A stretch of 64,000 nt of DNA, taken from assembly GCF_001956695.1 (NCBI RefSeq), contig NZ_CP019070.1, forward strand, positions 558,001 through 622,000. The letters run 5' to 3'. The stretch comes from Poseidonibacter parvus. Lineage in GTDB: Bacteria; Campylobacterota; Campylobacteria; Campylobacterales; Arcobacteraceae. Shown piece by piece: positions 1 through 64,000 of this stretch. Both the position numbers and the translations under genes were made by a program. Under the pieces are notes generated by a model. The model saw only the letters and a list, made by a program, of their open reading frames with translations, was not told the origin of the DNA and made no database searches. Numbering within the stretch: the stretch's first letter is position 1; every line of letters starts with the position of its first letter.

Positions 1-557
1 GTTTAGAAAGAATTGAAGCAATTACACAAGAAAACCCATTAGATCCAACTACTAAAATGGGTGCACAGTGTTCAGTTTCACAAAAAGAGAAAATTCTTTC
101 TTATATTAAAATTGGTAAAGATGAAGGTGCTGAGTGTTTAATTGGTGGTGAAGCTTATGATAATAAAACTTTCCCTAATGGAAACTATATCAAGCCTACA
201 ATCTTTAAAGGTCATAACAAAATGAGAATCTTCCAAGAAGAAATTTTTGGACCAGTTTTAGCAGTAACTACTTTTAAAACAGAAGAAGAAGCACTTGAAA
301 TTGCAAATGACACTATCTACGGATTAGGTTCAGGAGTATGGTCAAGAGATGCTCACCAATTACATAAATTCTCAAGAGGAATTGAAGCTGGTAGAGTTTG
401 GGTAAATTGTTACCACATGTACCCATCTCATGCATCATTTGGTGGATATAAAAAATCAGGAATCGGAAGAGAAACTCACATGATGATGTTAAACTCTTAC
501 AGACACACAAAAAATATCTTAACATCTTACTCAAAAGATGCTATGGGATTCTTCTAG
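1..557 (+). CDS. Aldehyde dehydrogenase, C-terminal part (5' end outside window)
   Basis: This is the last ~185 residues of an NAD(P)-dependent aldehyde dehydrogenase, which oxidises aldehydes to carboxylic acids. The frame is open from base 3, so the gene begins before the window and the catalytic Cys region is not visible. The recognisable family motif is EEIFGPVLAV, followed by the conserved tail with GLGSGVWSRD and FGGYKKSGIGRE, typical of the ExaC/AcoD/AldB group. The next gene encodes a DUF779 protein, a frequent neighbour of this aldehyde dehydrogenase group, which supports the assignment. An intrinsic terminator follows the stop. The substrate cannot be told from this fragment. Confidence 0.93.
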   Translation, partial: LERIEAITQENPLDPTTKMGAQCSVSQKEKILSYIKIGKDEGAECLIGGEAYDNKTFPNGNYIKPTIFKGHNKMRIFQEEIFGPVLAVTTFKTEEEALEIANDTIYGLGSGVWSRDAHQLHKFSRGIEAGRVWVNCYHMYPSHASFGGYKKSGIGRETHMMMLNSYRHTKNILTSYSKDAMGFF

Positions 558-590
558 GCCAAAAGCCTTAAATCTAAACAGTTAAGATAA

Positions 591-624
591 ATGCATAGAA
601 GATTTCTTCTATGCATTTTTTTTT
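591..624 (+). terminator. Rho-independent terminator after aldehyde dehydrogenase
   Basis: A perfect 11-bp stem (591-601 with 606-616) with a 4-base loop is followed directly by eight or more T residues. It sits between the aldehyde dehydrogenase stop and the DUF779 gene, so the latter probably has its own promoter or depends on read-through. Confidence 0.9.
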
Positions 625-652
625 GCATCTTACATAATATAAAGGATTTATT

Positions 653-1033
653 ATGAGTATAGAAAGAGTAGCTATAACTCCTGCAGCAGCAGATGTAGTT
701 GAAAGATTAAAAAAAGAAAATGGCGAGTTAGTATTTAACCAAAGTGGCGGTTGCTGTGATGGAACAGCTCCTATGTGTTATGCTAAAAGTGATTTTTATG
801 TTCCAAGTAGAAATGTTAAGTTAGGTGAAGTATGTGGAGTTGAGTTTTTTATTGATAAAGACCAGTTTGAATACTTTAGACATTCTCATATTACTATTGA
901 TGTTAAAGAAGAAAAGGGTGCTTTTGGTAATTCTTTTTCTCTAGAGATTGATTTAGGTTATCAGTTTATTACCGTTTCACGGATTTTTACTGATGAAGAA
1001 TATAATCAGTTAAGCCCTGAAGAGAAAAAATAG
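653..1033 (+). CDS. DUF779 domain-containing protein
   Basis: A 126-residue protein that matches the DUF779 family as I know it: an N-terminal segment VERLKKENGELVFNQSGGCC, then PMCY and a C-terminal FSLEIDLG region. The family is usually encoded beside aldehyde dehydrogenases of the acetaldehyde/AcoD type, as here. Its biochemical role is not established. The paired Cys residues (SGGCCDG and PMCY) could bind a metal or be redox active; that is inference. The ATG at 653 follows an AAGGA ribosome binding site at about 641-645. The gene is convergent with exbD downstream, and a hairpin lies between them. Confidence 0.85.
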   Translation: MSIERVAITPAAADVVERLKKENGELVFNQSGGCCDGTAPMCYAKSDFYVPSRNVKLGEVCGVEFFIDKDQFEYFRHSHITIDVKEEKGAFGNSFSLEIDLGYQFITVSRIFTDEEYNQLSPEEKK

Positions 1034-1041
1034 AAAAATAA

Positions 1042-1065
1042 AAAGTAGAATTTATTTTCTACTTT
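1042..1065. terminator. Hairpin between convergent DUF779 and exbD genes
   Basis: A 9-bp perfect stem (1042-1050 with 1057-1065) with a 6-base loop, A-rich on one side and T-rich on the other. It could terminate transcription from both directions. On the minus strand it lies just past the exbD stop. Confidence 0.7.
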
Positions 1066-1068
1066 GTT

Positions 1069-1458
1069 TTATTTTTCTTCCTCATTTGTAACAAGTGCTA
1101 AGTTAGATAAATTATACTTTTGAAGCAAATCTAAAACTTTTATTACTCTTTGATATTCAACTTTTTTATCTATTCTAACTATTACAGATTTACTTTTGTT
1201 TTCAATTGCTTTCAAGTTTTCTTCAAGTGATTCAAACGATACTTCAATACCTTTAATAGCTAGTTTTTGTGAGCTTAACTCAATAAATACTTGATCTTTA
1301 TCTACTTGCATTTCTTTTGCATTTGAACTTGGTAAATCAAGTATTAAAGCTAGTTCATCTTTTTTAAAAACAGAAGAAACAATAAAAAATATTAAAAGAA
1401 TAAAAACAACATCAATAATTGGAGTTAAGTCTAAGCCTAATGCTTCTCTTCTTTTCAT
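1069..1458 (-). CDS. exbD: ExbD/TolR-family biopolymer transport protein
   Basis: A 129-residue inner-membrane protein of the ExbD/TolR family, which couples the proton-motive force to TonB- or Tol-type energy transduction together with ExbB/TolQ. It shows the family layout: a short cytoplasmic N-terminus (MKRREALGLDLTPIIDVVF), one membrane helix at about residues 14-33 containing the conserved Asp of LTPIIDVVF, and a periplasmic domain. It is encoded 4 bases after the ExbB-like gene, so the two form one operon. No tonB or tol genes follow in the window, so ExbD and TolR cannot be told apart from context; the short length fits ExbD. Confidence 0.88.
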   Translation of the reverse strand: MKRREALGLDLTPIIDVVFILLIFFIVSSVFKKDELALILDLPSSNAKEMQVDKDQVFIELSSQKLAIKGIEVSFESLEENLKAIENKSKSVIVRIDKKVEYQRVIKVLDLLQKYNLSNLALVTNEEEK

Positions 1459-1462
1459 TTAT

Positions 1463-1939
1463 TTATGAACCAACTATTTCTTTTTTAGCTTTTAATTCAA
1501 TTGCATCAAGCATTGAAATAAAATGATTATATGCAATATGATGAGGAATGGCTACTATTAAACCTGCAATTGTAGTAATTAATGCAATTGCAATACCATT
1601 TGAAAAAATAGTAGGATCACCTAATCCACTTTTAGTAATTGCTTCAAAAGATTTATATACACCAAATACTGTTCCTAAAAGACCAAGTAAAGGTGCAATA
1701 GTTGCAATATTCTTAATAAGTGTTAGTCCAGATTCAAGTTTTTTAACTTCATATTCTATTTGTGAAAATATTGTAGATTTACTATTTAAATCAGTTTTAC
1801 TTTTTATTCTTTCTATCATTGCATTTTTTCGAGGAAGTGTAAAAAACTTCCAAAGAATTATTGTAAATCCAATTGCATTAAGTGCAATTAAAATATAAAC
1901 TATTATTCCACCTTTATCAATATAATCCATTAAAACCAT
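1463..1939 (-). CDS. exbB: ExbB/MotA/TolQ-family proton channel protein
   Basis: This is the proton-channel subunit of an ExbB-ExbD complex. A longer reading from 2050 is possible, but its first 37 residues are unlike the family and would overlap the divergent gene at 1988. I start at the ATG at 1939 (MVLMDYIDKG), which has a GAGG ribosome binding site a few bases upstream and gives about 158 residues. There are three membrane segments: near the N-terminus (IVYILIALNAIGFTIILW), then the diagnostic TIAPLLGLLGTVFGVYKSF and ALITTIAGLIVAIPHHI helices. It lies immediately upstream of exbD. Confidence 0.88.
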   Translation of the reverse strand: MVLMDYIDKGGIIVYILIALNAIGFTIILWKFFTLPRKNAMIERIKSKTDLNSKSTIFSQIEYEVKKLESGLTLIKNIATIAPLLGLLGTVFGVYKSFEAITKSGLGDPTIFSNGIAIALITTIAGLIVAIPHHIAYNHFISMLDAIELKAKKEIVGS

Positions 1940-1987
1940 AAATACCTCATAAATTTTTCTTTTATTGTACAAAACTTTTGTTAATAG

Positions 1988-2869
1988 ATGGTACAATTTT
2001 TTATGAACTATACAAATTCCCCAATACAACAAATTACATTTAACAATCAAGAGATTTTTGTAAAAAGAGATGATTTATTGCATAAAGACTTTTCAGGAAA
2101 TAAAGCTAGAAAGTTTTACTATTTTTTAAAAAATGACTTTAAAGATATTAAAAAAGTAGTATCTTATGGTTCTTGTCAATCTAATGCTATGTACTCCCTT
2201 TCTTGTCTTTGCAAAATTAGAAATTGGGATTTTGAGTATTATGTTGACCATATTCCAAGCTATTTAAAAGATAAGCCAATTGGTAATTATAAGGGTGCTT
2301 TAGATAATGGTATGTGTATTATTGAAAAAGAATTAGAAAAAGAAATCCCATCAAAATTTGAAGAGGACACAATTTTTATTCCTGAAGGTGGAGCTTTGCA
2401 AGAAGCTCAATATGGAATAAAAATACTAGCAGATGAAATAATATCATGGTCAAAAGAAACAAAACAAAAAGACTTAAAAGTTTTTTTACCCTCAGGTACG
2501 GGAACAACTGCTTTATATTTACAAAAGTATTTACCTTTTGAAGTATTAACATGCGCTTGTGTAGGTGATAGTGAATATTTGAAAAAACAATTTAATCTTT
2601 TAGAAAGAAATAATCATCCAACAATTTTAGAAATGGAAAAAAAATACCATTTTGGGAAATTATATAAAGAGTTTTATGAAATTCATAAACAGTTAAATAA
2701 ACAAACAAATATTGAATTTGATTTGCTTTATGATTCTTTAGGGTGGTTATGTGTAAATAAGCATTTATATACTAAGAAATATAATATTTTATACATACAT
2801 CAAGGCGGATTACTAGGTAATATATCAATGAGAGAAAGATATAACTATAAATATGATAAAATCCAATAA
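1988..2869 (+). CDS. PLP-dependent ACC deaminase / D-cysteine desulfhydrase-like protein
   Basis: A fold-type II pyridoxal-phosphate enzyme (293 residues) of the 1-aminocyclopropane-1-carboxylate deaminase/D-cysteine desulfhydrase group. The sequence shows the conserved N-terminal block VKRDDLLHKDFSGNKARKFY, where the Lys of GNKARK is the expected PLP Schiff-base residue, then a SYGSCQSNAMYS block and the phosphate-binding loop LPSGTGTTALYL. The protein is shorter than typical D-cysteine desulfhydrases, mainly in the C-terminal half, and the substrate is not predictable. The start could also be the ATG at 2003; neither has a clear ribosome binding site. The gene is divergent from exbB, with 48 bases between them. 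Confidence 0.8.
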   Translation: MVQFFMNYTNSPIQQITFNNQEIFVKRDDLLHKDFSGNKARKFYYFLKNDFKDIKKVVSYGSCQSNAMYSLSCLCKIRNWDFEYYVDHIPSYLKDKPIGNYKGALDNGMCIIEKELEKEIPSKFEEDTIFIPEGGALQEAQYGIKILADEIISWSKETKQKDLKVFLPSGTGTTALYLQKYLPFEVLTCACVGDSEYLKKQFNLLERNNHPTILEMEKKYHFGKLYKEFYEIHKQLNKQTNIEFDLLYDSLGWLCVNKHLYTKKYNILYIHQGGLLGNISMRERYNYKYDKIQ

Positions 2870-2883
2870 AAATTTGGAAAACT

Positions 2884-4788
2884 ATGCTATCAAAAAATGA
2901 AAAAAAGATATTAAAACTAATTAAATATACCCCAGTTTTAATAGTAGGTTTCTTTTCAATCCTTATAACTTATCTAATTTTTTTAGATAAAAACATACAA
3001 TACAAAAAAGATGTAGATTCTTTAAAAAGTAGATTTCTTGAAGATAATAAAAATAGAATAAACTTAGAAGTAAATCGAGTTTATAATTATATACTTCATG
3101 AAAAAACTAACAGTGAAAAAAGACTTAAAATTTTACTTAAAGAAAAAGTAAATGAAGCTCATAAAAATATGACATTTATATATGAAAAATATAAAGACAA
3201 AGAGTCAAAAGAACAAATAATAAATAGAATAAAAGATTCATTACGTAATTATAGATTTAATCACAATAGGGGATATTTTTATATTTATGAAAAAAGTGGT
3301 AAAAATATTCTATTACCAACTAAAAAACATCTAGAAGGGAAAGATTTTTGGGAATATAAAGATTCAAAAGGTTCTTTTATAATTCAAGATATGGTTAAAT
3401 TACTTAAAAATAATAGTGAATCTTTTTATGAATGGTATTGGTACAAACCAAATGATAATACGAAACAAAAAAGAAAATTAGGAATTATAAAAGAATTTGA
3501 AGCATATGATTTATTTGTTGGGACTGGTGAATATATTGAAGATTTTGAAAATGAATTAAAAGAAAAAGTATTATCTTATATTCAAGATTTAAAATACTCA
3601 AAAAATGGCTATGTATTTATTTTGGATTTTGAAGGTAAATATTTAGCCCATGTCAAAAAAGAGTATATAGGTTTAAATAGAATATCTTTAAAAGATAAGA
3701 ATAATTTTATGATTACAAAAGAGATTATAAAACATGCTAAAAATGGCTCTGGATTCTTAAAATATATTGGAACAGTAAAACCAAATACAAATTTGCCTGC
3801 TGAAAAAACTACTTATGTTAAAGGTTTTGCACCATGGGAATGGGCAATTGCAACTGGCTTTTATACAGAAGAATTAGAAGAACAATTAAAAAAGAAAGAA
3901 AAAGAAATAGAAAAAAATAATGCTGATGATATTTTTAATTTTCTTTTAATTAGCGCAATACTAATTTTTATTTTTATTTTATTGTCTTTTTACATATCAA
4001 AAATCCTAGAAAAGCAATTTTTAAAATATAAAAAAGAAGTTTCTTCACATATTGAAGAAAATAGAAAAAAAGATACTGTTTTAGCACAACAATCAAAAAT
4101 GGCAGCAATGGGAGAAATGCTTCAAAATATTGCACATCAATGGAGACAGCCATTAAATACGATTAGTACTATTTCTAGTGGAATTAAATTTAAAAAAGAG
4201 TTTGGATTATTAGAAGATGATGAACTTATAAAATCAATGGATAGTGTTAATGGTTCTGTTATGTATTTATCCCAAACTATTGAAGATTTTAGAGAGTTTT
4301 TTAACCCAGATAAAAAAATAAGTACTTTTGATTTAAAAAAGACAATCAATAAAGCAATAAAACTTCTTGAAATACAATTTGAAAATAAAAATATATTAAT
4401 AATAAAAAATGTTGAAGAAGTTCAAATTCATGGCTATGAAAATGAACTAATACAAGTAATAATAAATATTTGTAATAATTCAAGAGATGAATTAATAAAA
4501 AAAGACCAAAACGAAAAAATTATAATCATTGATATGTATAAAAAAGATAATGAAATAAAACTTATCATAAAAGACAATGCAGGTGGAATTAAAGAAAATA
4601 TACTAAGTAGAGTATTTGAACCTTATTTTACTACAAAACATAAAAGTCAAGGTACTGGAATAGGGCTTTATATGTCTCAAGAAATCATAGTAAAACATAT
4701 GAAAGGTTCAATTATTGTGTATAATGAAGAGTTTAGCCATAATGGAATAAAATATAAAGGTGCAACTTTTGAAATAACTCTTCATTAG
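2884..4788 (+). CDS. Cache-domain sensor histidine kinase (first of tandem pair)
   Basis: A 634-residue membrane sensor kinase. A membrane helix at about residues 12-33 is followed by a long periplasmic region (about 40-345) with two Cache-like repeats. The first holds RGYFYIYEKSG, the second NGYVFILDFEGKYLAH; each ends with a GTGEY or ATGFY motif. A second helix (about 350-372) leads to the cytoplasmic kinase core. The H-box AHQWRQPL places the phospho-acceptor His near residue 418. The ATPase shows DNAGGI and GTGIGLYMS. No response regulator is encoded nearby, so the partner is unknown. The next gene is a close paralog, 28 bases downstream. The signal is probably a small organic ligand, as for other Cache domains. 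Confidence 0.9.
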   Translation: MLSKNEKKILKLIKYTPVLIVGFFSILITYLIFLDKNIQYKKDVDSLKSRFLEDNKNRINLEVNRVYNYILHEKTNSEKRLKILLKEKVNEAHKNMTFIYEKYKDKESKEQIINRIKDSLRNYRFNHNRGYFYIYEKSGKNILLPTKKHLEGKDFWEYKDSKGSFIIQDMVKLLKNNSESFYEWYWYKPNDNTKQKRKLGIIKEFEAYDLFVGTGEYIEDFENELKEKVLSYIQDLKYSKNGYVFILDFEGKYLAHVKKEYIGLNRISLKDKNNFMITKEIIKHAKNGSGFLKYIGTVKPNTNLPAEKTTYVKGFAPWEWAIATGFYTEELEEQLKKKEKEIEKNNADDIFNFLLISAILIFIFILLSFYISKILEKQFLKYKKEVSSHIEENRKKDTVLAQQSKMAAMGEMLQNIAHQWRQPLNTISTISSGIKFKKEFGLLEDDELIKSMDSVNGSVMYLSQTIEDFREFFNPDKKISTFDLKKTINKAIKLLEIQFENKNILIIKNVEEVQIHGYENELIQVIINICNNSRDELIKKDQNEKIIIIDMYKKDNEIKLIIKDNAGGIKENILSRVFEPYFTTKHKSQGTGIGLYMSQEIIVKHMKGSIIVYNEEFSHNGIKYKGATFEITLH

Positions 4789-4816
4789 ATTAAGTAAATT
4801 AATATAGGGATTGAAA

Positions 4817-6727
4817 ATGCTTTCAGGAAATGAAAAGAAAATTATTAACTTTATTAATTATTTACCTTTCTTAGTATTCATCTGTTTATTACTTCTTATA
4901 TTCCTTATTTATTTACATAATATTTCTACATATCAAAAAGATGTAAATAATTTAAAAAAAACTTTTATAAAACAAAACAAAGAAATTATTAACTCAGAAG
5001 TAAATAGAGTATATAAATATATAGTACATGAAAAATCAAATAGTGAAGAAAGATTAAAAGAATCTGTAAAAAATAGGGTTAATGAAGTACATTCTATAAT
5101 AACTGCCAATTACAATAAATATAAAGATATAGAAACAAAAGAACAAATTACACAGAGAATAAAAGATATTTTAAGAAATTATAGATATAACAATAAACAA
5201 GGCTACTTCTTTATAAATAATTTTGATGGTTTAAATGTTTTACACTCCTTGAATCCTTCACTTGAAGGTACCAATATAAGTAATTTAAAAGACAAAAGAG
5301 GGAATTTTACTTTTCTTGATTCTATAAAAACTTTAAAAAATAAGAATAGTTCTTTTACTACAGTATATTGGGGTAAAGAAAATGATTTAGATAATGATTA
5401 TAAAAAGATTAATTACAATAAAGTATTTAAGCCATATAATTGGTTTATAGGTACTGGAGAATATGTTGTTGATTTTGAAAAAAAGCTTAAAAATAAGATA
5501 CTTTCTTATATTAGCTCTCTTCGGTATTCTGAATATGGTTATGTTTTTATTATTGATTATGAGGGAAATTATTTAGCTCATATTAAAAAGAATTATTTAG
5601 GTCTTAACCGAATTAATTTAGTAGATAAAAATGGTGTTGAGATTACAAAAGAGACTATTAAAACTGCTAAAAATGGAGATGGTTATATCCAATATATGGG
5701 TACAATTAAACCAGAACCTAATATTGCTTCACCTAAAACTACTTATACCAAAGGTTTTCAAGATTGGAACTGGGCCGTTTCAAGTGGTTTCTATCATTAT
5801 GAATTAACTAAAAAACTAAAATTAAAAGAATTAGAACTTTATAATAAAAATAAAAAAGAGCTAATAAGTTTATTAAGTATAAGTATAATTTTTTTAATAG
5901 TATTTACATTATTATCTTTATATATTTCAAGGTTATTAAAAAAAGAATTTTCAAGATATAAGAGTGAAGTTTTTAAGTACATAGAAAATAATAGAGAAAA
6001 AGATAATCTTCTAGCACAGCAATCAAAAATGGCTGCAATGGGAGAAATGCTTCAAAATATTTCACATCAATGGAGGCAGCCTTTAAGTTTAATAAGTACT
6101 ATTTCTACAGGAATAAAAGTAAATAAAGAATTAGGACTTTTTGATGAAAAGACATTAATAGAATCGATGACAAGGATTAATGATTCTACAAAGTATTTAT
6201 CTCAAACAATTGAGGATTTTAGAGATTTCTCAAACCCAAATAAAAAACAAATTGAATTTGATTTAAAAAAAACAATTAAAAAAGCAATAAGTTTACAAGA
6301 AGTACAGTTTAAAGAAGAAGATATTAATCTAATTTCTTATCTTGATAAAATAAAAGTATTTGGATACGAAAACGAGTTGATTCAAGTTCTTCTTAATATA
6401 ATTAATAACTGTAAAGATGAATTTAAAAGATCAAATCTTGAAGAAAGAATAATTATTATTGAACTTATAAAGAAAAACAAAAAAGCAAATATACTTATAA
6501 AAGATAATGCAGGTGGAATTGATGAAAGTATCATAAATAGAGTCTTTGAACCATATTTCACAACAAAAGACAAAAGTCAAGGTACAGGAATAGGACTTTA
6601 TATGTCAAGGGAAATAATTGTAAAACATTTGGAAGGTTCTATAAGTGTTAAGAATGAAGAATTTACTTTTAATAAAAAAGAGTATAAAGGTGCAAGGTTT
6701 AAAATATCTCTTGATTTAAAAAATTAA
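4817..6727 (+). CDS. Cache-domain sensor histidine kinase (second of tandem pair)
   Basis: Paralog of the preceding kinase with the same architecture: N-terminal helix, double Cache periplasmic domain (QGYFFINNFDG, then YGYVFIIDYEGNYLAH), second helix, then the kinase core with SHQWRQPL (His near residue 417), DNAGGI and GTGIGLYMS. The kinase halves are much more alike than the sensor halves, which fits duplication followed by change in ligand. I start at the ATG at 4817: an AGGGA ribosome binding site ends 6 bases before it, and the protein then begins MLSGNEKK like its neighbour. A TTG two codons earlier (4811) is too close to that site. Confidence 0.9.
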   Translation: MLSGNEKKIINFINYLPFLVFICLLLLIFLIYLHNISTYQKDVNNLKKTFIKQNKEIINSEVNRVYKYIVHEKSNSEERLKESVKNRVNEVHSIITANYNKYKDIETKEQITQRIKDILRNYRYNNKQGYFFINNFDGLNVLHSLNPSLEGTNISNLKDKRGNFTFLDSIKTLKNKNSSFTTVYWGKENDLDNDYKKINYNKVFKPYNWFIGTGEYVVDFEKKLKNKILSYISSLRYSEYGYVFIIDYEGNYLAHIKKNYLGLNRINLVDKNGVEITKETIKTAKNGDGYIQYMGTIKPEPNIASPKTTYTKGFQDWNWAVSSGFYHYELTKKLKLKELELYNKNKKELISLLSISIIFLIVFTLLSLYISRLLKKEFSRYKSEVFKYIENNREKDNLLAQQSKMAAMGEMLQNISHQWRQPLSLISTISTGIKVNKELGLFDEKTLIESMTRINDSTKYLSQTIEDFRDFSNPNKKQIEFDLKKTIKKAISLQEVQFKEEDINLISYLDKIKVFGYENELIQVLLNIINNCKDEFKRSNLEERIIIIELIKKNKKANILIKDNAGGIDESIINRVFEPYFTTKDKSQGTGIGLYMSREIIVKHLEGSISVKNEEFTFNKKEYKGARFKISLDLKN

Positions 6728-6764
6728 GTTAAATCTTTTTTATACTCTTTTATTTAAGTTTAGA

Positions 6765-6770
6765 TATAAT
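6765..6770 (+). promoter_or_regulatory. Putative -10 box for aroK
   Basis: TATAAT lies 8 bases before the aroK ATG at 6779. Transcription would be expected to begin within a few bases of the start codon. No Shine-Dalgarno motif is visible between them. A -35 match is not clear. Confidence 0.4.
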
Positions 6771-6778
6771 CGCTAACT

Positions 6779-7288
6779 ATGAAAAAGAACAATATAATAT
6801 TAATAGGTTTTATGGGTGTTGGCAAGGGTACAATTGCAAGAGGATTAGTGAATAATTCTACTATGTTTGCTATTGATACTGATGATTTAATTGAAAGTAT
6901 GGAAAACCGAAAAATAAAAAAGATTTTCGAAATTGAAGGTGAACCTTACTTTAGAAATTTAGAAAAGAAAACTGCACTATGGTTGGAAGATAATGTATCA
7001 AACACGATTATTTCAACTGGTGGAGGTTTTTATAAGCAAGAAAATATTAACAATATTGGAAGAGTAGTTTATTTGAAATCATCTTTTCAAGGGATTTTAG
7101 ACAGAATAAACGCTTGTCCAAATGCAGATAAAAAACTTAAAAAAAGACCACTTTTACAAAATCTAGAAGAAGCTACAAAGCTTTATGATTCAAGAGTAAG
7201 TGATTATGAGAGAGTAGCTGATATTGTTATTGATGTTGAGAAAAAAGAATTAGAAATTATTGTTGAAGAGATTTTAGGACAGATATAA
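6779..7288 (+). CDS. aroK: Shikimate kinase
   Basis: Phosphorylates shikimate at the 3-hydroxyl in the chorismate pathway, cytoplasmic. At 169 residues it has the usual length. The P-loop is GFMGVGKGT (residues 9-17); Thr/Gly replace the more common Ser/Thr pattern, a variant I know from Campylobacterota. The substrate-binding DTDD motif near residue 34 and the ISTGGGFY glycine motif near residue 79 are intact, and a KKRPLL lid segment follows. The stop is directly followed by the hisD start at 7289, so the two are likely co-transcribed. Confidence 0.95.
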   Translation: MKKNNIILIGFMGVGKGTIARGLVNNSTMFAIDTDDLIESMENRKIKKIFEIEGEPYFRNLEKKTALWLEDNVSNTIISTGGGFYKQENINNIGRVVYLKSSFQGILDRINACPNADKKLKKRPLLQNLEEATKLYDSRVSDYERVADIVIDVEKKELEIIVEEILGQI

Positions 7289-8584
7289 ATGAAAATAATA
7301 AATACGCAAGATAAAAATTTTAAAGAAGAGTTTGATGGAATTTTAGCACGTGCTAAAAGTGACATAAAAGGTGTTTCATCAATTGTTACAGGAATTATTG
7401 ACGAAATCGTTGAAGAAGGTAATACAGCTTTAAAAAGACATATTTCAAAGTTTGATAAATGGGAAGTTAAAGATGATAATGAGCTTTTAATTTCAACTGT
7501 TGATATGGAAAATGCTTATAATAATATTGATGAAAAATTAAGACAAGCACTTCATACGACATACGATAGAATTAAAAAATACCACGAAAAACAACTTCCT
7601 AAATCATGGTTAGATTTTGAATCAAATGGAACTATTCTAGGTCAAAAAGTATCAGCAGTTGATAGAGCTGGACTTTATATTCCTGGTGGAAAAGCAGCAT
7701 ATCCAAGTTCTCTTTTAATGAACGCAATTCCTGCAATTGTAGCTGGAGTTGAAGAGATAGTTGTTTGTACTCCTACACCTGATAATGAAATAAATGAATT
7801 GCTTTTAGCAGCTTGCCACCTTTGTGGAATTAAAAAAGCTTATAAAGTAGGTGGTGCATCAGCAGTTGCAGCAATGGCTTATGGAACGGAAACTATTCCA
7901 AAAGTTGATGTAATAACAGGTCCTGGTAATATTTTTGTAGCAACTGCTAAAAAGTTAGTATTTGGGGAAGTAAATATTGATATGATTGCAGGACCATCTG
8001 AGATTGGAATTCTTGCAGATTCAAGCGCAAAGCCTAAATACTTGGCGATTGATTTATTATCACAAGCAGAGCATGATGAAATGGCTAGTTCTATTTTGAT
8101 TACAACAGATGAAAATATTGCAAAGCAAACAAGTGATGAGGTAGAAAATTACCTTAAAACTTTAGAACGTGAAACAATTGCACGAACTTCTATTGATAAT
8201 AGAGGTGCTATTATTGTTGCAAGTTGCATGGATGAAGCAATTGAGCTTATGAATGAAATAGCTCCTGAGCACTTAGAAGTTATGACTGTAAATGCTTTTG
8301 AATTATTACCATATATCAAACATGCTGGAGCTATTTTCTTAGGTGAAAATACACCTGAACCTATTGGTGATTATGTAGCAGGTCCAAATCATACCCTTCC
8401 AACAGGAAGTACAGCTAAGTTTTATAGTCCCTTAAATGTGGAAAATTTTATGAAAAAAAGTTCAATAATAAACTTTTCAAAAAATGCTATAAATGAACTT
8501 GGTGAAGCTTGTGCACTTCTTGCTGATACAGAAGGTTTAACAGCACATGCAAAATCAGTTAGAGTTAGATTAGAAGATAAATAG
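7289..8584 (+). CDS. hisD: Histidinol dehydrogenase
   Basis: Catalyses the last two steps of histidine synthesis, oxidising L-histidinol to L-histidine with NAD+. The 431-residue length matches the family. Visible signatures are VDRAGLYIPGGKAAYPSS, GGASAVAAMAYGT, DVITGPGN, IAGPSEI and the zinc/catalytic region AEHDEMAS, with PEHLEVM near the C-terminus. It directly follows aroK with no spacer; other his genes are not in the window, as is common where the pathway is dispersed. Confidence 0.97.
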   Translation: MKIINTQDKNFKEEFDGILARAKSDIKGVSSIVTGIIDEIVEEGNTALKRHISKFDKWEVKDDNELLISTVDMENAYNNIDEKLRQALHTTYDRIKKYHEKQLPKSWLDFESNGTILGQKVSAVDRAGLYIPGGKAAYPSSLLMNAIPAIVAGVEEIVVCTPTPDNEINELLLAACHLCGIKKAYKVGGASAVAAMAYGTETIPKVDVITGPGNIFVATAKKLVFGEVNIDMIAGPSEIGILADSSAKPKYLAIDLLSQAEHDEMASSILITTDENIAKQTSDEVENYLKTLERETIARTSIDNRGAIIVASCMDEAIELMNEIAPEHLEVMTVNAFELLPYIKHAGAIFLGENTPEPIGDYVAGPNHTLPTGSTAKFYSPLNVENFMKKSSIINFSKNAINELGEACALLADTEGLTAHAKSVRVRLEDK

Positions 8585-8618
8585 AATTATAAAATAAAAG
8601 AAAATAAAAGGAAAAATA

Positions 8619-8921
8619 ATGTCAGTTTTTAATGAATGGTTAAGTGAAGATGAAGATGATATATTTATGGGAAGCCCAAAATCAAAGTTTTTTGATGTAA
8701 GTAGAGAGGCATCTGTTGATGTTGTTGAAGATGAATGGGATAAAGTAATTGAAAAATTAGCAGTATTAGAAATGATGCTTTCAGAAGGAAAAGGCGAAGA
8801 CTTTGATATCAATCAAGTTATTAAGCAATACACTTTTGATAATATAGAAAAAGTAAATGCAGTAAAAAAAGGTTTATACGTTGAATTTACTGGTGAGATT
8901 ATTTGTAGATTAGATTCATAA
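8619..8921 (+). CDS. DUF2018-like small protein (HP0242 type)
   Basis: A 100-residue acidic, helical protein. The core (FMGSPKSKFFDV, then DEWDKVIEKLAVLEMMLSE) resembles DUF2018, whose Helicobacter member HP0242 forms a tightly intertwined, knotted homodimer. Position supports this: the gene lies just before a polyprenyl synthase, hemA and proS, an order I recall from H. pylori around HP0242-HP0238. Its function is unknown. An AAGGA ribosome binding site lies about 8 bases before the ATG. The N-terminus carries an extra acidic segment (LSEDEDDIF) relative to my memory of HP0242. Confidence 0.7.
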   Translation: MSVFNEWLSEDEDDIFMGSPKSKFFDVSREASVDVVEDEWDKVIEKLAVLEMMLSEGKGEDFDINQVIKQYTFDNIEKVNAVKKGLYVEFTGEIICRLDS

Positions 8922-8929
8922 GGTAAAAA

Positions 8930-9829
8930 GTGGAAGAGTTAGAAGCTGTAAAAAGTAAAATAAAGACATTTGTAGAAGATTGTAATGATGAAAAAAGTTT
9001 AGAATTATTAGAAAAATTAGCAACTGGAAAGATGCTAAGATCTAAACTTATTTTAAAAATTGCAGGTGAAAGTATTGAGAGTATAAAATTATGTGCAGTT
9101 GTTGAGATGATTCATGCTGCATCACTATTGCATGATGATGTTATTGATGAAGCAGATACTAGAAGAGGAAAACCTTCTGTAAATGCTTTATATGATAATA
9201 AAACATCTATTATGTTTGGAGATATTCTTTATTCAAAAGCCTTCACGCAACTTACTTTAATGGATAAAAAAATTGCATATACAGTTTCTAATGCAGTTAC
9301 ACTACTTAGTATTGGTGAAATGTTAGATGTAGATTTAACAAATAGTTTTAATACTTCTTATGAAAAATATAATGATATGATTTATAAAAAAACTGCCTCA
9401 TTAATTGAAGCAGCAGCAAAAGCAGCAGCTATACTAGCAGGTTTAGATGAAGAGAAATATGCCCTTTATGGTAGAAACCTTGGTCTTGCTTTTCAAATGA
9501 TAGATGATATTTTAGATATCACACAAGATAGTGCTACTTTAGGAAAACCTGCAATGTTGGATTTTGTAGAAGGTAAAGTAACTATTCCTTATCTTTTATT
9601 ACATGAAAGATTAGAAGATAAATCAAAGCTAGAAAAATTATATAAAAAAGATTTATCACAAGAAGAATCTTCTTGGATTAAAGAGCAAATGAGTGAAACA
9701 AAAGCTTTAGAAGATTCAATTAAAATGGCAAAAGACATTGGTAATGAAGCAATACAAGCTGTTAAAGATGAAGAGAATAGTCAAACTTTAATTTTTATAA
9801 TGAAAGCAATGATTGAAAGAGAGTTTTAA
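8930..9829 (+). CDS. ispB: Polyprenyl (octaprenyl-type) diphosphate synthase
   Basis: A trans-isoprenyl diphosphate synthase that elongates farnesyl diphosphate with isopentenyl diphosphate to make the side chain of the respiratory quinone, menaquinone in this group. It has the first Asp-rich motif LLHDDVIDEADTRRG (about residues 65-80), the KTASLIEAA segment and the second motif FQMIDDILDI. The start is GTG at 8930, supported by an AAGG site at about 8920-8923. The 299-residue length is normal. The stop overlaps the hemA start by one base (TAATG), showing translational coupling. Confidence 0.94.
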   Translation: MEELEAVKSKIKTFVEDCNDEKSLELLEKLATGKMLRSKLILKIAGESIESIKLCAVVEMIHAASLLHDDVIDEADTRRGKPSVNALYDNKTSIMFGDILYSKAFTQLTLMDKKIAYTVSNAVTLLSIGEMLDVDLTNSFNTSYEKYNDMIYKKTASLIEAAAKAAAILAGLDEEKYALYGRNLGLAFQMIDDILDITQDSATLGKPAMLDFVEGKVTIPYLLLHERLEDKSKLEKLYKKDLSQEESSWIKEQMSETKALEDSIKMAKDIGNEAIQAVKDEENSQTLIFIMKAMIEREF

Positions 9830-11121
9830 TGAGTTATTTAATAATTAGTTTTTCTCATAAAAATACAGATATTGAAATGAGAGAAAAACTAGCTTTTGGA
9901 TCTGATGAAGAAAAAGATAGATTTTTAAAATTAATTTTAGAAGATGGTATTACAAAAGAAGCAGTTTTATTATCAACATGTAATAGAGTTGAAATAATCA
10001 CAAGATCTTTAAATCCCAACAATAGTGCAAAATTAATTTTAAAACAACTAGCAATTTATTCTAGCGTTGAATATGATGTTTTATATAAACGTGCAGATAT
10101 TTATGATAATGATGGAGCTGTTCACCATCTTTTCACTGTTGCTTCTGCACTTGATTCACTTGTAATTGGTGAAACACAAATTGTAGGACAGTTAAAAGAT
10201 GCTTTTAGATTTTCTCAATCAAAAGGGCACTGTGACCAAAAGATTATTAGAATAATGCACTATGCTTTTAAGTGTGCAGCAACAGTAAGAAATGCAACAT
10301 CATTAGGAACTGGTTCTGTTTCAGTGGCTTCCACAGCAGTTGCAAAAGCAAAAGATATTATCAAAAATACATGTGGTGTAAAAGCTCTTGTAATTGGTGC
10401 TGGAGAAATGAGTGAATTAACAATTAAGCATTTACTTTCAAGTGGTTTTGATGTAATTTTAACGAGTAGAGATATTAAAAAAGCTCAAAATTTAGCAAAT
10501 AGTTTTGAAGAAAATATTGATGTAGCACCTTATGAGAGTTTATCTACACTTTTAGGTCAAGTTCCTGTAATGATAACAGCAACTTCAGCTCCCTATCCAA
10601 TTATTACAGAAGATAATACTCCTGATGTAGATTTTCAAAGATATTGGTTTGATATTGCAGTTCCAAGAGATATAGATGATATTAATAAATTTGGTTTAGA
10701 GATTTATTCAGTTGACGATTTACAAGATATAGTAAATGAAAATATGAGTTTAAGAGCAGAACAAGCTAAAACTGCATATTCAATTGTAAGTAAAATGTCT
10801 TTAGAATTTTACGATTGGTTAAAATCTTTAGATATAGAACCAGTTGTAAAAAACCTTTATACAAAAGCTGATTCTGTGATAGATAAAAAAGTAGAACATG
10901 CAATAAAAAAAGGTTTTATAAGAGCTGAAGATGAAGAGAATATTAGAAAACTTTGTCAAACAGTTATTACGGAATATTTACACACTCCATCAAAGAAATT
11001 AAAGAATATTTCTAAAAATATGGAATGTGATATTGTAGTAGGAACAATACAAAATATGTTCGCACAAAATAGTGATGAAAATCATGAACAATATAAATGT
11101 GAACATTTATCAAAAAATTAA
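9829..11121 (+). CDS. hemA: Glutamyl-tRNA reductase
   Basis: First committed enzyme of the C5 pathway of tetrapyrrole synthesis; it reduces glutamyl-tRNA to glutamate-1-semialdehyde with NADPH. The catalytic Cys is in LLSTCNRVEI (about residue 50), followed by HLFTVASALDSLVIGETQI, the NADPH-binding VIGAGEMSELTIKHL and the C-terminal dimerisation helices. The 430-residue length is typical. The start codon overlaps the ispB stop. The combination ispB-hemA-proS is a neighbourhood I also know from Helicobacter. Confidence 0.96.
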   Translation: MSYLIISFSHKNTDIEMREKLAFGSDEEKDRFLKLILEDGITKEAVLLSTCNRVEIITRSLNPNNSAKLILKQLAIYSSVEYDVLYKRADIYDNDGAVHHLFTVASALDSLVIGETQIVGQLKDAFRFSQSKGHCDQKIIRIMHYAFKCAATVRNATSLGTGSVSVASTAVAKAKDIIKNTCGVKALVIGAGEMSELTIKHLLSSGFDVILTSRDIKKAQNLANSFEENIDVAPYESLSTLLGQVPVMITATSAPYPIITEDNTPDVDFQRYWFDIAVPRDIDDINKFGLEIYSVDDLQDIVNENMSLRAEQAKTAYSIVSKMSLEFYDWLKSLDIEPVVKNLYTKADSVIDKKVEHAIKKGFIRAEDEENIRKLCQTVITEYLHTPSKKLKNISKNMECDIVVGTIQNMFAQNSDENHEQYKCEHLSKN

Positions 11122-11137
11122 AATAGGATAACAATTA

Positions 11138-12859
11138 ATGAAATTTAGCAGATTATTTATGCCAACAACTAAAGAAGCTCCAAAAGATGCAACTTTACCA
11201 TCTCATCAATATTTAGTAAGAGGTGGGTTTATTAATCAAACTGGTGCTGGAATTTATGATTTTTTACCATTAGGTAAAATTGTTCTTGAAAAAATCAAAA
11301 CAATTGTAAAAGAAGAAATGGATAACGCAGGTTGTAATGAAATTCAAATGGGATTTATTACGCCAATGTCTTATTGGGATGAATCAGGTCGTTCAACTGC
11401 AATGGGTCCTGAGTTACTTAAATTTAAAGATAGAAAAGGTGCTGATTATGTATTATCACCTACAAATGAAGAAGCAGTTGTAAATATTGTAAAAAATAGA
11501 GTAACTTCATATAAAGATTTACCATTAAATCTTTATCATATTAACTTAAAATTTAGAGATGAAGCAAGACCTAGATTTGGTCTTATGAGAGGTAGAGAAT
11601 TCTTAATGAAAGATGCTTATTCTTTCCACTCAACGCAAGAAGATTTAGTAAGAGAATTTAATCTAATGGAAGAGACTTATAAAAAGATCTATAATAGATT
11701 AGGTTTAGAGTTTAGAGTTGTAGAAGCTGATAGTGGTGCTATTGGTGGAAGTGGTTCAAAAGAATTTCACGTATTAGCAAATTCTGGTGAAGATACTATT
11801 GTAGTTTGTCCTGATTGTGAATATGGTGCAAATATTGAAGCTGCTGTTAGAAAAAAAAGACATTTTGATGCATGGTTTGAAAATACAAATACTCCTGCAA
11901 CTATGGAAAAAGTTTTAACACAAGATTTAAAAACAATAGAAGACGTTTCAAATTTTTTAAGTGTTGCAAAAGCACAGAATATTAAAGCTGTAATGAAAAA
12001 AGCTATTTATGAAGAAAATAGTGAAGCTGTTATTTTCTTTGTAAGAGGTGATGATGAATTAGAAGAAACAAAAGCTTGTAATTCTATTGCTGCTTTAGAA
12101 TTAGAAGATATTTCAGAAGAAGAGCTTAAAGCTGCTGGTCTAACTCCAGGTTATTGTGGACCTTTTAATTTACCTGAGGGAATTAATTTTGTAATTGATA
12201 GTGAATTAGAAAATGAAGTAGGTCTTGCTTGTGGAGCAAATGAAGAGCACTATCATTTTGTAAATACTGATTTATCTGCATTAAAAGATGCTAAATATGC
12301 TGATTTAATTACAGTTCAAGAAGGTGATATTTGTTCTTGTTGTGGTGGAAAATTAGAATATACAAAAGGAATTGAAGCTGGACATATTTTCCAATTAGGA
12401 AATAAATACTCTGAAGCAATGGATGCAAAATTCTTAGATCAAAATGGAAAATCACAATCATTTATTATGGGTTGCTATGGTGTTGGTATTTCTAGATTAG
12501 TTGCAGCTGTAATTGAGCAACATCATGACGATAAAGGATGTATTTGGACTAAAACAACTGCTCCTTTTATGGTTGATGTAATTGTTTCAAATGGAAAAAA
12601 AGAAGATGAGTTAAACGCAGGACTTAAAATCTATGAAGATTTAAAAAGTGCAGGTATTTCAACTATTATTGATGATAGAGTAAAAGAAAGATTTGGATTT
12701 AAAATGGGTGATTTTGAATTAATTGGATTCCCTTACGCTGTTGTTGTTGGTAAAAAATTACAAGATGGTTTAGTTGAAATCGTAGATAGAAAAAATACAG
12801 CAGATAAAATTGAAGTTTCAATTGAAAACGTGGTATCAAAATTACAAGAATTAATATAA
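11138..12859 (+). CDS. proS: Prolyl-tRNA synthetase
   Basis: Class II aminoacyl-tRNA synthetase that charges tRNA-Pro. The 573-residue length and the middle insertion (about residues 225-395) identify the bacterial form with an editing-type insertion domain. Class II motifs are seen: motif 2 in LKFRDEARPRFGLMRGREF, and motif 3 in MGCYGVGISRLVAA. The HQYLVRGGFINQTGAGIYD N-terminus is typical. An AGGA ribosome binding site precedes the ATG. It follows hemA by 16 bases. Confidence 0.97.
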   Translation: MKFSRLFMPTTKEAPKDATLPSHQYLVRGGFINQTGAGIYDFLPLGKIVLEKIKTIVKEEMDNAGCNEIQMGFITPMSYWDESGRSTAMGPELLKFKDRKGADYVLSPTNEEAVVNIVKNRVTSYKDLPLNLYHINLKFRDEARPRFGLMRGREFLMKDAYSFHSTQEDLVREFNLMEETYKKIYNRLGLEFRVVEADSGAIGGSGSKEFHVLANSGEDTIVVCPDCEYGANIEAAVRKKRHFDAWFENTNTPATMEKVLTQDLKTIEDVSNFLSVAKAQNIKAVMKKAIYEENSEAVIFFVRGDDELEETKACNSIAALELEDISEEELKAAGLTPGYCGPFNLPEGINFVIDSELENEVGLACGANEEHYHFVNTDLSALKDAKYADLITVQEGDICSCCGGKLEYTKGIEAGHIFQLGNKYSEAMDAKFLDQNGKSQSFIMGCYGVGISRLVAAVIEQHHDDKGCIWTKTTAPFMVDVIVSNGKKEDELNAGLKIYEDLKSAGISTIIDDRVKERFGFKMGDFELIGFPYAVVVGKKLQDGLVEIVDRKNTADKIEVSIENVVSKLQELI

Positions 12860-12875
12860 AAAATTAGGAAAAAAA

Positions 12876-13703
12876 TTGGAAGAATATTTAAACGCAGAAA
12901 GAATAAATGCATTAGTTGATATGGCTATTCCTATTGGAATTAATATTTTAGTAGCAATTGCAGTATTTGTTATTGGTAAATGGATAGCTAGAAAAATTAC
13001 AGATATTATAGTTGTTTTACTTAATAAAGTAAAAGGTATGGATGAAACATTAGTAAGGTTTTTAGAAAATATTATTTACTATATTTTAATGATGGTTGTT
13101 GTTTTAACAGCACTTTCAAAATTAGGAGTTGAAACTACATCATTTTTTGCAATCTTAGGAGCTGCTGGTTTAGCTATTGGTCTTGCACTTAAAGATTCAC
13201 TTGGAAACTTTGCTTCTGGTGTTATGCTAATTATGTTTAAACCTTTTAAATTAGGTGATTTTGTAACAGTTGCTGGAGTATCAGGAACTGTAAAAGAGAT
13301 TTCAATTTTCAGTTCTGTAATTATTACAGGTGATAATCAAAAAATGATTGTACCAAATGGTGCAATTACATCTGGAACTATTGTAAATGTAAATGCTAAT
13401 CCAACTAGAAGAGTAGATTTACTTGTAGGTATTGGTTATGATGATGATATTAAAAAAACAAAAGATGTTTTAACAAATATTTTAGAAAGCGATGACAGAA
13501 TTATTCATAATAAAGGTTTAACAGTAGCTGTTTCAGAACTAGCTGATTCTTCTGTAAACTTTGTAGTTAGAGCTTGGGTTAATACGCCTGATTATTGGGC
13601 TGTAAAGTTTGATTTAACTGAACAAGTTAAATTAAGATTTGATAAAGAAGGAATTTCAATTCCTTATCCTCAACAAGATGTGCATCACCATAATCAAGCC
13701 TAA
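12876..13703 (+). CDS. MscS-family mechanosensitive channel
   Basis: A small-conductance mechanosensitive channel (275 residues) that opens under membrane tension to release solutes on osmotic downshock. It has three membrane helices, the third being the Gly/Ala-rich pore helix FAILGAAGLAIGLALKDSLG, then the beta domain FKLGDFVTVAGVSGTVKEIS and MIVPNGAI. The size is near that of E. coli MscS (286). The start is TTG at 12876 with AGGA 6 bases upstream. The 3' end overlaps the next gene by 26 bases. Confidence 0.93.
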   Translation: MEEYLNAERINALVDMAIPIGINILVAIAVFVIGKWIARKITDIIVVLLNKVKGMDETLVRFLENIIYYILMMVVVLTALSKLGVETTSFFAILGAAGLAIGLALKDSLGNFASGVMLIMFKPFKLGDFVTVAGVSGTVKEISIFSSVIITGDNQKMIVPNGAITSGTIVNVNANPTRRVDLLVGIGYDDDIKKTKDVLTNILESDDRIIHNKGLTVAVSELADSSVNFVVRAWVNTPDYWAVKFDLTEQVKLRFDKEGISIPYPQQDVHHHNQA

Positions 13704-15081
13704 TATTCCTTCAATATTAGAAGAGATTCTAAATGACCTACAAAAAATAGGAGCAAAACCTATTTTAGTAGGTGGTTGTGTGCGAGACAGTCTTTTACAA
13801 ATTCCTTGCAAAGATTATGATGTTGAAATCTTTGAAATAAACTGCTTAGAAACTATAGAAAAATCCTTAAAAAAATTTGGTAATGTTAAACTTGTAGGAA
13901 AATCTTTTGGAGTTTTAACTCTAAAAATAGATGAATATGACTTTGATTTTGCACTTGCAAGAACAGAAAAAAAAATTGGTCTTGGTCATAATGACTTTGA
14001 GGTAAGTACAAATGCTTTTTTAAGCTATGAAGAAGCTGCTTTAAGGCGTGATTTTACAATCAATTCAATTGGCTATGATTTTATAAATGATGAGTTTTTA
14101 GACCCCTTTAATGGAATAAAAGATTTAGAAAATAAAAAGCTAAAACATATAAATGATGATACTTTTATTGAAGATGCTTTAAGAGTTTATCGAGTTATTC
14201 AATTTGCTTCAAGATTTGAATTTGATGTGGATGAAAAGACAAAAGAACTTTGCGAAAAAATGGTTTTAAATGATGATTTAAAACACTTAGCAATTGAGCG
14301 AATTTATGAAGAGTTCAAAAAACTTTTTTTAAAATCACAAAAACCATCAATAGGGTTTAAACTATTAAAAGACTTAGGTGCGTTAAGGTACTTTCCTGAA
14401 CTTCAAGCCTTAGTAAATTGTAAACAAGATAAAGAGTATCATCCTGAAGGTGATGTTTGGGTTCATACTTTAATGACTTTAGATGAAATGGCAAAAATAA
14501 TAAGAGAAAAAGAAATAAAAGATGAATATAGAATTTTATATTTATTTTACGCAGAACTTTGTCATGATTTAGGAAAGCCTTTTTGTACTGAAGAAATAAA
14601 TGGAAGAATAACTTCGCATAAACATGAAAGTTTAGGAATTGAACCTACAAAAACTTTTTTAGCAAGACTTACAAATGAAAAAAAATTTGTAGATTTGATA
14701 CTTCCTTTAGTAAAAAATCACTTAGCACCTTTTCAATTATATTTAGCAGATTCTTCATTAAAGGCAGTAAAAAGATTATCCTTAAAAGTTAATATTGAAG
14801 ATTTATGTTTAGTTTGTCTAGCAGATTGTTTAGGTCGAGATATAAAAGATAAAGAAAAATGCCCAAAAGCTACATCTTGGCTTTTAGAGCAAGCAAAAGA
14901 ATTAAATATTGAAAAATCAGCACTTAAACCACTTGTTCTTGGACGAGATTTAATAGCTCTTGGTATGAAACCATCAAAACAATTTAAAGAAGTTTTAGAT
15001 TTTGCATTAGATTTACAAATTGAAGAAAATTTAGAAAAGAATAAAATAATAAAGAGAGTAATTAAAAGATATAAAAAGTAA
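13678..15081 (+). CDS. cca: tRNA nucleotidyltransferase / poly(A) polymerase family protein with HD domain
   Basis: A class II nucleotidyltransferase with the CCA-adding enzyme signature: LVGGCVRDSLL, the metal-binding DYDVEIF, and LRRDFTINSI, followed by the RNA-binding helices and an HD-type phosphohydrolase region (HPEGDVWVHT, then CHDLGKP). This layout suits CCA addition and repair of tRNA 3' ends. I use the ATG at 13678, giving 467 residues. A TTG at 13639 would deepen the overlap with the channel gene, and its extra residues show no family similarity. It overlaps the MscS gene by 26 bases, so it is probably in the same transcript. Confidence 0.88.
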   Translation: MCITIIKPNIPSILEEILNDLQKIGAKPILVGGCVRDSLLQIPCKDYDVEIFEINCLETIEKSLKKFGNVKLVGKSFGVLTLKIDEYDFDFALARTEKKIGLGHNDFEVSTNAFLSYEEAALRRDFTINSIGYDFINDEFLDPFNGIKDLENKKLKHINDDTFIEDALRVYRVIQFASRFEFDVDEKTKELCEKMVLNDDLKHLAIERIYEEFKKLFLKSQKPSIGFKLLKDLGALRYFPELQALVNCKQDKEYHPEGDVWVHTLMTLDEMAKIIREKEIKDEYRILYLFYAELCHDLGKPFCTEEINGRITSHKHESLGIEPTKTFLARLTNEKKFVDLILPLVKNHLAPFQLYLADSSLKAVKRLSLKVNIEDLCLVCLADCLGRDIKDKEKCPKATSWLLEQAKELNIEKSALKPLVLGRDLIALGMKPSKQFKEVLDFALDLQIEENLEKNKIIKRVIKRYKK

Positions 15082-15114
15082 TATAGGATAAAATAGAAGA
15101 AATTAGGATTTATA

Positions 15115-15630
15115 ATGATATTAATTAAAAATAAGTTTTTAGAAATTATTAATATTTTAAGAGCTTCTTTTATTTCATTAGTGCCTTATTATGTTTTATA
15201 TTCAACAGTTTTATTATTAATTGAAATATTAAAGCATTTTAATTTATTCTCATCTTTTTTTACATTAGAAGAATCACATAATTTAGTAAAATTAGTAGTT
15301 GGTTTGTTGCCTTTATTAGTCAATATTAGTATTTCATTTCATTTGACAAACTCCCATTTCACAAGTGCTAATAGATTTTTGACAATTATTTTATCTTTAA
15401 TTATTTATTTATGCGTAGAATTAATTGTATTTGGTATTAACATAGAAAAATATATCTTACCTCAATCTATGATATTTGCAATTTTAATACCACTTGTAGT
15501 AAATTTTTTACTTTCAAATTATTTAAAAATATCAAAATCTTATCAAGAAAAATTAAATAATAGTATTTCAAATAATATTGCAACTATGTTAATTTATATT
15601 ATACCTTTTATCTTAATTTTTTTCTTCTAA
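15115..15630 (+). pseudogene. PTS EIIC-like membrane domain, N-terminal part of a frame-interrupted EIIC-EAL gene
   Basis: This 171-residue open frame has five or six hydrophobic segments. Its start (ASFISLVPYYVLYSTVLLLI) resembles the N-terminus of PTS EIIC permease domains of the cellobiose/lactose type. The frame ends at TAA 15628-15630, right after a T7 run at 15617-15623. The -1 frame is open through this point and joins in phase with the EIIC-EAL frame downstream. Read through with a -1 shift, the two parts give one protein of about 663 residues. This may be a mutation, a sequencing error in the homopolymer or true slippage; the sequence alone cannot decide. See also the entry at 15624. 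Confidence 0.65.
15617..15624 (+). other. Frameshift site: T7 run / U UUU UUC slippery heptamer
   Basis: In the upstream frame the heptamer at 15618-15624 reads T TTT TTC, the X XXY YYZ pattern of known -1 slippery sites, with the zero-frame stop six bases later. A one-base backward slip enters the frame of the EIIC-EAL domain. I do not see a strong downstream hairpin in this AT-rich stretch, which weakens the case for programmed ribosomal slippage. Polymerase slippage on the T tract is an alternative. Confidence 0.5.
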
Positions 15631-17105
15631 CATTTCTTTTTTCAAGCGTTAGTATTGCATTAGATTTAACCAGTAATATAACTATTTTTGAAGAAGGGCA
15701 AGAGACTTTGCTTCTTTTTTTCCGAACAATAATATCTAATTTCTTATGGTTACTAGGAATCCATGGTATTAACTTTTTTGATACATTAATTAATATTCAA
15801 ATTCTTGATAATTTCATTTCAGAGAACTTAACTTACAAAGAGTTTTTTAATTTATTTGTGCTTCTTGGTGGTTCAGGTGCAGGATTATCTTTACTTTTGT
15901 CAATATTTCTATTTTCAAAAGATAAACATACCACATTAATTGGAAAAATGTCTTTGCCTTTTGTTATTTTTAATATCAATGAAATATTAATCTTCGGAAT
16001 ACCTATTTTTATGAATTTTTCTTTAATAATTCCTTTTATATTAGTTCCTATTTTTAATTTTACACTATCGTATATTTTTATTTCTTATACAGATATTATT
16101 CTTTTTAATGATACATTTCTTCCTTGGACAACTCCTGCTTTAATGAATATTTATTTAAGTACAGATGGAAATATAATTGCTATACTTTTTCAACTTTTTC
16201 TTATTATTATTGGATCTTTTATTTATATGCCATTTATTAAAAGTTATACAAGAACTCAAAGTTCTACTGTTTCGCTAGAAAAAACTGCAAGAAAATTTGA
16301 TATTTCTTTAGAAGTTGAATCAAGAAGAGACATTAAATTTCAAGAAGCTCAATCTTCTCTTATTAAATCTCATCATAAAATCAATAAAATTATTGATGAG
16401 ATAAATCAAGATAATCTTACTCTTTATTATCAACCTAAAATAAATATTCAGAATAAAACTTGTAATGAATTTGAAGCACTTATAAGAATAAAAGACAAAA
16501 ATGGGATTATGAGAGGACCTGATTTTATTATTGATATTGAAGATTCAGGTTTAGCTTCAATTATTGATATTTGGGTATGCAAAGAAGTTAAAAAAGATTT
16601 AGAGTTATGGGCTGAAAAAGATTTTTATCCAGAAATTTCAATTAATATTTTTCCTCATACTTTAGAGGACAAAAATTATATCAATGATATTATTAGTATT
16701 CTAAAAGGTTATAATATTTGTTTTGAAATTATTGAAAGACGGTCTTCGTTAAATAAAAATGTTTTTGAAAATATTAAATTGATGAAACAAGAAGGTTTTA
16801 AAATCTCATTAGATGATTTAGGAGTTGGTTTTACCAATTTCTCTATTCTTTATGAAATACCACTTAGTAGTGTAAAAATAGATAGAAAAATAATCGAGTA
16901 TACAAAAGATAAAAAAGGGTTTATTTTATACAAAAACATTTGTGAATTATGTTCAGACTTAAATTATCAAATAATTTTAGAAGGAATTGAAACACAAGAT
17001 GAATATGATAAACTAGTTAATCCCAAAATTAATATAATTCAAGGCTGGTATTATTCAAAAGCTATTTATTTTGATGAAGTTTATCAATATTCAAAATCTT
17101 TTTAG
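15624..17105 (+). CDS. PTS EIIC-like / EAL-domain c-di-GMP phosphodiesterase, C-terminal part in shifted frame
   Basis: The frame is open from upstream of the T7 run; the first ATG-like start inside it is a TTG at 15708, giving 465 residues. The membrane half completes an EIIC-type permease domain, with GIHGINFFDTL, FNINEILIFGIPI and LPWTTPALMNIYL, all typical EIIC blocks. A linker (about residues 185-230 from 15708) leads to an EAL domain. Active-site residues look intact: FEALIRI, SINIFP, EIIERRS, SLDDLGVGF, VKIDRKI and LEGIETQDEYD, so c-di-GMP hydrolysis is likely. No PTS EIIA or EIIB is fused or adjacent, so the membrane part is probably a sensor. No GGDEF domain is present. Confidence 0.75.
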   Translation, partial: LLTFLFSSVSIALDLTSNITIFEEGQETLLLFFRTIISNFLWLLGIHGINFFDTLINIQILDNFISENLTYKEFFNLFVLLGGSGAGLSLLLSIFLFSKDKHTTLIGKMSLPFVIFNINEILIFGIPIFMNFSLIIPFILVPIFNFTLSYIFISYTDIILFNDTFLPWTTPALMNIYLSTDGNIIAILFQLFLIIIGSFIYMPFIKSYTRTQSSTVSLEKTARKFDISLEVESRRDIKFQEAQSSLIKSHHKINKIIDEINQDNLTLYYQPKINIQNKTCNEFEALIRIKDKNGIMRGPDFIIDIEDSGLASIIDIWVCKEVKKDLELWAEKDFYPEISINIFPHTLEDKNYINDIISILKGYNICFEIIERRSSLNKNVFENIKLMKQEGFKISLDDLGVGFTNFSILYEIPLSSVKIDRKIIEYTKDKKGFILYKNICELCSDLNYQIILEGIETQDEYDKLVNPKINIIQGWYYSKAIYFDEVYQYSKSF

Positions 17106-17112
17106 AGTAAAT

Positions 17113-18345
17113 TTAGGGTCTAAATATAAAGTTTTCACTTCCATTTACAACATGAAAAATCGTAATATCATATTTTTTTGAATAATACTTAAGTAATAAC
17201 TTCTGTAGTGTTGGTTCAATTGAAGGTGTAAACCATGCATTATTAGAAGTTGCAATCATATATTTAACATCATTTAAATTTTCAAATATTTTATCCGTTG
17301 TTGCTTCATAACATATTGCATTTCTGAACTTTTGTCCTTTTATTTCAAAATCAGTTGCTTCAGAAGCTTTTGCATAATCTTGTGCACCATTGTAAAAAAT
17401 ATCATTAATTATATTAACAAGAAATTTTGGAAAAGGTATTTCTTCACCAAAGGGAACCAAAACAACTTTTTTTGCAATTTTAACAATACCATTTGATATG
17501 TGATAAGTTGCATTATAGTATTGATTATCTTCTAAAAATAAAGAACCCGTAATAATATCAATTTTGTATGATTTATCTTTTAATTGTTTTAATAAAACTT
17601 CATCTTTATTTAAAAGTGTTGGATATGCAGTTTCCGGTAAAATTACTAAATCTTTTTTATTTTCAATTGCTTTGTTTATTTCAAACAAATTCTTTTCAAA
17701 TATTGTATTTCTGTAATCTTTTTCCCATTTAAGATTTTGTTTTATATTCATTTGTGGCATAGCTATTTTCGCATTTGGATTGTCTATATATAAACCATTT
17801 TGAATATTTATTGCAAAAAGTAGTGGAAGAATTGATAATATTTTCATTCTATGAAGTTTTATCATCAAAAATAATGAAAGTAAAATTAATGCAAAATCTT
17901 CTTTCGACGTACCTAAATATGAATCAATAAATATAAGTTCAAACTTCATCCAATTAAAACCAAAAGGAGCTATAAATGTAAATGTAAATATTAAAATTAG
18001 TCTTATTGATGTTTTATCAAATATAGCAAATATTAAAAAAATCAAGCCATAAACAAGGCCAATTAAAATTAACAAAATTGGAGTTAAATAAACTAAATCA
18101 TAATATTCTAAACTTACAGTCATCCAATAACACCATAAAACACCAGTTGTGAAACCTGCAAAAAATACAGATGGTCTTGGAATAGTAAGTAAAAAATATA
18201 GTCCTAAAAGCCCTAAAACTGTATTGATAAATCTATATTCGATGTTAAAATAACTTAAGTAAATAAAAGCACTTAATAAAATGCCAGTAATCAAGCCCTT
18301 TATTATAAATTTTTTGTTAAAATTAGCGCGTTTTACTAAAAACAA
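17113..18345 (-). CDS. lnt: Apolipoprotein N-acyltransferase
   Basis: Inner-membrane enzyme that adds the third acyl chain to the N-terminal Cys of lipoproteins. About six N-terminal membrane helices (residues 14-180) precede a nitrilase-like periplasmic domain. The catalytic triad can be placed at Glu238 (VILPETAYPT), Lys292 or Lys293 (KIAKKVVLVPFGEE) and Cys345 (NAICYEATT). At 410 residues it is shorter than E. coli Lnt (about 512) but in the range of Campylobacterota versions. The start appears to be TTG at 18345. It is divergent from yajC, with only 28 bases between the starts, so promoters must overlap. Confidence 0.9.
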   Translation of the reverse strand: MFLVKRANFNKKFIIKGLITGILLSAFIYLSYFNIEYRFINTVLGLLGLYFLLTIPRPSVFFAGFTTGVLWCYWMTVSLEYYDLVYLTPILLILIGLVYGLIFLIFAIFDKTSIRLILIFTFTFIAPFGFNWMKFELIFIDSYLGTSKEDFALILLSLFLMIKLHRMKILSILPLLFAINIQNGLYIDNPNAKIAMPQMNIKQNLKWEKDYRNTIFEKNLFEINKAIENKKDLVILPETAYPTLLNKDEVLLKQLKDKSYKIDIITGSLFLEDNQYYNATYHISNGIVKIAKKVVLVPFGEEIPFPKFLVNIINDIFYNGAQDYAKASEATDFEIKGQKFRNAICYEATTDKIFENLNDVKYMIATSNNAWFTPSIEPTLQKLLLKYYSKKYDITIFHVVNGSENFIFRP

Positions 18346-18373
18346 AATAAACTACTTATAAAAAGGAAATTTA

Positions 18374-18649
18374 ATGGACAGTTCAAGTACTGATTTAATA
18401 AGCTCATTATTACCTCTTGTTGCATTATTTGCAATATTTTACTTCTTAATCATTAGACCACAACAAAAACAAGCTAAAGCTCATAAAGAGATGATTGCTA
18501 ACTTAAAAAAAGGTGATAAGATTGTAACAAATGGAGGCTTAATCGTAGAAGTTTCTAATGTAGGTGAAGAAAGCCTTACTGTTAAAAATAGTGACGGTGC
18601 AGAAATGAAGCTTGTTAAAGAGTTTGTTTCTAAACTTTTAGAAGACTAA
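18374..18649 (+). CDS. yajC: Preprotein translocase subunit YajC
   Basis: A 91-residue accessory protein of the Sec translocon. It has one N-terminal membrane helix (ISSLLPLVALFAIFYFLII) immediately followed by the family signature RPQQKQAKAHKEM and the basic KKGDKIVTNGG loop. It lies upstream of secD and secF in the common yajC-secD-secF order. An AAGGA-type site precedes the ATG. Confidence 0.96.
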   Translation: MDSSSTDLISSLLPLVALFAIFYFLIIRPQQKQAKAHKEMIANLKKGDKIVTNGGLIVEVSNVGEESLTVKNSDGAEMKLVKEFVSKLLED

Positions 18650-18725
18650 ACTTCATTATATAAAACATGTAAATTATTTACATGTTTTACACTTCAAAAT
18701 ACAAAACCCTTACTAAGGACCAAGA

Positions 18726-20291
18726 TTGAAAATCTTTAATTATAGACTTGTTATCTTTGCATTAAGTATTATATTTGGTGTTGTTTTTGCAATTCCATCT
18801 TTTTTACAAACAGATAGCGGAAAAAAAATATCTCTAGGACTTGATTTACAAGGTGGACTTCACATGCGACTTGGTGTGAATACTCATGAAGCCGTAATTT
18901 CTAAAATCAAAACAATTGCAACAACAGTAAAATATTATGCTGATGATGAAGACTTACTTATTGATGGTTTATCTATTGATGATGAAAGTGTTAACTTTAC
19001 TGTATTAGATAAAGACGAAATTCCAAAAATGGATGAAATGTTAAAGCAAATAAAAGGGCTTGAAGTTTCAAAAAACGACTTATCTTATACTCTTATTTTG
19101 ACAGCAGATGATATAGAAAAAACAAAAGATTCAGCAGTATCACAAGCTGTTGAAACAATTAGAAATAGACTTGACCAATTTGGACTTGCTGAGCCTTCTG
19201 TTGTAAGACAAGGTGCTACTGATATTGTAGTAGAATTGCCAGGAATTAAAACTCAAGCTGAAGAAAAAGCAGCAAGAGAACTTATTTCAAAACCTGCAAA
19301 ACTAGAACTTATGGAAGTTGATGAAGAAAGAGCTGATCAAGTATATACACTTACAAGATCACAAGCTTCTGAATATGGTGACATAATTTTAGAAGATACA
19401 AATGATGTTAATAGAAAATATCTAGTAAAAGAAATTCCAATTTTAAATGGTTCTCAAGTAATTGATGCACAAGTTGCATTTGATCAAGGGAATCAACCTA
19501 TAATTAACTTTACACTTAACTCTACAGGTGCTAGAATTTTTGGAGACTTTACAGGAAGAAGTGTAGGAAAAAGATTAGCAGTTGTTTTAGATGGGAAAGT
19601 ATATTCAGCACCTAATATTAGAGAAAGAATCGGTGGTGGTTCTGGACAAATATCTGGAGGATTTTCAACTTTAGAAGCGGGAAACGTTGCAATTGCTTTA
19701 AGATCAGGAGCATTACCTGCTTCTGTTAATTTACTTGAAAAAAGATCTGTTGGACCATCACTTGGTGCTGATTCAATTAAAGCTTCTACAATTGCTTTAG
19801 TTTCAGGTTTTTTAATAGTATTTGTATTTATGATAGTTTATTACAGACGTGCTGGAGTTATTGCAAATATTGCATTAATTACAAATATTTTCATAATCAT
19901 CTCGGTTATGGCAATGTTTGGAGCAACACTTACTTTACCTGGTATGGCAGGAATTGTATTAACAGTTGGTATGGCTGTTGATGCTAATGTTATTATTAGT
20001 GAAAGAATTAGAGAATTATTAAAAGCTGGAAACTCAGTTGCAAAATCTATCGAAGATGGATACTCAAATGCAATGAGAGCAATTTTAGATGCAAATGTTA
20101 CAACACTTTTAGTTGCTGTAATTTTATATGCATATGGAACAGGACCTATTAAAGGTTTCGCTGTTACTATTTCTATTGGTATTTTAGCTTCTATGTTAAC
20201 TGCAATTTTAGGTACTCATGGTATCTATGAAGCATTGCAAGGAAAAATATCAAAAGATAAAGACTTAAAAAAATGGTTTGGAGTTAGCTAA
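18726..20291 (+). CDS. secD: Protein translocase subunit SecD
   Basis: Membrane protein that uses the proton gradient with SecF to pull translocating proteins into the periplasm. It shows the N-terminal helix, the D1 motif LGLDLQGGLHMRLGV, the periplasmic domain, and the C-terminal six-helix block (VFVFMIVYYRRAGVIANIAL, LTVGMAVDANVIISERIREL). It is 521 residues long. The start is TTG at 18726, with a clear AAGGA site at 18715-18719. The stop overlaps the secF ATG by one base. Confidence 0.97.
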   Translation: MKIFNYRLVIFALSIIFGVVFAIPSFLQTDSGKKISLGLDLQGGLHMRLGVNTHEAVISKIKTIATTVKYYADDEDLLIDGLSIDDESVNFTVLDKDEIPKMDEMLKQIKGLEVSKNDLSYTLILTADDIEKTKDSAVSQAVETIRNRLDQFGLAEPSVVRQGATDIVVELPGIKTQAEEKAARELISKPAKLELMEVDEERADQVYTLTRSQASEYGDIILEDTNDVNRKYLVKEIPILNGSQVIDAQVAFDQGNQPIINFTLNSTGARIFGDFTGRSVGKRLAVVLDGKVYSAPNIRERIGGGSGQISGGFSTLEAGNVAIALRSGALPASVNLLEKRSVGPSLGADSIKASTIALVSGFLIVFVFMIVYYRRAGVIANIALITNIFIIISVMAMFGATLTLPGMAGIVLTVGMAVDANVIISERIRELLKAGNSVAKSIEDGYSNAMRAILDANVTTLLVAVILYAYGTGPIKGFAVTISIGILASMLTAILGTHGIYEALQGKISKDKDLKKWFGVS

Positions 20292-21259
20292 TGGAAATTT
20301 TTAAATCAAATAAAATTTATAATTTTATGGGAAGTAGATTACCTTTCTTAGGTTTATCTTCTTTATTAGTTATTGCTTCAATTGTTTTATTGTTTACAAA
20401 AGGTCTTAATTTTGGTATTGATTTTGAAGGAGGAACTATTGTTCAAGCTAAATATGAACAAAAAGCTCCAATAAATGATATTAGAAATATTTTAAAAGAT
20501 ACAAAATACAATAATGCTTCAATTACTGAATTTGGAAGCCCTGATGAAGTTGTAATTAGAATTACAGGTTCATCTTCAAATATTGCAAATGATATTGGTG
20601 ATGAAATGCACCAAATATTAAAACCAACTGGTGATTTTGAAATCAGAAGAGTTGATATTGTAGGACCAAAAGTAGGTGGTGAATTAAGAGAAAAAGGTAT
20701 CATGGCTTTAGCTTTATCTTTAATTGTAATTTTAGCTTATGTATCATTCAGATTTGAATGGCGTTTTGCAGTTGCTTCTATTTTAGCACTTGCTCATGAT
20801 ATTATAATTGCAATGGGTGCTATTAGTTTATTTAGCATTGAAGTTAATCTTGATATTTTAGCTGCGATCTTAACAATTTTAGGATACTCTCTTAATGATA
20901 CTATTATTGTATTTGATAGAATTAGAGAAGGTGTTCAAACTTCAAAAGAGTCTATTTTAGAAAAAGTTGTAAATGAATCTGTAAGTAAAACTTTATCAAG
21001 AACTACTCTTACTTCATTAACAACATTCTTTGTTGTTGTAACGCTTTATTTATTCGGTGGTGAGATTATTAATGGATTTGCCTTTACAATGCTTGTAGGA
21101 GTTATTGTAGGTACTTATTCATCTATATTTATTGCAGCATCTTTTTTAGTTCAATTAAAATTCTCAATTGATGATTTTAGAACTAAAGAAGCAAATAAAT
21201 TAAAAAGACAAAAAGAAAAGGATAAAATGAGAGCTATGTACGAACAAGGTACTATGTAA
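20291..21259 (+). CDS. secF: Protein translocase subunit SecF
   Basis: Partner of SecD in the SecDF complex. It has the family motif GLNFGIDFEGGTIVQAKY, the FRFEWRFAVASILALAHDII helix pair and the ILGYSLNDTIIVFDRIRE signature. It is 322 residues long with six membrane helices. Translation is coupled to secD by a TAATG overlap. A strong terminator follows, ending the yajC-secDF unit. Confidence 0.97.
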   Translation: MEIFKSNKIYNFMGSRLPFLGLSSLLVIASIVLLFTKGLNFGIDFEGGTIVQAKYEQKAPINDIRNILKDTKYNNASITEFGSPDEVVIRITGSSSNIANDIGDEMHQILKPTGDFEIRRVDIVGPKVGGELREKGIMALALSLIVILAYVSFRFEWRFAVASILALAHDIIIAMGAISLFSIEVNLDILAAILTILGYSLNDTIIVFDRIREGVQTSKESILEKVVNESVSKTLSRTTLTSLTTFFVVVTLYLFGGEIINGFAFTMLVGVIVGTYSSIFIAASFLVQLKFSIDDFRTKEANKLKRQKEKDKMRAMYEQGTM

Positions 21260-21287
21260 TTATTTTATAATTTAAAAGTTTGTTTAA

Positions 21288-21320
21288 AAAGGCTAAGAAG
21301 TTTCTTCTTAGCCTTTTTTT
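21288..21320 (+). terminator. Rho-independent terminator after secF
   Basis: A 13-bp perfect stem (21288-21300 with 21304-21316), 3-base loop, then a run of T. It closes the yajC-secD-secF operon. Confidence 0.93.
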
Positions 21321-21380
21321 ATTTAAGACTATTTAATTATATTTGATAAAGTTACATCAAATAATGGAAAAGATTGGGTA

Positions 21381-21782
21381 TTGGCATTTATTTGGATAGT
21401 TATTTTAGAACTTTTTTCTAGTATTCTAGAGTATATTTATCTTGATGTTGGAAAAGCTTATGTTTTTCATATGGAAGAGAGTATTTTCAAAGAACTTTTA
21501 ATCTCTGCAATTTTTGTATCTTTTGTTTGGTATCTTGTAAGTAGTATTATATTTATGTATAGAAAACAGTTTGTAATATTAAGCTTGTATGGTTCAGTTT
21601 GTATTTATCTTGCAATTACACATGACTTGACTTTTAATTTATTACTTCATAACCTAAATCCTTTTGAGTTAGGAATTGATGGTTTTGGCTTTTATATGAT
21701 TTTTCAAGTGCTGTTAAAAATAGTTATTATCTACTTATTAATTAAAATGTTTTTAGCTATCAAAACTAAAAAGCAAAGTTAG
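21381..21782 (+). CDS. Small integral membrane protein, unknown function
   Basis: I do not recognise a family. The 133-residue frame is mostly hydrophobic, with about four predicted membrane helices (near residues 2-20, 36-58, 64-80 and 103-125) and a Lys-rich C-terminus. The start is uncertain: TTG at 21381 lacks a well-spaced ribosome binding site, and no ATG is in frame nearby. The frame is open upstream to at least 21351, so an earlier non-ATG start is possible. It lies alone between the secF terminator and the DUF6394-like gene. Confidence 0.6.
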   Translation: MAFIWIVILELFSSILEYIYLDVGKAYVFHMEESIFKELLISAIFVSFVWYLVSSIIFMYRKQFVILSLYGSVCIYLAITHDLTFNLLLHNLNPFELGIDGFGFYMIFQVLLKIVIIYLLIKMFLAIKTKKQS

Positions 21783-21855
21783 TAGAAGCAATTTATTATT
21801 AAAAATTAGCTATTATCTCCTATTAATTTAAAAGTAAAACTATAAAAGGATAAAA

Positions 21856-22200
21856 ATGGATTGGGGTAAAGTAACATATATATTTTTCTCACTAATGTCT
21901 CTTACAACTACAGCTGGGTTTTTATATGAACAAAATGAAATAGCATTATTCATAGCAGCAGGTGTAAATGTAATATCAACAGTTTTAAAACTTGGTGTTA
22001 AAAACTTATTAGCAGCAGAATTACTAGCAAGTTCATTAGTAGCAGATTTACATCTAATTCCAGCATTTATGGTATTAACTTTTATGAATGATATATCTTT
22101 AGCAATTTCATTAGCTATTGGTGCAGTTGTTGCAAATATTTTCTCAATAGCCTTAGCATTAATAGAAAGCGCAAAAAGTCAAGACAAGGAAGAATTTTAA
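21856..22200 (+). CDS. DUF6394-like small membrane protein
   Basis: A 114-residue hydrophobic protein (three or four helices, including [20 protein letters not shown] and [21 protein letters not shown]). It resembles the small Campylobacterota family annotated as DUF6394; I make this match from memory and with moderate confidence. The ATG follows an AAGGA site by 7 bases. The stop overlaps the leuS start by one base (TAATGG), so it is translationally coupled to leuS. Its function is unknown. Confidence 0.7.
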
Positions 22201-24665
22201 TGGAATACAGTGCAAAAGCAATTGAAGATAAATGGCAAAAATTTTGGAGCGAAAATAAATCTTTCGAACCAGAAGATGATAAAAGTAAAGAAAAAAAATA
22301 TATCTTAAGTATGTTTCCCTACCCAAGTGGACGGATTCACATGGGGCATGTTAGAAACTACTGTTTAGGTGATGCTTTTGCTAGACACTTTAGAAAATCT
22401 GATTTTAACGTTTTACATCCAATTGGTTGGGATAGTTTTGGAATGCCAGCTGAAAATGCAGCAATAAAACATAAGTCACATCCTAAAAAATGGACTTATG
22501 AAAATATTGATTATATGAAAGATGAGTTAAAAGGTTTAGGTTTATCTTTCTCTGAAACTAGAGAGTTTGCTACTTCTGATGAGTTATATACAAAATGGGA
22601 ACAAGAATTCATCATAAAAATGTATGAAGAAGAGTTATTATATAGAAAATCTACAACAGTTAATTGGTGTGAACCTTGTCATACAGTTTTAGCAAATGAA
22701 CAAGTAGAAGAAGGATGTTGTTGGAGATGTGACACACCTGTTGAGCAAAAAGAAATGCCAGGATATTATATTGGTATTACAAAATATGCACAAGAATTAC
22801 TTGATGATTTAGATGGACTAAAAGACACATGGCCTTCACAAGTTTTAACAATGCAAGAAAATTGGATTGGGAGAAGTGAAGGTTTAGAGTTTAAATTTGA
22901 ATTATCTATTGATGCAAAAAATAAATTAAATAGATCTTTTTCTAAATATTTAGTATTTACAACTAGACCTGATACAATTTATGGAATTTCATATTCAGCA
23001 CTTGCACCAGAACATCCAATTGTTAAGTATATTTTAGAACATAAGTTGTTACCTGAGAAAAAACTTCAAGCAATTAAAGATATGCAAAAAGTAAGTGAAA
23101 GAGATAGAGCAACACAAAATAAAGCTGGAGTATCATTAGAAATTGATGTAATGCATCCTTTAACTGGTGAAACAATTCCTGTATGGGTTGCAAACTTTGT
23201 TTTAGCTTCTTATGGTGGAGGTGCAGTAATGGCTGTTCCTGCTCATGATCAAAGAGACTTTGAATTTGCAAAACAATATGATTTACCAATAAAACAAGTA
23301 ATTGTAGGAAGTGATGGTTTAATCGAAAATCAAACAGAAGCTTATGTCTTTGAAGGTGAATTAATTAATTCTGAAAGTTTTACAGGATTAAAAAATACAA
23401 AAGCTAAAAAAGCTATAACTTACCATTTTGAGCAAAATTCATTAGGTATAAAAAAAGTTAATTTCAAATTAAGAGATTGGGGAATTTCAAGACAAAGATA
23501 TTGGGGAGCTCCTATTCCATTTGTTCATTGTGATTCTTGTGGATTAGTTCCTGAAAAAAGTGAGAACTTACCAATTGCATTACCTGAAGATGTAGAAATT
23601 ACAGGTGAGGGTAATCCTTTAGATACTCATCCTACATGGAAATATACATCTTGTCCTAAATGTGGAAAAGATGCTACAAGAGAAACTGATACTTTAGATA
23701 CCTTTGTACAATCATCATGGTATTTCTTAAGATATGCAACAAATCCTAAAAAATGGAATGAAGAAGGTATTTCAAAAGAAGATAGTGATTACTGGATGGA
23801 TGTAGATCAATATATTGGTGGAATTGAACATGCAATTTTACACCTTTTATATGCAAGATTCTTTACAAAAGCACTTAATTCTTTAGGATATACAAACTCA
23901 AAAGAACCCTTTAAAAAACTTCTTACACAAGGTATGGTTTTAAAAGATGGTGCTAAGATGTCAAAATCTAAAGGAAATGTAGTTGATCCTGATTTAATTG
24001 TTAAAAACTATGGTGCTGATACTGCAAGATTATTTATGATGTTCGCTGCACCTCCAACTAAAGAATTAGAGTGGAATGATTCAGCAGTTGAAGGAGCATT
24101 TAGATTTATTAAAAAGTTCTTTGAACGTGCTTCAAATGTTACTCAAGTTGGAGTAGATGGTTTTAAAAATATTAATCATAATGATTTAAGTAAAGATGAA
24201 AAAAATGCTAGAAAAAAAGTATATGAAGCTTTACAAAAATCTAATGAAGTATTTAATAAAACATACACATTTAATACTTTAATAGCTTCATCAATGGAAG
24301 CTTTAAATGCCTTATCATCACAAAAAAATGAGCTTGTTTGGACAGAAGGGTATTATATATTATCTAATATTTTAGAGCCTATTATTCCTCATGCTTGTTG
24401 GGAAATATCTAATTCATTATTTAAAAAAGAGAATTTCAATAATACTTTAGAAGTAAAAGAAGAAGTTTTCCAAATGGATTCAATAAATTTAGCTGTTACT
24501 ATTAATGGTAAGAAAAGATGTGAAATTGAAGTTGAACCAAATGCCTCAAAAGAAGATATTTTAGCTCTTGCAAAAGAAAATTCACAAAAATGGATTGAAG
24601 GTAAAGAAATTATAAAAGAAATCGTAGTACCTAATAAATTAGTAAACTTAGTAATCAAAGGATAA
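22200..24665 (+). CDS. leuS: Leucyl-tRNA synthetase
   Basis: Class I synthetase for tRNA-Leu, 821 residues. It shows the HIGH-type motif ([15 protein letters not shown]), a zinc-like CxxC pair near NWCEPCHTV, the CP1 editing domain ([10 protein letters not shown]) and the KMSKS motif ([16 protein letters not shown]). The gene order leuS-lptE-folC-M23 peptidase-bactofilin matches the arrangement I recall from H. pylori and, in part, C. jejuni. It is coupled by a one-base overlap to the upstream small membrane protein. Confidence 0.98.
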
Positions 24666-24672
24666 TTAAAGT

Positions 24673-25218
24673 ATGAAAAGTATAAATAATATTAAAAAAG
24701 TGCTATTTGTACTTTTAACTTTAAGCCTTTGTTTTTTTACTCTTAATGGCTGCGGATATAAGCCTACAGTTTCTTATGCGAAAAAAGAATTAGCAGGAAA
24801 AGTATTTGTGAATTTATTTGTTAATATAAAAGACCCAAGAAATTCTGTTTTAATAAAAGATTCAATGAACCAATTATTAGTACAAAAATTAGGGGCTAAA
24901 TTAGTTTATGATGAAGCACAAGCTGATACTGTTATGAACTTAAAAATAAATTCAGTTGATATGTCTGTTTTACAATATGATAGTGAAGGATATAATCAAC
25001 TTTACAGAGCTAGTGTAAATATTTTAGTAAGTTATACTAAAAAAGAGAAAAATATCCCAACAACATTTACTGTTAGTGGAGAAAATGATTTCTCAGTTGG
25101 TGATGACGACGATGATACTATTACTGATACAATTAGATTTGAAGCGATTAAAGAAGCTTCAGATGATGCTTTAGATGAAGTATTATCAAAAATTGCAGTA
25201 GCTTCATTTAGAAAATAA
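24673..25218 (+). CDS. lptE: LptE-like LPS-assembly lipoprotein
   Basis: A 181-residue lipoprotein with an N-terminal signal ending in the lipobox LNGC (Cys near residue 27), so it is anchored in the outer membrane. Sequence similarity across LptE proteins is low. The assignment rests on its size, its GYKP start after the lipobox and its place between leuS and folC, as in other Campylobacterota. LptE plugs the LptD barrel in lipopolysaccharide export. It carries an acidic GDDDDDTITD stretch. It starts 8 bases after leuS. Confidence 0.78.
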   Translation: MKSINNIKKVLFVLLTLSLCFFTLNGCGYKPTVSYAKKELAGKVFVNLFVNIKDPRNSVLIKDSMNQLLVQKLGAKLVYDEAQADTVMNLKINSVDMSVLQYDSEGYNQLYRASVNILVSYTKKEKNIPTTFTVSGENDFSVGDDDDDTITDTIRFEAIKEASDDALDEVLSKIAVASFRK

Positions 25219-25221
25219 TTA

Positions 25222-26391
25222 ATGAATCTTGATTTAAAAAAAGCTTCATTATCACAATTTTTAGAGTTTAAAACTCTTTATTATGACAAGATTGATTTTA
25301 CAACAGTAAAATCTTCTTGGGAAATGCTATCTAAAAAAATTAATCTACCTTTTGTAATTCATCTTGTTGGAACAAATGGAAAAGGAAGTACAGGAAGGTT
25401 TTTAGCTCACTATTTGAATAAAAGTAATTACAAGGTTTTACATTATAGCTCTCCACATATTATTAAATTAAATGAACGAATTTGGATTAATGGTAGCGAT
25501 GTAAATGATTTTGATTTAGAAGAAGCACATCAATTTTTACAAGAGTTATATCCTTTAGATTTATTAGAAAAACTTACTTATTTTGAGTATCTTACACTTT
25601 TATCGTTTTATTTATCAAAAAATTGTGATTATCTTGTACTTGAAGCTGGTTTAGGTGGTGAGTTTGATGCTACAAATGTAGTTAAAAATGATTTATCTTT
25701 AATAACTACAATTGATTTAGACCATCAAAGCTTTTTAGGAAATACTGTAGAAGAAATAGCTGAAACTAAAATGCGTTCAGTTGATAAAAAAATGCTAATT
25801 GGGTACCAACTTCATGATAGTGTAAAACAAAGTGCACAAAAAGTAAAAGAACAAATATTAAAAGAAAGAAATATAAATATTGAAATCGACTATGTAGAAA
25901 ACTTTGAAAAATATTCTTTAGATAAAAAGTTTGCAACTTATTTAAAACGTAATTTACATCTAGTAATCAAATGTTTAGAAGAGCTAAAGATTCCTCTTAA
26001 TTTAGATTTTTTTGATGATGTTGAACTTTTTGGAAGATGTCAGAAAATTAGAAAAAATATAACTATTGATGTAGGGCATAATCCTCTTGCTGCAAAAGTT
26101 TTAAAAGAAGAATTTAAAGATAAAAAAATTACATTGATATATAATTCATATGCAGATAAAGATTATGAAGAAGTTTTAAGAATATTAAAACCAATAATAA
26201 ATAAAATAATTATAATTGAACTTGATGATAAAAGGATTGTTCCTAAAAATAATTTATTAAAAATTATAGATAAATTGAATATAATAAATGAAGAAATAAT
26301 TGAAATTAATGATAATGAAGAGTATTTAGTCTTTGGTTCATTTTTAGTTGTTGAAAAATTCTTATATTTGATTGGGATAAATGAAAAATAG
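25222..26391 (+). CDS. folC: Folylpolyglutamate / dihydrofolate synthase
   Basis: Mur-ligase-type enzyme that adds glutamate to dihydropteroate or folates. The ATP-binding loop HLVGTNGKGSTGRFLAHYL (about residues 46-64) is diagnostic, followed by LHYSSPH, LEAGLGGEFDATNV and, in the C-terminal domain, TIDVGHNPLAA. The 389-residue length is slightly below average. The 3' end overlaps the next gene by 11 bases, so the two are co-transcribed. Confidence 0.94.
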   Translation: MNLDLKKASLSQFLEFKTLYYDKIDFTTVKSSWEMLSKKINLPFVIHLVGTNGKGSTGRFLAHYLNKSNYKVLHYSSPHIIKLNERIWINGSDVNDFDLEEAHQFLQELYPLDLLEKLTYFEYLTLLSFYLSKNCDYLVLEAGLGGEFDATNVVKNDLSLITTIDLDHQSFLGNTVEEIAETKMRSVDKKMLIGYQLHDSVKQSAQKVKEQILKERNINIEIDYVENFEKYSLDKKFATYLKRNLHLVIKCLEELKIPLNLDFFDDVELFGRCQKIRKNITIDVGHNPLAAKVLKEEFKDKKITLIYNSYADKDYEEVLRILKPIINKIIIIELDDKRIVPKNNLLKIIDKLNIINEEIIEINDNEEYLVFGSFLVVEKFLYLIGINEK

Positions 26392-27283
26392 ATTAATAAT
26401 TACTGTTTCAGATATAAAAGGAACAAAGTCTTATAATATACATCAGCTATTGAAAAAAGTTCTGGTTTCTGTAATATTAATTGTTTTATTAGTATTAGCT
26501 TGTAGTTTTTGGTTTATATCGTATTTAGATAATGAAGTCACAAGTGTTAAAAAAAATAAAGAAATAGAATTTAAAATATTAAATGAAAAAGAAGAAAAAC
26601 TTCTTGCTCAAAATAAACTTTATTCAATACAAATAAAAAGTAAAATTAATGATATTGATGAATTAAATCAAAAACTTGATGAAATTCACACAATTATTGG
26701 AGTTGGCAAAAATGCAACTAAAGATGAAATTAGTAAAAAAACTTTGTCTGCAATTAATCTTAAAAAGAAAAAATATACTTTAAGAGTAATTCCAAATGGT
26801 AAACCACTTGATAAAATTAAGGTTTCTTCAAACTTTGGTTATAGAATAAATCCAATAACAAAAAGAAAACAATTTCATCGCGGTATTGATTTAGCAGCTC
26901 CTAGAAAAACGCCAATCCGTGCTACTGCTGATGGAATAGTAGAACATGTGCAAAGTAAAAATGTAGGAGATTATGGTAGAGTTATAAAAGTAAGCCATAA
27001 TTATGGATTTAAGACTACTTTTGCTCATATGCATAAAACTTATGTTAAAGTTGGTGAAATAGTAAAGAAAGGCCAAATTATAGGTCTAGTAGGTAGTTCA
27101 GGTAGGAGCTCAGGTCCACATTTACATTATGAAATTAGATATGCAAGTACATTACTTAGTCCAAAAAATTTTATAAATTGGAATCTTAATACGTATGAGA
27201 GTATTTTCAAAAAAGAAAGGAAAGTTGAATGGGAGTCTTTAATAAATCTGATAAAGGATCAACACCCAATGGAGCTACTGTAA
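26381..27283 (+). CDS. M23-family (LytM) peptidoglycan endopeptidase, Csd1/Pgp3-like
   Basis: A 300-residue periplasmic peptidase anchored by an N-terminal helix (about residues 27-49), followed by a coiled coil (about 50-105) and a LytM domain. Zinc ligands are visible in HRGIDLA (HxxxD) and HLHYE (HxH). It is probably a D,D-endopeptidase that trims peptidoglycan cross-links, as Csd1 of H. pylori and Pgp3 of C. jejuni do to set helical cell shape. The bactofilin gene follows and overlaps it by 55 bases, matching the csd1-ccmA pairing of Helicobacter. Only one M23 gene is present here, whereas I recall two in tandem in H. pylori. Confidence 0.88.
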   Translation: MKNRLIITVSDIKGTKSYNIHQLLKKVLVSVILIVLLVLACSFWFISYLDNEVTSVKKNKEIEFKILNEKEEKLLAQNKLYSIQIKSKINDIDELNQKLDEIHTIIGVGKNATKDEISKKTLSAINLKKKKYTLRVIPNGKPLDKIKVSSNFGYRINPITKRKQFHRGIDLAAPRKTPIRATADGIVEHVQSKNVGDYGRVIKVSHNYGFKTTFAHMHKTYVKVGEIVKKGQIIGLVGSSGRSSGPHLHYEIRYASTLLSPKNFINWNLNTYESIFKKERKVEWESLINLIKDQHPMELL

Positions 27284-27666
27284 TAGCTCAAGGAACATGT
27301 ATTATTGGTGGTATTAATACAAAAGGTACAGTTCATATTGATGGAAAGTTTGAAGGTGTTATTTTAGAAGCTGATGTAATTTCAATAGGTCTTACAGGTG
27401 AAGTTATTGGAGATATAAAAGCAAATAATTTAGTAGTAAATGGTCTGTTTGATGGAAAAATTGATTGCAATATTGTTCAAATTTTAGCAGAAGGAAAAGT
27501 AATTGGTGATATGCAATATAATGAACTAATTATAGAATCTAATGGAAAGTTTGAAGGAAGAGGAATTAGAAAGAATTCTGATTTAAAAAGTCGATACAAT
27601 GAAGTTGAGCAAAAGATTAATAATATTATTGTTTCACCTTCTGCAATAGCTCATGACAAGTCTTGA
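27229..27666 (+). CDS. ccmA: Bactofilin (CcmA-like cell shape protein)
   Basis: A 145-residue polymer-forming cytoskeletal protein. The central beta-helix repeats (VHIDGKFEGVI, DVISIGLTGEVIGDIKANN, LVVNGLFDGKI) are typical bactofilin. In Helicobacter CcmA organises the Csd peptidases for helical shape, so the neighbouring M23 peptidase is a likely functional partner. The start at 27229 lies inside the peptidase gene, with an AAAGGA-like site at 27213-27220, giving a 55-base overlap. It also overlaps the next gene by 14 bases. Confidence 0.93.
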   Translation: MGVFNKSDKGSTPNGATVIAQGTCIIGGINTKGTVHIDGKFEGVILEADVISIGLTGEVIGDIKANNLVVNGLFDGKIDCNIVQILAEGKVIGDMQYNELIIESNGKFEGRGIRKNSDLKSRYNEVEQKINNIIVSPSAIAHDKS

Positions 27667-29776
27667 AAAAAAACTAGAAGATCTTTATTTACAAAAAGAA
27701 AATATTGACGTACAGATTAAAGAACTTGAAGATAAAATAAAAAGTGAAAAAACTAAAAAATCATCAAAAACTACATTTTCAAAACTTGAAAAAATAGATA
27801 TATTTAAATCACTATTTATTGCACGTTTTGATATTTATGCAAAAAAATGGATTTCTAAGGATGGAAATAAACAAGGGTTTTATCCTGTTACACAAACCTT
27901 TCAAGGTGAAGATTTTATACCTATTACAAATAAAGAAATAGAAGCACATTTAAGAGGTTTACTACATCTTGCAACTTATTGTATTGATTCAAATAATTTA
28001 TCAAAATTTATTGCTTTTGAAATTTTAGATGAAGATAAATTTAAACTTCAAATTGCTTTGAACTCTCTAAATATTAGAGCTTATTATGAATTAAATACTT
28101 ATAATTCTTTAGTAGCATGGATATTTTTAGAAGAAGCAATAGATAGTAAAATTGTTTATAATTTTGCTTCATATATTTTAAAAAAAGCAAATATAAATGC
28201 AAAAACATACCCAAATCAAGAATTCTCAAATAAATCAAATTTAGGTAATTGCATTGAAATTCCTTTGCATTTAAAAAATAGAGAAAAGAATAAAACTATT
28301 TTTATTGATGCAAACACAAATAAAATATATGAAGACCAATGGGTAGTTTTAAATAATGTTCAAAAAGTTTCAAAACAAATTATTTATAATAACACACAAA
28401 CAAGTTCAAGTTTAAATGAAGAAAAAGATTTTGGGAATATTGATTTTCCACTTGATTGTATAGATATGGTTTCATATGATTATTTATATATTCCAACTGC
28501 AAAGTTGTCAAAAAGTTTAATTAATAAATTGAAATCTTTTGCATCTTTTGAAAATCCTCAAATAAAAGTATTATTGGCTTTACGAAAGCCTTTGTACAAT
28601 ACTCCACGACTTATACAAAGCTTTGAAGAAGATAACACTCACTTAATGCTTCCAAGAGGTTTACAATCGAAAGTTTGTGATTTTTTTACTTCAAATGCAG
28701 TGTCTTTTAATGTTGAAAATAAAAGATATTTTAACTCATGTGAAACTAAAAAAGTGCAATTTACTTTAAGACCAGAACAAAATGATGCTATAAACCAGAT
28801 TTTGAAAAATGATTTTTGTATTTGTGTTGCACCTCCAGGTTTTGGTAAAACTTTACTTGGTGCGAAAATGTTTGAAAAAAGAGCTTGTTCAACTTTAATA
28901 GTAGTTAATAAAAATATGCTCTTAAATCAATGGATAGAAAGATTTGTTGATTATTTTGGATATGACAAAAAAGATATAGGATACCTTGGAAAAAGCCAAA
29001 ATAAATTAAATGGAATTATTGATGTTGCAACAATGCAAAGTTTAAAAAATAATCCAGATTATATACATAATTATTCTTTTGTAATTGTTGATGAATGTCA
29101 TCATATACCAGCTCTTACTTTTGAGCAAATAATCAAAAAATTTAGAGGGAAATATATTTTAGGTTTAAGTGCAACTCCTAATAGAAAAGATGGGTTACAG
29201 CCAATTTTATATCAACAATTAGGAAATGTTGCCTATGAATATAAAAAGAAAAGAACACATACAAATAAACTTGAAGTTGTAAGAACAGATTTTATTTGTC
29301 AAGCTGATAATTATGCAAGTATAATAAATGAACTTTGTATTGATGAAAATAGAAATAATTTAATAATTGATGCAATAAAGAACAATATTAATAGAAAAAT
29401 TTTACTTTTAACTGATAGAATAGAGCATATAAATATTCTAGAGCATTTATTGATGTGTGAGAATATTGATTATGTAAGTATACATGGAAGTCAAAATAAA
29501 AAAGAACAAGTTAAAAATATGAATTTAGTAAAACAAAAATCTTTGATTCTTGCTACTACTTCTTATTTTGGTGAAGGAATTGATTTCCCTCATTTAAATA
29601 CTATTCTTTTTGCAACGCCAATTTCATATTATGGAAGGTTAGTTCAATATCTAGGACGAATAGGAAGAGGAAATCAAGAGTGTTTAGCTATTGATTTTTT
29701 AGATTCAAATAATGCAATGCTTAATTCAGCTTTCAAAAAAAGAGCTGAAGGTTATAAGCAAATGCATTACAAATAA
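27653..29776 (+). CDS. Primase-helicase fusion (TOTE-type AEP-like domain plus SF2 helicase)
   Basis: A 707-residue protein. A charged coiled coil (1-45) is followed by a region (about 48-250) that aligns with the archaeo-eukaryotic primase domain of TOTE conflict-type proteins: SLFIARFDIYAKKW, EAHLRGLLHLATY, WIFLEEAIDS, NLGNCIEIPL and DQWVVLNN. A superfamily 2 helicase follows: TLRPEQNDAI, Walker A PGFGKTLLG (about residue 393), DECHH (about 479), LSATPNRKDG and QYLGRIGRG. In the primase half the catalytic acidic pair (usually DFD) reads FEIL near residue 121. The usual SGNGxHVW reads TYNSLVAW, and the Cys-rich zinc element is absent. The helicase looks active, the primase does not. The function is unknown; it overlaps ccmA by 14 bases. 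Confidence 0.8.
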   Translation: MTSLEKKLEDLYLQKENIDVQIKELEDKIKSEKTKKSSKTTFSKLEKIDIFKSLFIARFDIYAKKWISKDGNKQGFYPVTQTFQGEDFIPITNKEIEAHLRGLLHLATYCIDSNNLSKFIAFEILDEDKFKLQIALNSLNIRAYYELNTYNSLVAWIFLEEAIDSKIVYNFASYILKKANINAKTYPNQEFSNKSNLGNCIEIPLHLKNREKNKTIFIDANTNKIYEDQWVVLNNVQKVSKQIIYNNTQTSSSLNEEKDFGNIDFPLDCIDMVSYDYLYIPTAKLSKSLINKLKSFASFENPQIKVLLALRKPLYNTPRLIQSFEEDNTHLMLPRGLQSKVCDFFTSNAVSFNVENKRYFNSCETKKVQFTLRPEQNDAINQILKNDFCICVAPPGFGKTLLGAKMFEKRACSTLIVVNKNMLLNQWIERFVDYFGYDKKDIGYLGKSQNKLNGIIDVATMQSLKNNPDYIHNYSFVIVDECHHIPALTFEQIIKKFRGKYILGLSATPNRKDGLQPILYQQLGNVAYEYKKKRTHTNKLEVVRTDFICQADNYASIINELCIDENRNNLIIDAIKNNINRKILLLTDRIEHINILEHLLMCENIDYVSIHGSQNKKEQVKNMNLVKQKSLILATTSYFGEGIDFPHLNTILFATPISYYGRLVQYLGRIGRGNQECLAIDFLDSNNAMLNSAFKKRAEGYKQMHYK

Positions 29777-29793
29777 AAAAAGGAGTATATAAA

Positions 29794-31407
29794 ATGTTAG
29801 GAATAATTGTTGCGACAATATTTATTGCATTAGTAATAAATTTAATTTTAAAAAAATTTCAATTACCCACTATTATAGGTTATATTATCACAGGGACTAT
29901 CATTGCTTACTCTTTTAATTTACACGATGCTGTAAATAATCATGATTTAAAAGAAATAGCAGAGTTTGGGGTAGTATTTTTAATGTTTACAATTGGATTA
30001 GAATTCTCAATTGAACATTTAAAAAAGATGAAAAAAGAGGTTTTCTTCACAGGTTCTTTGCAGATTATTCTTACAACAATTTTTGTTTTTTTAGTGTCTC
30101 ATTACGCAATTGGTTTAGATGTTAAATCTTCAATGGTAATAGGTGCTGCACTTTCTTTATCTTCAACTGCAATTGTTTTAAAAACCTTTAATGAAACAAA
30201 AGAGATTAAAAAACCTTATGGAAAAAGAGTTCTTGGTATTTTAATTATGCAAGACATTGCTGTAATTCCTATTTTATTAATGATATCATTTTTCACAATG
30301 GGTGAAGAAAGTAGTGTTGCATATATGATTTTTGAAACACTTATTGCTGCTGTTGTATTATTAGGCTTATTGTTTTTATCAGGTAAATATTTGCTTGAGC
30401 CTTTTTTAACACATGTATCAAAAACAAAGTCTGATGAATTATTCGTGGCTTCTGTTTTACTTCTAGCAATTGGATCATCATACTTAGCTTACTATTTCGG
30501 TTTTTCATACTCACTTGGTGCATTTATCGCAGGTATGATGATTGCAGAAACAAAATTTAAACATCAAGTGGAAGCTGACCTTATTCCTTTTAGAAATATT
30601 TTATTAGGTGTGTTTTTTATAACAGTTGGAATGCAAATTAATTTTACAGTAATTTCAGATTATATTTTAATTATTCTTGTTTTACTTCCGGTTTTAATGG
30701 GTCTTAAATATCTAATTATTTATTCATTAGTTAGGCTTGATGATACAAGAAGAGTTGCTTTTAAAACAGCATTCTCACTAATTCAAATAGGAGAGTTTTC
30801 TTTAGCAATTTTAGAATTAGGAAGAAGCCAAGGTTTAGTTGATCCAACATATTCACAAATTTTAATTGTAACTATAGTAATTTCTATGATATTAACACCT
30901 ATAATTCTAAAAAACCTATCAAAAGCAGCAGGATTATTAATAAGCGAAGATCCTTTAGTTGTAAATACTACATACAATATTGATAAAGATACAGAAAACC
31001 ATGTTGTTGTTTTAGGATATGGAAGATATGGACAAGCAATTGTTGAAGAGCTTAAATCTTTAGGTCAAAAATATATTATTATTGAGCATAATGTACAGTT
31101 TTTCCAACTTGGACAAGATAGGAAAGAACCAATTGTATTTGGAAATGCAGCGCAAAGACATATTTTAACATCTGTAAATGTTACTAGTTCATCAGCTGTA
31201 ATTGTTGCAGTTAATAATCCTGAAGCCTTACATTTAATTTGTGAAGCAGTTGATTCTTTAACACATAATACAAAAACAATCGTTACAGTTACAACAGAGA
31301 GTGAAAAAGAGACTTTAGAAAGTTTACATTTACAACATATTGTAGTTGAAACTAAGCATTTATCAAAAGCAGTTGTTGATGAAGTTATGTATTGTAGACT
31401 TGATTAG
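29794..31407 (+). CDS. CPA2-family cation:proton antiporter with TrkA-N domain
   Basis: A 537-residue Kef-like monovalent cation/proton antiporter. The first ~385 residues form about 12 membrane helices with family blocks FGVVFLMFTIGLEFS, ALSLSSTAIVLK and SLGAFIAGMMIAET. The C-terminal cytoplasmic RCK domain has the Rossmann motif VVLGYGRYGQAIVEEL. It probably moves K+ or Na+ in exchange for protons, gated by nucleotide. An AAAGGAG site precedes the ATG. A hairpin over its stop codon separates it from the convergent acyltransferase gene. Confidence 0.9.
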   Translation: MLGIIVATIFIALVINLILKKFQLPTIIGYIITGTIIAYSFNLHDAVNNHDLKEIAEFGVVFLMFTIGLEFSIEHLKKMKKEVFFTGSLQIILTTIFVFLVSHYAIGLDVKSSMVIGAALSLSSTAIVLKTFNETKEIKKPYGKRVLGILIMQDIAVIPILLMISFFTMGEESSVAYMIFETLIAAVVLLGLLFLSGKYLLEPFLTHVSKTKSDELFVASVLLLAIGSSYLAYYFGFSYSLGAFIAGMMIAETKFKHQVEADLIPFRNILLGVFFITVGMQINFTVISDYILIILVLLPVLMGLKYLIIYSLVRLDDTRRVAFKTAFSLIQIGEFSLAILELGRSQGLVDPTYSQILIVTIVISMILTPIILKNLSKAAGLLISEDPLVVNTTYNIDKDTENHVVVLGYGRYGQAIVEELKSLGQKYIIIEHNVQFFQLGQDRKEPIVFGNAAQRHILTSVNVTSSSAVIVAVNNPEALHLICEAVDSLTHNTKTIVTVTTESEKETLESLHLQHIVVETKHLSKAVVDEVMYCRLD

Positions 31408-31428
31408 ATAGAGAGTTATTCTCTATCT
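31406..31428. terminator. Hairpin spanning both convergent stop codons
   Basis: A 9-bp perfect stem (31406-31414 with 31420-31428) with a 5-base loop. It overlaps the antiporter stop (31405-31407) and the acyltransferase stop (31416-31418). A T-rich tail follows on the plus strand (ATATCTTTTT), but none is clear on the minus strand. Confidence 0.55.
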
Positions 31429-33128
31429 ATATATCTTTTTCTTGGAGCATTTTTAATTTTATTTACATTTACTAAAATAAAACCATCAACACAATCTGCA
31501 AAATCTTGATCTACATTAAAACCTAAAAATTTTACACCACCTTCTTCAGTGATTTCACTGTATTGTTTGTATAAAGTTGGAACAGAAACTCCCATCCCTA
31601 AAAGAGTAGATTTTAAAAATTTAAAATCTTTTTTCTTATCATCTAAGCAAAATAGCCCTTTAATCTCATTTATATTATTTGAATATTGATAAGGAAGTTT
31701 AGGACTTACTAATTGTTTTGGCTCTTTGAAATAATGTGAATAATAGAATATCATCATATCTTTTGCAATACTTGGAAAACTTGCACTAATACTTACAGGA
31801 CCAAACATATACTTAATATTTGGATTCTTTTTTAAATAAGCTCCAATTCCATACCATAAATAATCAAGTGCTCTCGTACCCCAGTATTTTGGTTGAACAA
31901 AACTACGTCCAAGTTCAATAGAGTTTTTTAAATATGGAGTTAACCCTTCATTATATTTAAATAAAGTATTTGAATAAAAACCTTTTACTCCAATATTCTT
32001 AAAGATAAAATTAGCATTACCAATTCGATATGAACCTACAATTTCTAAGTCATTCTCATCCCAAAGAATAATATGTTGATAATATATATCATATTTATCA
32101 GTATCTCTTTTTTTATTTATACCTTCGCCAACTTTCCTAAAAGATAGCTCTCTTAATCGTCCTAGTTCTTTTAATACAATTGAATCATCTGAGTAATCAT
32201 ATAGATATATTTTTTTCCCATCATTTGTCTCTCCAATTAATTGAGAAGATTTTAATTCATTAATTAGATCTTGTCTTTTTTGAGGATGTGCAATTGCACT
32301 TTGTGTTTGGAAAAAACTCTTTTTTCTTTTTTTTAGTGAGTATAAATGTTTTTTATAAAGATTAATTAAATATTTTTTATCTAAGCCTTTTGGTTTAATA
32401 TTTTCATTTGGAATAATTTCTCCAATTTTAATATTTATTCTTTTTGACTTTTTATTAAACATCTCATTTGAAAGTAAGAGTGTTGAAAAAGTTTTATTTA
32501 TTAGAGAAATAGTATAAAATGTTTTAGAGTTTTTTGCATCTAAAAATATTGGTAGAATTGGAGAGTTTGAATTTTGTGCGAAATTTAAAAAGCCTTTACT
32601 CCATGAAGGATCTTTTATTCCTTTTCCACTAGCACGACTTACTTCACCTGCTGGAAAAATAATGATTGCTTCTTCATTTTTTAGAGCTTCATATATCTTT
32701 TTTATGTCTTTTTTTGATTGTCTAATTTTATAATTATCAATTGGAATTAAAAGATTATTTAAAGCATCAAAACCTACAAGAAAATCATTGGCTACTATTT
32801 TTACATCTGATCTTACTTGAGAAATCAATCTTAGTAAACAAAGGGCATCTAAACCTCCTAAAGGATGGTTTGCAATAATCACTACTTTTCCTGAACTTGG
32901 AATATTTTGTAAATCTGTACTTGAAACATTATAATCAAAATCGAAATAATCTAATACGCAATCAACAAACTCAAGCCCTTTTAAATGTGAGTTTTCTTTT
33001 AAAAATTTGTTTATAGAGTCTTCATGGACTATTCTTTTAGCAATTTTAAATAGAGATTTTTTTAAGAAGTCTTGTTTCTTGTTTATATTTGGAAACTTCT
33101 TTTCTATTTCTTTTTGTACATCTATCAT
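31416..33128 (-). CDS. Two-domain acyltransferase, OlsF-like (PlsC-type plus GNAT-type)
   Basis: A 570-residue protein with two acyltransferase domains. The N-terminal half is PlsC/hemolysin-like: IANHPLGGLDAL carries the H(x4)D catalytic motif, and FPAGEVSR is the second conserved block. The C-terminal half (about 305-570) resembles the GNAT-type N-acyltransferases of the OlsB/hemolysin group (ELGRLRELSFRKVGEG, ELGRSFVQPKYWGTRAL, GPVSISASFP). This order is that of OlsF, which makes ornithine lipids by N- then O-acylation in one protein. The amino acid acylated here is not known. An AAGGA site precedes the ATG at 33128. Confidence 0.75.
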   Translation of the reverse strand: MIDVQKEIEKKFPNINKKQDFLKKSLFKIAKRIVHEDSINKFLKENSHLKGLEFVDCVLDYFDFDYNVSSTDLQNIPSSGKVVIIANHPLGGLDALCLLRLISQVRSDVKIVANDFLVGFDALNNLLIPIDNYKIRQSKKDIKKIYEALKNEEAIIIFPAGEVSRASGKGIKDPSWSKGFLNFAQNSNSPILPIFLDAKNSKTFYTISLINKTFSTLLLSNEMFNKKSKRINIKIGEIIPNENIKPKGLDKKYLINLYKKHLYSLKKRKKSFFQTQSAIAHPQKRQDLINELKSSQLIGETNDGKKIYLYDYSDDSIVLKELGRLRELSFRKVGEGINKKRDTDKYDIYYQHIILWDENDLEIVGSYRIGNANFIFKNIGVKGFYSNTLFKYNEGLTPYLKNSIELGRSFVQPKYWGTRALDYLWYGIGAYLKKNPNIKYMFGPVSISASFPSIAKDMMIFYYSHYFKEPKQLVSPKLPYQYSNNINEIKGLFCLDDKKKDFKFLKSTLLGMGVSVPTLYKQYSEITEEGGVKFLGFNVDQDFADCVDGFILVNVNKIKNAPRKRYIDRE

Positions 33129-33251
33129 ATGTAATCCTTTTTTTTATTGTAATAATCTTTGATTACAAAGTGGTAACAGCCCTAAGAAAAGAAATAAGTT
33201 TTTAAAAATATTTTTTATGTTAAAATCACTTTTTAAAAAAGGATTTTTTAC

Positions 33252-33956
33252 ATGAATAAATCAGATATCACTAATATACTTACAATTTTAATAATGGCTT
33301 ATGGTTACTCAAATGGCTATGATATAATTTTTACTGTTGGGCTATTTGCTCTAAGTGGAGCAATTACAAATACTCTTGCGATTCACATGCTTTTTGAAAA
33401 AGTCCCTTATCTTTATGGAAGTGGAGTAATTGAAAAGAATTTTGGAAAGTTTAAAAATTCAATCCATAATTTATTAATGAATCAATTTTTTACAAAAGAG
33501 AATTTATCAAGATTTTTTCAAGATGAGATGAATAGTGCAAAAAATACAATAGATTTTGAAAAGATATTAAATAAAACAGATTTTACACCTGCTTATAATT
33601 CTTTAAAAGAATCAGTAATGGAATCATCTTTTGGAGGAATGTTAGGAATGTTTGGTGGAGAGGCTGCACTTGAACCTTTAAAAGAGCCTTTTACAAATAA
33701 ACTTCAATCTTCAATTGTAGATATCACAAAATCAAAAGCTTTCCAAGATGTACTAGAAGAAGCTTTAAAATCAGATAGTTTATCAGATGATATATATGAA
33801 AAATTAAGTTCAATTGTAAATAAAAGATTAGATGAATTAACACCTTCAATGGTAAAAGTTATGGTTCAAAATATTATAAAAGAACATTTAGGTTGGTTAG
33901 TTGTTTGGGGTGCAGTATTTGGTGGACTAATTGGATTTGTTTCTACTTTTCTTTAA
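33252..33956 (+). CDS. DUF445 family membrane protein
   Basis: A 234-residue protein with an N-terminal membrane region (about 8-45, including the LSGAITNTLAIHMLFEKVP motif typical of DUF445) and a C-terminal helix (WLVVWGAVFGGLIGFVSTFL). The central part is soluble and helical. The family function is unknown. The ATG follows an AAAGGA site by 7 bases. It is divergent from the OlsF-like gene (123 bases between starts) and convergent with the SHOCT gene. Confidence 0.85.
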   Translation: MNKSDITNILTILIMAYGYSNGYDIIFTVGLFALSGAITNTLAIHMLFEKVPYLYGSGVIEKNFGKFKNSIHNLLMNQFFTKENLSRFFQDEMNSAKNTIDFEKILNKTDFTPAYNSLKESVMESSFGGMLGMFGGEAALEPLKEPFTNKLQSSIVDITKSKAFQDVLEEALKSDSLSDDIYEKLSSIVNKRLDELTPSMVKVMVQNIIKEHLGWLVVWGAVFGGLIGFVSTFL

Positions 33957-33965
33957 ATAGTTTAT

Positions 33966-33988
33966 AAGTAGGCTTTTAAAGCCTACTT
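33966..33988. terminator. Hairpin between convergent DUF445 and SHOCT genes
   Basis: Near-perfect inverted repeat (33966-33976 with 33978-33988) just after the DUF445 stop and overlapping the last codons of the SHOCT gene. A T-rich stretch follows a few bases later on the plus strand. Confidence 0.6.
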
Positions 33989-34743
33989 AGTAATTCATTT
34001 TTCTTTGTATTAAATTCATTATCAGAAAGAATACCTGCTTGATGTAAACGACCAAGTTGTTCAATCATTTCTATAATTTCATTAGATGATTCATTTTTAG
34101 TAGAATTAGGTATAGGTGCTTCTTCAATAACAGCAGAAGGTTCTATAAAGTTTGTTTGAGGTGTTTGCGAAAAATCATTGTTTTGCATAGATGGAATATT
34201 TCCTCCTGAGATTATTGGAAGAGAAGAAACACTAATTGTTCCATATTGACTAGAAAAAGTAAGAGAGTTATCTCCTCCTTGTTGTTGTGAAACTCCACCT
34301 ATATTATTATCTAGTGTATCATATACAGTTACTTCAGAGTTTACTTCAACAGCAAGTCTATTTGGGAAAACTGCATATCTTGTATTATTTTGTGAACCGC
34401 TTGAAAAAGGAACTCCTAATTCCTTTGGCCACCATTGATTACTTCCTGGTGTTCCTGCTTCAATAACAGGAAAAACTTGCACACTTAATAATGCATTTGA
34501 GATTTCAGAACACAAATTATCGACAGTATTTTTAAGGCCATTATTAAACATGTCACCTACCATAGTCATCCCACCTTGCATCCATTGACCTGAACCACCT
34601 AGTTCTGGAGAATTAAACTGTGCCATTGTTCCTCCCCCAGTATTTACAGCTCCAATCATATGAATGATGGCATCTGCACTTAAGTTGTATTTATTTGATA
34701 GATTATTTACTAGGTTTTGACCTTCTTGTGTAAGTGTTTGCAA
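33976..34743 (-). CDS. SHOCT domain-containing protein
   Basis: About 255 residues. The C-terminal ~35 residues (IEQLGRLHQAGILSDNEFNTKK) form a SHOCT domain, a short helical oligomerisation module. The N-terminal part (LTQEGQNLVNNLSNKYNLS, GTMAQFNSPELGGSGQWM) belongs to a conserved family of SHOCT proteins that I recall as usually starting MQTLTPEGQ. I therefore start at the TTG at 34743, which has an AAGGA site 7 bases upstream. The ATG at 34791 adds 16 residues unlike the family. Its function is unknown and there are no membrane segments. Confidence 0.8.
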   Translation of the reverse strand: MQTLTQEGQNLVNNLSNKYNLSADAIIHMIGAVNTGGGTMAQFNSPELGGSGQWMQGGMTMVGDMFNNGLKNTVDNLCSEISNALLSVQVFPVIEAGTPGSNQWWPKELGVPFSSGSQNNTRYAVFPNRLAVEVNSEVTVYDTLDNNIGGVSQQQGGDNSLTFSSQYGTISVSSLPIISGGNIPSMQNNDFSQTPQTNFIEPSAVIEEAPIPNSTKNESSNEIIEMIEQLGRLHQAGILSDNEFNTKKNELLSRL

Positions 34744-35052
34744 AATTTTTCCTTTTAATTTGTTTAAAGTTTTTATGTGACATTCTATCATAGTTTAACA
34801 TTGTAGATGTTTTTAAATTTATTCAGATTGCTATTTATTTCGCATGTTCTTTGTTTATAATAAATAATTGTTGAATAAATCATATTTAATTGTCTAAATG
34901 ATATATAATATACAAATAGTAATGCAATTTAATTTTATTTCAGATAGAATTATTGTATCAATATTATACAAATGTAAAATATACTCCATTTACTATAAAA
35001 AATAGTTTTTTAGTAATTTGAAGCAGAAAAAATTTTTGACTAAGGGTGTTCA
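34744..35052. other. AT-rich divergent intergenic region
   Basis: About 309 bases between the SHOCT gene (minus) and the ATP-grasp gene (plus). TATAAT occurs at 34856-34861 and at 34904-34909, either of which could serve as a -10 box for the ATP-grasp gene, but I see no convincing -35 partner. No coding frame or strong hairpin is visible. Confidence 0.5.
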
Positions 35053-36417
35053 ATGTTAGAAAAACCAACGGAAATTAATACAAAATTTTGGGAAATATTT
35101 TCAAAACAAGATAGACAAAAGATAGAAGAGTTTAAAGTTTATATGGATAAGTTTGCAGTCAATTTTAATCTTTATAAAGATGGAAATTTTGTAGAACAAT
35201 CTTTACCTTTTGATGTAATACCACGTATTATTTCTAAACAAGAATTTAGTAAGATTGAAAAAGGATTAGTTCAAAGAGTAACAGCTCTAAACCTTTTTTT
35301 AGAAGATTTGTATACAGATGCTAAAATTGTGAAAGATGGTATTGTTCCTAAAGAATTTATTGAAAATGCAGAAGGTTACTTAAAAGAGTTTGTTGGTTTT
35401 TCACCATCAAAAAAAATAAGAGCACATATAAATGGTATTGATCTTGTAAAAGATTCTAAAGATGATGAATGGGTTATTTTAGAAGATAACTTAAGAGTAC
35501 CAAGTGGTTCAAGTTATCCATTATCAGTACGTAATACTTATAGAAAAATATATCCAGAGTTTTTTGAAAACTTTAAAATAGAACCAATTCAATCTTATCC
35601 AAAATTTATTACTGATGCGATGAATTATGTAAACACTGGAGGAATTAATGTTTTATTAACTCCTGGACGATTCAACTCTGCTTATTATGAGCATAGTTAT
35701 CTTGCTGAAAAAATTGGTGCACAACTTGTACGTGCTCATGAATTAGTAGTAATAGATAAAAAAGTATATTTTAAAAATTATAATGGACAAAAAATACTTG
35801 TAGGTTCAATATATAGAAGACTTGATGATGATTTTATTGATCCGAAGTTTTTCAATCCTGAAAGTCTTATTGGAGTTCCAGGTCTTGTAGAAGCATATTT
35901 AAGTGGTAATGTTGCTTTAATGAATGCAATTGGAAATGGTGTTGCTGATGATAAAGGGATTTATTACTTTGTACCTAAGATGATTAAATATTATCTTAAT
36001 GAAGAACCTATTTTAAAAAATGCTCCAACTTATCTTCCTTATTTTAAAGATGATATGGATTATGTAATGAAAAATATGGAAAAACTAGTAATAAAAGATG
36101 TTGCAGAGGCTGGTGGTTATGGTGTTTTATTCGGACATTCTATGAGTGCATTACAAATTGAAGATCTTAAAGTTACTATTAAAGCAAATCCACGAAGATT
36201 TATAGCACAAGAACTTATTCAATTCTATGATGAAAAGTGTTATTTAAATAATGAATTAAAAGATAGAAAAGCAGATTTTAGGGCATATGTTGTTGCAGGA
36301 GAAGATGTAAAAGTTTGGAATTGTGGACTTACACGATATGCATTAGAAGAAGGAAACTTCCTTGTAAATTCTTCACAAGGTGGCGGATTTAAAGATACTT
36401 GGGTAATGGAGTTATAA
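35053..36417 (+). CDS. Circularly permuted ATP-grasp protein (stand-alone)
   Basis: A 454-residue COG2308-type ATP-grasp protein. Conserved blocks are ILEDNLRVPSGSSYP, LLTPGRFNSAYYEHSYLA, YRRLDDDFIDP, NAIGNGVADDKGIYYFVP, VIKDVAEAGGYGVLFG, FIAQELI, DFRAYVV and GGGFKDTWV. ATP-grasp enzymes usually join a carboxylate to an amine through an acyl phosphate; the substrate of this family is unknown. The ATG follows AAGG by 7 bases. The alpha-E gene starts 1 base after the stop, so the two form a bicistronic unit. It is of a different subtype from the fused copy at 38066, which lacks the EAGGYG and DFRAY versions of these motifs. Confidence 0.9.
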   Translation: MLEKPTEINTKFWEIFSKQDRQKIEEFKVYMDKFAVNFNLYKDGNFVEQSLPFDVIPRIISKQEFSKIEKGLVQRVTALNLFLEDLYTDAKIVKDGIVPKEFIENAEGYLKEFVGFSPSKKIRAHINGIDLVKDSKDDEWVILEDNLRVPSGSSYPLSVRNTYRKIYPEFFENFKIEPIQSYPKFITDAMNYVNTGGINVLLTPGRFNSAYYEHSYLAEKIGAQLVRAHELVVIDKKVYFKNYNGQKILVGSIYRRLDDDFIDPKFFNPESLIGVPGLVEAYLSGNVALMNAIGNGVADDKGIYYFVPKMIKYYLNEEPILKNAPTYLPYFKDDMDYVMKNMEKLVIKDVAEAGGYGVLFGHSMSALQIEDLKVTIKANPRRFIAQELIQFYDEKCYLNNELKDRKADFRAYVVAGEDVKVWNCGLTRYALEEGNFLVNSSQGGGFKDTWVMEL

Positions 36418-36418
36418 A

Positions 36419-37084
36419 ATGGATCAATTATTAACAGCAAATGTTGCTACAAATATGTATTGGCTTGGCCGATATTTAGAGCGTGTTGAAACAGCACTTT
36501 ATAAAATAGAAAAAGCATTTAATATGACGATTGATGTTGATAAAAATGCTGGTGTAGATCTTTACAAAAAATTTGGTGTAGAATTAGAATATACTGATTC
36601 ATCAGACTTTTTAAAAGAAGCTATATATGGTGATCATGAAGCTAATGTTATGAATATTACAAGTAATGCTAGAGAAAGTGCAATTATTAGTCGTATTTAT
36701 ATAAATAATTCTGCATTTGGTGAGATTATTGAATTAGATGCACTATTTAAAAGAAAATTTAATGATACTATTCCTATAGATTATAAAGATTTAGATCATG
36801 CACTTTCTTTAATAAAAGAAATTTGGGGTGAAACTGCTAGTAGAAAAAAACAAAAAAGTAGTGATTACTTTTTTAAACTTGGCAGACTTATTGAAGAATT
36901 AGATATTTGCATAAGATTCTCTAGAGATTTTGAAATACTAAAGCAAATTATCGAAGAGATTAATTCAATATTTGAAATTCTCAATCCAGAATTAGACTTA
37001 AAAATTGATTCTCCAAAAGATGAATCAGATATTGATATTAATAAAATTCATAGCTTAGTTAATGAATTAATAGTTGAAGATTAA
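36419..37084 (+). CDS. Alpha-E domain-containing protein
   Basis: A 221-residue all-helical protein. The start, NVATNMYWLGRYLERVETALYKIE, is the typical entry of the alpha-E family (COG2307), rich in conserved acidic and Arg residues. Its activity is unknown. It is nearly always encoded beside or fused to circularly permuted ATP-grasp proteins, as seen twice here. It lies 1 base after the ATP-grasp stop and converges on the transglutaminase operon from the other strand. Confidence 0.88.
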   Translation: MDQLLTANVATNMYWLGRYLERVETALYKIEKAFNMTIDVDKNAGVDLYKKFGVELEYTDSSDFLKEAIYGDHEANVMNITSNARESAIISRIYINNSAFGEIIELDALFKRKFNDTIPIDYKDLDHALSLIKEIWGETASRKKQKSSDYFFKLGRLIEELDICIRFSRDFEILKQIIEEINSIFEILNPELDLKIDSPKDESDIDINKIHSLVNELIVED

Positions 37085-37088
37085 TAGC

Positions 37089-37120
37089 AATTAGCACTTA
37101 GATTTTTCTTTGTGCTAATT
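37089..37120. terminator. Hairpin between convergent alpha-E and transglutaminase genes
   Basis: A 9-bp perfect stem (37089-37097 with 37112-37120) with a 14-base T-rich loop. It sits in the 46-base gap between the two convergent genes and could end transcription from both sides, though the loop is long and the T tract is weak. Confidence 0.5.
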
Positions 37121-37130
37121 ACCTTTTCAT

Positions 37131-38063
37131 TTATTGTTGATTTTGTTGTTGAGTTTGTATATTAATTAGTTCTTTTTCTTCTTTTCTTACATCAACCATA
37201 ACTGTTAATTTACTATTTCCACTACTGTATACTACACCTTTTAAAGGTGAAATATCATTGTAATCTCTTCCTGAACCTAAAAGTATATGTTGATCTGTCG
37301 GAATAAGATTATTTGTAGGATCAAACTCTACCCATCCTGCATTTGGTATATATATACTAAACCATGCATGAGAAGCATCAGCTCCAAAAAGTTTTTTCTC
37401 ACCCTTTGCTGGTAATGTTTCTATGTAACCACTCATATATTTAGCAGGCAAGCCTATTGTTCTTAGTGCAGATATTGCAAATTGTGCAAAATCTTGGCAT
37501 ACCCCTTTTTTTGCTTCAAAGATTTTTTCAATGGGTGTAGTTATATCACTAAAGCCTGAAACAAATTTAAAATCTGTAAAAATACGTTGCATAAATTCTT
37601 GAGTAGCTTCGAAAACATCTCTATTTTTTTGAAAAGATACTAAAGCATATTCTTTTATTTTTAAAGATGCTCTTGGAATTAAATCAGATTCAAATAGATA
37701 TTGCTTTGCATGTAAATCATCAATATTAAACTTTGATAAACGATCAATTGAAGCTCCATATGTTAGGCTATTTTTTTTAATATTTTCAATATATTCTCTT
37801 CTTTGTTCAGGATATAATTCTATTTTAGATTTTCCAATAACACTAAGTGATGTATGAGGTTCTCTTATTAACATGTAAGTATTTGTATTTCCAAACATAT
37901 CAATAAACTCTTTTGAATCGTAAACTTCAGGTGATATCTGCATTGTAAAGTCGATTACCCTTTGATAGTTTGTACTTTTAGGTTTAAGTCTGGCAATATT
38001 ATGACTAAAAGAAACACTATCTTGATATCTAAATTCTGTCTTATGATAAATATTATAAACCAT
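37131..38063 (-). CDS. Transglutaminase-like cysteine peptidase family protein
   Basis: A 310-residue protein with the bacterial transglutaminase N-terminal beta region (1-100) and a transglutaminase/protease core. The triad is visible as Cys189 (KKGVCQDFAQF), His232 (DASHAWFSIY) and Asp248 (VEFDPTNN). No signal peptide is seen, so it should act in the cytoplasm. It could cleave or exchange amide or peptide bonds, opposing or completing the ligase encoded upstream. It is the last gene of a three-gene operon, 2 bases after the fused ATP-grasp gene. The C-terminus ends in a Gln-rich tail. Confidence 0.9.
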   Translation of the reverse strand: MVYNIYHKTEFRYQDSVSFSHNIARLKPKSTNYQRVIDFTMQISPEVYDSKEFIDMFGNTNTYMLIREPHTSLSVIGKSKIELYPEQRREYIENIKKNSLTYGASIDRLSKFNIDDLHAKQYLFESDLIPRASLKIKEYALVSFQKNRDVFEATQEFMQRIFTDFKFVSGFSDITTPIEKIFEAKKGVCQDFAQFAISALRTIGLPAKYMSGYIETLPAKGEKKLFGADASHAWFSIYIPNAGWVEFDPTNNLIPTDQHILLGSGRDYNDISPLKGVVYSSGNSKLTVMVDVRKEEKELINIQTQQQNQQ

Positions 38064-38065
38064 TG

Positions 38066-40564
38066 TTACTCGTCATTATGTGAAAAATAAGTATTTGAAA
38101 ACTCATTCGAGCACTCTAAAAATAAATCTGATAACGAAGATAATTTCTTATCTAATTGCACATATATTCCTTCTTCTTCTTTAATTTCCATTAAAGTTTG
38201 TAAATTCATTGATTTTAATAGTTCTTGTGCTTTTAACATAGCTTTTTCGTATGAAGTAAAATCTTTTTTGGCCTTTGGTAATTCCTTAAACTCTTTTAGA
38301 AGATTTTCAGTCATATAGGTTAAAGATTTTGGAAATTGTGGATTTAGTATTAAAAAATCTACAACATTTTCTAATGTTAATGAGCTTTTATAATGTGCTC
38401 TATAAGCATTAAAGCTACCTAATGAAGTTAATATTCCTTCTAAAACATCATATCCAATTGATTTATCAAGTTTTAAACATAAAATAGACCTAGCTTTTGA
38501 AATCAGATGTAATGAATCTTCAATTTTATAACCAATATCGTATAGTATTAAACCTTGTTCTTTAAAGATACTTTCTTTTACTAGTTCTTTATACGCCATC
38601 ATATAAATAAGAAACTTATCAAGTTCACTTGCCATTGACATAGATGAATCATTTTTTTTGTTTATAAATTTATTCCAACTTTTTTGCATTTCTTCAAAAA
38701 GTTTCCAAGATTCTAATGTTAAAAGATCTTTAATATTAACATTAGTATTTGCAAGCATCATTACCGTTGATGCTAAAGAACCAGCTCTATACATATCCTT
38801 AATTACAGATGTAATTTCTTTAATTGGATTAATATTTTGAACTTTTTCATTATCAGCGTTAATAAAACCTGGATAAGTCATTGTCATATGTGTTAATGCA
38901 TTTTGTAATATTATTTGAGATTCATTTGAAGTTAATACTTCATTTCTATAGAAATTTGTAATCTTCTTGATTATATGTAAAATTAATCTAGAAGTAGAAA
39001 TAGACCTAGAAAGATATCTTCCTAACCAAAAAAGATTTTCAGCTTTTAATGTAGAAATTTCATCAATTGAAGTTTCAATATATGGCGTGTGAGTTAGTGA
39101 ATTGATTTGACTTAAAGGAATATCATCTTTTCCTAATATCCATAAATCTTTACTAATTCCACCTTTTCTTTTTGATGAAGTAAGTAAGTTTTCTTTATTT
39201 TCTGAAATTCTTACAAGTCCACCATTCATTACAGAATAATCTTCATCTTTTTTTAAACAAAAAGTTCTAATCACGGCATTTCGTGGTTCAATTTTTCCTT
39301 CTGTATAGTAAGGTACCGTTGAGAATTCTATTTCTTCTTGAGCAACATATTGATGTGGGTTTTGAATAAGAAGATTAATAAGATTTTTTTTCTCATCTTT
39401 AGATAATTTTCTTCCAAAATATACTTTTATATTATTTGGTATATCAATTTTTTTGATAATTAGTTTGTCAAAATGTTCTAAAACAAAATCAAGTTCTTTT
39501 TTTTGTCCACACCACCAAGTTGCAATTTGAGGAAGTATTAAATCTTCTTTTAAAAAGTATTGACAAATTTTTTTCATAAAAGGATTAAGTCCAATATTTT
39601 CAGCAACTGCACTTCCTATTGGATTTATCATATTAAGATTATCTTCTCTTAATGCTTCTACAAGTCCAGCAACACCAAGTCTAGAATCATTTCTTAACTC
39701 AAGTGGATCTGAGTATCTATCATCAACTCTTCTTAAAAGTGTATTGATTTTTTTAAGGCCACTTAAACTTTTTAGCCATACTGTGTTATTTTTTACAAGT
39801 AAATCTTGGCCTTGAACCATATTTAATTCTAAAAAATTACTAAGGTATGCATGTTCAAAATATGTTTCATTGTAAGGTCCAGGAGTTAACAACGCAGCAG
39901 ATGAAATATCACCTTTTGTTAGTTTTTTTAATAAGTCTTTAAACTCTTGTATAAATGATGCTAATTTTTTTGTTTCAATACTAGGATATAAATCTTGAGC
40001 AACAACATTCATTGTTAATCTATTTTCAATAGCATAGCCTAATCCAGATGGTGCTTGTGTTTTATCACTAACAACCCACATTTTACCATTTGGACCTCTT
40101 GCAATATCAGCAGCATAAAAGTAAAGATTAAAATCTTCTTTACTTCCAAAATCAAAAACTTCAGTTGTAAAACCTTTGTACCCATAGATAACTTCTGCAG
40201 GTACAATGTTGTTTTTTATAAGTTTTTGTTCTGAATATAGGTCTTTAATAATTAAATTAAAAAGCTTTGCTCTTTGTTGAAGACCTTTTTTAACTATTTT
40301 CCATTCTTCTTCTTCAATAACAAAAGGAATTGGATCTAAGCTCCAAGAACGGTTCTTAGGTCCATCATGGTCATCATAGATATTATATGTTACACCATTA
40401 TCTTGAAGATGCCAATCAATTTCACTTTGTTTATCTTCTAAAGTATGTAATCCAGCATTTTCAATATCAGATACAACTTCTTTCCAACAATCCCTTATGT
40501 TATCCTTGTCATCATGCATTTCATCAAATAATGACTCAGAAACATAAGTATCAAATATGCTCAT
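38066..40564 (-). CDS. Circularly permuted type 2 ATP-grasp fused to alpha-E domain
   Basis: An 832-residue fusion. Residues ~60-480 form the ATP-grasp part: TYNIYDDHDGP, DKTQAPSGLGYAIENR, LLTPGPYNETYFEHAYL, LRRVDDRYSDP, YVAQEEIEFS and KGGISKDLWIL. Residues ~515-820 form the alpha-E part, starting AENLFWLGRYLSRSIST. These motifs match the long fused subfamily as I know it, so the differences from the 35053 protein are subfamily features, not decay. The start codon directly abuts the stop of the upstream transglutaminase gene and the next gene begins 2 bases after its stop, so the three gene products are probably made together. Confidence 0.9.
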   Translation of the reverse strand: MSIFDTYVSESLFDEMHDDKDNIRDCWKEVVSDIENAGLHTLEDKQSEIDWHLQDNGVTYNIYDDHDGPKNRSWSLDPIPFVIEEEEWKIVKKGLQQRAKLFNLIIKDLYSEQKLIKNNIVPAEVIYGYKGFTTEVFDFGSKEDFNLYFYAADIARGPNGKMWVVSDKTQAPSGLGYAIENRLTMNVVAQDLYPSIETKKLASFIQEFKDLLKKLTKGDISSAALLTPGPYNETYFEHAYLSNFLELNMVQGQDLLVKNNTVWLKSLSGLKKINTLLRRVDDRYSDPLELRNDSRLGVAGLVEALREDNLNMINPIGSAVAENIGLNPFMKKICQYFLKEDLILPQIATWWCGQKKELDFVLEHFDKLIIKKIDIPNNIKVYFGRKLSKDEKKNLINLLIQNPHQYVAQEEIEFSTVPYYTEGKIEPRNAVIRTFCLKKDEDYSVMNGGLVRISENKENLLTSSKRKGGISKDLWILGKDDIPLSQINSLTHTPYIETSIDEISTLKAENLFWLGRYLSRSISTSRLILHIIKKITNFYRNEVLTSNESQIILQNALTHMTMTYPGFINADNEKVQNINPIKEITSVIKDMYRAGSLASTVMMLANTNVNIKDLLTLESWKLFEEMQKSWNKFINKKNDSSMSMASELDKFLIYMMAYKELVKESIFKEQGLILYDIGYKIEDSLHLISKARSILCLKLDKSIGYDVLEGILTSLGSFNAYRAHYKSSLTLENVVDFLILNPQFPKSLTYMTENLLKEFKELPKAKKDFTSYEKAMLKAQELLKSMNLQTLMEIKEEEGIYVQLDKKLSSLSDLFLECSNEFSNTYFSHNDE

Positions 40565-43500
40565 TTATTGCTTTGCCCACTTTCTTCTTAAATCTAATGT
40601 ATTTGGATATTCTAAACTTACAGGAATTTCTTGGAAAAGGAATTTCTCATTATTAAGTTTATCTTTTAAAACTACTGCTCTTTTAGCGCCATTTATTTCT
40701 ACTAAGTTTTTTTGTACACTTGAAGAAGAAATATGTTCTATTTCTCCTTGTGTATGATTAAATGGTTGGAATCTATTAATTCTTCTTGATTCTGCTTCAC
40801 CTGCATTAATTGGGAAAGTTTCATAAGTTCTTCCACCTGGATGTGATACATGATATGTCATTCCACCAATTGATCTTTCATTCCATTTATCAACAATATC
40901 GAATGTAAGTGGCGTATCAACACCAATTGTAGGATGTAATGCTGACCAAGGTTGCCATGCTTTATATTTAACACCTGCAACAAATTCACCTTCAACTCCA
41001 GTAGGGCTTAAAGGAATTACAACTGAATTACAAGTAAGAATATATCTTTCAGGAACAAAATTATTTACTTTAATTTGAACTCTTTCTAATGATGAATCAA
41101 CATATCTAGATGTTCCTTGAGAACCACTTTCTTCTCCAAGTACATGCCAAGGCTCAATTGCAGCCCTAAGCTCTAGATGTACATTTTCAACTGTAGCCAT
41201 TCCATATAGAGGGAATCTAAATTCAAAGAAAGGATCAAACCAATCAAGATTAAAGTCATAACCTTCATTATTTAAAAACTCAACAATATCTTTCATATCT
41301 TCTTTTACATAATGCTCTAATAAAAACTTATCATGAAGCTGTGTATTCCATCTTACTAGCTTATGAGTATATGGTTTTTTCCAGAACAATGAAACTAATG
41401 TTCTAATTAGTAAATTCTGCATTAGTGCCATTTTAGGATGTGGAGGCATATCAAAACCACGTAGTTCTAAAATACCAAGTCTTCCTGTACTTGAATCTGG
41501 TGAATAAAGCTTATCTATACAAAATTCAGAACGATGAGTATTTCCTGTAATATCAGTTAACATATGACGGAATAGTCTATCAGTTAACCAGAAAGGTACG
41601 TCTTCACCTACTGGAATTTGAGAAAATGCAATTTCTAATTCATAAAGATTTTCTAATCTTCCTTCATCAACACGAGGTGCTTGAGATGTTGGACCTATAA
41701 AAGCTCCTGAGAAAAGGTAAGATAAACCAGGGTGATGTTGCCAAAATGTAATAAAGCTTCTAAGAACTTCAGGACGTCTAAGTAATGGACTGTCTTCTGG
41801 TCTCATTGCTCCAATTGTAACGTGATTTCCACCACCTGTTCCTGTATGTTTTCCATCAAGCATAAACTTCTCTGTTCCAAGTCTAGATTCTCTTGCATCA
41901 TTATAAAGTGTAAATAAATTTGATGTTAAATCTTTCCATGTATTTACAGGTTGAATATTTACTTCAATTACACCTGGATCTGGAGTAACTTTTATAGTTT
42001 CTAAACGTAAATCATGAGCTGGTTCATACCCTTCTAGAACTATTTTTATTTTAAGTTTTCTAGCAACTGCTTCAATTGAAGCAATTAAATCTAAAAATGC
42101 TTCTGTATGATTTAAAGGTGGTAAGAATATATAAAGCTTACCATCTCTTACTTCAACATTTAATCCTGTTCTAATAAATGTATCTTCTGGATTATTTTTA
42201 TTTTTTTTATTTCCTGCATCTTGAGCACGTTTTTCTGCTTTTTTCAAAAACTTCTTAAGTTTTGGTGCTTTTGCAAAAAGATCTGGCTCAAAATGTAAAG
42301 GTAATTCATTTTCAGGATTTTCAATAAGAGAATCCATAGGTAATCTAAGTCCTAAAGGTGAATCACCAGGAATTAAGAAAATCTTATCCCGTCTAAATGT
42401 CCAATAAGAAGTCATCCATTCACTTTCAGCATAGTTTAAAGGTAAGATATAACCAACAGGTTTACTTAAACCTTGACTAAGAACTCTTGCAATAGTTTTT
42501 CTTTCAATTGAATTATCAATATCATATTCAGCTGAATCAATATCAATTGGTAATTCAGCTTCTTTCATAATATAATGAATAGGATCTTCGTAAGCTGGAA
42601 GTATAGTTTTATCAGATACTTTTAAAGTAAGTGCTAAATATTCAATAAATTTTTTAGCATCATCATTTGTGTATTCATATGTTTCATTCATATTTGCAAA
42701 TAAATCTGGGTTTTTCCAAATTTTCTTACCATCTTTTCTCCAAATAATTGAAGTTTGCCATCTAGGAACTGGTTCACCTGGATACCATTTCCCTTGTGCG
42801 TAATGAAGCATTCCACCTTTACCAAAAGAGCTTAAAAGTCTTCTTGACAATTTATCTGCTAATTCTCTTTTTAAAGGACCATCAGCAGCTGTGTTCCACT
42901 GCTCAGATTCCATATCATCAATAGATACAAAAGTAGGTTCTCCACCCATTGATAATCTTACATCATTTTTTTGAAGTTCATCATCAACTTTATAACCTAA
43001 AGAATTTATTGCATCCCATTGGTCATCTCTGTATGGTTTTGTAACTCTTGGAGATTCAAAGACTCTTGTTACAGTATTTGAAAAATCAAACTCTGTTTCA
43101 CATTTATCACTTAAACCTTCAATTGCATGAGCACTTTCATAATGTGCAGTACATGCAAGTGGTATATGACCTTCACCTGCAAATAATCCACTAGTAGAAT
43201 CAAGTCCTACCCATCCAGCACCTGGAAGATAAACTTCTGTCCAAGCATGTAAGTCTGTAAAGTCTTCTTCAGGACCACTAGGACCATCAAGAGATTTTTC
43301 ATCTTGTTTTAATTGAACTAAGTAACCTGATACAAATCTTGCTGCAAGACCTAAACTTCTTAATACTTGAACAAATAACCAGGCATAATCTCTACAGCTT
43401 CCAAGTTTTTTATCAAGAGTAGTCTCACAATCTTGTACACCAGCTTCTAAACGAACTGTATAATCTAAATATTTATATATTTCTGTATTTAAATAAACAA

Positions 43501-43933
43501 GGTAGTCATTAATTTTACATTCTTTTAAATCAAGTGATTTAACGAATTTCTTAAGCTCTTTCCCACTTTCCGTAACTTCAAAATATGGTTTTAGTTCTGC
43601 TTTCAATTCAGGTTTATATTCAAAAGGAAATTGCTCAGCATATTCTTCAACAAAAAAGTCAAAAGGATTAATTGAGATTAAGTCTGCAATAACTTCTACA
43701 TCAATTCCAAACTCTTTTACTTTTTCAGGGAAAACAACTCTTGCTAAATAATTCCCATAAGCATCTTGTTGCCAATTAATAAAATGATTCTCAGGAGTTA
43801 TCTTCATTGAGTAAGCATCAATTGGTGTTCTACTATGAGGTGCTGGTCTCAACCTAATTGTGTGTGGTGAAAGAGAGATATACTTATCGTATTTATAATG
43901 TGTTTTATGAGATAGGACTACTTTTAATGACAT
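40565..43933 (-). CDS. Transglutaminase-like protein with C-terminal DUF2126 (putative amidoligase)
   Basis: A 1122-residue protein. The N-terminal ~300 residues are a transglutaminase-like unit with Cys180 (KLGSCRDYAW), His229 (TDLHAWTEV) and Asp245 (VGLDSTSG). The remaining ~800 residues are DUF2126 (COG4196), described in Pfam as a putative amidoligase. Its conserved stretches include SMGGEPTFVSIDD, GKWYPGEPVPRW, HTGTGGGNHVTIG and LRGFDMPPHP. One chain thus combines a likely amide-cleaving domain and a likely amide-forming domain. No signal peptide is visible. It heads the three-gene operon running to 37131. Confidence 0.9.
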   Translation of the reverse strand: MSLKVVLSHKTHYKYDKYISLSPHTIRLRPAPHSRTPIDAYSMKITPENHFINWQQDAYGNYLARVVFPEKVKEFGIDVEVIADLISINPFDFFVEEYAEQFPFEYKPELKAELKPYFEVTESGKELKKFVKSLDLKECKINDYLVYLNTEIYKYLDYTVRLEAGVQDCETTLDKKLGSCRDYAWLFVQVLRSLGLAARFVSGYLVQLKQDEKSLDGPSGPEEDFTDLHAWTEVYLPGAGWVGLDSTSGLFAGEGHIPLACTAHYESAHAIEGLSDKCETEFDFSNTVTRVFESPRVTKPYRDDQWDAINSLGYKVDDELQKNDVRLSMGGEPTFVSIDDMESEQWNTAADGPLKRELADKLSRRLLSSFGKGGMLHYAQGKWYPGEPVPRWQTSIIWRKDGKKIWKNPDLFANMNETYEYTNDDAKKFIEYLALTLKVSDKTILPAYEDPIHYIMKEAELPIDIDSAEYDIDNSIERKTIARVLSQGLSKPVGYILPLNYAESEWMTSYWTFRRDKIFLIPGDSPLGLRLPMDSLIENPENELPLHFEPDLFAKAPKLKKFLKKAEKRAQDAGNKKNKNNPEDTFIRTGLNVEVRDGKLYIFLPPLNHTEAFLDLIASIEAVARKLKIKIVLEGYEPAHDLRLETIKVTPDPGVIEVNIQPVNTWKDLTSNLFTLYNDARESRLGTEKFMLDGKHTGTGGGNHVTIGAMRPEDSPLLRRPEVLRSFITFWQHHPGLSYLFSGAFIGPTSQAPRVDEGRLENLYELEIAFSQIPVGEDVPFWLTDRLFRHMLTDITGNTHRSEFCIDKLYSPDSSTGRLGILELRGFDMPPHPKMALMQNLLIRTLVSLFWKKPYTHKLVRWNTQLHDKFLLEHYVKEDMKDIVEFLNNEGYDFNLDWFDPFFEFRFPLYGMATVENVHLELRAAIEPWHVLGEESGSQGTSRYVDSSLERVQIKVNNFVPERYILTCNSVVIPLSPTGVEGEFVAGVKYKAWQPWSALHPTIGVDTPLTFDIVDKWNERSIGGMTYHVSHPGGRTYETFPINAGEAESRRINRFQPFNHTQGEIEHISSSSVQKNLVEINGAKRAVVLKDKLNNEKFLFQEIPVSLEYPNTLDLRRKWAKQ

Positions 43934-43993
43934 TTTTTTTCCTTAATAGATTAATTAATAAATATAAAATTATAACATTTAATTTTATGTCAG

Positions 43994-44047
43994 TTTTGTC
44001 TATACTTAAATATTCAATATAGACAAAAAACTTGTAAACTTGTTTAC
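43994..44047. promoter_or_regulatory. Paired inverted repeats upstream of the transglutaminase operon
   Basis: An 11-bp perfect inverted repeat (43994-44004 with 44018-44028, 13-base spacer) is followed by a second dyad, GTAAAC-TT-GTTTAC, at 44034-44047. Both lie 60-115 bases before the start codon of the DUF2126 gene. No T tract follows the first repeat on the minus strand, so it is not an obvious terminator for the 44130 gene. Operator or leader-RNA roles are possible. Confidence 0.35.
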
Positions 44048-44129
44048 TATTTTAACTTTAATTATAACATTGTAACACTTATAGGAGACTACAAGTTTCT
44101 AAAAATCAAATTTACTTCTTGATAGATAT

Positions 44130-44981
44130 CTAACATTGTGTAACCCATACTCCAACATCAAGATTAGATTTTGCATCACCTGCAAATGAGCCAGATATTG
44201 GAGGAACAGCATGTGCAAGCCTAGATACTGCAACTGGAATATGATCTTTCCCAACTAAATCTCCAATTGTAGGATCAAAACCTTTCCATCCAACCCCTGG
44301 CAAATAAACCTCTGCCCAAGCATGTGTAGAGCCTATTTGTTCAGACATAAGTGGTGCATAAAGATAACCACTTACAAATCGTGTTGCTAATCCTAGACAT
44401 CTAACAGCTTCCATAAACAAAAATGCAAAATCACGACAAGAACCTGAATTTAAACTTAATGTTTCTTTAATACTTTGAACACCAGTTTCTTCTCTGATGT
44501 TATATACTAATGAGCTATAGATATATTTTGTTATTTTTTGAAGAAGTGTATATGTTTGAATTTCTTCATCATATTTCCAGATATTGAAAATCCAATTATT
44601 TAATAATTGTCTAGTTTCTTCATCTGGTAAAACTCTATAAGGTGATAATAGAAACTTGTCATCTTCTTTATAGTCAAATGGGTAAGTAATAGCATAGTCT
44701 GAAACTATAAAATCCAATGGTGATATATTATATTGTTGAAGTATTACTTCACTTTCAATAAGAAGTTGTTGTGTAATATGATTAAAGTTTGCTACTGCAA
44801 CTGAGTTGTTTTCAATATCTCTGTGCCACAATATCTTAGTTTCGGGTGTACATTTTAATGTAAAGGATTCTATTCTTAGTTCATAATCTTCTCTTGGACG
44901 TAAAAGTAAATGATGAGTTCCTAAGTCTACTCTTTCTGTATAATTATAGTAAGTACGATGAACTATTTTATATCGTTGCAT
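44130..44981 (-). CDS. Transglutaminase-like cysteine peptidase family protein
   Basis: A 283-residue protein with the same two-part fold as the other transglutaminases of the cluster. Its triad is Cys182 (NSGSCRDFAFLF), His220 (GSTHAWAEVYLPG) and Asp236 (KGFDPTIG). It resembles the N-terminal domain of the DUF2126 protein (SCRDxA, RFVSGYL, HAWxEVYLPGxGW) more than it does the 37131 protein. It is separated from the operon by 196 bases, so it may be transcribed on its own or with it. No signal peptide is seen. Confidence 0.9.
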   Translation of the reverse strand: MQRYKIVHRTYYNYTERVDLGTHHLLLRPREDYELRIESFTLKCTPETKILWHRDIENNSVAVANFNHITQQLLIESEVILQQYNISPLDFIVSDYAITYPFDYKEDDKFLLSPYRVLPDEETRQLLNNWIFNIWKYDEEIQTYTLLQKITKYIYSSLVYNIREETGVQSIKETLSLNSGSCRDFAFLFMEAVRCLGLATRFVSGYLYAPLMSEQIGSTHAWAEVYLPGVGWKGFDPTIGDLVGKDHIPVAVSRLAHAVPPISGSFAGDAKSNLDVGVWVTQC

Positions 44982-45226
44982 ATTAATATCCTAATACAGA
45001 GTTATTATAAAGTTAAAGTGCTAGTTATATATAAAAAGCTGTACATATCTTAGCAAATTTTTTGAAGTAATTAATTAACATCTGTTTATTTTATAGTATA
45101 TATGTAGAATAATTTAGTTTTAAAGAAGTATAAATAAGAGTTTATTTAAAAGACTCTTATTCATAAATTAAACCTATTTTTAATACAATACGATTTAATG
45201 AGATAAATATATAGGAATTATAAATT

Positions 45227-45535
45227 ATGGAAAATATTGAAGTATTAGTGTTATTAGATGTAAGTGGTTTAGAAGATGAAGAAAAATTAAATAAATTTTT
45301 AAAAAGAAAAAGTTTTAAAGTAGTAGAGGGTGAAAAGAATGTTTATACATCAACATCAACTACAACTTTAGTTACAACAAAAGCATTCATCTTACAAATG
45401 TTCAAAGAAGGTTTAGAAAAAGCAGGGTTTAGTGATGCAAATTTAATCTTTTTATTAAATGAAACACCTTATCCAGCATATTACTATGATAAAATAACAA
45501 AAGAATTCGAACTTTCAAAAGAAGAAAATCAGTAG
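45227..45535 (+). CDS. Small conserved-looking protein coupled to mfd, unknown function
   Basis: A 102-residue acidic protein that I do not recognise. It has a beta/alpha pattern (VLVLLDVSGLEDEEKLNKFL, TTKAFILQMFKEGLEKAGF, ANLIFLLNETPYPAYY) and no membrane segment. Codon use fits the genome. An AGGA site lies about 11 bases before the ATG. Its TAG stop overlaps the GTG start of mfd (TAGTG), so it is translationally coupled and probably produced together with Mfd. A link to DNA repair is only inferred from position. Confidence 0.75.
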   Translation: MENIEVLVLLDVSGLEDEEKLNKFLKRKSFKVVEGEKNVYTSTSTTTLVTTKAFILQMFKEGLEKAGFSDANLIFLLNETPYPAYYYDKITKEFELSKEENQ

Positions 45536-48522
45536 TGAATAATATTTATGAATTTTTAAAAAATTTAAAGGATGATAAAAAACTAAAAGAGTGTGAACTT
45601 TTAATTGTAAATGACGATAAGCAAGCTCAAATTGCTAGTGATATTGTCTCTTTTTTAGGTTTTACTCCTTTTGTATTATCAGATTTTAGAGCAAACTTTG
45701 GTGATGATTTATTATCTTTTTCAACTGAATTACAAGAAATCACTAAAGTATTAAATGAGTTTTACTCTCACAAAAAACAAAATAAGATTTTAATTTCTCC
45801 TGTACGTACAATCTCTTTTTCTCTTCCTAAAGAAAAATGCTTTGACTCCTATGAAATAAATTTTGCAGATACTATAAAAATAGAAGAATTCAAGTCAAAA
45901 CTTTACAATTGGGGATACTATTTTGTAGATATTGTAACAAGTGAAGCAGAAGCTTCAATTAGGGGAGATATTATTGATATTTGTCCACTAGGGAGCGAAT
46001 TTGGATATAGAATCTCACTTTTTGATGATGAAGTTGAAAGTATTAGAAAATTTGATATTGAAGATCAAAAATCAACTAAAGATGAGATAGAAACTATACA
46101 AATTAGTCCTGCTTTTTTAGCTTTAGATGAAGAAACATATGAAGGTATAACAGAAGAAATTCTAAAAGTTTCAAGTGATGCCTTTATTAAGGATATTCAT
46201 TCTTTAGGTTTTTGGTATTTAAATGACTTAGGTGAATTTTTACCAAATTCTATGAATTGTTTTATAACTCAAGAATCACTTGAAGAACTCGATGAAGTTT
46301 ATGTTTTTGAAGAAAAAAGAATAAATAAAGATAAGTTTTTAACAACTCCACAAATTTTTAAAAGTAAAACTCATAAAGAAATAGCTCCTGCAAATATTAA
46401 AGAGTTCATCTCTTTTCATGAAGGTAAAAAAGTTACTATTATTTCTAGTACAGAAGCTAAAGTAAAAGCTCATGATTTAGATTTAAGTGATAGCAAAATC
46501 AAGTATTTAATCGAACCTTATATTATTAATCTTGTAAGTAATGATGAGGTAATAATCTCACTAAATCAAGAGATTAAAAAAAGAAGAAAGAAAAAAATAA
46601 AACTAGTAATTGATGAATTACAAGTAAATGATTTTGTTGTTCATGAAAAACATGGAATTGGACAATATAAAGGAATAGAACCTGTTACTGTAATGGGAGC
46701 AAAAAGAGATTTTGTAATTGTTACATATGCAGGAGATGATAAGCTTTTAATTCCTGTTGAAAATATTGATTTAGTAGATAGATATGTAGCAGATGGAAGT
46801 TCATATGCTGTAGTTGACAAACTTGGAAAAGGCTCTTTTGCTAAATTAAAAGAAAAAGTAAAAGATAGATTATTTGCTATTGCAAATGATATTATAAAAT
46901 TAGCAGCAGCACGTGAGCTTGTAAATGGTATAAAAATAGATACTAATAAACACACACTACAAGAGTTTAGAAAAAGTTCAGGTTTTGATTATACAAAAGA
47001 TCAAAGTCGTTCTGTTAGTGAAATTTTTAAGGATTTAAGCTCAGGTCGAGTTATGGATAGATTGCTTTCAGGAGATGTTGGTTTTGGTAAAACAGAAGTT
47101 GCTATGAATGCACTTTTAGCAACAATTCTAGATGGACATCAAGCAATTTTTGTCTGTCCTACGACACTACTTGCAACTCAGCATTTCCATGGAATGCAAA
47201 AAAGATTTGAACCTTATGGAATTTCAATGGCTAAACTTGATGGAAAATCAACAGCAAAAGAAAAAAGTGAAATCAAAAAAGGTTTAAGTTCTGGAGAAAT
47301 ACAGTTTGTAATTGGAACTCATTCATTATTAGGAATTACTGCTAAAGATTTAGCTTTAGTAATAATCGATGAAGAACATAAATTTGGTGTAAAACAAAAA
47401 GAAAAACTTAAAAACTTACGAGAAGATGTTCATATTTTCTCAATGAGTGCAACCCCAATACCAAGAACACTAAATCTTGCCCTTTCAAAATTAAAAGGAA
47501 TGAGTTCACTACTAACACCTCCTAGTGAAAGATTAGGTGTTAGAACTTATGTAAAAGAGTATAGTGACAAATTAATTAAAGAGATTGTTTTAAGAGAAAA
47601 AAGAAGAGGTGGACAGCTTTTTTATGTTCATAATAATATTGCTTCAATTGAAGCAAAAAAAGCAGATATAGAAGAGATTATCCCAAATATTAAAGTTGAG
47701 ATTATCCATTCAAAAATCAAACCAGCAGATGCTGAAAAAATTCTTGATGCCTTTGAAGAAAAGAAATTTGATATTTTACTTGCAACTTCAATTGTTGAAT
47801 CAGGACTTCACCTTCCAAATGCAAACTCAATTATAATTGATGGTGCAGATAGATTTGGAATTGCAGATTTACATCAATTACGTGGACGAGTTGGACGAAG
47901 TAATAAAGAAGGATTCTGTTATTACGTAGTTGAAGATAAAAAGCAAATTACATCAGATGCAGTTAAAAGATTAGTAGCTTTAGAATCAAACTCATATTTA
48001 GGAAGTGGAACAGCATTAGCTCATCAAGATTTAGAAATAAGAGGTGGTGGAAATATTATTGGTGAAGCTCAAAGTGGTCATATCAAACAAATTGGCTATG
48101 GTTTATATCTAAAAATGTTAGAAGATGCACTTTCAACTCTTAGTGGAGATTCAAAAGAAGAGAAAAAAAGTGTAGATATTAAGTTAGCTATTTCTGCATT
48201 TATCTCAGATGATTACATTGTTGAAGATAGAGTACGACTTGAATTATACAGAAGGCTTTCAAAATCAATAGATAAAGAAGAAGTTTATAAAATAGAAGAA
48301 GAAATGGAAGATAGATTTGGAAAACCAGATCTTCCTACAAAACAATTCTTAGAATTAATTATGATTAAGATTTTATGTTTACAAAAAGGTATTCAAACAG
48401 TAAGTTCATATGAAATGAATATTACTTTTACAAAAGCAGATGATACAAAAGAAACAATTAAAAGCCCAAGTAAAGATGACGATGATATTATTATTACAAC
48501 TTTAAAATACTTAAGAAAATAA
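45535..48522 (+). CDS. mfd: Transcription-repair coupling factor Mfd
   Basis: A DNA translocase that removes RNA polymerase stalled at lesions and recruits UvrA. It is 995 residues long, shorter than E. coli Mfd (1148) but complete in domain order: a UvrB-like N-terminal part (RGDIIDICPLGSEFGYRISLF), an RNA-polymerase-interacting domain (NDFVVHEKHGIGQYKGIE), then the RecG-like translocase with SGDVGFGKTEVA, DEEHKFG, SMSATPIPRT and QLRGRVGRS, and the C-terminal TRCF domain. The start is GTG at 45535, overlapping the upstream stop. A terminator follows. Confidence 0.97.
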   Translation: MNNIYEFLKNLKDDKKLKECELLIVNDDKQAQIASDIVSFLGFTPFVLSDFRANFGDDLLSFSTELQEITKVLNEFYSHKKQNKILISPVRTISFSLPKEKCFDSYEINFADTIKIEEFKSKLYNWGYYFVDIVTSEAEASIRGDIIDICPLGSEFGYRISLFDDEVESIRKFDIEDQKSTKDEIETIQISPAFLALDEETYEGITEEILKVSSDAFIKDIHSLGFWYLNDLGEFLPNSMNCFITQESLEELDEVYVFEEKRINKDKFLTTPQIFKSKTHKEIAPANIKEFISFHEGKKVTIISSTEAKVKAHDLDLSDSKIKYLIEPYIINLVSNDEVIISLNQEIKKRRKKKIKLVIDELQVNDFVVHEKHGIGQYKGIEPVTVMGAKRDFVIVTYAGDDKLLIPVENIDLVDRYVADGSSYAVVDKLGKGSFAKLKEKVKDRLFAIANDIIKLAAARELVNGIKIDTNKHTLQEFRKSSGFDYTKDQSRSVSEIFKDLSSGRVMDRLLSGDVGFGKTEVAMNALLATILDGHQAIFVCPTTLLATQHFHGMQKRFEPYGISMAKLDGKSTAKEKSEIKKGLSSGEIQFVIGTHSLLGITAKDLALVIIDEEHKFGVKQKEKLKNLREDVHIFSMSATPIPRTLNLALSKLKGMSSLLTPPSERLGVRTYVKEYSDKLIKEIVLREKRRGGQLFYVHNNIASIEAKKADIEEIIPNIKVEIIHSKIKPADAEKILDAFEEKKFDILLATSIVESGLHLPNANSIIIDGADRFGIADLHQLRGRVGRSNKEGFCYYVVEDKKQITSDAVKRLVALESNSYLGSGTALAHQDLEIRGGGNIIGEAQSGHIKQIGYGLYLKMLEDALSTLSGDSKEEKKSVDIKLAISAFISDDYIVEDRVRLELYRRLSKSIDKEEVYKIEEEMEDRFGKPDLPTKQFLELIMIKILCLQKGIQTVSSYEMNITFTKADDTKETIKSPSKDDDDIIITTLKYLRK

Positions 48523-48530
48523 ATTAGCAT

Positions 48531-48569
48531 AAAAAAAGGCCAAATATCTTTTGATATCTGGCCTTTTTT
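48531..48569 (+). terminator. Rho-independent terminator after mfd
   Basis: A long stem of about 17 bp (48532-48548 with 48553-48569, one G-U pair) and a short T-rich loop, ending in a T run. It closes the 45227-mfd unit. Confidence 0.92.
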
Positions 48570-48593
48570 CTTAAGGAGAAAAGTAAAAATCGC

Positions 48594-48653
48594 AAAAAAA
48601 TTACTTTTATTTGAGTAAGAAAGATTCGCGGTCTTTCTTAAACGATAAAAGTA
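48594..48653 (-). terminator. Two-tier hairpin terminator for the minus-strand EEP gene
   Basis: Read on the minus strand, an outer 9-bp stem (48653-48645 with 48610-48602) encloses an inner 8-bp stem (48639-48632 with 48624-48617) with a GC-containing loop. The outer arm is followed by one A and seven T residues (complement of 48600-48594). This is a plausible terminator for the gene ending at 48692. The nested form is unusual. Confidence 0.7.
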
Positions 48654-48691
48654 TTATATACTTCAATTGTTAAGCTTTTGTAAATACTTAA

Positions 48692-49690
48692 TTAATGAAA
48701 GGTTAATTCGCACAAAACTTGTGCATGATCACTTGAAAGTAGTGAACCATCATGATTAGTTTTAATAGCTTCATCAAAAACTTCAAAAGAAGAAACAGAA
48801 GCTATGTTTTTTTTATTTTTTTTATTAAACTCTTTTGATAAAAAAATATAATCTAAAACGTTTCCTTTTCCAGCAAAGTAACTAGTAGGAACTCTCTTCG
48901 CTTCTTTTTGTTCAGGGTGAGGATTATATACTTTATTCTCAATTTGAAAATATGAATCATGTAATATAAATGATTCTCTTCTTTTTTCATCATGATATTT
49001 ATTGTTACTTAAAGCATCTATTGTAATTGAAAACTCTTTATCATTTAAATCTGTCATTAAAACACATGGTTTCTTAGATTTCTTAATATCAAAGAATAGT
49101 GAAGAAGCTTCACAAAGTCTAGTTTTCAATGCTTCGGAATATTTATCTTTAAGTGCTTTATTGATTAATTCTTTTTTGTGTTCTAAAGTATCTTTTTCAT
49201 TAAATACATATTCAAATTCATTTAATCTATTTGATTTTAGATGACAAACATAAACTAAAAAGTCTTCTTCATTAGGAAGAGTAATTGTAGCTTTAATTGG
49301 AATTCTAGAAAATTTAAAAAATCCTTCATATTTATGTTTTTTAATACTTGGAATATGAACTTTTACTTCTTGCATATTAGAAATTGGATATTTAGAAGCA
49401 ATTGCAACAGTCGTAGACATATAAATTAAAGGATTAGTTTTACTAACTTTTGGAACATCTACTGTTTCAAAATAATTGTATCCAAGTTCATTAACTAAAG
49501 TCTTAAGTGCATCTCTAGAGAATACTTCTTGAAAACCAATAATATCTGCGTTCATTTTAAGTATTTGCTTTTTAATCCATGAAGTTTTTATAAGCCATTG
49601 CTTTTCTGTAAATCTTTCTTTTTTCGTGTACCAAGAGTATGGAGGTTTTGTAAATTGAAATAGGTTAAATGTGGCAAGTCTTATTTTCAT
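48692..49690 (-). CDS. Endonuclease/exonuclease/phosphatase family protein
   Basis: A 332-residue metal-dependent phosphodiesterase of the EEP superfamily. Motifs are the Asn of LATFNLFQF, the metal-binding Glu of IIGFQEV, the TDLND active-site block and the C-terminal SSDHA. Members cleave nucleic acids, phosphoinositides or other phosphodiesters; the substrate here cannot be told. The frame extends upstream to 49888, but those 66 residues overlap the divergent gene and look like non-coding Leu-rich sequence. I start at the ATG at 49690 (MKIRLATFN). There is no signal peptide. Confidence 0.85.
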   Translation of the reverse strand: MKIRLATFNLFQFTKPPYSWYTKKERFTEKQWLIKTSWIKKQILKMNADIIGFQEVFSRDALKTLVNELGYNYFETVDVPKVSKTNPLIYMSTTVAIASKYPISNMQEVKVHIPSIKKHKYEGFFKFSRIPIKATITLPNEEDFLVYVCHLKSNRLNEFEYVFNEKDTLEHKKELINKALKDKYSEALKTRLCEASSLFFDIKKSKKPCVLMTDLNDKEFSITIDALSNNKYHDEKRRESFILHDSYFQIENKVYNPHPEQKEAKRVPTSYFAGKGNVLDYIFLSKEFNKKNKKNIASVSSFEVFDEAIKTNHDGSLLSSDHAQVLCELTFH

Positions 49691-49749
49691 GCCCAAATTG
49701 TATCTAATTTTAGACAATATATTCAAGCATCTTTGGTTATTATTAGCAA

Positions 49750-50994
49750 ATGAAAACAAATATATATGATCTAATAGTAATAGGTTCTGGCGGTGCTGGA
49801 ATGATTGCTGCAATAACTGCAAGAAAATTAGGAAAAAGTGTACTTCTTTTAGAAAAACTTCCAACACTTGGTGCAAAATTAAAAGCAACAGGCGGAGGTA
49901 AATGTAATTTAACTAACACATTAAGTAATGAAGACTTTATGAACTCATTTGGGAAAAATGGTCGGTTTATGAGTACTGCAATACAAATGTTAGATAAAAA
50001 CTCATTGAGAGAATTTTTTGAAAGTATTGGAGTTCAAACTGATACAAAAGATGGTTTTAGAATTTTTCCAGTAACTCACAACTCATCTACAATAATTAAA
50101 GCTTTAGAAAAAGAGTTAAATAACTTAGCAGTTGAAATACAATGTGATGTAAAAGTTGAGAATTTACTTTGTAATGAAAACAGTATCTCAGGAGTTAAAA
50201 CAAACAAAGGAAACTTTAATTGTAGGAATGTAATTGTTGCAACAGGTGGTTTGGGCTTTCCAATGTTGGGTGCTAATGGTGATGGTTATTCTTTTGCAAA
50301 AGAGTTAGGACATAAAATTACAGATTTATATCCTGCAATGCTTCCTGTTTATACAAAAGAAACATGGGTGGCAAATTGTACAGCGGATACTATTGCAAAA
50401 GCAATTATAAAAATTGATTTAAAAAAAGCAAAGAAACTAAAAGCAGTTGGAGATTTGATATTTACATCAAAAGGTTTAAGAGGTCCAGTTGTTTTAGATT
50501 TTTCAAGAGAAATTACACCATTATTAGAAAAATATGATGAAGTGCCTTTACTTATAAACATGGTAAAAGGAAAAACTGAAGATGATATTTTTTCACACTT
50601 TAAAAAACAAGCAAAAGAAAAACCAGATGCAAATGTTTTAGAAGTTTTATCTTTACTTCTTCCTCAATCAGTTTCAAAAGAGTTATGCAATATTGTAAAT
50701 GCAGATACTTCTTTAAAATTTAAAGACCAAATAGGAGAAGTTAGAAATAATCTTGTGAAAATTGTAGCTTTAACTCCATTAACAGTAATAGATTCAGTTG
50801 GCTACAAAAAAGCAATGATTACAAGAGGTGGAGTAACATTAAAAGAAATAAATCCAAAAACAATGCAAAGTAAATTAATAAATGGTTTATATTTTTGTGG
50901 TGAAGTAATGGATTTAGATGGACCTTGTGGCGGTTATAATTTACAATGGTCATTTTCAAGTGGTAATCTTGCAGGACATCTATTAAAAGAGTAA
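49750..50994 (+). CDS. HI0933/BaiN-type flavoprotein (NAD(P)/FAD-dependent oxidoreductase)
   Basis: A 414-residue FAD protein of the HI0933/YhiN family. The N-terminal dinucleotide fold is IVIGSGGAGMIAAITARKLG, followed by the family signature LKATGGGKCNLTNT, then VIVATGGLGFPMLGANGDGY, and the C-terminal GGVTLKEINPKTMQSK and GPCGGYNLQWSFSSGNLAG. The physiological role of this family is not settled. A second, shorter paralog is encoded at 58613, on the other side of the rRNA operon. Confidence 0.9.
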   Translation: MKTNIYDLIVIGSGGAGMIAAITARKLGKSVLLLEKLPTLGAKLKATGGGKCNLTNTLSNEDFMNSFGKNGRFMSTAIQMLDKNSLREFFESIGVQTDTKDGFRIFPVTHNSSTIIKALEKELNNLAVEIQCDVKVENLLCNENSISGVKTNKGNFNCRNVIVATGGLGFPMLGANGDGYSFAKELGHKITDLYPAMLPVYTKETWVANCTADTIAKAIIKIDLKKAKKLKAVGDLIFTSKGLRGPVVLDFSREITPLLEKYDEVPLLINMVKGKTEDDIFSHFKKQAKEKPDANVLEVLSLLLPQSVSKELCNIVNADTSLKFKDQIGEVRNNLVKIVALTPLTVIDSVGYKKAMITRGGVTLKEINPKTMQSKLINGLYFCGEVMDLDGPCGGYNLQWSFSSGNLAGHLLKE

Positions 50995-51037
50995 AAACTT
51001 AAATTTTAAAATTTAAGCTTATTTAAAGAAAAACCTC

Positions 51038-51066
51038 TTGACAAAGCATAAAAAATTCTCTATAAT
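51038..51066 (+). promoter_or_regulatory. Consensus sigma-70-type rRNA promoter
   Basis: TTGACA (51038-51043) and TATAAT (51061-51066) are separated by exactly 17 bases. Both hexamers match the consensus perfectly. A clear -35 is rare elsewhere in this window, so this is the strongest promoter seen. Confidence 0.92.
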
Positions 51067-51108
51067 TCCCGTCCAATTTAAGTAGAGCGCAAGCGACACA
51101 TAAACGGA

Positions 51109-51120
51109 TGATCTTTAACA
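51109..51120 (+). promoter_or_regulatory. boxA-like antitermination signal
   Basis: TGATCTTTAACA matches the E. coli rrn boxA (TGCTCTTTAACA) in 11 of 12 positions. It lies about 35 bases after the predicted transcription start in the rRNA leader. It would recruit NusB/NusE to prevent Rho-dependent termination. Confidence 0.8.
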
Positions 51121-51339
51121 ATGTAATGAAGTTTGTAAAGTAATCTTTATAAACTGAATATAATACTCTAATATATAATCTAAAATAAATAGATTTAAAA
51201 AAAATAAAAAAATTATAACAAGAATTAATTCTTGTCTATAAATTTGAGTGATAATTTTGTATAACAATACAAATTTGTCAGTATCAAACTAAACGCGTTT
51301 ATAAAACTTGACATTAAGTCAACTTTGTATCGCACTTCT

Positions 51340-52855
<1,516 letters not shown>

Positions 52856-53271
52856 CAGAGAAAGAGACTTAATTCGTTTTAAGTCTCATCAAGAAAAACA
52901 ATAAAGAGTATTATGTTCGGTTTATAAAGATTATTAAAAACCTTACATATTAGAGTTTAGTTATTCAAACTAAATATAAGTACTTAATATAAAGTATTTA
53001 TATTTGGTTTAATTACCAAAACGCGTTACCTTGAAAAAACTTGTTTTTTTAAGCTAGCAAGATATTTAAAAATATAATGTTAAAGTCTTTTAATTTTTTC
53101 ATTAATTAATACTAATTTATTAGTAAAGATTAATAAACAATTTTAAAAACTATCTAAGAGATTAGATAGAACACAATTTATTATTTTATGTAATGTACAG
53201 AAATGTATGTTTAATAAGATAGTAGCCAAAGAATAATTATCAAATGCGACAGATTAAATTCTGTTTATTAT
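52856..53271 (+). other. 16S-23S spacer without tRNA genes
   Basis: About 416 AT-rich bases. A 9-bp hairpin (52864-52872 with 52879-52887) directly follows 16S. AAACGCGTT at 53019-53027 can pair with the leader at 51292-51300, a likely RNase III stem around 16S. A segment at 53213-53235 pairs with sequence after 23S. I find no tRNA-Ile or tRNA-Ala: no T-loop GTTCRAATC motif and no CCA-ended acceptor stem. Confidence 0.8.
53213..53235 (+). other. 5' arm of 23S rRNA processing stem
   Basis: This segment is the near-perfect reverse complement of 56196-56219, just beyond the 23S 3' end (about 21 of 23 positions pair). Such stems bring the ends of pre-23S together for RNase III cleavage. Confidence 0.75.
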
Positions 53272-56180
<2,909 letters not shown>

Positions 56181-56195
56181 ATAATTCAAATTTAG

Positions 56196-56219
56196 TATTC
56201 TTTGGTTTACTATCTTATT
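56196..56219 (+). other. 3' arm of 23S rRNA processing stem
   Basis: Pairs with 53213-53235 upstream of 23S. A second, more distant complementarity joins 56258-56269 with 53080-53091 in the 16S-23S spacer (12 bp), which may extend the same stem. Confidence 0.7.
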
Positions 56220-56297
56220 AAGTGTACAGTATGTATGAATAAAAAATAAAATGTGTTGACTTTAACATTATTAATATCTTTACTCACAGATTAAGTT

Positions 56298-56343
56298 GAG
56301 TAATGAGTATACTAGCATTTTTGCAATGGTATATTGATTACTC
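56298..56343 (+). other. Hairpin in the 23S-5S spacer
   Basis: A 15-base arm (56298-56312) pairs with 56329-56343 with two mismatches, and a short inner GCA/TGC pair closes the loop. It immediately precedes 5S and is probably a processing structure. Confidence 0.6.
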
Positions 56344-56348
56344 AGTTT

Positions 56349-56465
56349 TGCTGGTGGTTATAGAGAAGAGGAAATACCCAGCTCCATTTCGAACCTGGAA
56401 GTCAAGCTCTTCATCGCTGATAATACTGCAGGGTCCCCTTGTGGAAACGTAGGCCACTGCCAGCT
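56349..56465 (+). rRNA. rrf: 5S ribosomal RNA
   Basis: About 117 bases. Helix I pairs 56350-56358 with 56456-56464, and the conserved segment CCATTTCGAACCTGGAAGTC is present. It is the last gene of the operon, followed by a terminator. The ends were placed by helix I and may be off by one or two bases. Confidence 0.95.
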
Positions 56466-56484
56466 CTTGAGTATTTATTCAATT

Positions 56485-56531
56485 AGCTTATCAACTAACA
56501 ATCTTTATTGTTATTTGGTAAGCTTTTTTTT
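56485..56531 (+). terminator. Rho-independent terminator of the rRNA operon
   Basis: Imperfect stem of about 16-18 bp (AGCTTATC with GGTAAGCT, then AACAAT with ATTGTT) followed by eight or more T, with a second T-rich run just after. It ends the 16S-23S-5S transcript. Confidence 0.85.
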
Positions 56532-56701
56532 AGCCTTTTTTTTAGCTTTTTTACCTTCATTTTCCTTTTAAATTAATCATTTTTATTCTTGTTATAATCC
56601 GTTAAAATTCTTATGTCATAATTATTCAAATAAAGTAATGAATGAAAAAGAGATAATATGATAAAATCATTTAAACAGTTTAAAACACTTAAGGAAATAT
56701 T

Positions 56702-57379
56702 TTGATAGAAATAGCAATGATTGAAGATGATACAGAGCTTGCTGAAATTTTAACAGAATATTTAAAACAATTTAATATTAAAGTAACTAATTATGAAGAT
56801 CCTTTTTTAGCTTTATCTTCTTTAAAATTAAATACCTATGATTTAATTATCCTAGATCTTACACTTCCTGGTATGGATGGTTTGGATGTTTGTAAAGCAA
56901 TTGTAAAAGATTTTGATATCCCTATTATAATTTCTAGTGCAAGAAGTGATATTACAGATAAAGTTACTGCTTTACAATTAGGTGCGGATGATTATTTACC
57001 TAAGCCTTATGATCCTAGAGAACTTGAGGTAAGAGTAAAAACAATTTTACGAAGATTTAATCATACAAATGTTCAAGAAGAAAAGAGTAAGACTTTTAAA
57101 TTAGATTTAGACAAAAAAGAAATTACAAAAAATGATAAATATATTAAATTAACAGCAGCAGAATTTGAAGTATTGTCTTTACTTATAAAAAGAGAAGGCT
57201 TTGTTATTTCACGTGAAGATATTTTTGATAATTCAGATTTATTAAATCAAGATTATGAAGGTTCTGGTTCTTTAGCAGTTATTATAAATAGAATTAGACA
57301 AAAAATTGAAGATAATCCAAAAGAGCCAAAATATCTTCATACAATTAGAGGAATGGGGTATAAATTTCATAATGAATAG
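56702..57379 (+). CDS. OmpR-family response regulator, ArsR-like
   Basis: A 225-residue regulator with a receiver domain (phospho-acceptor Asp52 in LIILDLTLPG, Lys101 in YLPKPYDP, acidic pocket IEDD at 8-10) and a C-terminal winged-helix DNA-binding domain. It closely resembles H. pylori ArsR (HP0166), the acid-response regulator, in blocks such as IPIIISSAR and GADDYLPKPY. The start is TTG at 56702, with AAGGAA 7 or more bases upstream. It is paired with the kinase gene, which overlaps it by 8 bases. Its target genes are unknown; acid sensing is inferred from the homolog only. Confidence 0.88.
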   Translation: MIEIAMIEDDTELAEILTEYLKQFNIKVTNYEDPFLALSSLKLNTYDLIILDLTLPGMDGLDVCKAIVKDFDIPIIISSARSDITDKVTALQLGADDYLPKPYDPRELEVRVKTILRRFNHTNVQEEKSKTFKLDLDKKEITKNDKYIKLTAAEFEVLSLLIKREGFVISREDIFDNSDLLNQDYEGSGSLAVIINRIRQKIEDNPKEPKYLHTIRGMGYKFHNE

Positions 57380-58625
57380 ACAATCAATATTTTTTACTAT
57401 TACAGTTAGTTTTATAATTTCAATTATTTTAGTAATTGCAAGTTTTGGTATTTTGATGACTGAAAACTATAAAGTTAAAGAAGCTGAGTTATTAAAAAAA
57501 TATATGCCAATTATTAAAGTAGTTATTCGTAAACATCACAAAGGTGGATTAAACCTTAGTTTTGCAAAAAGTTTGGAAGATTCAAATTTTACATTATTTA
57601 GTAACAATGGTAAAATCAATGCAATTACATATAATCCACAAACGAAAGTTTTGATTGAAAGAAAAGACCCAAGAGCAAAAATTATATTTAGAATATTGCA
57701 ATTAAAAGATAATAATTACTTGTATATGAAAAGAAAAAATAAAACAATCTTAATTAAAGATAATTCTAATACTGAAGGTAATAGTCAGATTTATATTATT
57801 TTAGTTTTTGCTATTGTAATTATTACTATTATCTTAATGTATCTTATTACAATACGAAAATTAATGCCTTTAAAAATATTAAAAGATAAAGTAAAGACTT
57901 TAGGGGATGAGAATTTTGATTTTGAATGCTGTAATAGTGATTCAAAAGATGAAGTTTCCCTTTTAGGAATGGAGTTTAAACAAACTGCATTAAAATTAAA
58001 AAGTTTGAAAGAATCTAGAAATATTTTTATTAGAAATATTATGCATGAGTTAAAAACACCAATTACAAAAGGAAACTTTTTAACTCAATTAGAACAAAAT
58101 GAAGAAAACAATGAAAAACTAAAATCTGTTTTTTCAAGACTAGAGCAGCTTATAAATGAATTTGCATCTATAGAAGAGTTAATTTCTTCTACAAAAAATA
58201 TTGAAAAGAAATTTTATTTTTTAGATGATGTAATTGATAATGCTAAAGATATCTTAATGCTTGAAGATGAATCTGTAATTAGTAAATATGAAAATAAAAA
58301 AATAAATGTAAATTACAAACTATTTTCAATTGCTAGTAAAAATTTAATAGATAATGCTCTTAAGTATTCATTAGATAAAAAAGTTACAATTTCTACTGAA
58401 AATGAGAATATAATATTCGAGAACTCAGGAAAAGAATTAGAATATGAATTAGAAAAATACTTTGAACCATTTTTTGCAAATGAAGATAAATCAAAAGATT
58501 CTTTTGGTTTAGGATTATATATTGTTCATAACATTTTAAAAGCGAATAACTATACATTAGAGTATGAATATAAAGATGGACTAAATAGGTTTATTTGTAA
58601 AAAGGAAGAAGAATCTACGATATAG
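57372..58625 (+). CDS. ArsS-like sensor histidine kinase
   Basis: A 417-residue membrane kinase: first helix at about 5-30, a periplasmic domain of about 105 residues, a second helix (YIILVFAIVIITIILMYLI), a HAMP-like region, and a kinase core with the H-box IMHELKTPI (His near residue 225). The ATPase part is short but has an N-box (NLIDNALKYS) and FGLGLYIV. I start at the ATG at 57372, which overlaps the regulator stop by 8 bases, rather than at 57306, where the extra residues are out-of-frame regulator sequence. It is the partner of the ArsR-like regulator. Its 3' end overlaps the next gene. Confidence 0.88.
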   Translation: MNRQSIFFTITVSFIISIILVIASFGILMTENYKVKEAELLKKYMPIIKVVIRKHHKGGLNLSFAKSLEDSNFTLFSNNGKINAITYNPQTKVLIERKDPRAKIIFRILQLKDNNYLYMKRKNKTILIKDNSNTEGNSQIYIILVFAIVIITIILMYLITIRKLMPLKILKDKVKTLGDENFDFECCNSDSKDEVSLLGMEFKQTALKLKSLKESRNIFIRNIMHELKTPITKGNFLTQLEQNEENNEKLKSVFSRLEQLINEFASIEELISSTKNIEKKFYFLDDVIDNAKDILMLEDESVISKYENKKINVNYKLFSIASKNLIDNALKYSLDKKVTISTENENIIFENSGKELEYELEKYFEPFFANEDKSKDSFGLGLYIVHNILKANNYTLEYEYKDGLNRFICKKEEESTI

Positions 58626-59770
58626 CAATAATAGGTGCGGGAGCCAGTTCTTTAATGCTTGCTTCTAATCTTGATAAAAGAAAATATAAAAACATTTGTG
58701 TAATAGATACAAATAAAAAAGTTGGGCCAAAAATAAAAGTTTCAGGTGGAGCTAAATGTAATATAACAAATGAATTAGTTACAAATAAAAACTATTTAGG
58801 TGATAGAAATTTTGTTAAAGAAATATTATCTAAATACACTAAAGATGATTTACTGAATTTTTTAAATAAAAATGGTGTAAATCCAAAAATAAATCCTAAA
58901 ATTGTAAAAGGTACATATTTTTGTAACTCATCTCAAGATGTTATTGATATGTTTTTAAAGCTTATTACTCATGTTAAGAAATATTTAGACACAAAAGTTT
59001 TAGATCTTGATTTTATTGAAAAGAACAAATACTATAAAATTAAAACAAATAAGCAAATTATTGAAGCAAAAAAAATAGTTGTTGCCAGTGGTGCTTTATC
59101 TTATCCAGTTTTAGGAGCTAGTTCAATTGCTTTTGATATAGCTTCAAAATTTGGTCATAGTGTTGAAAAACTTGAACCTTCACTTGTTGGTTTTACAGTT
59201 CAAAAAGATCAATTTTGGTTTAAAAACTTATCAGGAATTTCTACATATGTAAATACTTTTGTTGAAGGAAAAAGATTTGAAGGTTCATTTCTTTTTGCAC
59301 ACAAAGGATGCTCAGGTCCTGTTATTTTAACTTCATCACTGTATTGGAAAAAGGGACAATTAGCTATTGATTTTTTACCAAATAAAAAAATGGAAAGTTT
59401 TTTTAAAAGTAATAAAAAAATATCTTCAAGTTTACCACTTCCTAAAAGATTTATAGAAGAGTTTTTAAAATCAATTGATTTAGAAGATAAAGCTATTTCA
59501 TCACTGAAAAATGATGAAAAAGAAAAATTATCATTATTAAAATATTATGAGTTCTCACCTGCTGGAAACTTTGGATATACTAAAGCAGAAGTCACACGTG
59601 GTGGAATAAATACGGATGAAATTGATCATAATACTTTTGAAAGCTTGAAACAAAATGACTTATATTTTATAGGTGAGTGTTTAAATATTACAGGAGAACT
59701 AGGTGGTTTTAATTTTCAAATAGCATTTTCACAAGCAAATATTTGTGCAAAGCATTTAAATCAACTCTAA
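58613..59770 (+). CDS. HI0933-type flavoprotein without a standard start codon
   Basis: The first ATG in frame (58655) would cut off the FAD-binding motif. Upstream in the same frame lies YDIAIIGAGASSLMLASNLD, a proper dinucleotide fold, but no ATG, GTG or TTG occurs between it and the stop at 58598. The best-placed codon is ATC at 58613, 6 bases after AGGA (58603-58606). That gives about 385 residues. The rest shows VSGGAKCNITNE, VVASGALSYPVLGASS and a C-terminal GGFNFQIAFSQAN, as in the HI0933 family. It overlaps the kinase gene by 13 bases. It is a paralog of the protein at 49750. Confidence 0.75.
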   Translation: MYDIAIIGAGASSLMLASNLDKRKYKNICVIDTNKKVGPKIKVSGGAKCNITNELVTNKNYLGDRNFVKEILSKYTKDDLLNFLNKNGVNPKINPKIVKGTYFCNSSQDVIDMFLKLITHVKKYLDTKVLDLDFIEKNKYYKIKTNKQIIEAKKIVVASGALSYPVLGASSIAFDIASKFGHSVEKLEPSLVGFTVQKDQFWFKNLSGISTYVNTFVEGKRFEGSFLFAHKGCSGPVILTSSLYWKKGQLAIDFLPNKKMESFFKSNKKISSSLPLPKRFIEEFLKSIDLEDKAISSLKNDEKEKLSLLKYYEFSPAGNFGYTKAEVTRGGINTDEIDHNTFESLKQNDLYFIGECLNITGELGGFNFQIAFSQANICAKHLNQL

Positions 59771-59840
59771 AGAAAGTTATACCTAAACATACACTTGCTA
59801 CAATCACAAAATATAATGAAAATAGTTTTGAAGGATTCAA

Positions 59841-60668
59841 TTGAGAATTGCATTTATAGGTGACATCGTAGGCCGGCCTGGACGTAAGATTATTAAAGAT
59901 AATTTATCTAAAATAAAAGAAGAATATAATATTGATTTTGTCATTGCAAATGGTGAAAATGCGAGTCATGGTTTTGGTTTAACTATTAAAAACTGTGACG
60001 AATTACTAAAAATGGGAATTGATTTAATTACAGGTGGTAACCACTCTTTTGATAAAAAAAGAGAGATGATGGTTTTACTTGAAACTAAACCAGTTTTACG
60101 ACCTGATAATTATCCTCCAGGTTTAATAGGAAGTGGCCTAAAAGTATGTGATGTACTCACTCCTAATGGAATTGAAAAATTAGCTGTTATAAACTTAATG
60201 GGTCAATATACAATGCCAACAGTTGAAAACCCTTTTAATTGGGCTATAAAATTAGTAAATCAACTTCATGAAGATGGTATAAAAAGTATTTTTATAGATT
60301 TTCACGCAGAAGTTACAAGTGAAAAAAGAATTATGCTAATGATGCTTCAAAATGAAGTTAGTATGATTTGTGGAACGCATACTCATGTTGGAACTGATGA
60401 TTTACAAATATTTAATAATACTGCTTACTTAACTGATATAGGATTAACAGGCTGTAGAGATAATGTAATTGGTATGGATAAAAAGATACCTATACAAAAA
60501 GTTACAACTGGTTTAGGTGGTCACTTTGAAGTTCCAAATTCTTGCAAAACAATTCTTCAAATGATGGTTACTGATATAAATGAAGAAGGGAAAGCTACAA
60601 ATAGTTTTAAAATAAAAAAATTTTGCAATAATCACGAATATATTATTACAAAGGCTATGATTGATTAG
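59841..60668 (+). CDS. YmdB-family metallophosphoesterase (TIGR00282 type)
   Basis: A 275-residue dinuclear metal phosphodiesterase. Metal ligands are visible in FIGDIVGRPG, ANGENASHGFG, TGGNHSFD, IDFHAEVTSEK and CGTHTHVGTDD. The Bacillus homolog YmdB is a 2',3'-cyclic nucleotide phosphodiesterase affecting biofilm fate and RNA processing; the role here is unknown. The start is TTG at 59841 with AAGGA at 59831-59835. It overlaps the glycosylase gene by 8 bases. Confidence 0.92.
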   Translation: MRIAFIGDIVGRPGRKIIKDNLSKIKEEYNIDFVIANGENASHGFGLTIKNCDELLKMGIDLITGGNHSFDKKREMMVLLETKPVLRPDNYPPGLIGSGLKVCDVLTPNGIEKLAVINLMGQYTMPTVENPFNWAIKLVNQLHEDGIKSIFIDFHAEVTSEKRIMLMMLQNEVSMICGTHTHVGTDDLQIFNNTAYLTDIGLTGCRDNVIGMDKKIPIQKVTTGLGGHFEVPNSCKTILQMMVTDINEEGKATNSFKIKKFCNNHEYIITKAMID

Positions 60669-61302
60669 TATATCAAACTCTTATGATCTTTTTTTGTTTT
60701 TAAAAGAACAAAATTTAATAGATGATAAATATGAATACTGGTGGCCTAATAATGATGCATTTGAAATATTATTAGGGGCAATATTAACTCAAAATACTAA
60801 ATGGACTAATGTTGAAATGTCCTTAGAAAACTTAAGAGTATTAAATATCAATTCCCTTGAAAAAATAGCAAATATTGATTTAGAAACTTTTATAATAGCA
60901 ATTACTCCAAGTGGTTTTAAAAATCAAAAATCACGTAGATTAATTGCACTTGCTAAAAATATTATTAAAGATTTTGAAACCTTTGAAAACTTTTGTTTAA
61001 AGGTTGACAGAACTTGGCTTCTAGAGCAAAAAGGAATTGGACCTGAAACTGCAGATGCAATACTTTGTTATGCATGTAGGCAAGATTATATGGTAGTTGA
61101 TTCTTACACAAACAAACTTCTTAAAAGATTCGGATATGAGTTTGAAGATTATGAACAATTACAAGCTTGGTGTGAATTTGGTATTAATGAAAATTACGAT
61201 AAAATTGCCAAATTATATAATTATGACATCTCATTAAACAAATTATATGCTCGATTTCATGGAAAAATTATTGAGTATATGAAATGTAATCCAAAAGGTT
61301 AA
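60661..61302 (+). CDS. Endonuclease III-like DNA glycosylase, MagIII type
   Basis: A 213-residue HhH-GPD protein. It has the helix-hairpin-helix EQKGIGPETADAIL, and the catalytic Asp in YMVVDSYTNKLL. The Lys that gives endonuclease III its lyase activity is replaced by Glu (GIGPETAD), and the C-terminal four-Cys iron-sulfur site is absent. Both features match MagIII of H. pylori, a 3-methyladenine glycosylase, so monofunctional removal of alkylated bases is likely. The start is TTG at 60661, with AAGG at 60651-60654. Confidence 0.87.
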   Translation: MISISNSYDLFLFLKEQNLIDDKYEYWWPNNDAFEILLGAILTQNTKWTNVEMSLENLRVLNINSLEKIANIDLETFIIAITPSGFKNQKSRRLIALAKNIIKDFETFENFCLKVDRTWLLEQKGIGPETADAILCYACRQDYMVVDSYTNKLLKRFGYEFEDYEQLQAWCEFGINENYDKIAKLYNYDISLNKLYARFHGKIIEYMKCNPKG

Positions 61303-61307
61303 TTTAA

Positions 61308-62099
61308 ATGATTATTATTCCTCAAACAAAAGGTGGCGTAGGTAAATCTACTGTTGCTATGCAAGTTATTGCTCCTTATCTTTATAAAAAACATGGTAAA
61401 AAAATTACATATATCGAAATTGATGATGAAAATAACGATTCTAAATCTTTTACAAGAACTGAAATTGTAAATAAAAGAATGTTAGGGACTAATAAATTAA
61501 CTGAACTTGATGAATTAATTTTAATGGATGACAATCATGAAGTTATTGTTGATGTTGGTGGTAATAAAACTTCAACACTAGTTTTAGATGAGATTAAAAA
61601 AGTTGGTACATTTGGAAATATCAAGTGGATTATTCCTTTAGGGGATGGTGAACTTGATGGTAAAAATGCAATTGCTACGATGAAAAAAATAAAGAAAATT
61701 GAAGATAATCCATCTGAAAATGTAATTTTTGCCTTAAATAGAGCTATTTCCATGCAACCTGATTATATAGAAGAACAATTTATTAATTTTTTTGGTCACA
61801 AGTATATTGATTCGAACTCAGTTATTTGCGATTTTGTAAAAAATCCAAAATATTTCCCTGTTAAAAATGATAAAGTTATTACTATGAGTAGATATTTAGG
61901 CTCAACTGTATGGGAAATGGCTTATAATAATACGGATTTTGCACAAAAAGCAATTAAAGCAAAAGAGTTAGGTGATATTGAAAGTGCAAGAAAATATCTA
62001 TTTTTTAGAAGAATACAAACAGATGCAAAAGATTATGTAATTACAGTATTAAACAAAATATTCTGTGATTTAGATACTTGGATAGATATTAAGAAATGA
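61308..62099 (+). CDS. ParA/MinD-like P-loop ATPase
   Basis: A 263-residue protein with the deviant Walker A motif KGGVGKST (residues 8-15) of the ParA/MinD/SIMIBI class. It has a short Walker-B-like VIVDVGGNKT where many ParA proteins have VDxPP. It lacks an obvious DNA-binding N-terminal extension. No parB or centromere-like repeat is nearby, so it is not a simple chromosome segregation pair. Its 3' end overlaps the next gene by 4 bases (ATGA), indicating coupling to a small membrane protein. Its cargo is unknown. Confidence 0.8.
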   Translation: MIIIPQTKGGVGKSTVAMQVIAPYLYKKHGKKITYIEIDDENNDSKSFTRTEIVNKRMLGTNKLTELDELILMDDNHEVIVDVGGNKTSTLVLDEIKKVGTFGNIKWIIPLGDGELDGKNAIATMKKIKKIEDNPSENVIFALNRAISMQPDYIEEQFINFFGHKYIDSNSVICDFVKNPKYFPVKNDKVITMSRYLGSTVWEMAYNNTDFAQKAIKAKELGDIESARKYLFFRRIQTDAKDYVITVLNKIFCDLDTWIDIKK

Positions 62100-62365
62100 G
62101 TGAAATGAGTTTTAAACAAGCTAAAGAGCTTGTTGAAAGAATGGAATTTTCAGAGTTAGCACTTAAAAATGCAACTAAAGTTTTAGATGATTCATATAAA
62201 ACTTTAGGAAAAGCTAGTGAGAATTTTGATAAAACTCTTAATAAACAAGAAAAAATACTAGAACAAATCCCACAAAACAATAAAAAAATGTCTATGATGT
62301 TTTTAGCTGTTGCTGTTAATATAGGTTTTATATTAGGACTTATAATTGGGAAATATATACTATAA
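62096..62365 (+). CDS. Small coiled-coil, tail-anchored membrane protein
   Basis: An 89-residue protein that I do not recognise. It has a helical, coiled-coil-like N-terminal part (FKQAKELVERMEFSELALKN and on to about residue 60) and a single C-terminal membrane helix (MFLAVAVNIGFILGLIIGKY). It starts within the ATPase gene (ATGA overlap) and is likely its membrane partner; this is inference from the coupling. Confidence 0.75.
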   Translation: MSEMSFKQAKELVERMEFSELALKNATKVLDDSYKTLGKASENFDKTLNKQEKILEQIPQNNKKMSMMFLAVAVNIGFILGLIIGKYIL

Positions 62366-62390
62366 AATTTTAAACTAGGAAGATATAATT

Positions 62391-63101
62391 ATGGGTAAAC
62401 AAGAAAAAATTGTCTCAATGTTTAATGACATTGCAGGAACTTATGATGTAGCAAATAGAGTTTTATCAATGGGAATTGATAAGTCTTGGAGAAATAAAGC
62501 ATGTAATAAAACTTTTGATTTTTATGGAAAAGATAAAATAGAAAAGATTGTTGATGTTGCTTGTGGAACAGGAGATATGATTCAACATTGGAAAAAGATA
62601 GCAAAAGAAAATAGTATCGATATTCAAAATATTGTAGGTATTGATCCAAGTGTTGGAATGATGGCTGAAGGTAAAAAGAAACTTCCTGAAGTTGAATTTA
62701 TTGAAGCAGGAGCAGCTTCTATGCCACTTGAAAATGATAGTACTGATATTATTTCAATTTCTTATGGAATTAGAAATGTAGTTCAAAGACAAGAAGCTTT
62801 TCATGAGTTTGCAAGAGTTCTAAAAAAAGATGGATTAGTTGCAATTTCAGAATTTACTAAAAATGAGAAAACAAATCCTTTAGATTATTTAACTGATTTT
62901 TATATGAATAAAATTTTGCCAGTTTTAGGTGGATTAATTTCAAGAAATAAAGAAGCTTATACTTATTTACCAGATTCAATTGATGAGTTTTTAACAACAG
63001 AAAATTTATGTAAAGAATTAAAACTTGCAGGTCTTGAACCAATTCATGTGAAAGCATTTTCAATGAATATTTCAACATTAATCATTGCAAAAAAAATATA
63101 A
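62391..63101 (+). CDS. ubiE: Demethylmenaquinone / 2-octaprenyl-benzoquinol methyltransferase
   Basis: A 236-residue SAM-dependent methyltransferase of quinone synthesis. It has the UbiE start KIVSMFNDIAGTYDVANRVL, the SAM motif VDVACGTGDM, and SYGIRNV and GLVAISEFTK blocks. In Campylobacterota it methylates demethylmenaquinone. An AGGAAG site lies 8-10 bases before the ATG. It follows the small membrane protein by 25 bases. Confidence 0.94.
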   Translation: MGKQEKIVSMFNDIAGTYDVANRVLSMGIDKSWRNKACNKTFDFYGKDKIEKIVDVACGTGDMIQHWKKIAKENSIDIQNIVGIDPSVGMMAEGKKKLPEVEFIEAGAASMPLENDSTDIISISYGIRNVVQRQEAFHEFARVLKKDGLVAISEFTKNEKTNPLDYLTDFYMNKILPVLGGLISRNKEAYTYLPDSIDEFLTTENLCKELKLAGLEPIHVKAFSMNISTLIIAKKI

Positions 63102-63117
63102 ATAAGAAAGAGATTTT

Positions 63118-64000
63118 ATGAATACACCAATTAATGTGTCAACTTTAAATACACAAATAAAATCTCTTTTAGAAACTACCTTTATTCAAGTTTATGTTGA
63201 AGGTGAAGTTTCTAATTTAACTTATCATAACTCAGGTCATATTTACTTTTCAATAAAAGACCAAAGCTCAACAATCTCTTGTGTGATGTTTAGAGGTAAT
63301 ACTAAATATTTAAAATTTCAACTTGAAGTTGGACAAAAAATAACAATCACTGGAAATATCACAGTTTATGCTCCTCGTGGTAATTATCAACTTCTCTGTA
63401 ATAAGATTGAACCTTCAGGTCAAGGTGCGCTAGCTTTAGCTTATGAACAATTAAAGACTAAACTTGAAAATAAAGGATATTTTGAACAAACAAGAAAAAG
63501 AATTCTTCCTAAGTATCCTAAAAAAATTGTACTTGTTACATCAGCAACTGGTGCAGCTATTGAAGATATGAAAAAAGTTGCACTTCATCGTTGGCCTTTA
63601 GTAGAGTTCATTTTAATACCAACTTTAGTTCAAGGTGAAGGAGCTGCTTATGATATTTCAAACTCAATTAAATATGCAGATACTTTAAATGCAGATGTTA
63701 TTATTGCAGGCCGTGGGGGAGGAAGTATTGAAGACTTATGGGCTTTCAATGAAGAAATAGTTGCAAATGCAATTTATGAAGCTAAAACTCCTATTATCTC
63801 AGCAGTTGGACATGAAGTTGATTATTTAATTTCAGATTTCGTAGCTGATGTTAGAGCTGCAACTCCATCTAATGCAATTGAAATAGCACTTCCTGATATA
63901 AATGAACATAGAATGTATTTAGATACATTAGTAAATGATTATGATAATTTATTAAAAAGAATATTGTTTAACAAAGAACAAGATGTTATTAATTTAAAGC
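63118..64000 (+). CDS. xseA: Exodeoxyribonuclease VII large subunit (3' end outside window)
   Basis: The frame is open from ATG 63118 to the window end (about 294 residues). It starts with the OB-fold nucleic-acid-binding domain (YVEGEVSNLTYHNSGHIYFS), followed by the catalytic domain with the conserved TSATGAAIEDM, AGRGGGSIEDLWAFNEE and SAVGHEVDYLISDFVADVRA blocks. ExoVII degrades single-stranded DNA with the XseB subunit. The ATG lies 16 bases after the ubiE stop, preceded by AAGAAAGAG. Confidence 0.95.
   Translation, partial: MNTPINVSTLNTQIKSLLETTFIQVYVEGEVSNLTYHNSGHIYFSIKDQSSTISCVMFRGNTKYLKFQLEVGQKITITGNITVYAPRGNYQLLCNKIEPSGQGALALAYEQLKTKLENKGYFEQTRKRILPKYPKKIVLVTSATGAAIEDMKKVALHRWPLVEFILIPTLVQGEGAAYDISNSIKYADTLNADVIIAGRGGGSIEDLWAFNEEIVANAIYEAKTPIISAVGHEVDYLISDFVADVRAATPSNAIEIALPDINEHRMYLDTLVNDYDNLLKRILFNKEQDVINLK

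Follow-up and report, generated by a model that had tools for sequence, protein, structure and literature searches.

A TOTE-type primase-helicase with a degenerate primase domain, apparently domesticated in a conserved operon of the Arcobacteraceae

The window, a stretch of 64,000 nucleotides from Poseidonibacter parvus, contains an open reading frame for a protein in which an AEP-TOTE domain precedes an SF2 helicase core. The features of this fusion protein and the genes around it are collected in Table 1; some of the neighbour-gene names were assigned by inspection of the sequence. Further downstream come an acyltransferase-like gene, encoded on the opposite strand, and a DUF445-like gene.

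Table 1. Features of the fusion gene and its neighbours (positions in the window)
Feature	Positions	Strand	Basis
leuS	22200..24665	+	sequence and conserved order
lptE	24673..25218	+	neighbour annotation
folC	25222..26391	+	directly upstream of the fusion gene in relatives without M23-ccmA
M23 peptidase	26381..27283	+	upstream neighbour
ccmA bactofilin	27229..27666	+	14 bp overlap with the fusion gene
AEP-TOTE / XPB-like SF2 helicase fusion, 707 aa	27653..29776	+	ORF, Pfam, AlphaFold model, fold search
Long N-terminal helix, residues 3-37, predicted coiled coil	27659..27763	+	AlphaFold model
AEP-TOTE domain, residues 46-245, catalytically degenerate by its residues	27788..28387	+	Pfam 2.1e-50; AlphaFold pLDDT 89; Z 24 to CAPP
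Motif I remnant E123-I124-L125 (F122 before; ancestral DxD)	28019..28027	+	residue alignment to CAPP D177/D179
Motif II remnant NTYNSLVAW (intact homologs SKSGNGIHIW; His to V154)	28094..28120	+	residue alignment
Motif III Asp219, retained (TIFID)	28307..28309	+	residue alignment
Linker domain, residues 270-369	28460..28759	+	inside the region kept by AEP-less orthologs (start ~residue 270)
SF2 helicase core, XPB/RadD-like, residues 370-707	28760..29773	+	Pfam, sequence and fold matches
Walker A APPGFGKT, residues 393-400, intact	28829..28852	+	ortholog alignment
DEAH-box type motif DECHH, residues 480-484, intact	29090..29104	+	ortholog alignment
Motif VI QYLGRIGR, residues 665-672, intact	29645..29668	+	ortholog alignment
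KefB/C-like cation:proton antiporter	29794..31407	+	downstream neighbour

The TOTE-type AEP/helicase architecture is already known, and its assignment to this gene in a preliminary description was borne out by the Pfam matches. AEP-TOTE (PF22548) scored 171.9 bits against a gathering cut-off of 27, and the helicase part was matched by ResIII (E 3.8e-24) and Helicase_C (E 4.9e-14). PF08966, the N-terminal domain of DUF1882, was not among the Pfam matches of the protein. The AEP part was also matched by the PrimPol models of PADLOC (PrimPol profile, E 1.8e-29) and by the NCBIfam CAPP model, the latter with a score far under its cut-off. The NCBIfam equivalog cut-offs for XPB (610 bits) and RadD (720 bits) were not reached, the protein scoring 60.6 and 53.2 bits, respectively. 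The helicase motifs, previously read as intact, are indeed so; APPGFGKT, DECHH, SATP and QYLGRIGR are invariant or nearly invariant across 76 orthologs. The protein has the architecture of a TOTE AEP-helicase, PF22548 joined to an SF2 helicase with intact motifs, but has neither its catalytic motifs I and II nor its mobile and partner-gene context. That TOTE systems act in defence is assumed here from Pfam naming and genomic context.

The AlphaFold model of the AEP part alone gave its best matches to CAPP structures, with rmsd values of 2.0-2.3 over ~195 residues and a Foldseek E of 3e-14, followed by HP0184 (2atz; Z 13.5) and then by Prim-PolC and LigD polymerase domains (Z 11-12). The full-length model best matched archaeal and eukaryotic XPB and then RadD. 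Because its confidence is modest (pLDDT 75, pTM 0.46), the relative arrangement of the two domains is left out of the interpretation.

Three motifs define the AEP superfamily: motif I (hhhDhD/E) and motif III (hD/E), which bind metal, and motif II (sxH), which binds the nucleotide (PMC5862659; PMC10345425). In the alignment to MpCAPP, E123 fell on D177 and L125 on D179, with loss of the carboxylate at the latter, while D219 fell on the motif III Asp; single side chains were placed by sequence alignment inside the matched fold. This agrees with the earlier reading that DxD had become ExL and that the active-site His segment had become TYNSLVAW, V154 standing in place of the His; the retained motif III Asp had not been mentioned. 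The metal-binding triad is left in canonical form only at this Asp. Structure- and alignment-based comparison found no substitute acidic residue or pair for motif I, nor was a complete acidic triad found elsewhere in residues 48-250 when the AEP domain was superposed on CAPP. Since the fold matches CAPP and the catalytic residues are gone, it was concluded that the fold has been kept and the residues for catalysis lost.

Motifs were counted across 72 full-length orthologs aligned with 25 intact homologs (24 from Campylobacterota and one from Desulfobacterales). The DxD of motif I was found in none of the orthologs and in all of the intact homologs, which argues that the substitutions are not a quirk of one sequence. 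Position 123 was E, K or Q in the orthologs (E in 64), and position 125 was L, N, S, A, T, I, V or P, that is, neutral in all 72. The motif II His was kept by only three orthologs (L035, L036 and L041), as against 25 of 25 intact homologs, and 63 of 72 had an acid (D or E) at position 219. MpCAPP (D177A/D179A; PMC8211822) and PolpTN2 (PMC5862659) both lose their activity when the two motif I aspartates are changed. The loss of motif I is thus strong evidence, at the level of residues, for a dead primase, and by residue criteria the primase is dead, as the preliminary description had supposed. Loss of the motif II His alone would be no proof of inactivity, since some active AEP families lack that His (PMC5862659). 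The absence of a Cys-rich zinc element, also reported earlier, was confirmed, but its reading as a sign of degeneration was rejected: the element is absent from every intact Campylobacterota homolog covering that segment, and its absence is therefore not degeneracy. The Desulfobacterales relative (L124) does have the element.

The survey of Arcobacteraceae that had been proposed as a check showed that both the gene and its degeneracy are conserved. An ortholog was found in 92 of 104 genomes (80 of the 88 of good quality), the exceptions being genera g4, g7, g9 and g20 and some incomplete genomes. None of 39 genomes of other families in the order gave a match at 1e-60; a separate search with the Pfam model recovered intact-type copies from other families. 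The gene order in the family is nearly always leuS-lptE-folC-(M23-ccmA)-fusion gene-(kefB)-acyltransferase-DUF445. No ligase or nuclease partner genes were found at the locus, in line with the earlier account, and the gene is fixed in this housekeeping operon across the family.

The AEP domain is dispensable in some lineages. Orthologs of genera g6, g11 and g13 are ~475 aa long and start at about residue 270, so that linker and helicase are kept and the AEP domain is gone, and genus g2 has a 650 aa form that lacks ~30 residues of the N-terminal AEP part. The AEP-less genes remain in place, following ccmA in L042 and preceding DUF445 in L165 and L166. In a tree built on helicase residues 285-707, the orthologs and the intact Campylobacterota copies were sister groups (support 100), and the AEP-less forms clustered together (97) inside the ortholog group. 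Support at the base of that group was only 69, and a single origin consequently rests mainly on the shared synteny. That one clade kept only linker and helicase shows the XPB/RadD-like motor to be the functional core. Sequencing error or a pseudogene was considered and rejected, as the frame is open in nearly all orthologs and dN/dS is low. The exceptions are a low-quality assembly with many stops (G035), some assemblies in which the gene is split, and the ortholog L023 (G027), whose AEP part is interrupted by an in-frame TAG and whose helicase part is open (523 aa).

Selection was measured as NG86 dN/dS, pooled over 16 close pairs of orthologs that are near neighbours on the tree. The values were 0.098 for the AEP domain (95% 0.084-0.112), 0.088 for its former active-site segments, 0.089 for the linker and 0.063 for the helicase; in intact homologs the AEP and helicase values were similar, mostly about 0.05-0.10. 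From these values the dead AEP domain was deduced to be under strong, slightly relaxed purifying selection. The relaxation is uneven along the protein. Positions at least 90% conserved were about equally frequent in the helicase of orthologs (57%) and intact homologs (54%), and made up 47% vs 57% of the N-terminal alpha/beta half of the AEP domain (residues 44-111) and 16% vs 54% of its RRM-like catalytic half (residues 112-245), falling to 7-8% in the orthologs around motifs I and II. Some positions, E97, R101, K184 and E202 among them, are at least 90% fixed in the orthologs and hold other residues in the intact homologs, a pattern that suggests a new constraint.

Taken together, the domestication of a TOTE-type primase-helicase in the Arcobacteraceae is well supported, and the protein is probably a domesticated helicase for genome maintenance in which the dead AEP domain is kept as a DNA- or nucleotide-binding module. 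A TOTE-type primase-polymerase/helicase would have passed from a mobile, defence-associated pool into the chromosome of the Arcobacteraceae ancestor, behind folC-(M23-ccmA). The AEP active site was lost early, motif I being gone in every sampled lineage and the motif II His left in three orthologs, and the fully conserved ATPase motor is the working core. Most likely the protein would use ATP to translocate on DNA or to unwind it, in repair or in fork or bubble processing; the role in repair is suggested by its helicase relatives. The dead AEP domain may play an auxiliary part, holding or sensing a DNA end, a primer-template junction or a nucleotide and positioning the motor. Retained binding is proposed because the N-terminal half is conserved and because DNA binding by AEPs is thought to be metal independent; the motifs by which CAPP binds DNA have their analogues in the N-terminal DNA-binding motifs of human PrimPol (PMC10345425). 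The g2 form, which lacks part of the N-terminal half, counts against the AEP domain as a binding module.

The first alternative is that the AEP domain is a passive relic, kept for folding and slowly being lost, and that the helicase alone matters. Its dN/dS is somewhat higher than that of the helicase, one clade has lost it entirely and one ortholog has a nonsense codon within it, all of which would fit. However, a dN/dS of 0.10 lies well below the neutral value, the former active-site region is no less constrained, and the positions fixed in the orthologs but held by other residues in the intact homologs suggest new constraint. A passive relic is accordingly considered unlikely, although it retains some weight.

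The intact relatives bear on the proposed origin. Homologs with intact motifs, ~44% identical to the fusion protein, occur on plasmids of Arcobacteraceae, and AbiEi/AbiEii genes adjoin the intact copy in Sulfurospirillum (L107), on an Arcobacteraceae chromosome (L163) and on two plasmids (L167 and L168). The AbiE pair lies at 4471-5993 in L107, 5653-7175 in L163 and 7346-8868 in L167, and it may form a functional partnership with the intact TOTE-type gene in Campylobacterota. Two other intact copies (L116 and L119) have neighbours other than AbiE. Both forms were present in one genome in four cases (G373, G387, G444 and G447), from which it follows that domesticated and mobile forms coexist as distinct lineages. 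On an Aliarcobacter faecis plasmid (L086; G373:C2) the intact-type homolog is split into two ORFs and apparently broken; unlike this copy, the degenerate ortholog on the chromosome of the same genome is whole. One genome (L055 and L123; G014:C6) carries an AEP-less ortholog together with a shortened intact-type copy matching query residues 331-706 only. Neither an IMG/VR scan nor a phage tblastn turned up relatives that would indicate a viral source, and the donor is consequently placed no further than the plasmid and chromosomal mobile copies.

These data fit the earlier suggestion that a defence-type protein was adopted for a cellular role. They might also be taken to mean that the protein continues to act in defence and lies in a conserved operon by chance, given that its closest active relatives are mobile and lie beside AbiE genes and that the PADLOC PrimPol profile matches it. 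This is held to be decidedly improbable, since the gene is near-universal and syntenic in the family, as opposed to the patchy presence typical of defence genes, and since the partner genes are absent and the active site is lost. As a domesticated gene it offers a traceable case in which a mobile, defence-associated primase-helicase became a resident cellular gene while active relatives are still found on plasmids of the same genera. The combination of active-site loss, retention of the other half and loss of the domain in one clade makes the usefulness of a dead primase directly testable.

A role in cell shape or envelope control, exerted jointly with ccmA and the M23 peptidase, could be read from the overlap with ccmA, which is as first described and is paralleled by overlaps of 14-26 bp that are common in relatives. 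Many genomes nevertheless lack M23-ccmA, and the fusion gene then stands right behind folC and overlaps it, which ties the gene to the operon rather than to ccmA. The link to ccmA itself is thereby weakened, and such a role is regarded as very improbable. It is hardly credible that the domain has stayed active as a polymerase or nucleotidyltransferase through an unusual metal site built from E123, D219 and another acid close by, for instance D128: although E123 and an acid at position 219 recur in most orthologs (64 and 63 of 72), position 125 is neutral throughout, 69 of 72 have lost motif II, the lineages vary freely at the positions concerned, D128 was rejected as a motif I replacement because it is conserved to the same degree in the intact homologs, and CAPP and PolpTN2 are inactive with both motif I aspartates changed (PMC8211822; PMC5862659).

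A side lead concerns DUF1882 (H. pylori HP0184), which has been described as an AEP subfamily and placed among AEP structures that include nucleotide-bound ones (PMC8065100). It matches PF22548 weakly (loci L095 4656-5198, L099 4778-5320 and L100 3741-4241) and was present in 163 of 200 sampled Campylobacterota genomes, while PF08966 was found in none of 104 Arcobacteraceae genomes. In these three loci of other Campylobacterota, DUF1882 lies between glyA and a SPOR gene. In the window genome glyA directly adjoins the SPOR-domain gene at a distance of 41 bp, with no DUF1882 between them (L179 3238-3280, or about 873738-873780 of G000:C1). This genome has two glyA genes, at 873782-875017 and 31051-32286 of G000:C1, each 76% identical to the same query. 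There is a slim chance that Campylobacterota need a noncatalytic AEP, supplied mostly by DUF1882, and that in Arcobacteraceae the TOTE-type helicase with its dead AEP took over DNA or nucleotide sensing. The mirror-image distribution of DUF1882 and the fusion gene is striking, yet it amounts to one evolutionary contrast.

In the open-access literature searched, a family-wide, catalytically dead, domesticated TOTE-type form was not found, and the protein was compared with four known systems. The intact TOTE-type fusions (PF22548 + ResIII + Helicase_C), such as those of Aliarcobacter cibarius pACIB and Arcobacter cloacae pACLO, have the same full-length domain order and share with it the ~44% identity, the helicase motifs and a counterpart of the long N-terminal helix (residues 3-37). 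They keep DxD and SGNGIHIW, whereas the Arcobacteraceae ortholog has neither, and those examined lie on plasmids, near AbiE genes or in other variable contexts, whereas the ortholog is chromosomal, syntenic and near-universal. DUF1882 resembles the fusion protein in having an AEP-like fold without DxD and in belonging to a Campylobacterota housekeeping operon (glyA-DUF1882-SPOR), but it is a standalone protein of ~180 aa without a helicase and occurs, in the sampled genomes, only outside Arcobacteraceae. CAPP (7nqd, 7nqe, 7nqf and 7p9j) shares the AEP fold (Z 24, rmsd 2.0 over 195 residues) but is catalytically active and is found in a CRISPR context with other partners, TPR in the solved one. 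For the helicase, XPB/Rad25 and RadD are the best matches by both sequence and fold; unlike these, the fusion protein lacks a Bax1 or TFIIH partner, falls under the NCBIfam equivalog cut-offs and carries an AEP domain. Where XPB has its RED motif, the helicase part has R-K-D.

Follow-up and report, generated by a model that had tools for sequence, protein, structure and literature searches.

A predicted peptide-tagging system around the Anbu operon was reportedly described by Iyer et al. in 2009, and a glutamine-synthetase (GS)-like ligase is reportedly linked to it. The Anbu operon, in its published four-gene form, contains circularly permuted (CP) ATP-grasp, alpha-E and transglutaminase-like genes together, and so does the island described here. 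In another comparable system, E. coli Gss, a ligase is paired with a papain-like amidase, which resembles the island; unlike the island, neither Gss nor YgiC/YjfC has an alpha-E or GS-fold partner to our knowledge. In P. putida, PP_2687 and PP_2688 are presumably the alpha-E and ATP-grasp genes.

Several studies link such operons to nitrogen. In a study of nitrogen limitation that names NtrB/NtrC as the regulator, the first data column gives 11.0-14.7 for PP_2686-2688 and only 1.12 for the Anbu-like PP_2685 (PMC7801951; values cited without their column headers). Another study lists PP2685-2687 at 6.6-11.1, also in its first data column (PMC3325844). Within the NtrC regulon, the B. cenocepacia genes I35_5080-5083 (DUF404/407, DUF403 and two transglutaminase-domain proteins) stand at -6.0 to -9.4 (PMC5491218). 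A link with urea-metabolism domains was reported in marine metagenomes (PMC3597751), and the Y. bercovieri Anbu operon is counted among the nitrogen evidence (PMC6376114). All these nitrogen data from operons are of Anbu-type or Burkholderia origin, outside Campylobacterota. We found no substrate or product for CP-ATP-grasp, alpha-E or DUF2126 in the literature searched, which was thin on subscription papers and yielded expression data and structures only. We set aside three candidates: RloABC in P. aeruginosa and a membrane transglutaminase of Shewanella that is inactive, both being other systems, and a Caulobacter NtrC paper, whose transglutaminase hvyA is a capsule gene.

Layout of the island and comparison with the Anbu operon

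The window is a stretch of 64,000 nucleotides from Poseidonibacter parvus, and the island in it consists of six genes. Module A lies on the plus strand and contains A1 (35053-36417, 454 aa), a CP-ATP-grasp protein matched by Pfam CP_ATPgrasp_2, and A2 (36419-37084, 221 aa), a short alpha-E protein (Pfam Alpha-E, E 4.3e-10). Module B lies on the minus strand and contains B3 (37131-38063, 310 aa, Pfam Transglut_core), a transglutaminase-like cysteine hydrolase/transferase; B2 (38066-40564, 832 aa), a degenerate CP-ATP-grasp/alpha-E fusion by Pfam, with E 5.8e-42 for the fused alpha-E domain; and B1 (40565-43933, 1122 aa), a transglutaminase-like domain joined to DUF2126 (E 0). Besides the modules there is a third, extra transglutaminase-like protein, A3 (44130-44981, minus strand, 283 aa, Pfam Transglut_core). 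CP_ATPgrasp_2 is matched in two island proteins with E 1.4e-133 and 8.1e-130. In order, the island and its two borders have gaps of 261, 1, 46, 2, 0, 196 and 245 bases, with 1 base within the plus-strand pair and 196 bases between A3 and B1. The open reading frames and Pfam matches bear out the genes, positions, domains and gaps of the initial annotation, and the gaps of 0 and 2 bases that couple the minus-strand trio were recomputed with the same values. No strongly hydrophobic stretch was found in any of the six proteins, and therefore the cytoplasmic location proposed earlier is probably correct. A possible passenger, a SHOCT-domain protein by Pfam (33976-34791, minus strand), adjoins A1 here and in genome G007; in the G007 stretch, none of the window's flanking genes turned up.

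Compared with the Anbu operon, the island lacks Anbu, has a shortened alpha-E, carries module B with a probable pseudo-ligase adjacent, and has the extra transglutaminase A3. The B. cenocepacia genes I35_5080-5083 resemble the island as one block of DUF404/407, DUF403, a transglutaminase and a large transglutaminase-domain protein; they are under NtrC/sigma-54 control (PMC5491218), whereas no such site was found at the island. No gap within or next to the island contains a sigma-54-like match, and the matches inside the island fall within genes; the 25 matches in the window are little above chance (17.6, sd 4.2). A related Burkholderia locus has a full-length alpha-E of 313 aa, in contrast to the short A2.

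The folds of the island proteins fit the making and breaking of amide bonds. Our best explanation, to which we assign a rough probability of 0.45, is a cytoplasmic, nitrogen-linked cycle that would make and break amide bonds on a small substrate. We consider it less likely that the system tags peptides or proteins, with two ligases that couple a peptide or an amino acid to proteins, and transglutaminase-like proteins that take it off again. Tagging is the published hypothesis for the related Anbu operon, as retold in PMC6376114 and PMC5666114, and two ligases with several papain-like proteins resemble writers and erasers. However, Pfam matched no proteasome-family gene in the island, and Anbu was not found. 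Proteasome-family matches occur in 36 of the 40 genomes searched; the only one in genome G000 is a 178-aa HslV-like ORF far from the island and beside an HslU-like ORF, and in six further genomes inspected the match is HslV by eye, with an HslU-like ORF adjoining in five of the six. Moreover, there is no obvious carrier gene, and the gaps in or beside the island are at most 261 bases. In Y. bercovieri, no specific interaction was detected among the operon proteins (PMC6376114). Speaking against our own preferred cycle, Vielberg et al. rated peptide synthesis as the less likely idea for Anbu (PMC5666114).

Ligase-type and transglutaminase-like proteins of the island

The sequence of A1 shows the motifs expected of a functional ATP-grasp, with D130...E144-D-N146 and K348...AGGYG intact. 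The motif residues (D..E-x-N, Lys and Gly loop) are kept in 64-65 of the 65 A1-type rows of the alignment, window included, and E144 and N146 in all 65; A1-type rows shorter than 400-440 aa and B2-type rows shorter than 700 aa were dropped. The one solved relative of A1 by sequence is 3n6x (E 2.6e-118), and what is reported for a homologue is phosphate release only (PMC6376114). By eye, E. coli gss, ygiC and yjfC, the latter two annotated as peptide-spermidine ligases, share with A1 the motif order of D..E-x-N followed by Lys and the Gly loop; a profile comparison of the ATP-grasps with GspS gave no significant alignment, and these residue correspondences rest on motif order.

B2 carries S166-D-K168 in place of E-D-N, and its glycine loop is absent. 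Among 93 B2-type rows (the B2 of G358, split into two frames, is not among them), the Glu of the Mg-binding-type ExN pair is kept in 1 and the Asn in 0, and the loop glycines in 3, 6 and 2. A1-type and B2-type proteins fall on two sides of one tree branch with support 1.0 and 0 rows misplaced. These comparisons suggest that B2 is a probable pseudo-ligase. ATP binding without canonical chemistry is possible, because B2-type rows still keep many residues, including the Asp of D..E-x-N in 91/93 and the Lys in 69/93. The initial annotation had proposed two parallel ligase sets with two CP-ATP-grasp variants for different steps. Both proteins match the fold, but one of them lacks catalytic-type residues: almost no B2 row retains the residues that do not vary in A1, and B2, with neither the ExN pair nor the glycine loop, fails the annotation's own test of an ATP site, as judged from sequence motifs.

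It is still less likely than tagging that B2 is a working but unusual ligase binding Mg and ATP through other residues, which would make three ligases in all. Q74, R75, R160, E213, D263, N291, R410, D448 and W450 are common to A1 and B2 and kept in 93/93 B2 rows, and B2-type proteins are present in 49 of the 50 DUF2126-bearing genomes of other lineages. However, hardly any B2 row retains E144, N146, D299, D300, K301, the glycine loop or N439/S441, and the Lys varies. In addition, at A84-R85-E86-N87, D162 and R166 of alpha-E, only a minority of 90 B2 rows keep the module-A residue. We prefer the pseudo-ligase reading, and the same 49/50 occurrence suggests that the B2 type is ancient and retained.

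The annotated two alpha-E domains are both present, but one is a short form. A2 matches only positions 3-165 of 294 of the Alpha-E profile; it is the N-terminal helical bundle, in which most of the conserved residues are present (including W, G-R and E-R), and it lacks the ~40% at the C-terminal end of the family domain. Short forms number 35, against 25 full-length ones. The alpha-E domain in B2 is degenerate. For the alpha-E model, Foldseek gave nothing better than E 0.6 and VIA a best Z of 9.9 to helical proteins, an absence of convincing fold relatives that proves nothing.

The DUF2126 part of B1 has a glutamine-synthetase fold in its structure model (pLDDT 75.6, pTM 0.78). Foldseek matched it to 8fbp (E 2.9e-3, prob 0.99), VIA aligned 258 residues to glutamine synthetase 9n4x (Z 15.3, rmsd 3.6), and among the matches listed 50/50 are GS or GS-like enzymes. 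Glutamine synthetase and gamma-glutamylmethylamide synthetase resemble the model with Z 13-15, but only ~258 of 857 model residues align, at an identity of ~12%, and DUF2126 is fused to a transglutaminase domain. The candidate metal/ATP residues E67, E369, E392, H439, E558 and R560 (domain numbering) are invariant in 46/46 sequences (the window and 45 of the 58 non-redundant loci); where GS usually has E-x-E, an invariant Thr stands in for the second Glu. A profile comparison with E. coli GlnA gave no significant sequence alignment, and the residue correspondences rest on motif order. The second ligase of the island is probably DUF2126, a putative amidoligase.

All three transglutaminase-like proteins have the intact Cys/His/Asp triad that had been annotated: C182/H220/D236 in A3, C180/H229/D245 in B1 and C189/H232/D248 in B3. 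Across 208 alignment rows, the Cys is kept in 204, and the His and the Asp in 206 each. Of the window proteins, the one most similar to A3 is B1, through its transglutaminase domain. In the Campylobacterota stretches that were fetched, A3 was seen only in G000, G007, G325 and G358, and one A3-like protein is also found in Arenibaculum.

Distribution and neighbouring genes

Among 347 Campylobacterota genomes, DUF2126 was found over the cut-off in 33, all of them among the 39 with alpha-E (Fisher p 2e-40, relatedness of the genomes ignored); G319, with a sub-cut-off match of E 2.9e-4, was excluded. Stand-alone alpha-E is present in 32 of the 33, the exception being the fragmented G320. In other lineages, A1-type proteins are present in 49 of 50 DUF2126-bearing genomes (50 of 80 loci, with types set by frame length and score, and three A1-types by judgement), and both modules recur across bacterial phyla. 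The expected co-occurrence of these families is seen within the phylum and beyond it. Module B was almost never seen without module A; B depends on A. As judged from the trees, the island genes were acquired laterally; the trees left out G154, G247, G273, G320 and G324, and G031 was in the A1 tree only.

An AstE/AspA pair, with one copy intact and one dead, lies beside module A in 32 of the 39 alpha-E genomes and in 0 of the 308 others. The profile was built from the pairs of 12 of the loci searched and matched 55/347 genomes at E 1e-10; 32 have a strong pair (weakest E 4.3e-120), and the other 23, with distant, longer proteins only (best E 3.1e-39), were excluded. PF04952 was rejected as a marker, as the model now covers another domain; it matched 2/59 genomes, neither beside the block. 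The pair is absent from the window lineage, which has A3. The pathway had been called complete, but with this pair absent and Anbu not found its completeness is doubtful.

Tentatively, and at somewhat below even odds, B2 across bacteria would be an ancient, retained pseudo-ligase acting as obligate partner or sensor for the GS-fold ligase DUF2126, and, if the active/dead AstE pair of Campylobacterota is counted in, the system would repeatedly match a functional enzyme with an inactive copy.

In 80 loci across phyla, a hybrid histidine kinase was found in 10, of which 9 are outside the hand-made Pseudomonas set (median distance ~2 kb), and no other extra neighbour occurs in more than 5 loci outside that set. 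A secreted, graspetide-like peptide natural product made by the ligases and proteases is very improbable: ATP-grasp ligases and papain-like proteases do occur in such clusters, but no transporter or precursor gene was seen within the block (small ORFs fell outside the systematic search, and the gaps are at most 261 bases), and no extra neighbour except the histidine kinase is widely recurrent.

A possible amide-bond cycle

In the small-substrate cycle that we prefer, A1 would activate a carboxylate with ATP and join it to an amine, and A2 would be its partner, whose role is probably to shape the acceptor site. Module B would be an add-on with DUF2126 as the second ligase, which would probably form a gamma-glutamyl-type amide on whatever module A makes or on a related amine. 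B2, as a fused, catalytically dead counterpart of A1-A2, may hold or regulate B1, occupy the A1-A2 substrate site without turnover, or both. The B1 N-terminus, B3 and A3 would cut or transfer amide bonds via a cysteine acyl-enzyme. In relatives, the AstE/AspA pair would be a further amide hydrolase, absent in the window lineage with its A3. We infer a nitrogen role from the way related operons are expressed in other bacteria; most likely, small amide-linked molecules would serve to store or recover nitrogen when it is limiting.

The overall system is already known; what the present analysis adds is the variant and the reading of B2 as a pseudo-ligase, by comparison with Iyer et al. 2009 as retold in PMC5666114 and PMC6376114. 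Distinguishing the catalytic candidates A1 and DUF2126 from the probably non-catalytic B2 guides what to express and what to mutate. As module B is almost never without module A, their activities are worth testing together rather than singly. The active/dead AstE pair is a second, independent pointer to amide hydrolysis in a system whose CP-ATP-grasp, alpha-E and DUF2126 families occur across many phyla.

Genes and layout of the island

The window corresponds to G000:C1:558001-622000 in a single-contig genome of 2.87 Mb. The six open reading frames and their Pfam domains agree with the initial annotation. Module A contains a CP-ATP-grasp protein (A1, 35053-36417, plus strand) and, 1 base further on, a short alpha-E protein (A2, 36419-37084, plus strand). 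Module B lies on the minus strand and contains a transglutaminase-like protein (B3, 37131-38063), a CP-ATP-grasp fused to alpha-E (B2, 38066-40564), and a transglutaminase-DUF2126 protein (B1, 40565-43933), and the coupling noted earlier for this trio was confirmed, with gaps of 0 (B1-B2) and 2 bases (B2-B3). An extra transglutaminase-like protein (A3, 44130-44981, minus strand) is 196 bases away from B1. No strongly hydrophobic stretch was found in any of the six proteins, the top 19-residue mean being 1.43.

Intact and degenerate enzymes

We aligned 65 A1-type and 93 B2-type ATP-grasp rows. A1-type proteins keep E144, N146, and D299-D300-K301 in 65/65 rows and the loop G354-G355-Y356-G357 in 64-65/65. 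At the same positions, B2 rows keep E144 in 1/93, N146, D299, D300, and K301 in 0/93 each, and the four loop residues in 3, 6, 1, and 2 of 93, whereas 91/93 rows retain the D preceding E-x-N and 69/93 retain the Lys. By eye, the pattern of D..E-x-N, Lys, and Gly loop is also found in E. coli Gss, YgiC, and YjfC, with Gss D318, E330, and N332 presumably binding Mg; profile alignment did not join the island and Gss-type ATP-grasp families. In the tree, A1-type and B2-type are fully separated (support 1.0). The two parallel ATP-grasp ligase sets proposed initially are not upheld, as B2 is degenerate at catalytic-type residues in nearly all 93 rows. B2 is under constraint rather than decaying, because 11 residues (Q74, R75, R160, E213, D263, G274, N291, G294, R410, D448, and W450) are kept in 93/93 rows, and we read it as a putative ancient pseudo-ligase. 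In genome G358, the B2 gene is in two overlapping frames (L183:9605-12101), either a real frameshift or an assembly error.

Module-A alpha-E rows (35 short and 25 full-length) retain A84-R85-E86-N87, D162, and R166 at rates of 88-100%, counted for each column within each group; position 87 is Ser in the window's A2. Fewer than half of 90 B2 alpha-E rows keep the module-A residue at each of these positions, and the alpha-E part of B2 has thus drifted like its ATP-grasp part. The model of a full-length module-A alpha-E from Desulforhopalus (stretch L119) is all-helical (pLDDT 85.5, pTM 0.84), with no convincing structural relatives among known structures. The short window form corresponds to the N-terminal part of this protein, and 12/14 invariant columns of the alpha-E alignment A4 are within the first 200 residues, a count favoured by including the short window row.

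The second ligase is probably DUF2126, judging from the structural model of the window protein (857 aa, 46 sequences; pLDDT 75.6, pTM 0.78). This model matched glutamine synthetases in Foldseek (E 2.9e-3, probability 0.99) and VIA (Z 15.3, rmsd 3.6, 258 residues), and 50/50 rows listed by VIA belonged to glutamine synthetases or to GS-like enzymes, GmaS among them. The candidate site residues E67, E369, E392, H439, E558, and R560 (domain numbering) are invariant in 46/46 sequences, but an invariant Thr stands where the GS E-x-E motif has its second Glu; sequence alignment with GlnA failed. Iyer et al. 2009 reportedly made the GS-like assignment of this family.

Distribution and probable lateral history

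Alpha-E is present in 39/347 Campylobacterota genomes, and DUF2126 is above the cut-off in 33/347, with 33/33 falling within the alpha-E-bearing 39 (a match in G319, below the cut-off, was left out). Both modules are found in 23 stretches including the window, arranged convergently in 21, divergently in 1 (L053), and in the same direction in 1 (L045); they are on separate contigs or distant in 6 genomes (G014, G342, G375, G337, G218, and G031). Module A occurs without module B in 6 genomes (G107, G188, G224, G267, G301, and G308), and module B without stand-alone alpha-E only in G320, a fragmented genome. In genomes of genus g72 (L038, L067, also G324), module A has a further short alpha-E gene next to it.

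The conservation of gene order that the initial annotation proposed to check is seen elsewhere: A1-A2 and B1-B2-B3 recur among 80 DUF2126 loci from several phyla. They are not universal; some deviating loci are cut by contig ends, and others have B1 alone or no A1 nearby. In whole-genome searches of 50 genomes from these loci, with types assigned by open-frame length and score, A1-type was found in 49/50 (not in the L083 genome) and B2-type in 49/50 (not in the L146 genome); A1-type is in two pieces in the L130 and L159 genomes and inside an overlong frame in that of L148. Module B seems to be an accessory to module A, because it is rarely found without A, both in the phylum counts and in the 50 genomes searched whole. 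A hybrid histidine kinase/response regulator lies ~2 kb from the block in 10/80 loci (e.g., L089:3144-6578).

Two tandem AstE/AspA-like proteins are encoded in 26/38 stretches, directly downstream of alpha-E or of the transglutaminase after it. Strong matches occur in 32/39 alpha-E genomes versus 0/308 others (Fisher 9e-39, kinship ignored), and 23 more genomes, including G000, have distant relatives only. In 12/12 rows, copy a keeps zinc-site-type H44, E47, and H131 together with the acid E193 further along; copy b has H44 in 0/12, E47 in 1/12, E193 in 0/12, and Glu instead of H131 in 12/12. These residues suggest one active and one dead copy. The pair was found in 0/80 DUF2126 loci within their stretches, with a single distant match in L124; in G022, G026, G237, and fragmented G320, it is missing and A3 was not seen. 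The single distant AstE-like ORF of G000 (351 aa, stretch L188) follows and overlaps a RimK-like ORF, RimK being assigned by eye (L188:35-1883, G000:C1 about 523-525 kb), and the two may form an amide-bond system of their own in that genome.

In the B1 and A1 trees, the window and G007, of one genus, nest with G325 and G358, which belong to a different family, inside a clade supported at 100/100 (B1) and 96/95 (A1). Further members of the family of the window and G007, eight in the B1 tree and nine in the A1 tree, fall outside this clade. Among the Campylobacterota stretches fetched, A3 is found only in these four genomes, and the AstE pair is absent at their loci (for G007, as seen in its stretch). 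Alpha-E is present in 2/10 genomes of the window's genus, and in seven others (L176-L182) the interval between the flanking DUF445 and mfd-side genes is 0.1 to 10 kb long and holds no island. The variable spot (33957-45226) lies between the DUF445 gene and a 102-aa gene/mfd pair. Given the tree placement, patchy distribution, and island-free congeners, the island is most simply read as laterally acquired into this spot; GC content is uninformative (29.3% vs 28.6%). A SHOCT-domain protein adjoins A1 in the window (33976-34791) and G007 (L052:6036-6806), and may belong to the transferred unit; no counterparts of the window's flanking genes turned up in the G007 stretch.

Possible function and relation to the Anbu operon

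We suggest, with a probability of about 0.45, that the island may run an amide cycle that is linked to nitrogen and acts on small substrates. This reading draws on the Anbu-operon ATP-grasp of Yersinia bercovieri, for which the part of PMC6376114 consulted demonstrates phosphate release from ATP, and on values under nitrogen limitation or NtrC. In the portion of a P. putida table available to us, whose headers were outside it, the first data column gives 11.0-14.7 for PP_2686-2688 under nitrogen limitation, alongside urea transport genes, and 1.12 for the Anbu-like PP_2685 (PMC7801951). Excerpts of a separate study give 6.6-11.1 for PP2685-2687 (PMC3325844), and those of an NtrC table give -6.0 to -9.4 for B. 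cenocepacia I35_5080-5083 (PMC5491218). Against the nitrogen link, no sigma-54-type site was found beside the island. The main rival, in which the island would tag proteins, seems less likely to us. For Y. bercovieri Anbu, the same part of PMC6376114 reports that peptidase activity was not seen and specific partner binding was not detected.

Four alpha-E genomes (G218, G337, G342, and G344) have no proteasome-family match, HslV included. Extra proteasome-like matches with internal stops (5, 2, and 1 TAA) in G031 (L069) suggest that this draft genome contains foreign sequence.

The gene system is already known and is retold in the parts seen of PMC5666114 and PMC6376114. Our additions, whose novelty was set without comparison to Iyer et al. 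2009, are the loss of catalytic-type residues across the B2 family, the dependency of module B on module A, a Campylobacterota variant with no Anbu found, a short alpha-E, and a putatively active/dead AstE pair, and the window's island as a lateral, A3-bearing form.
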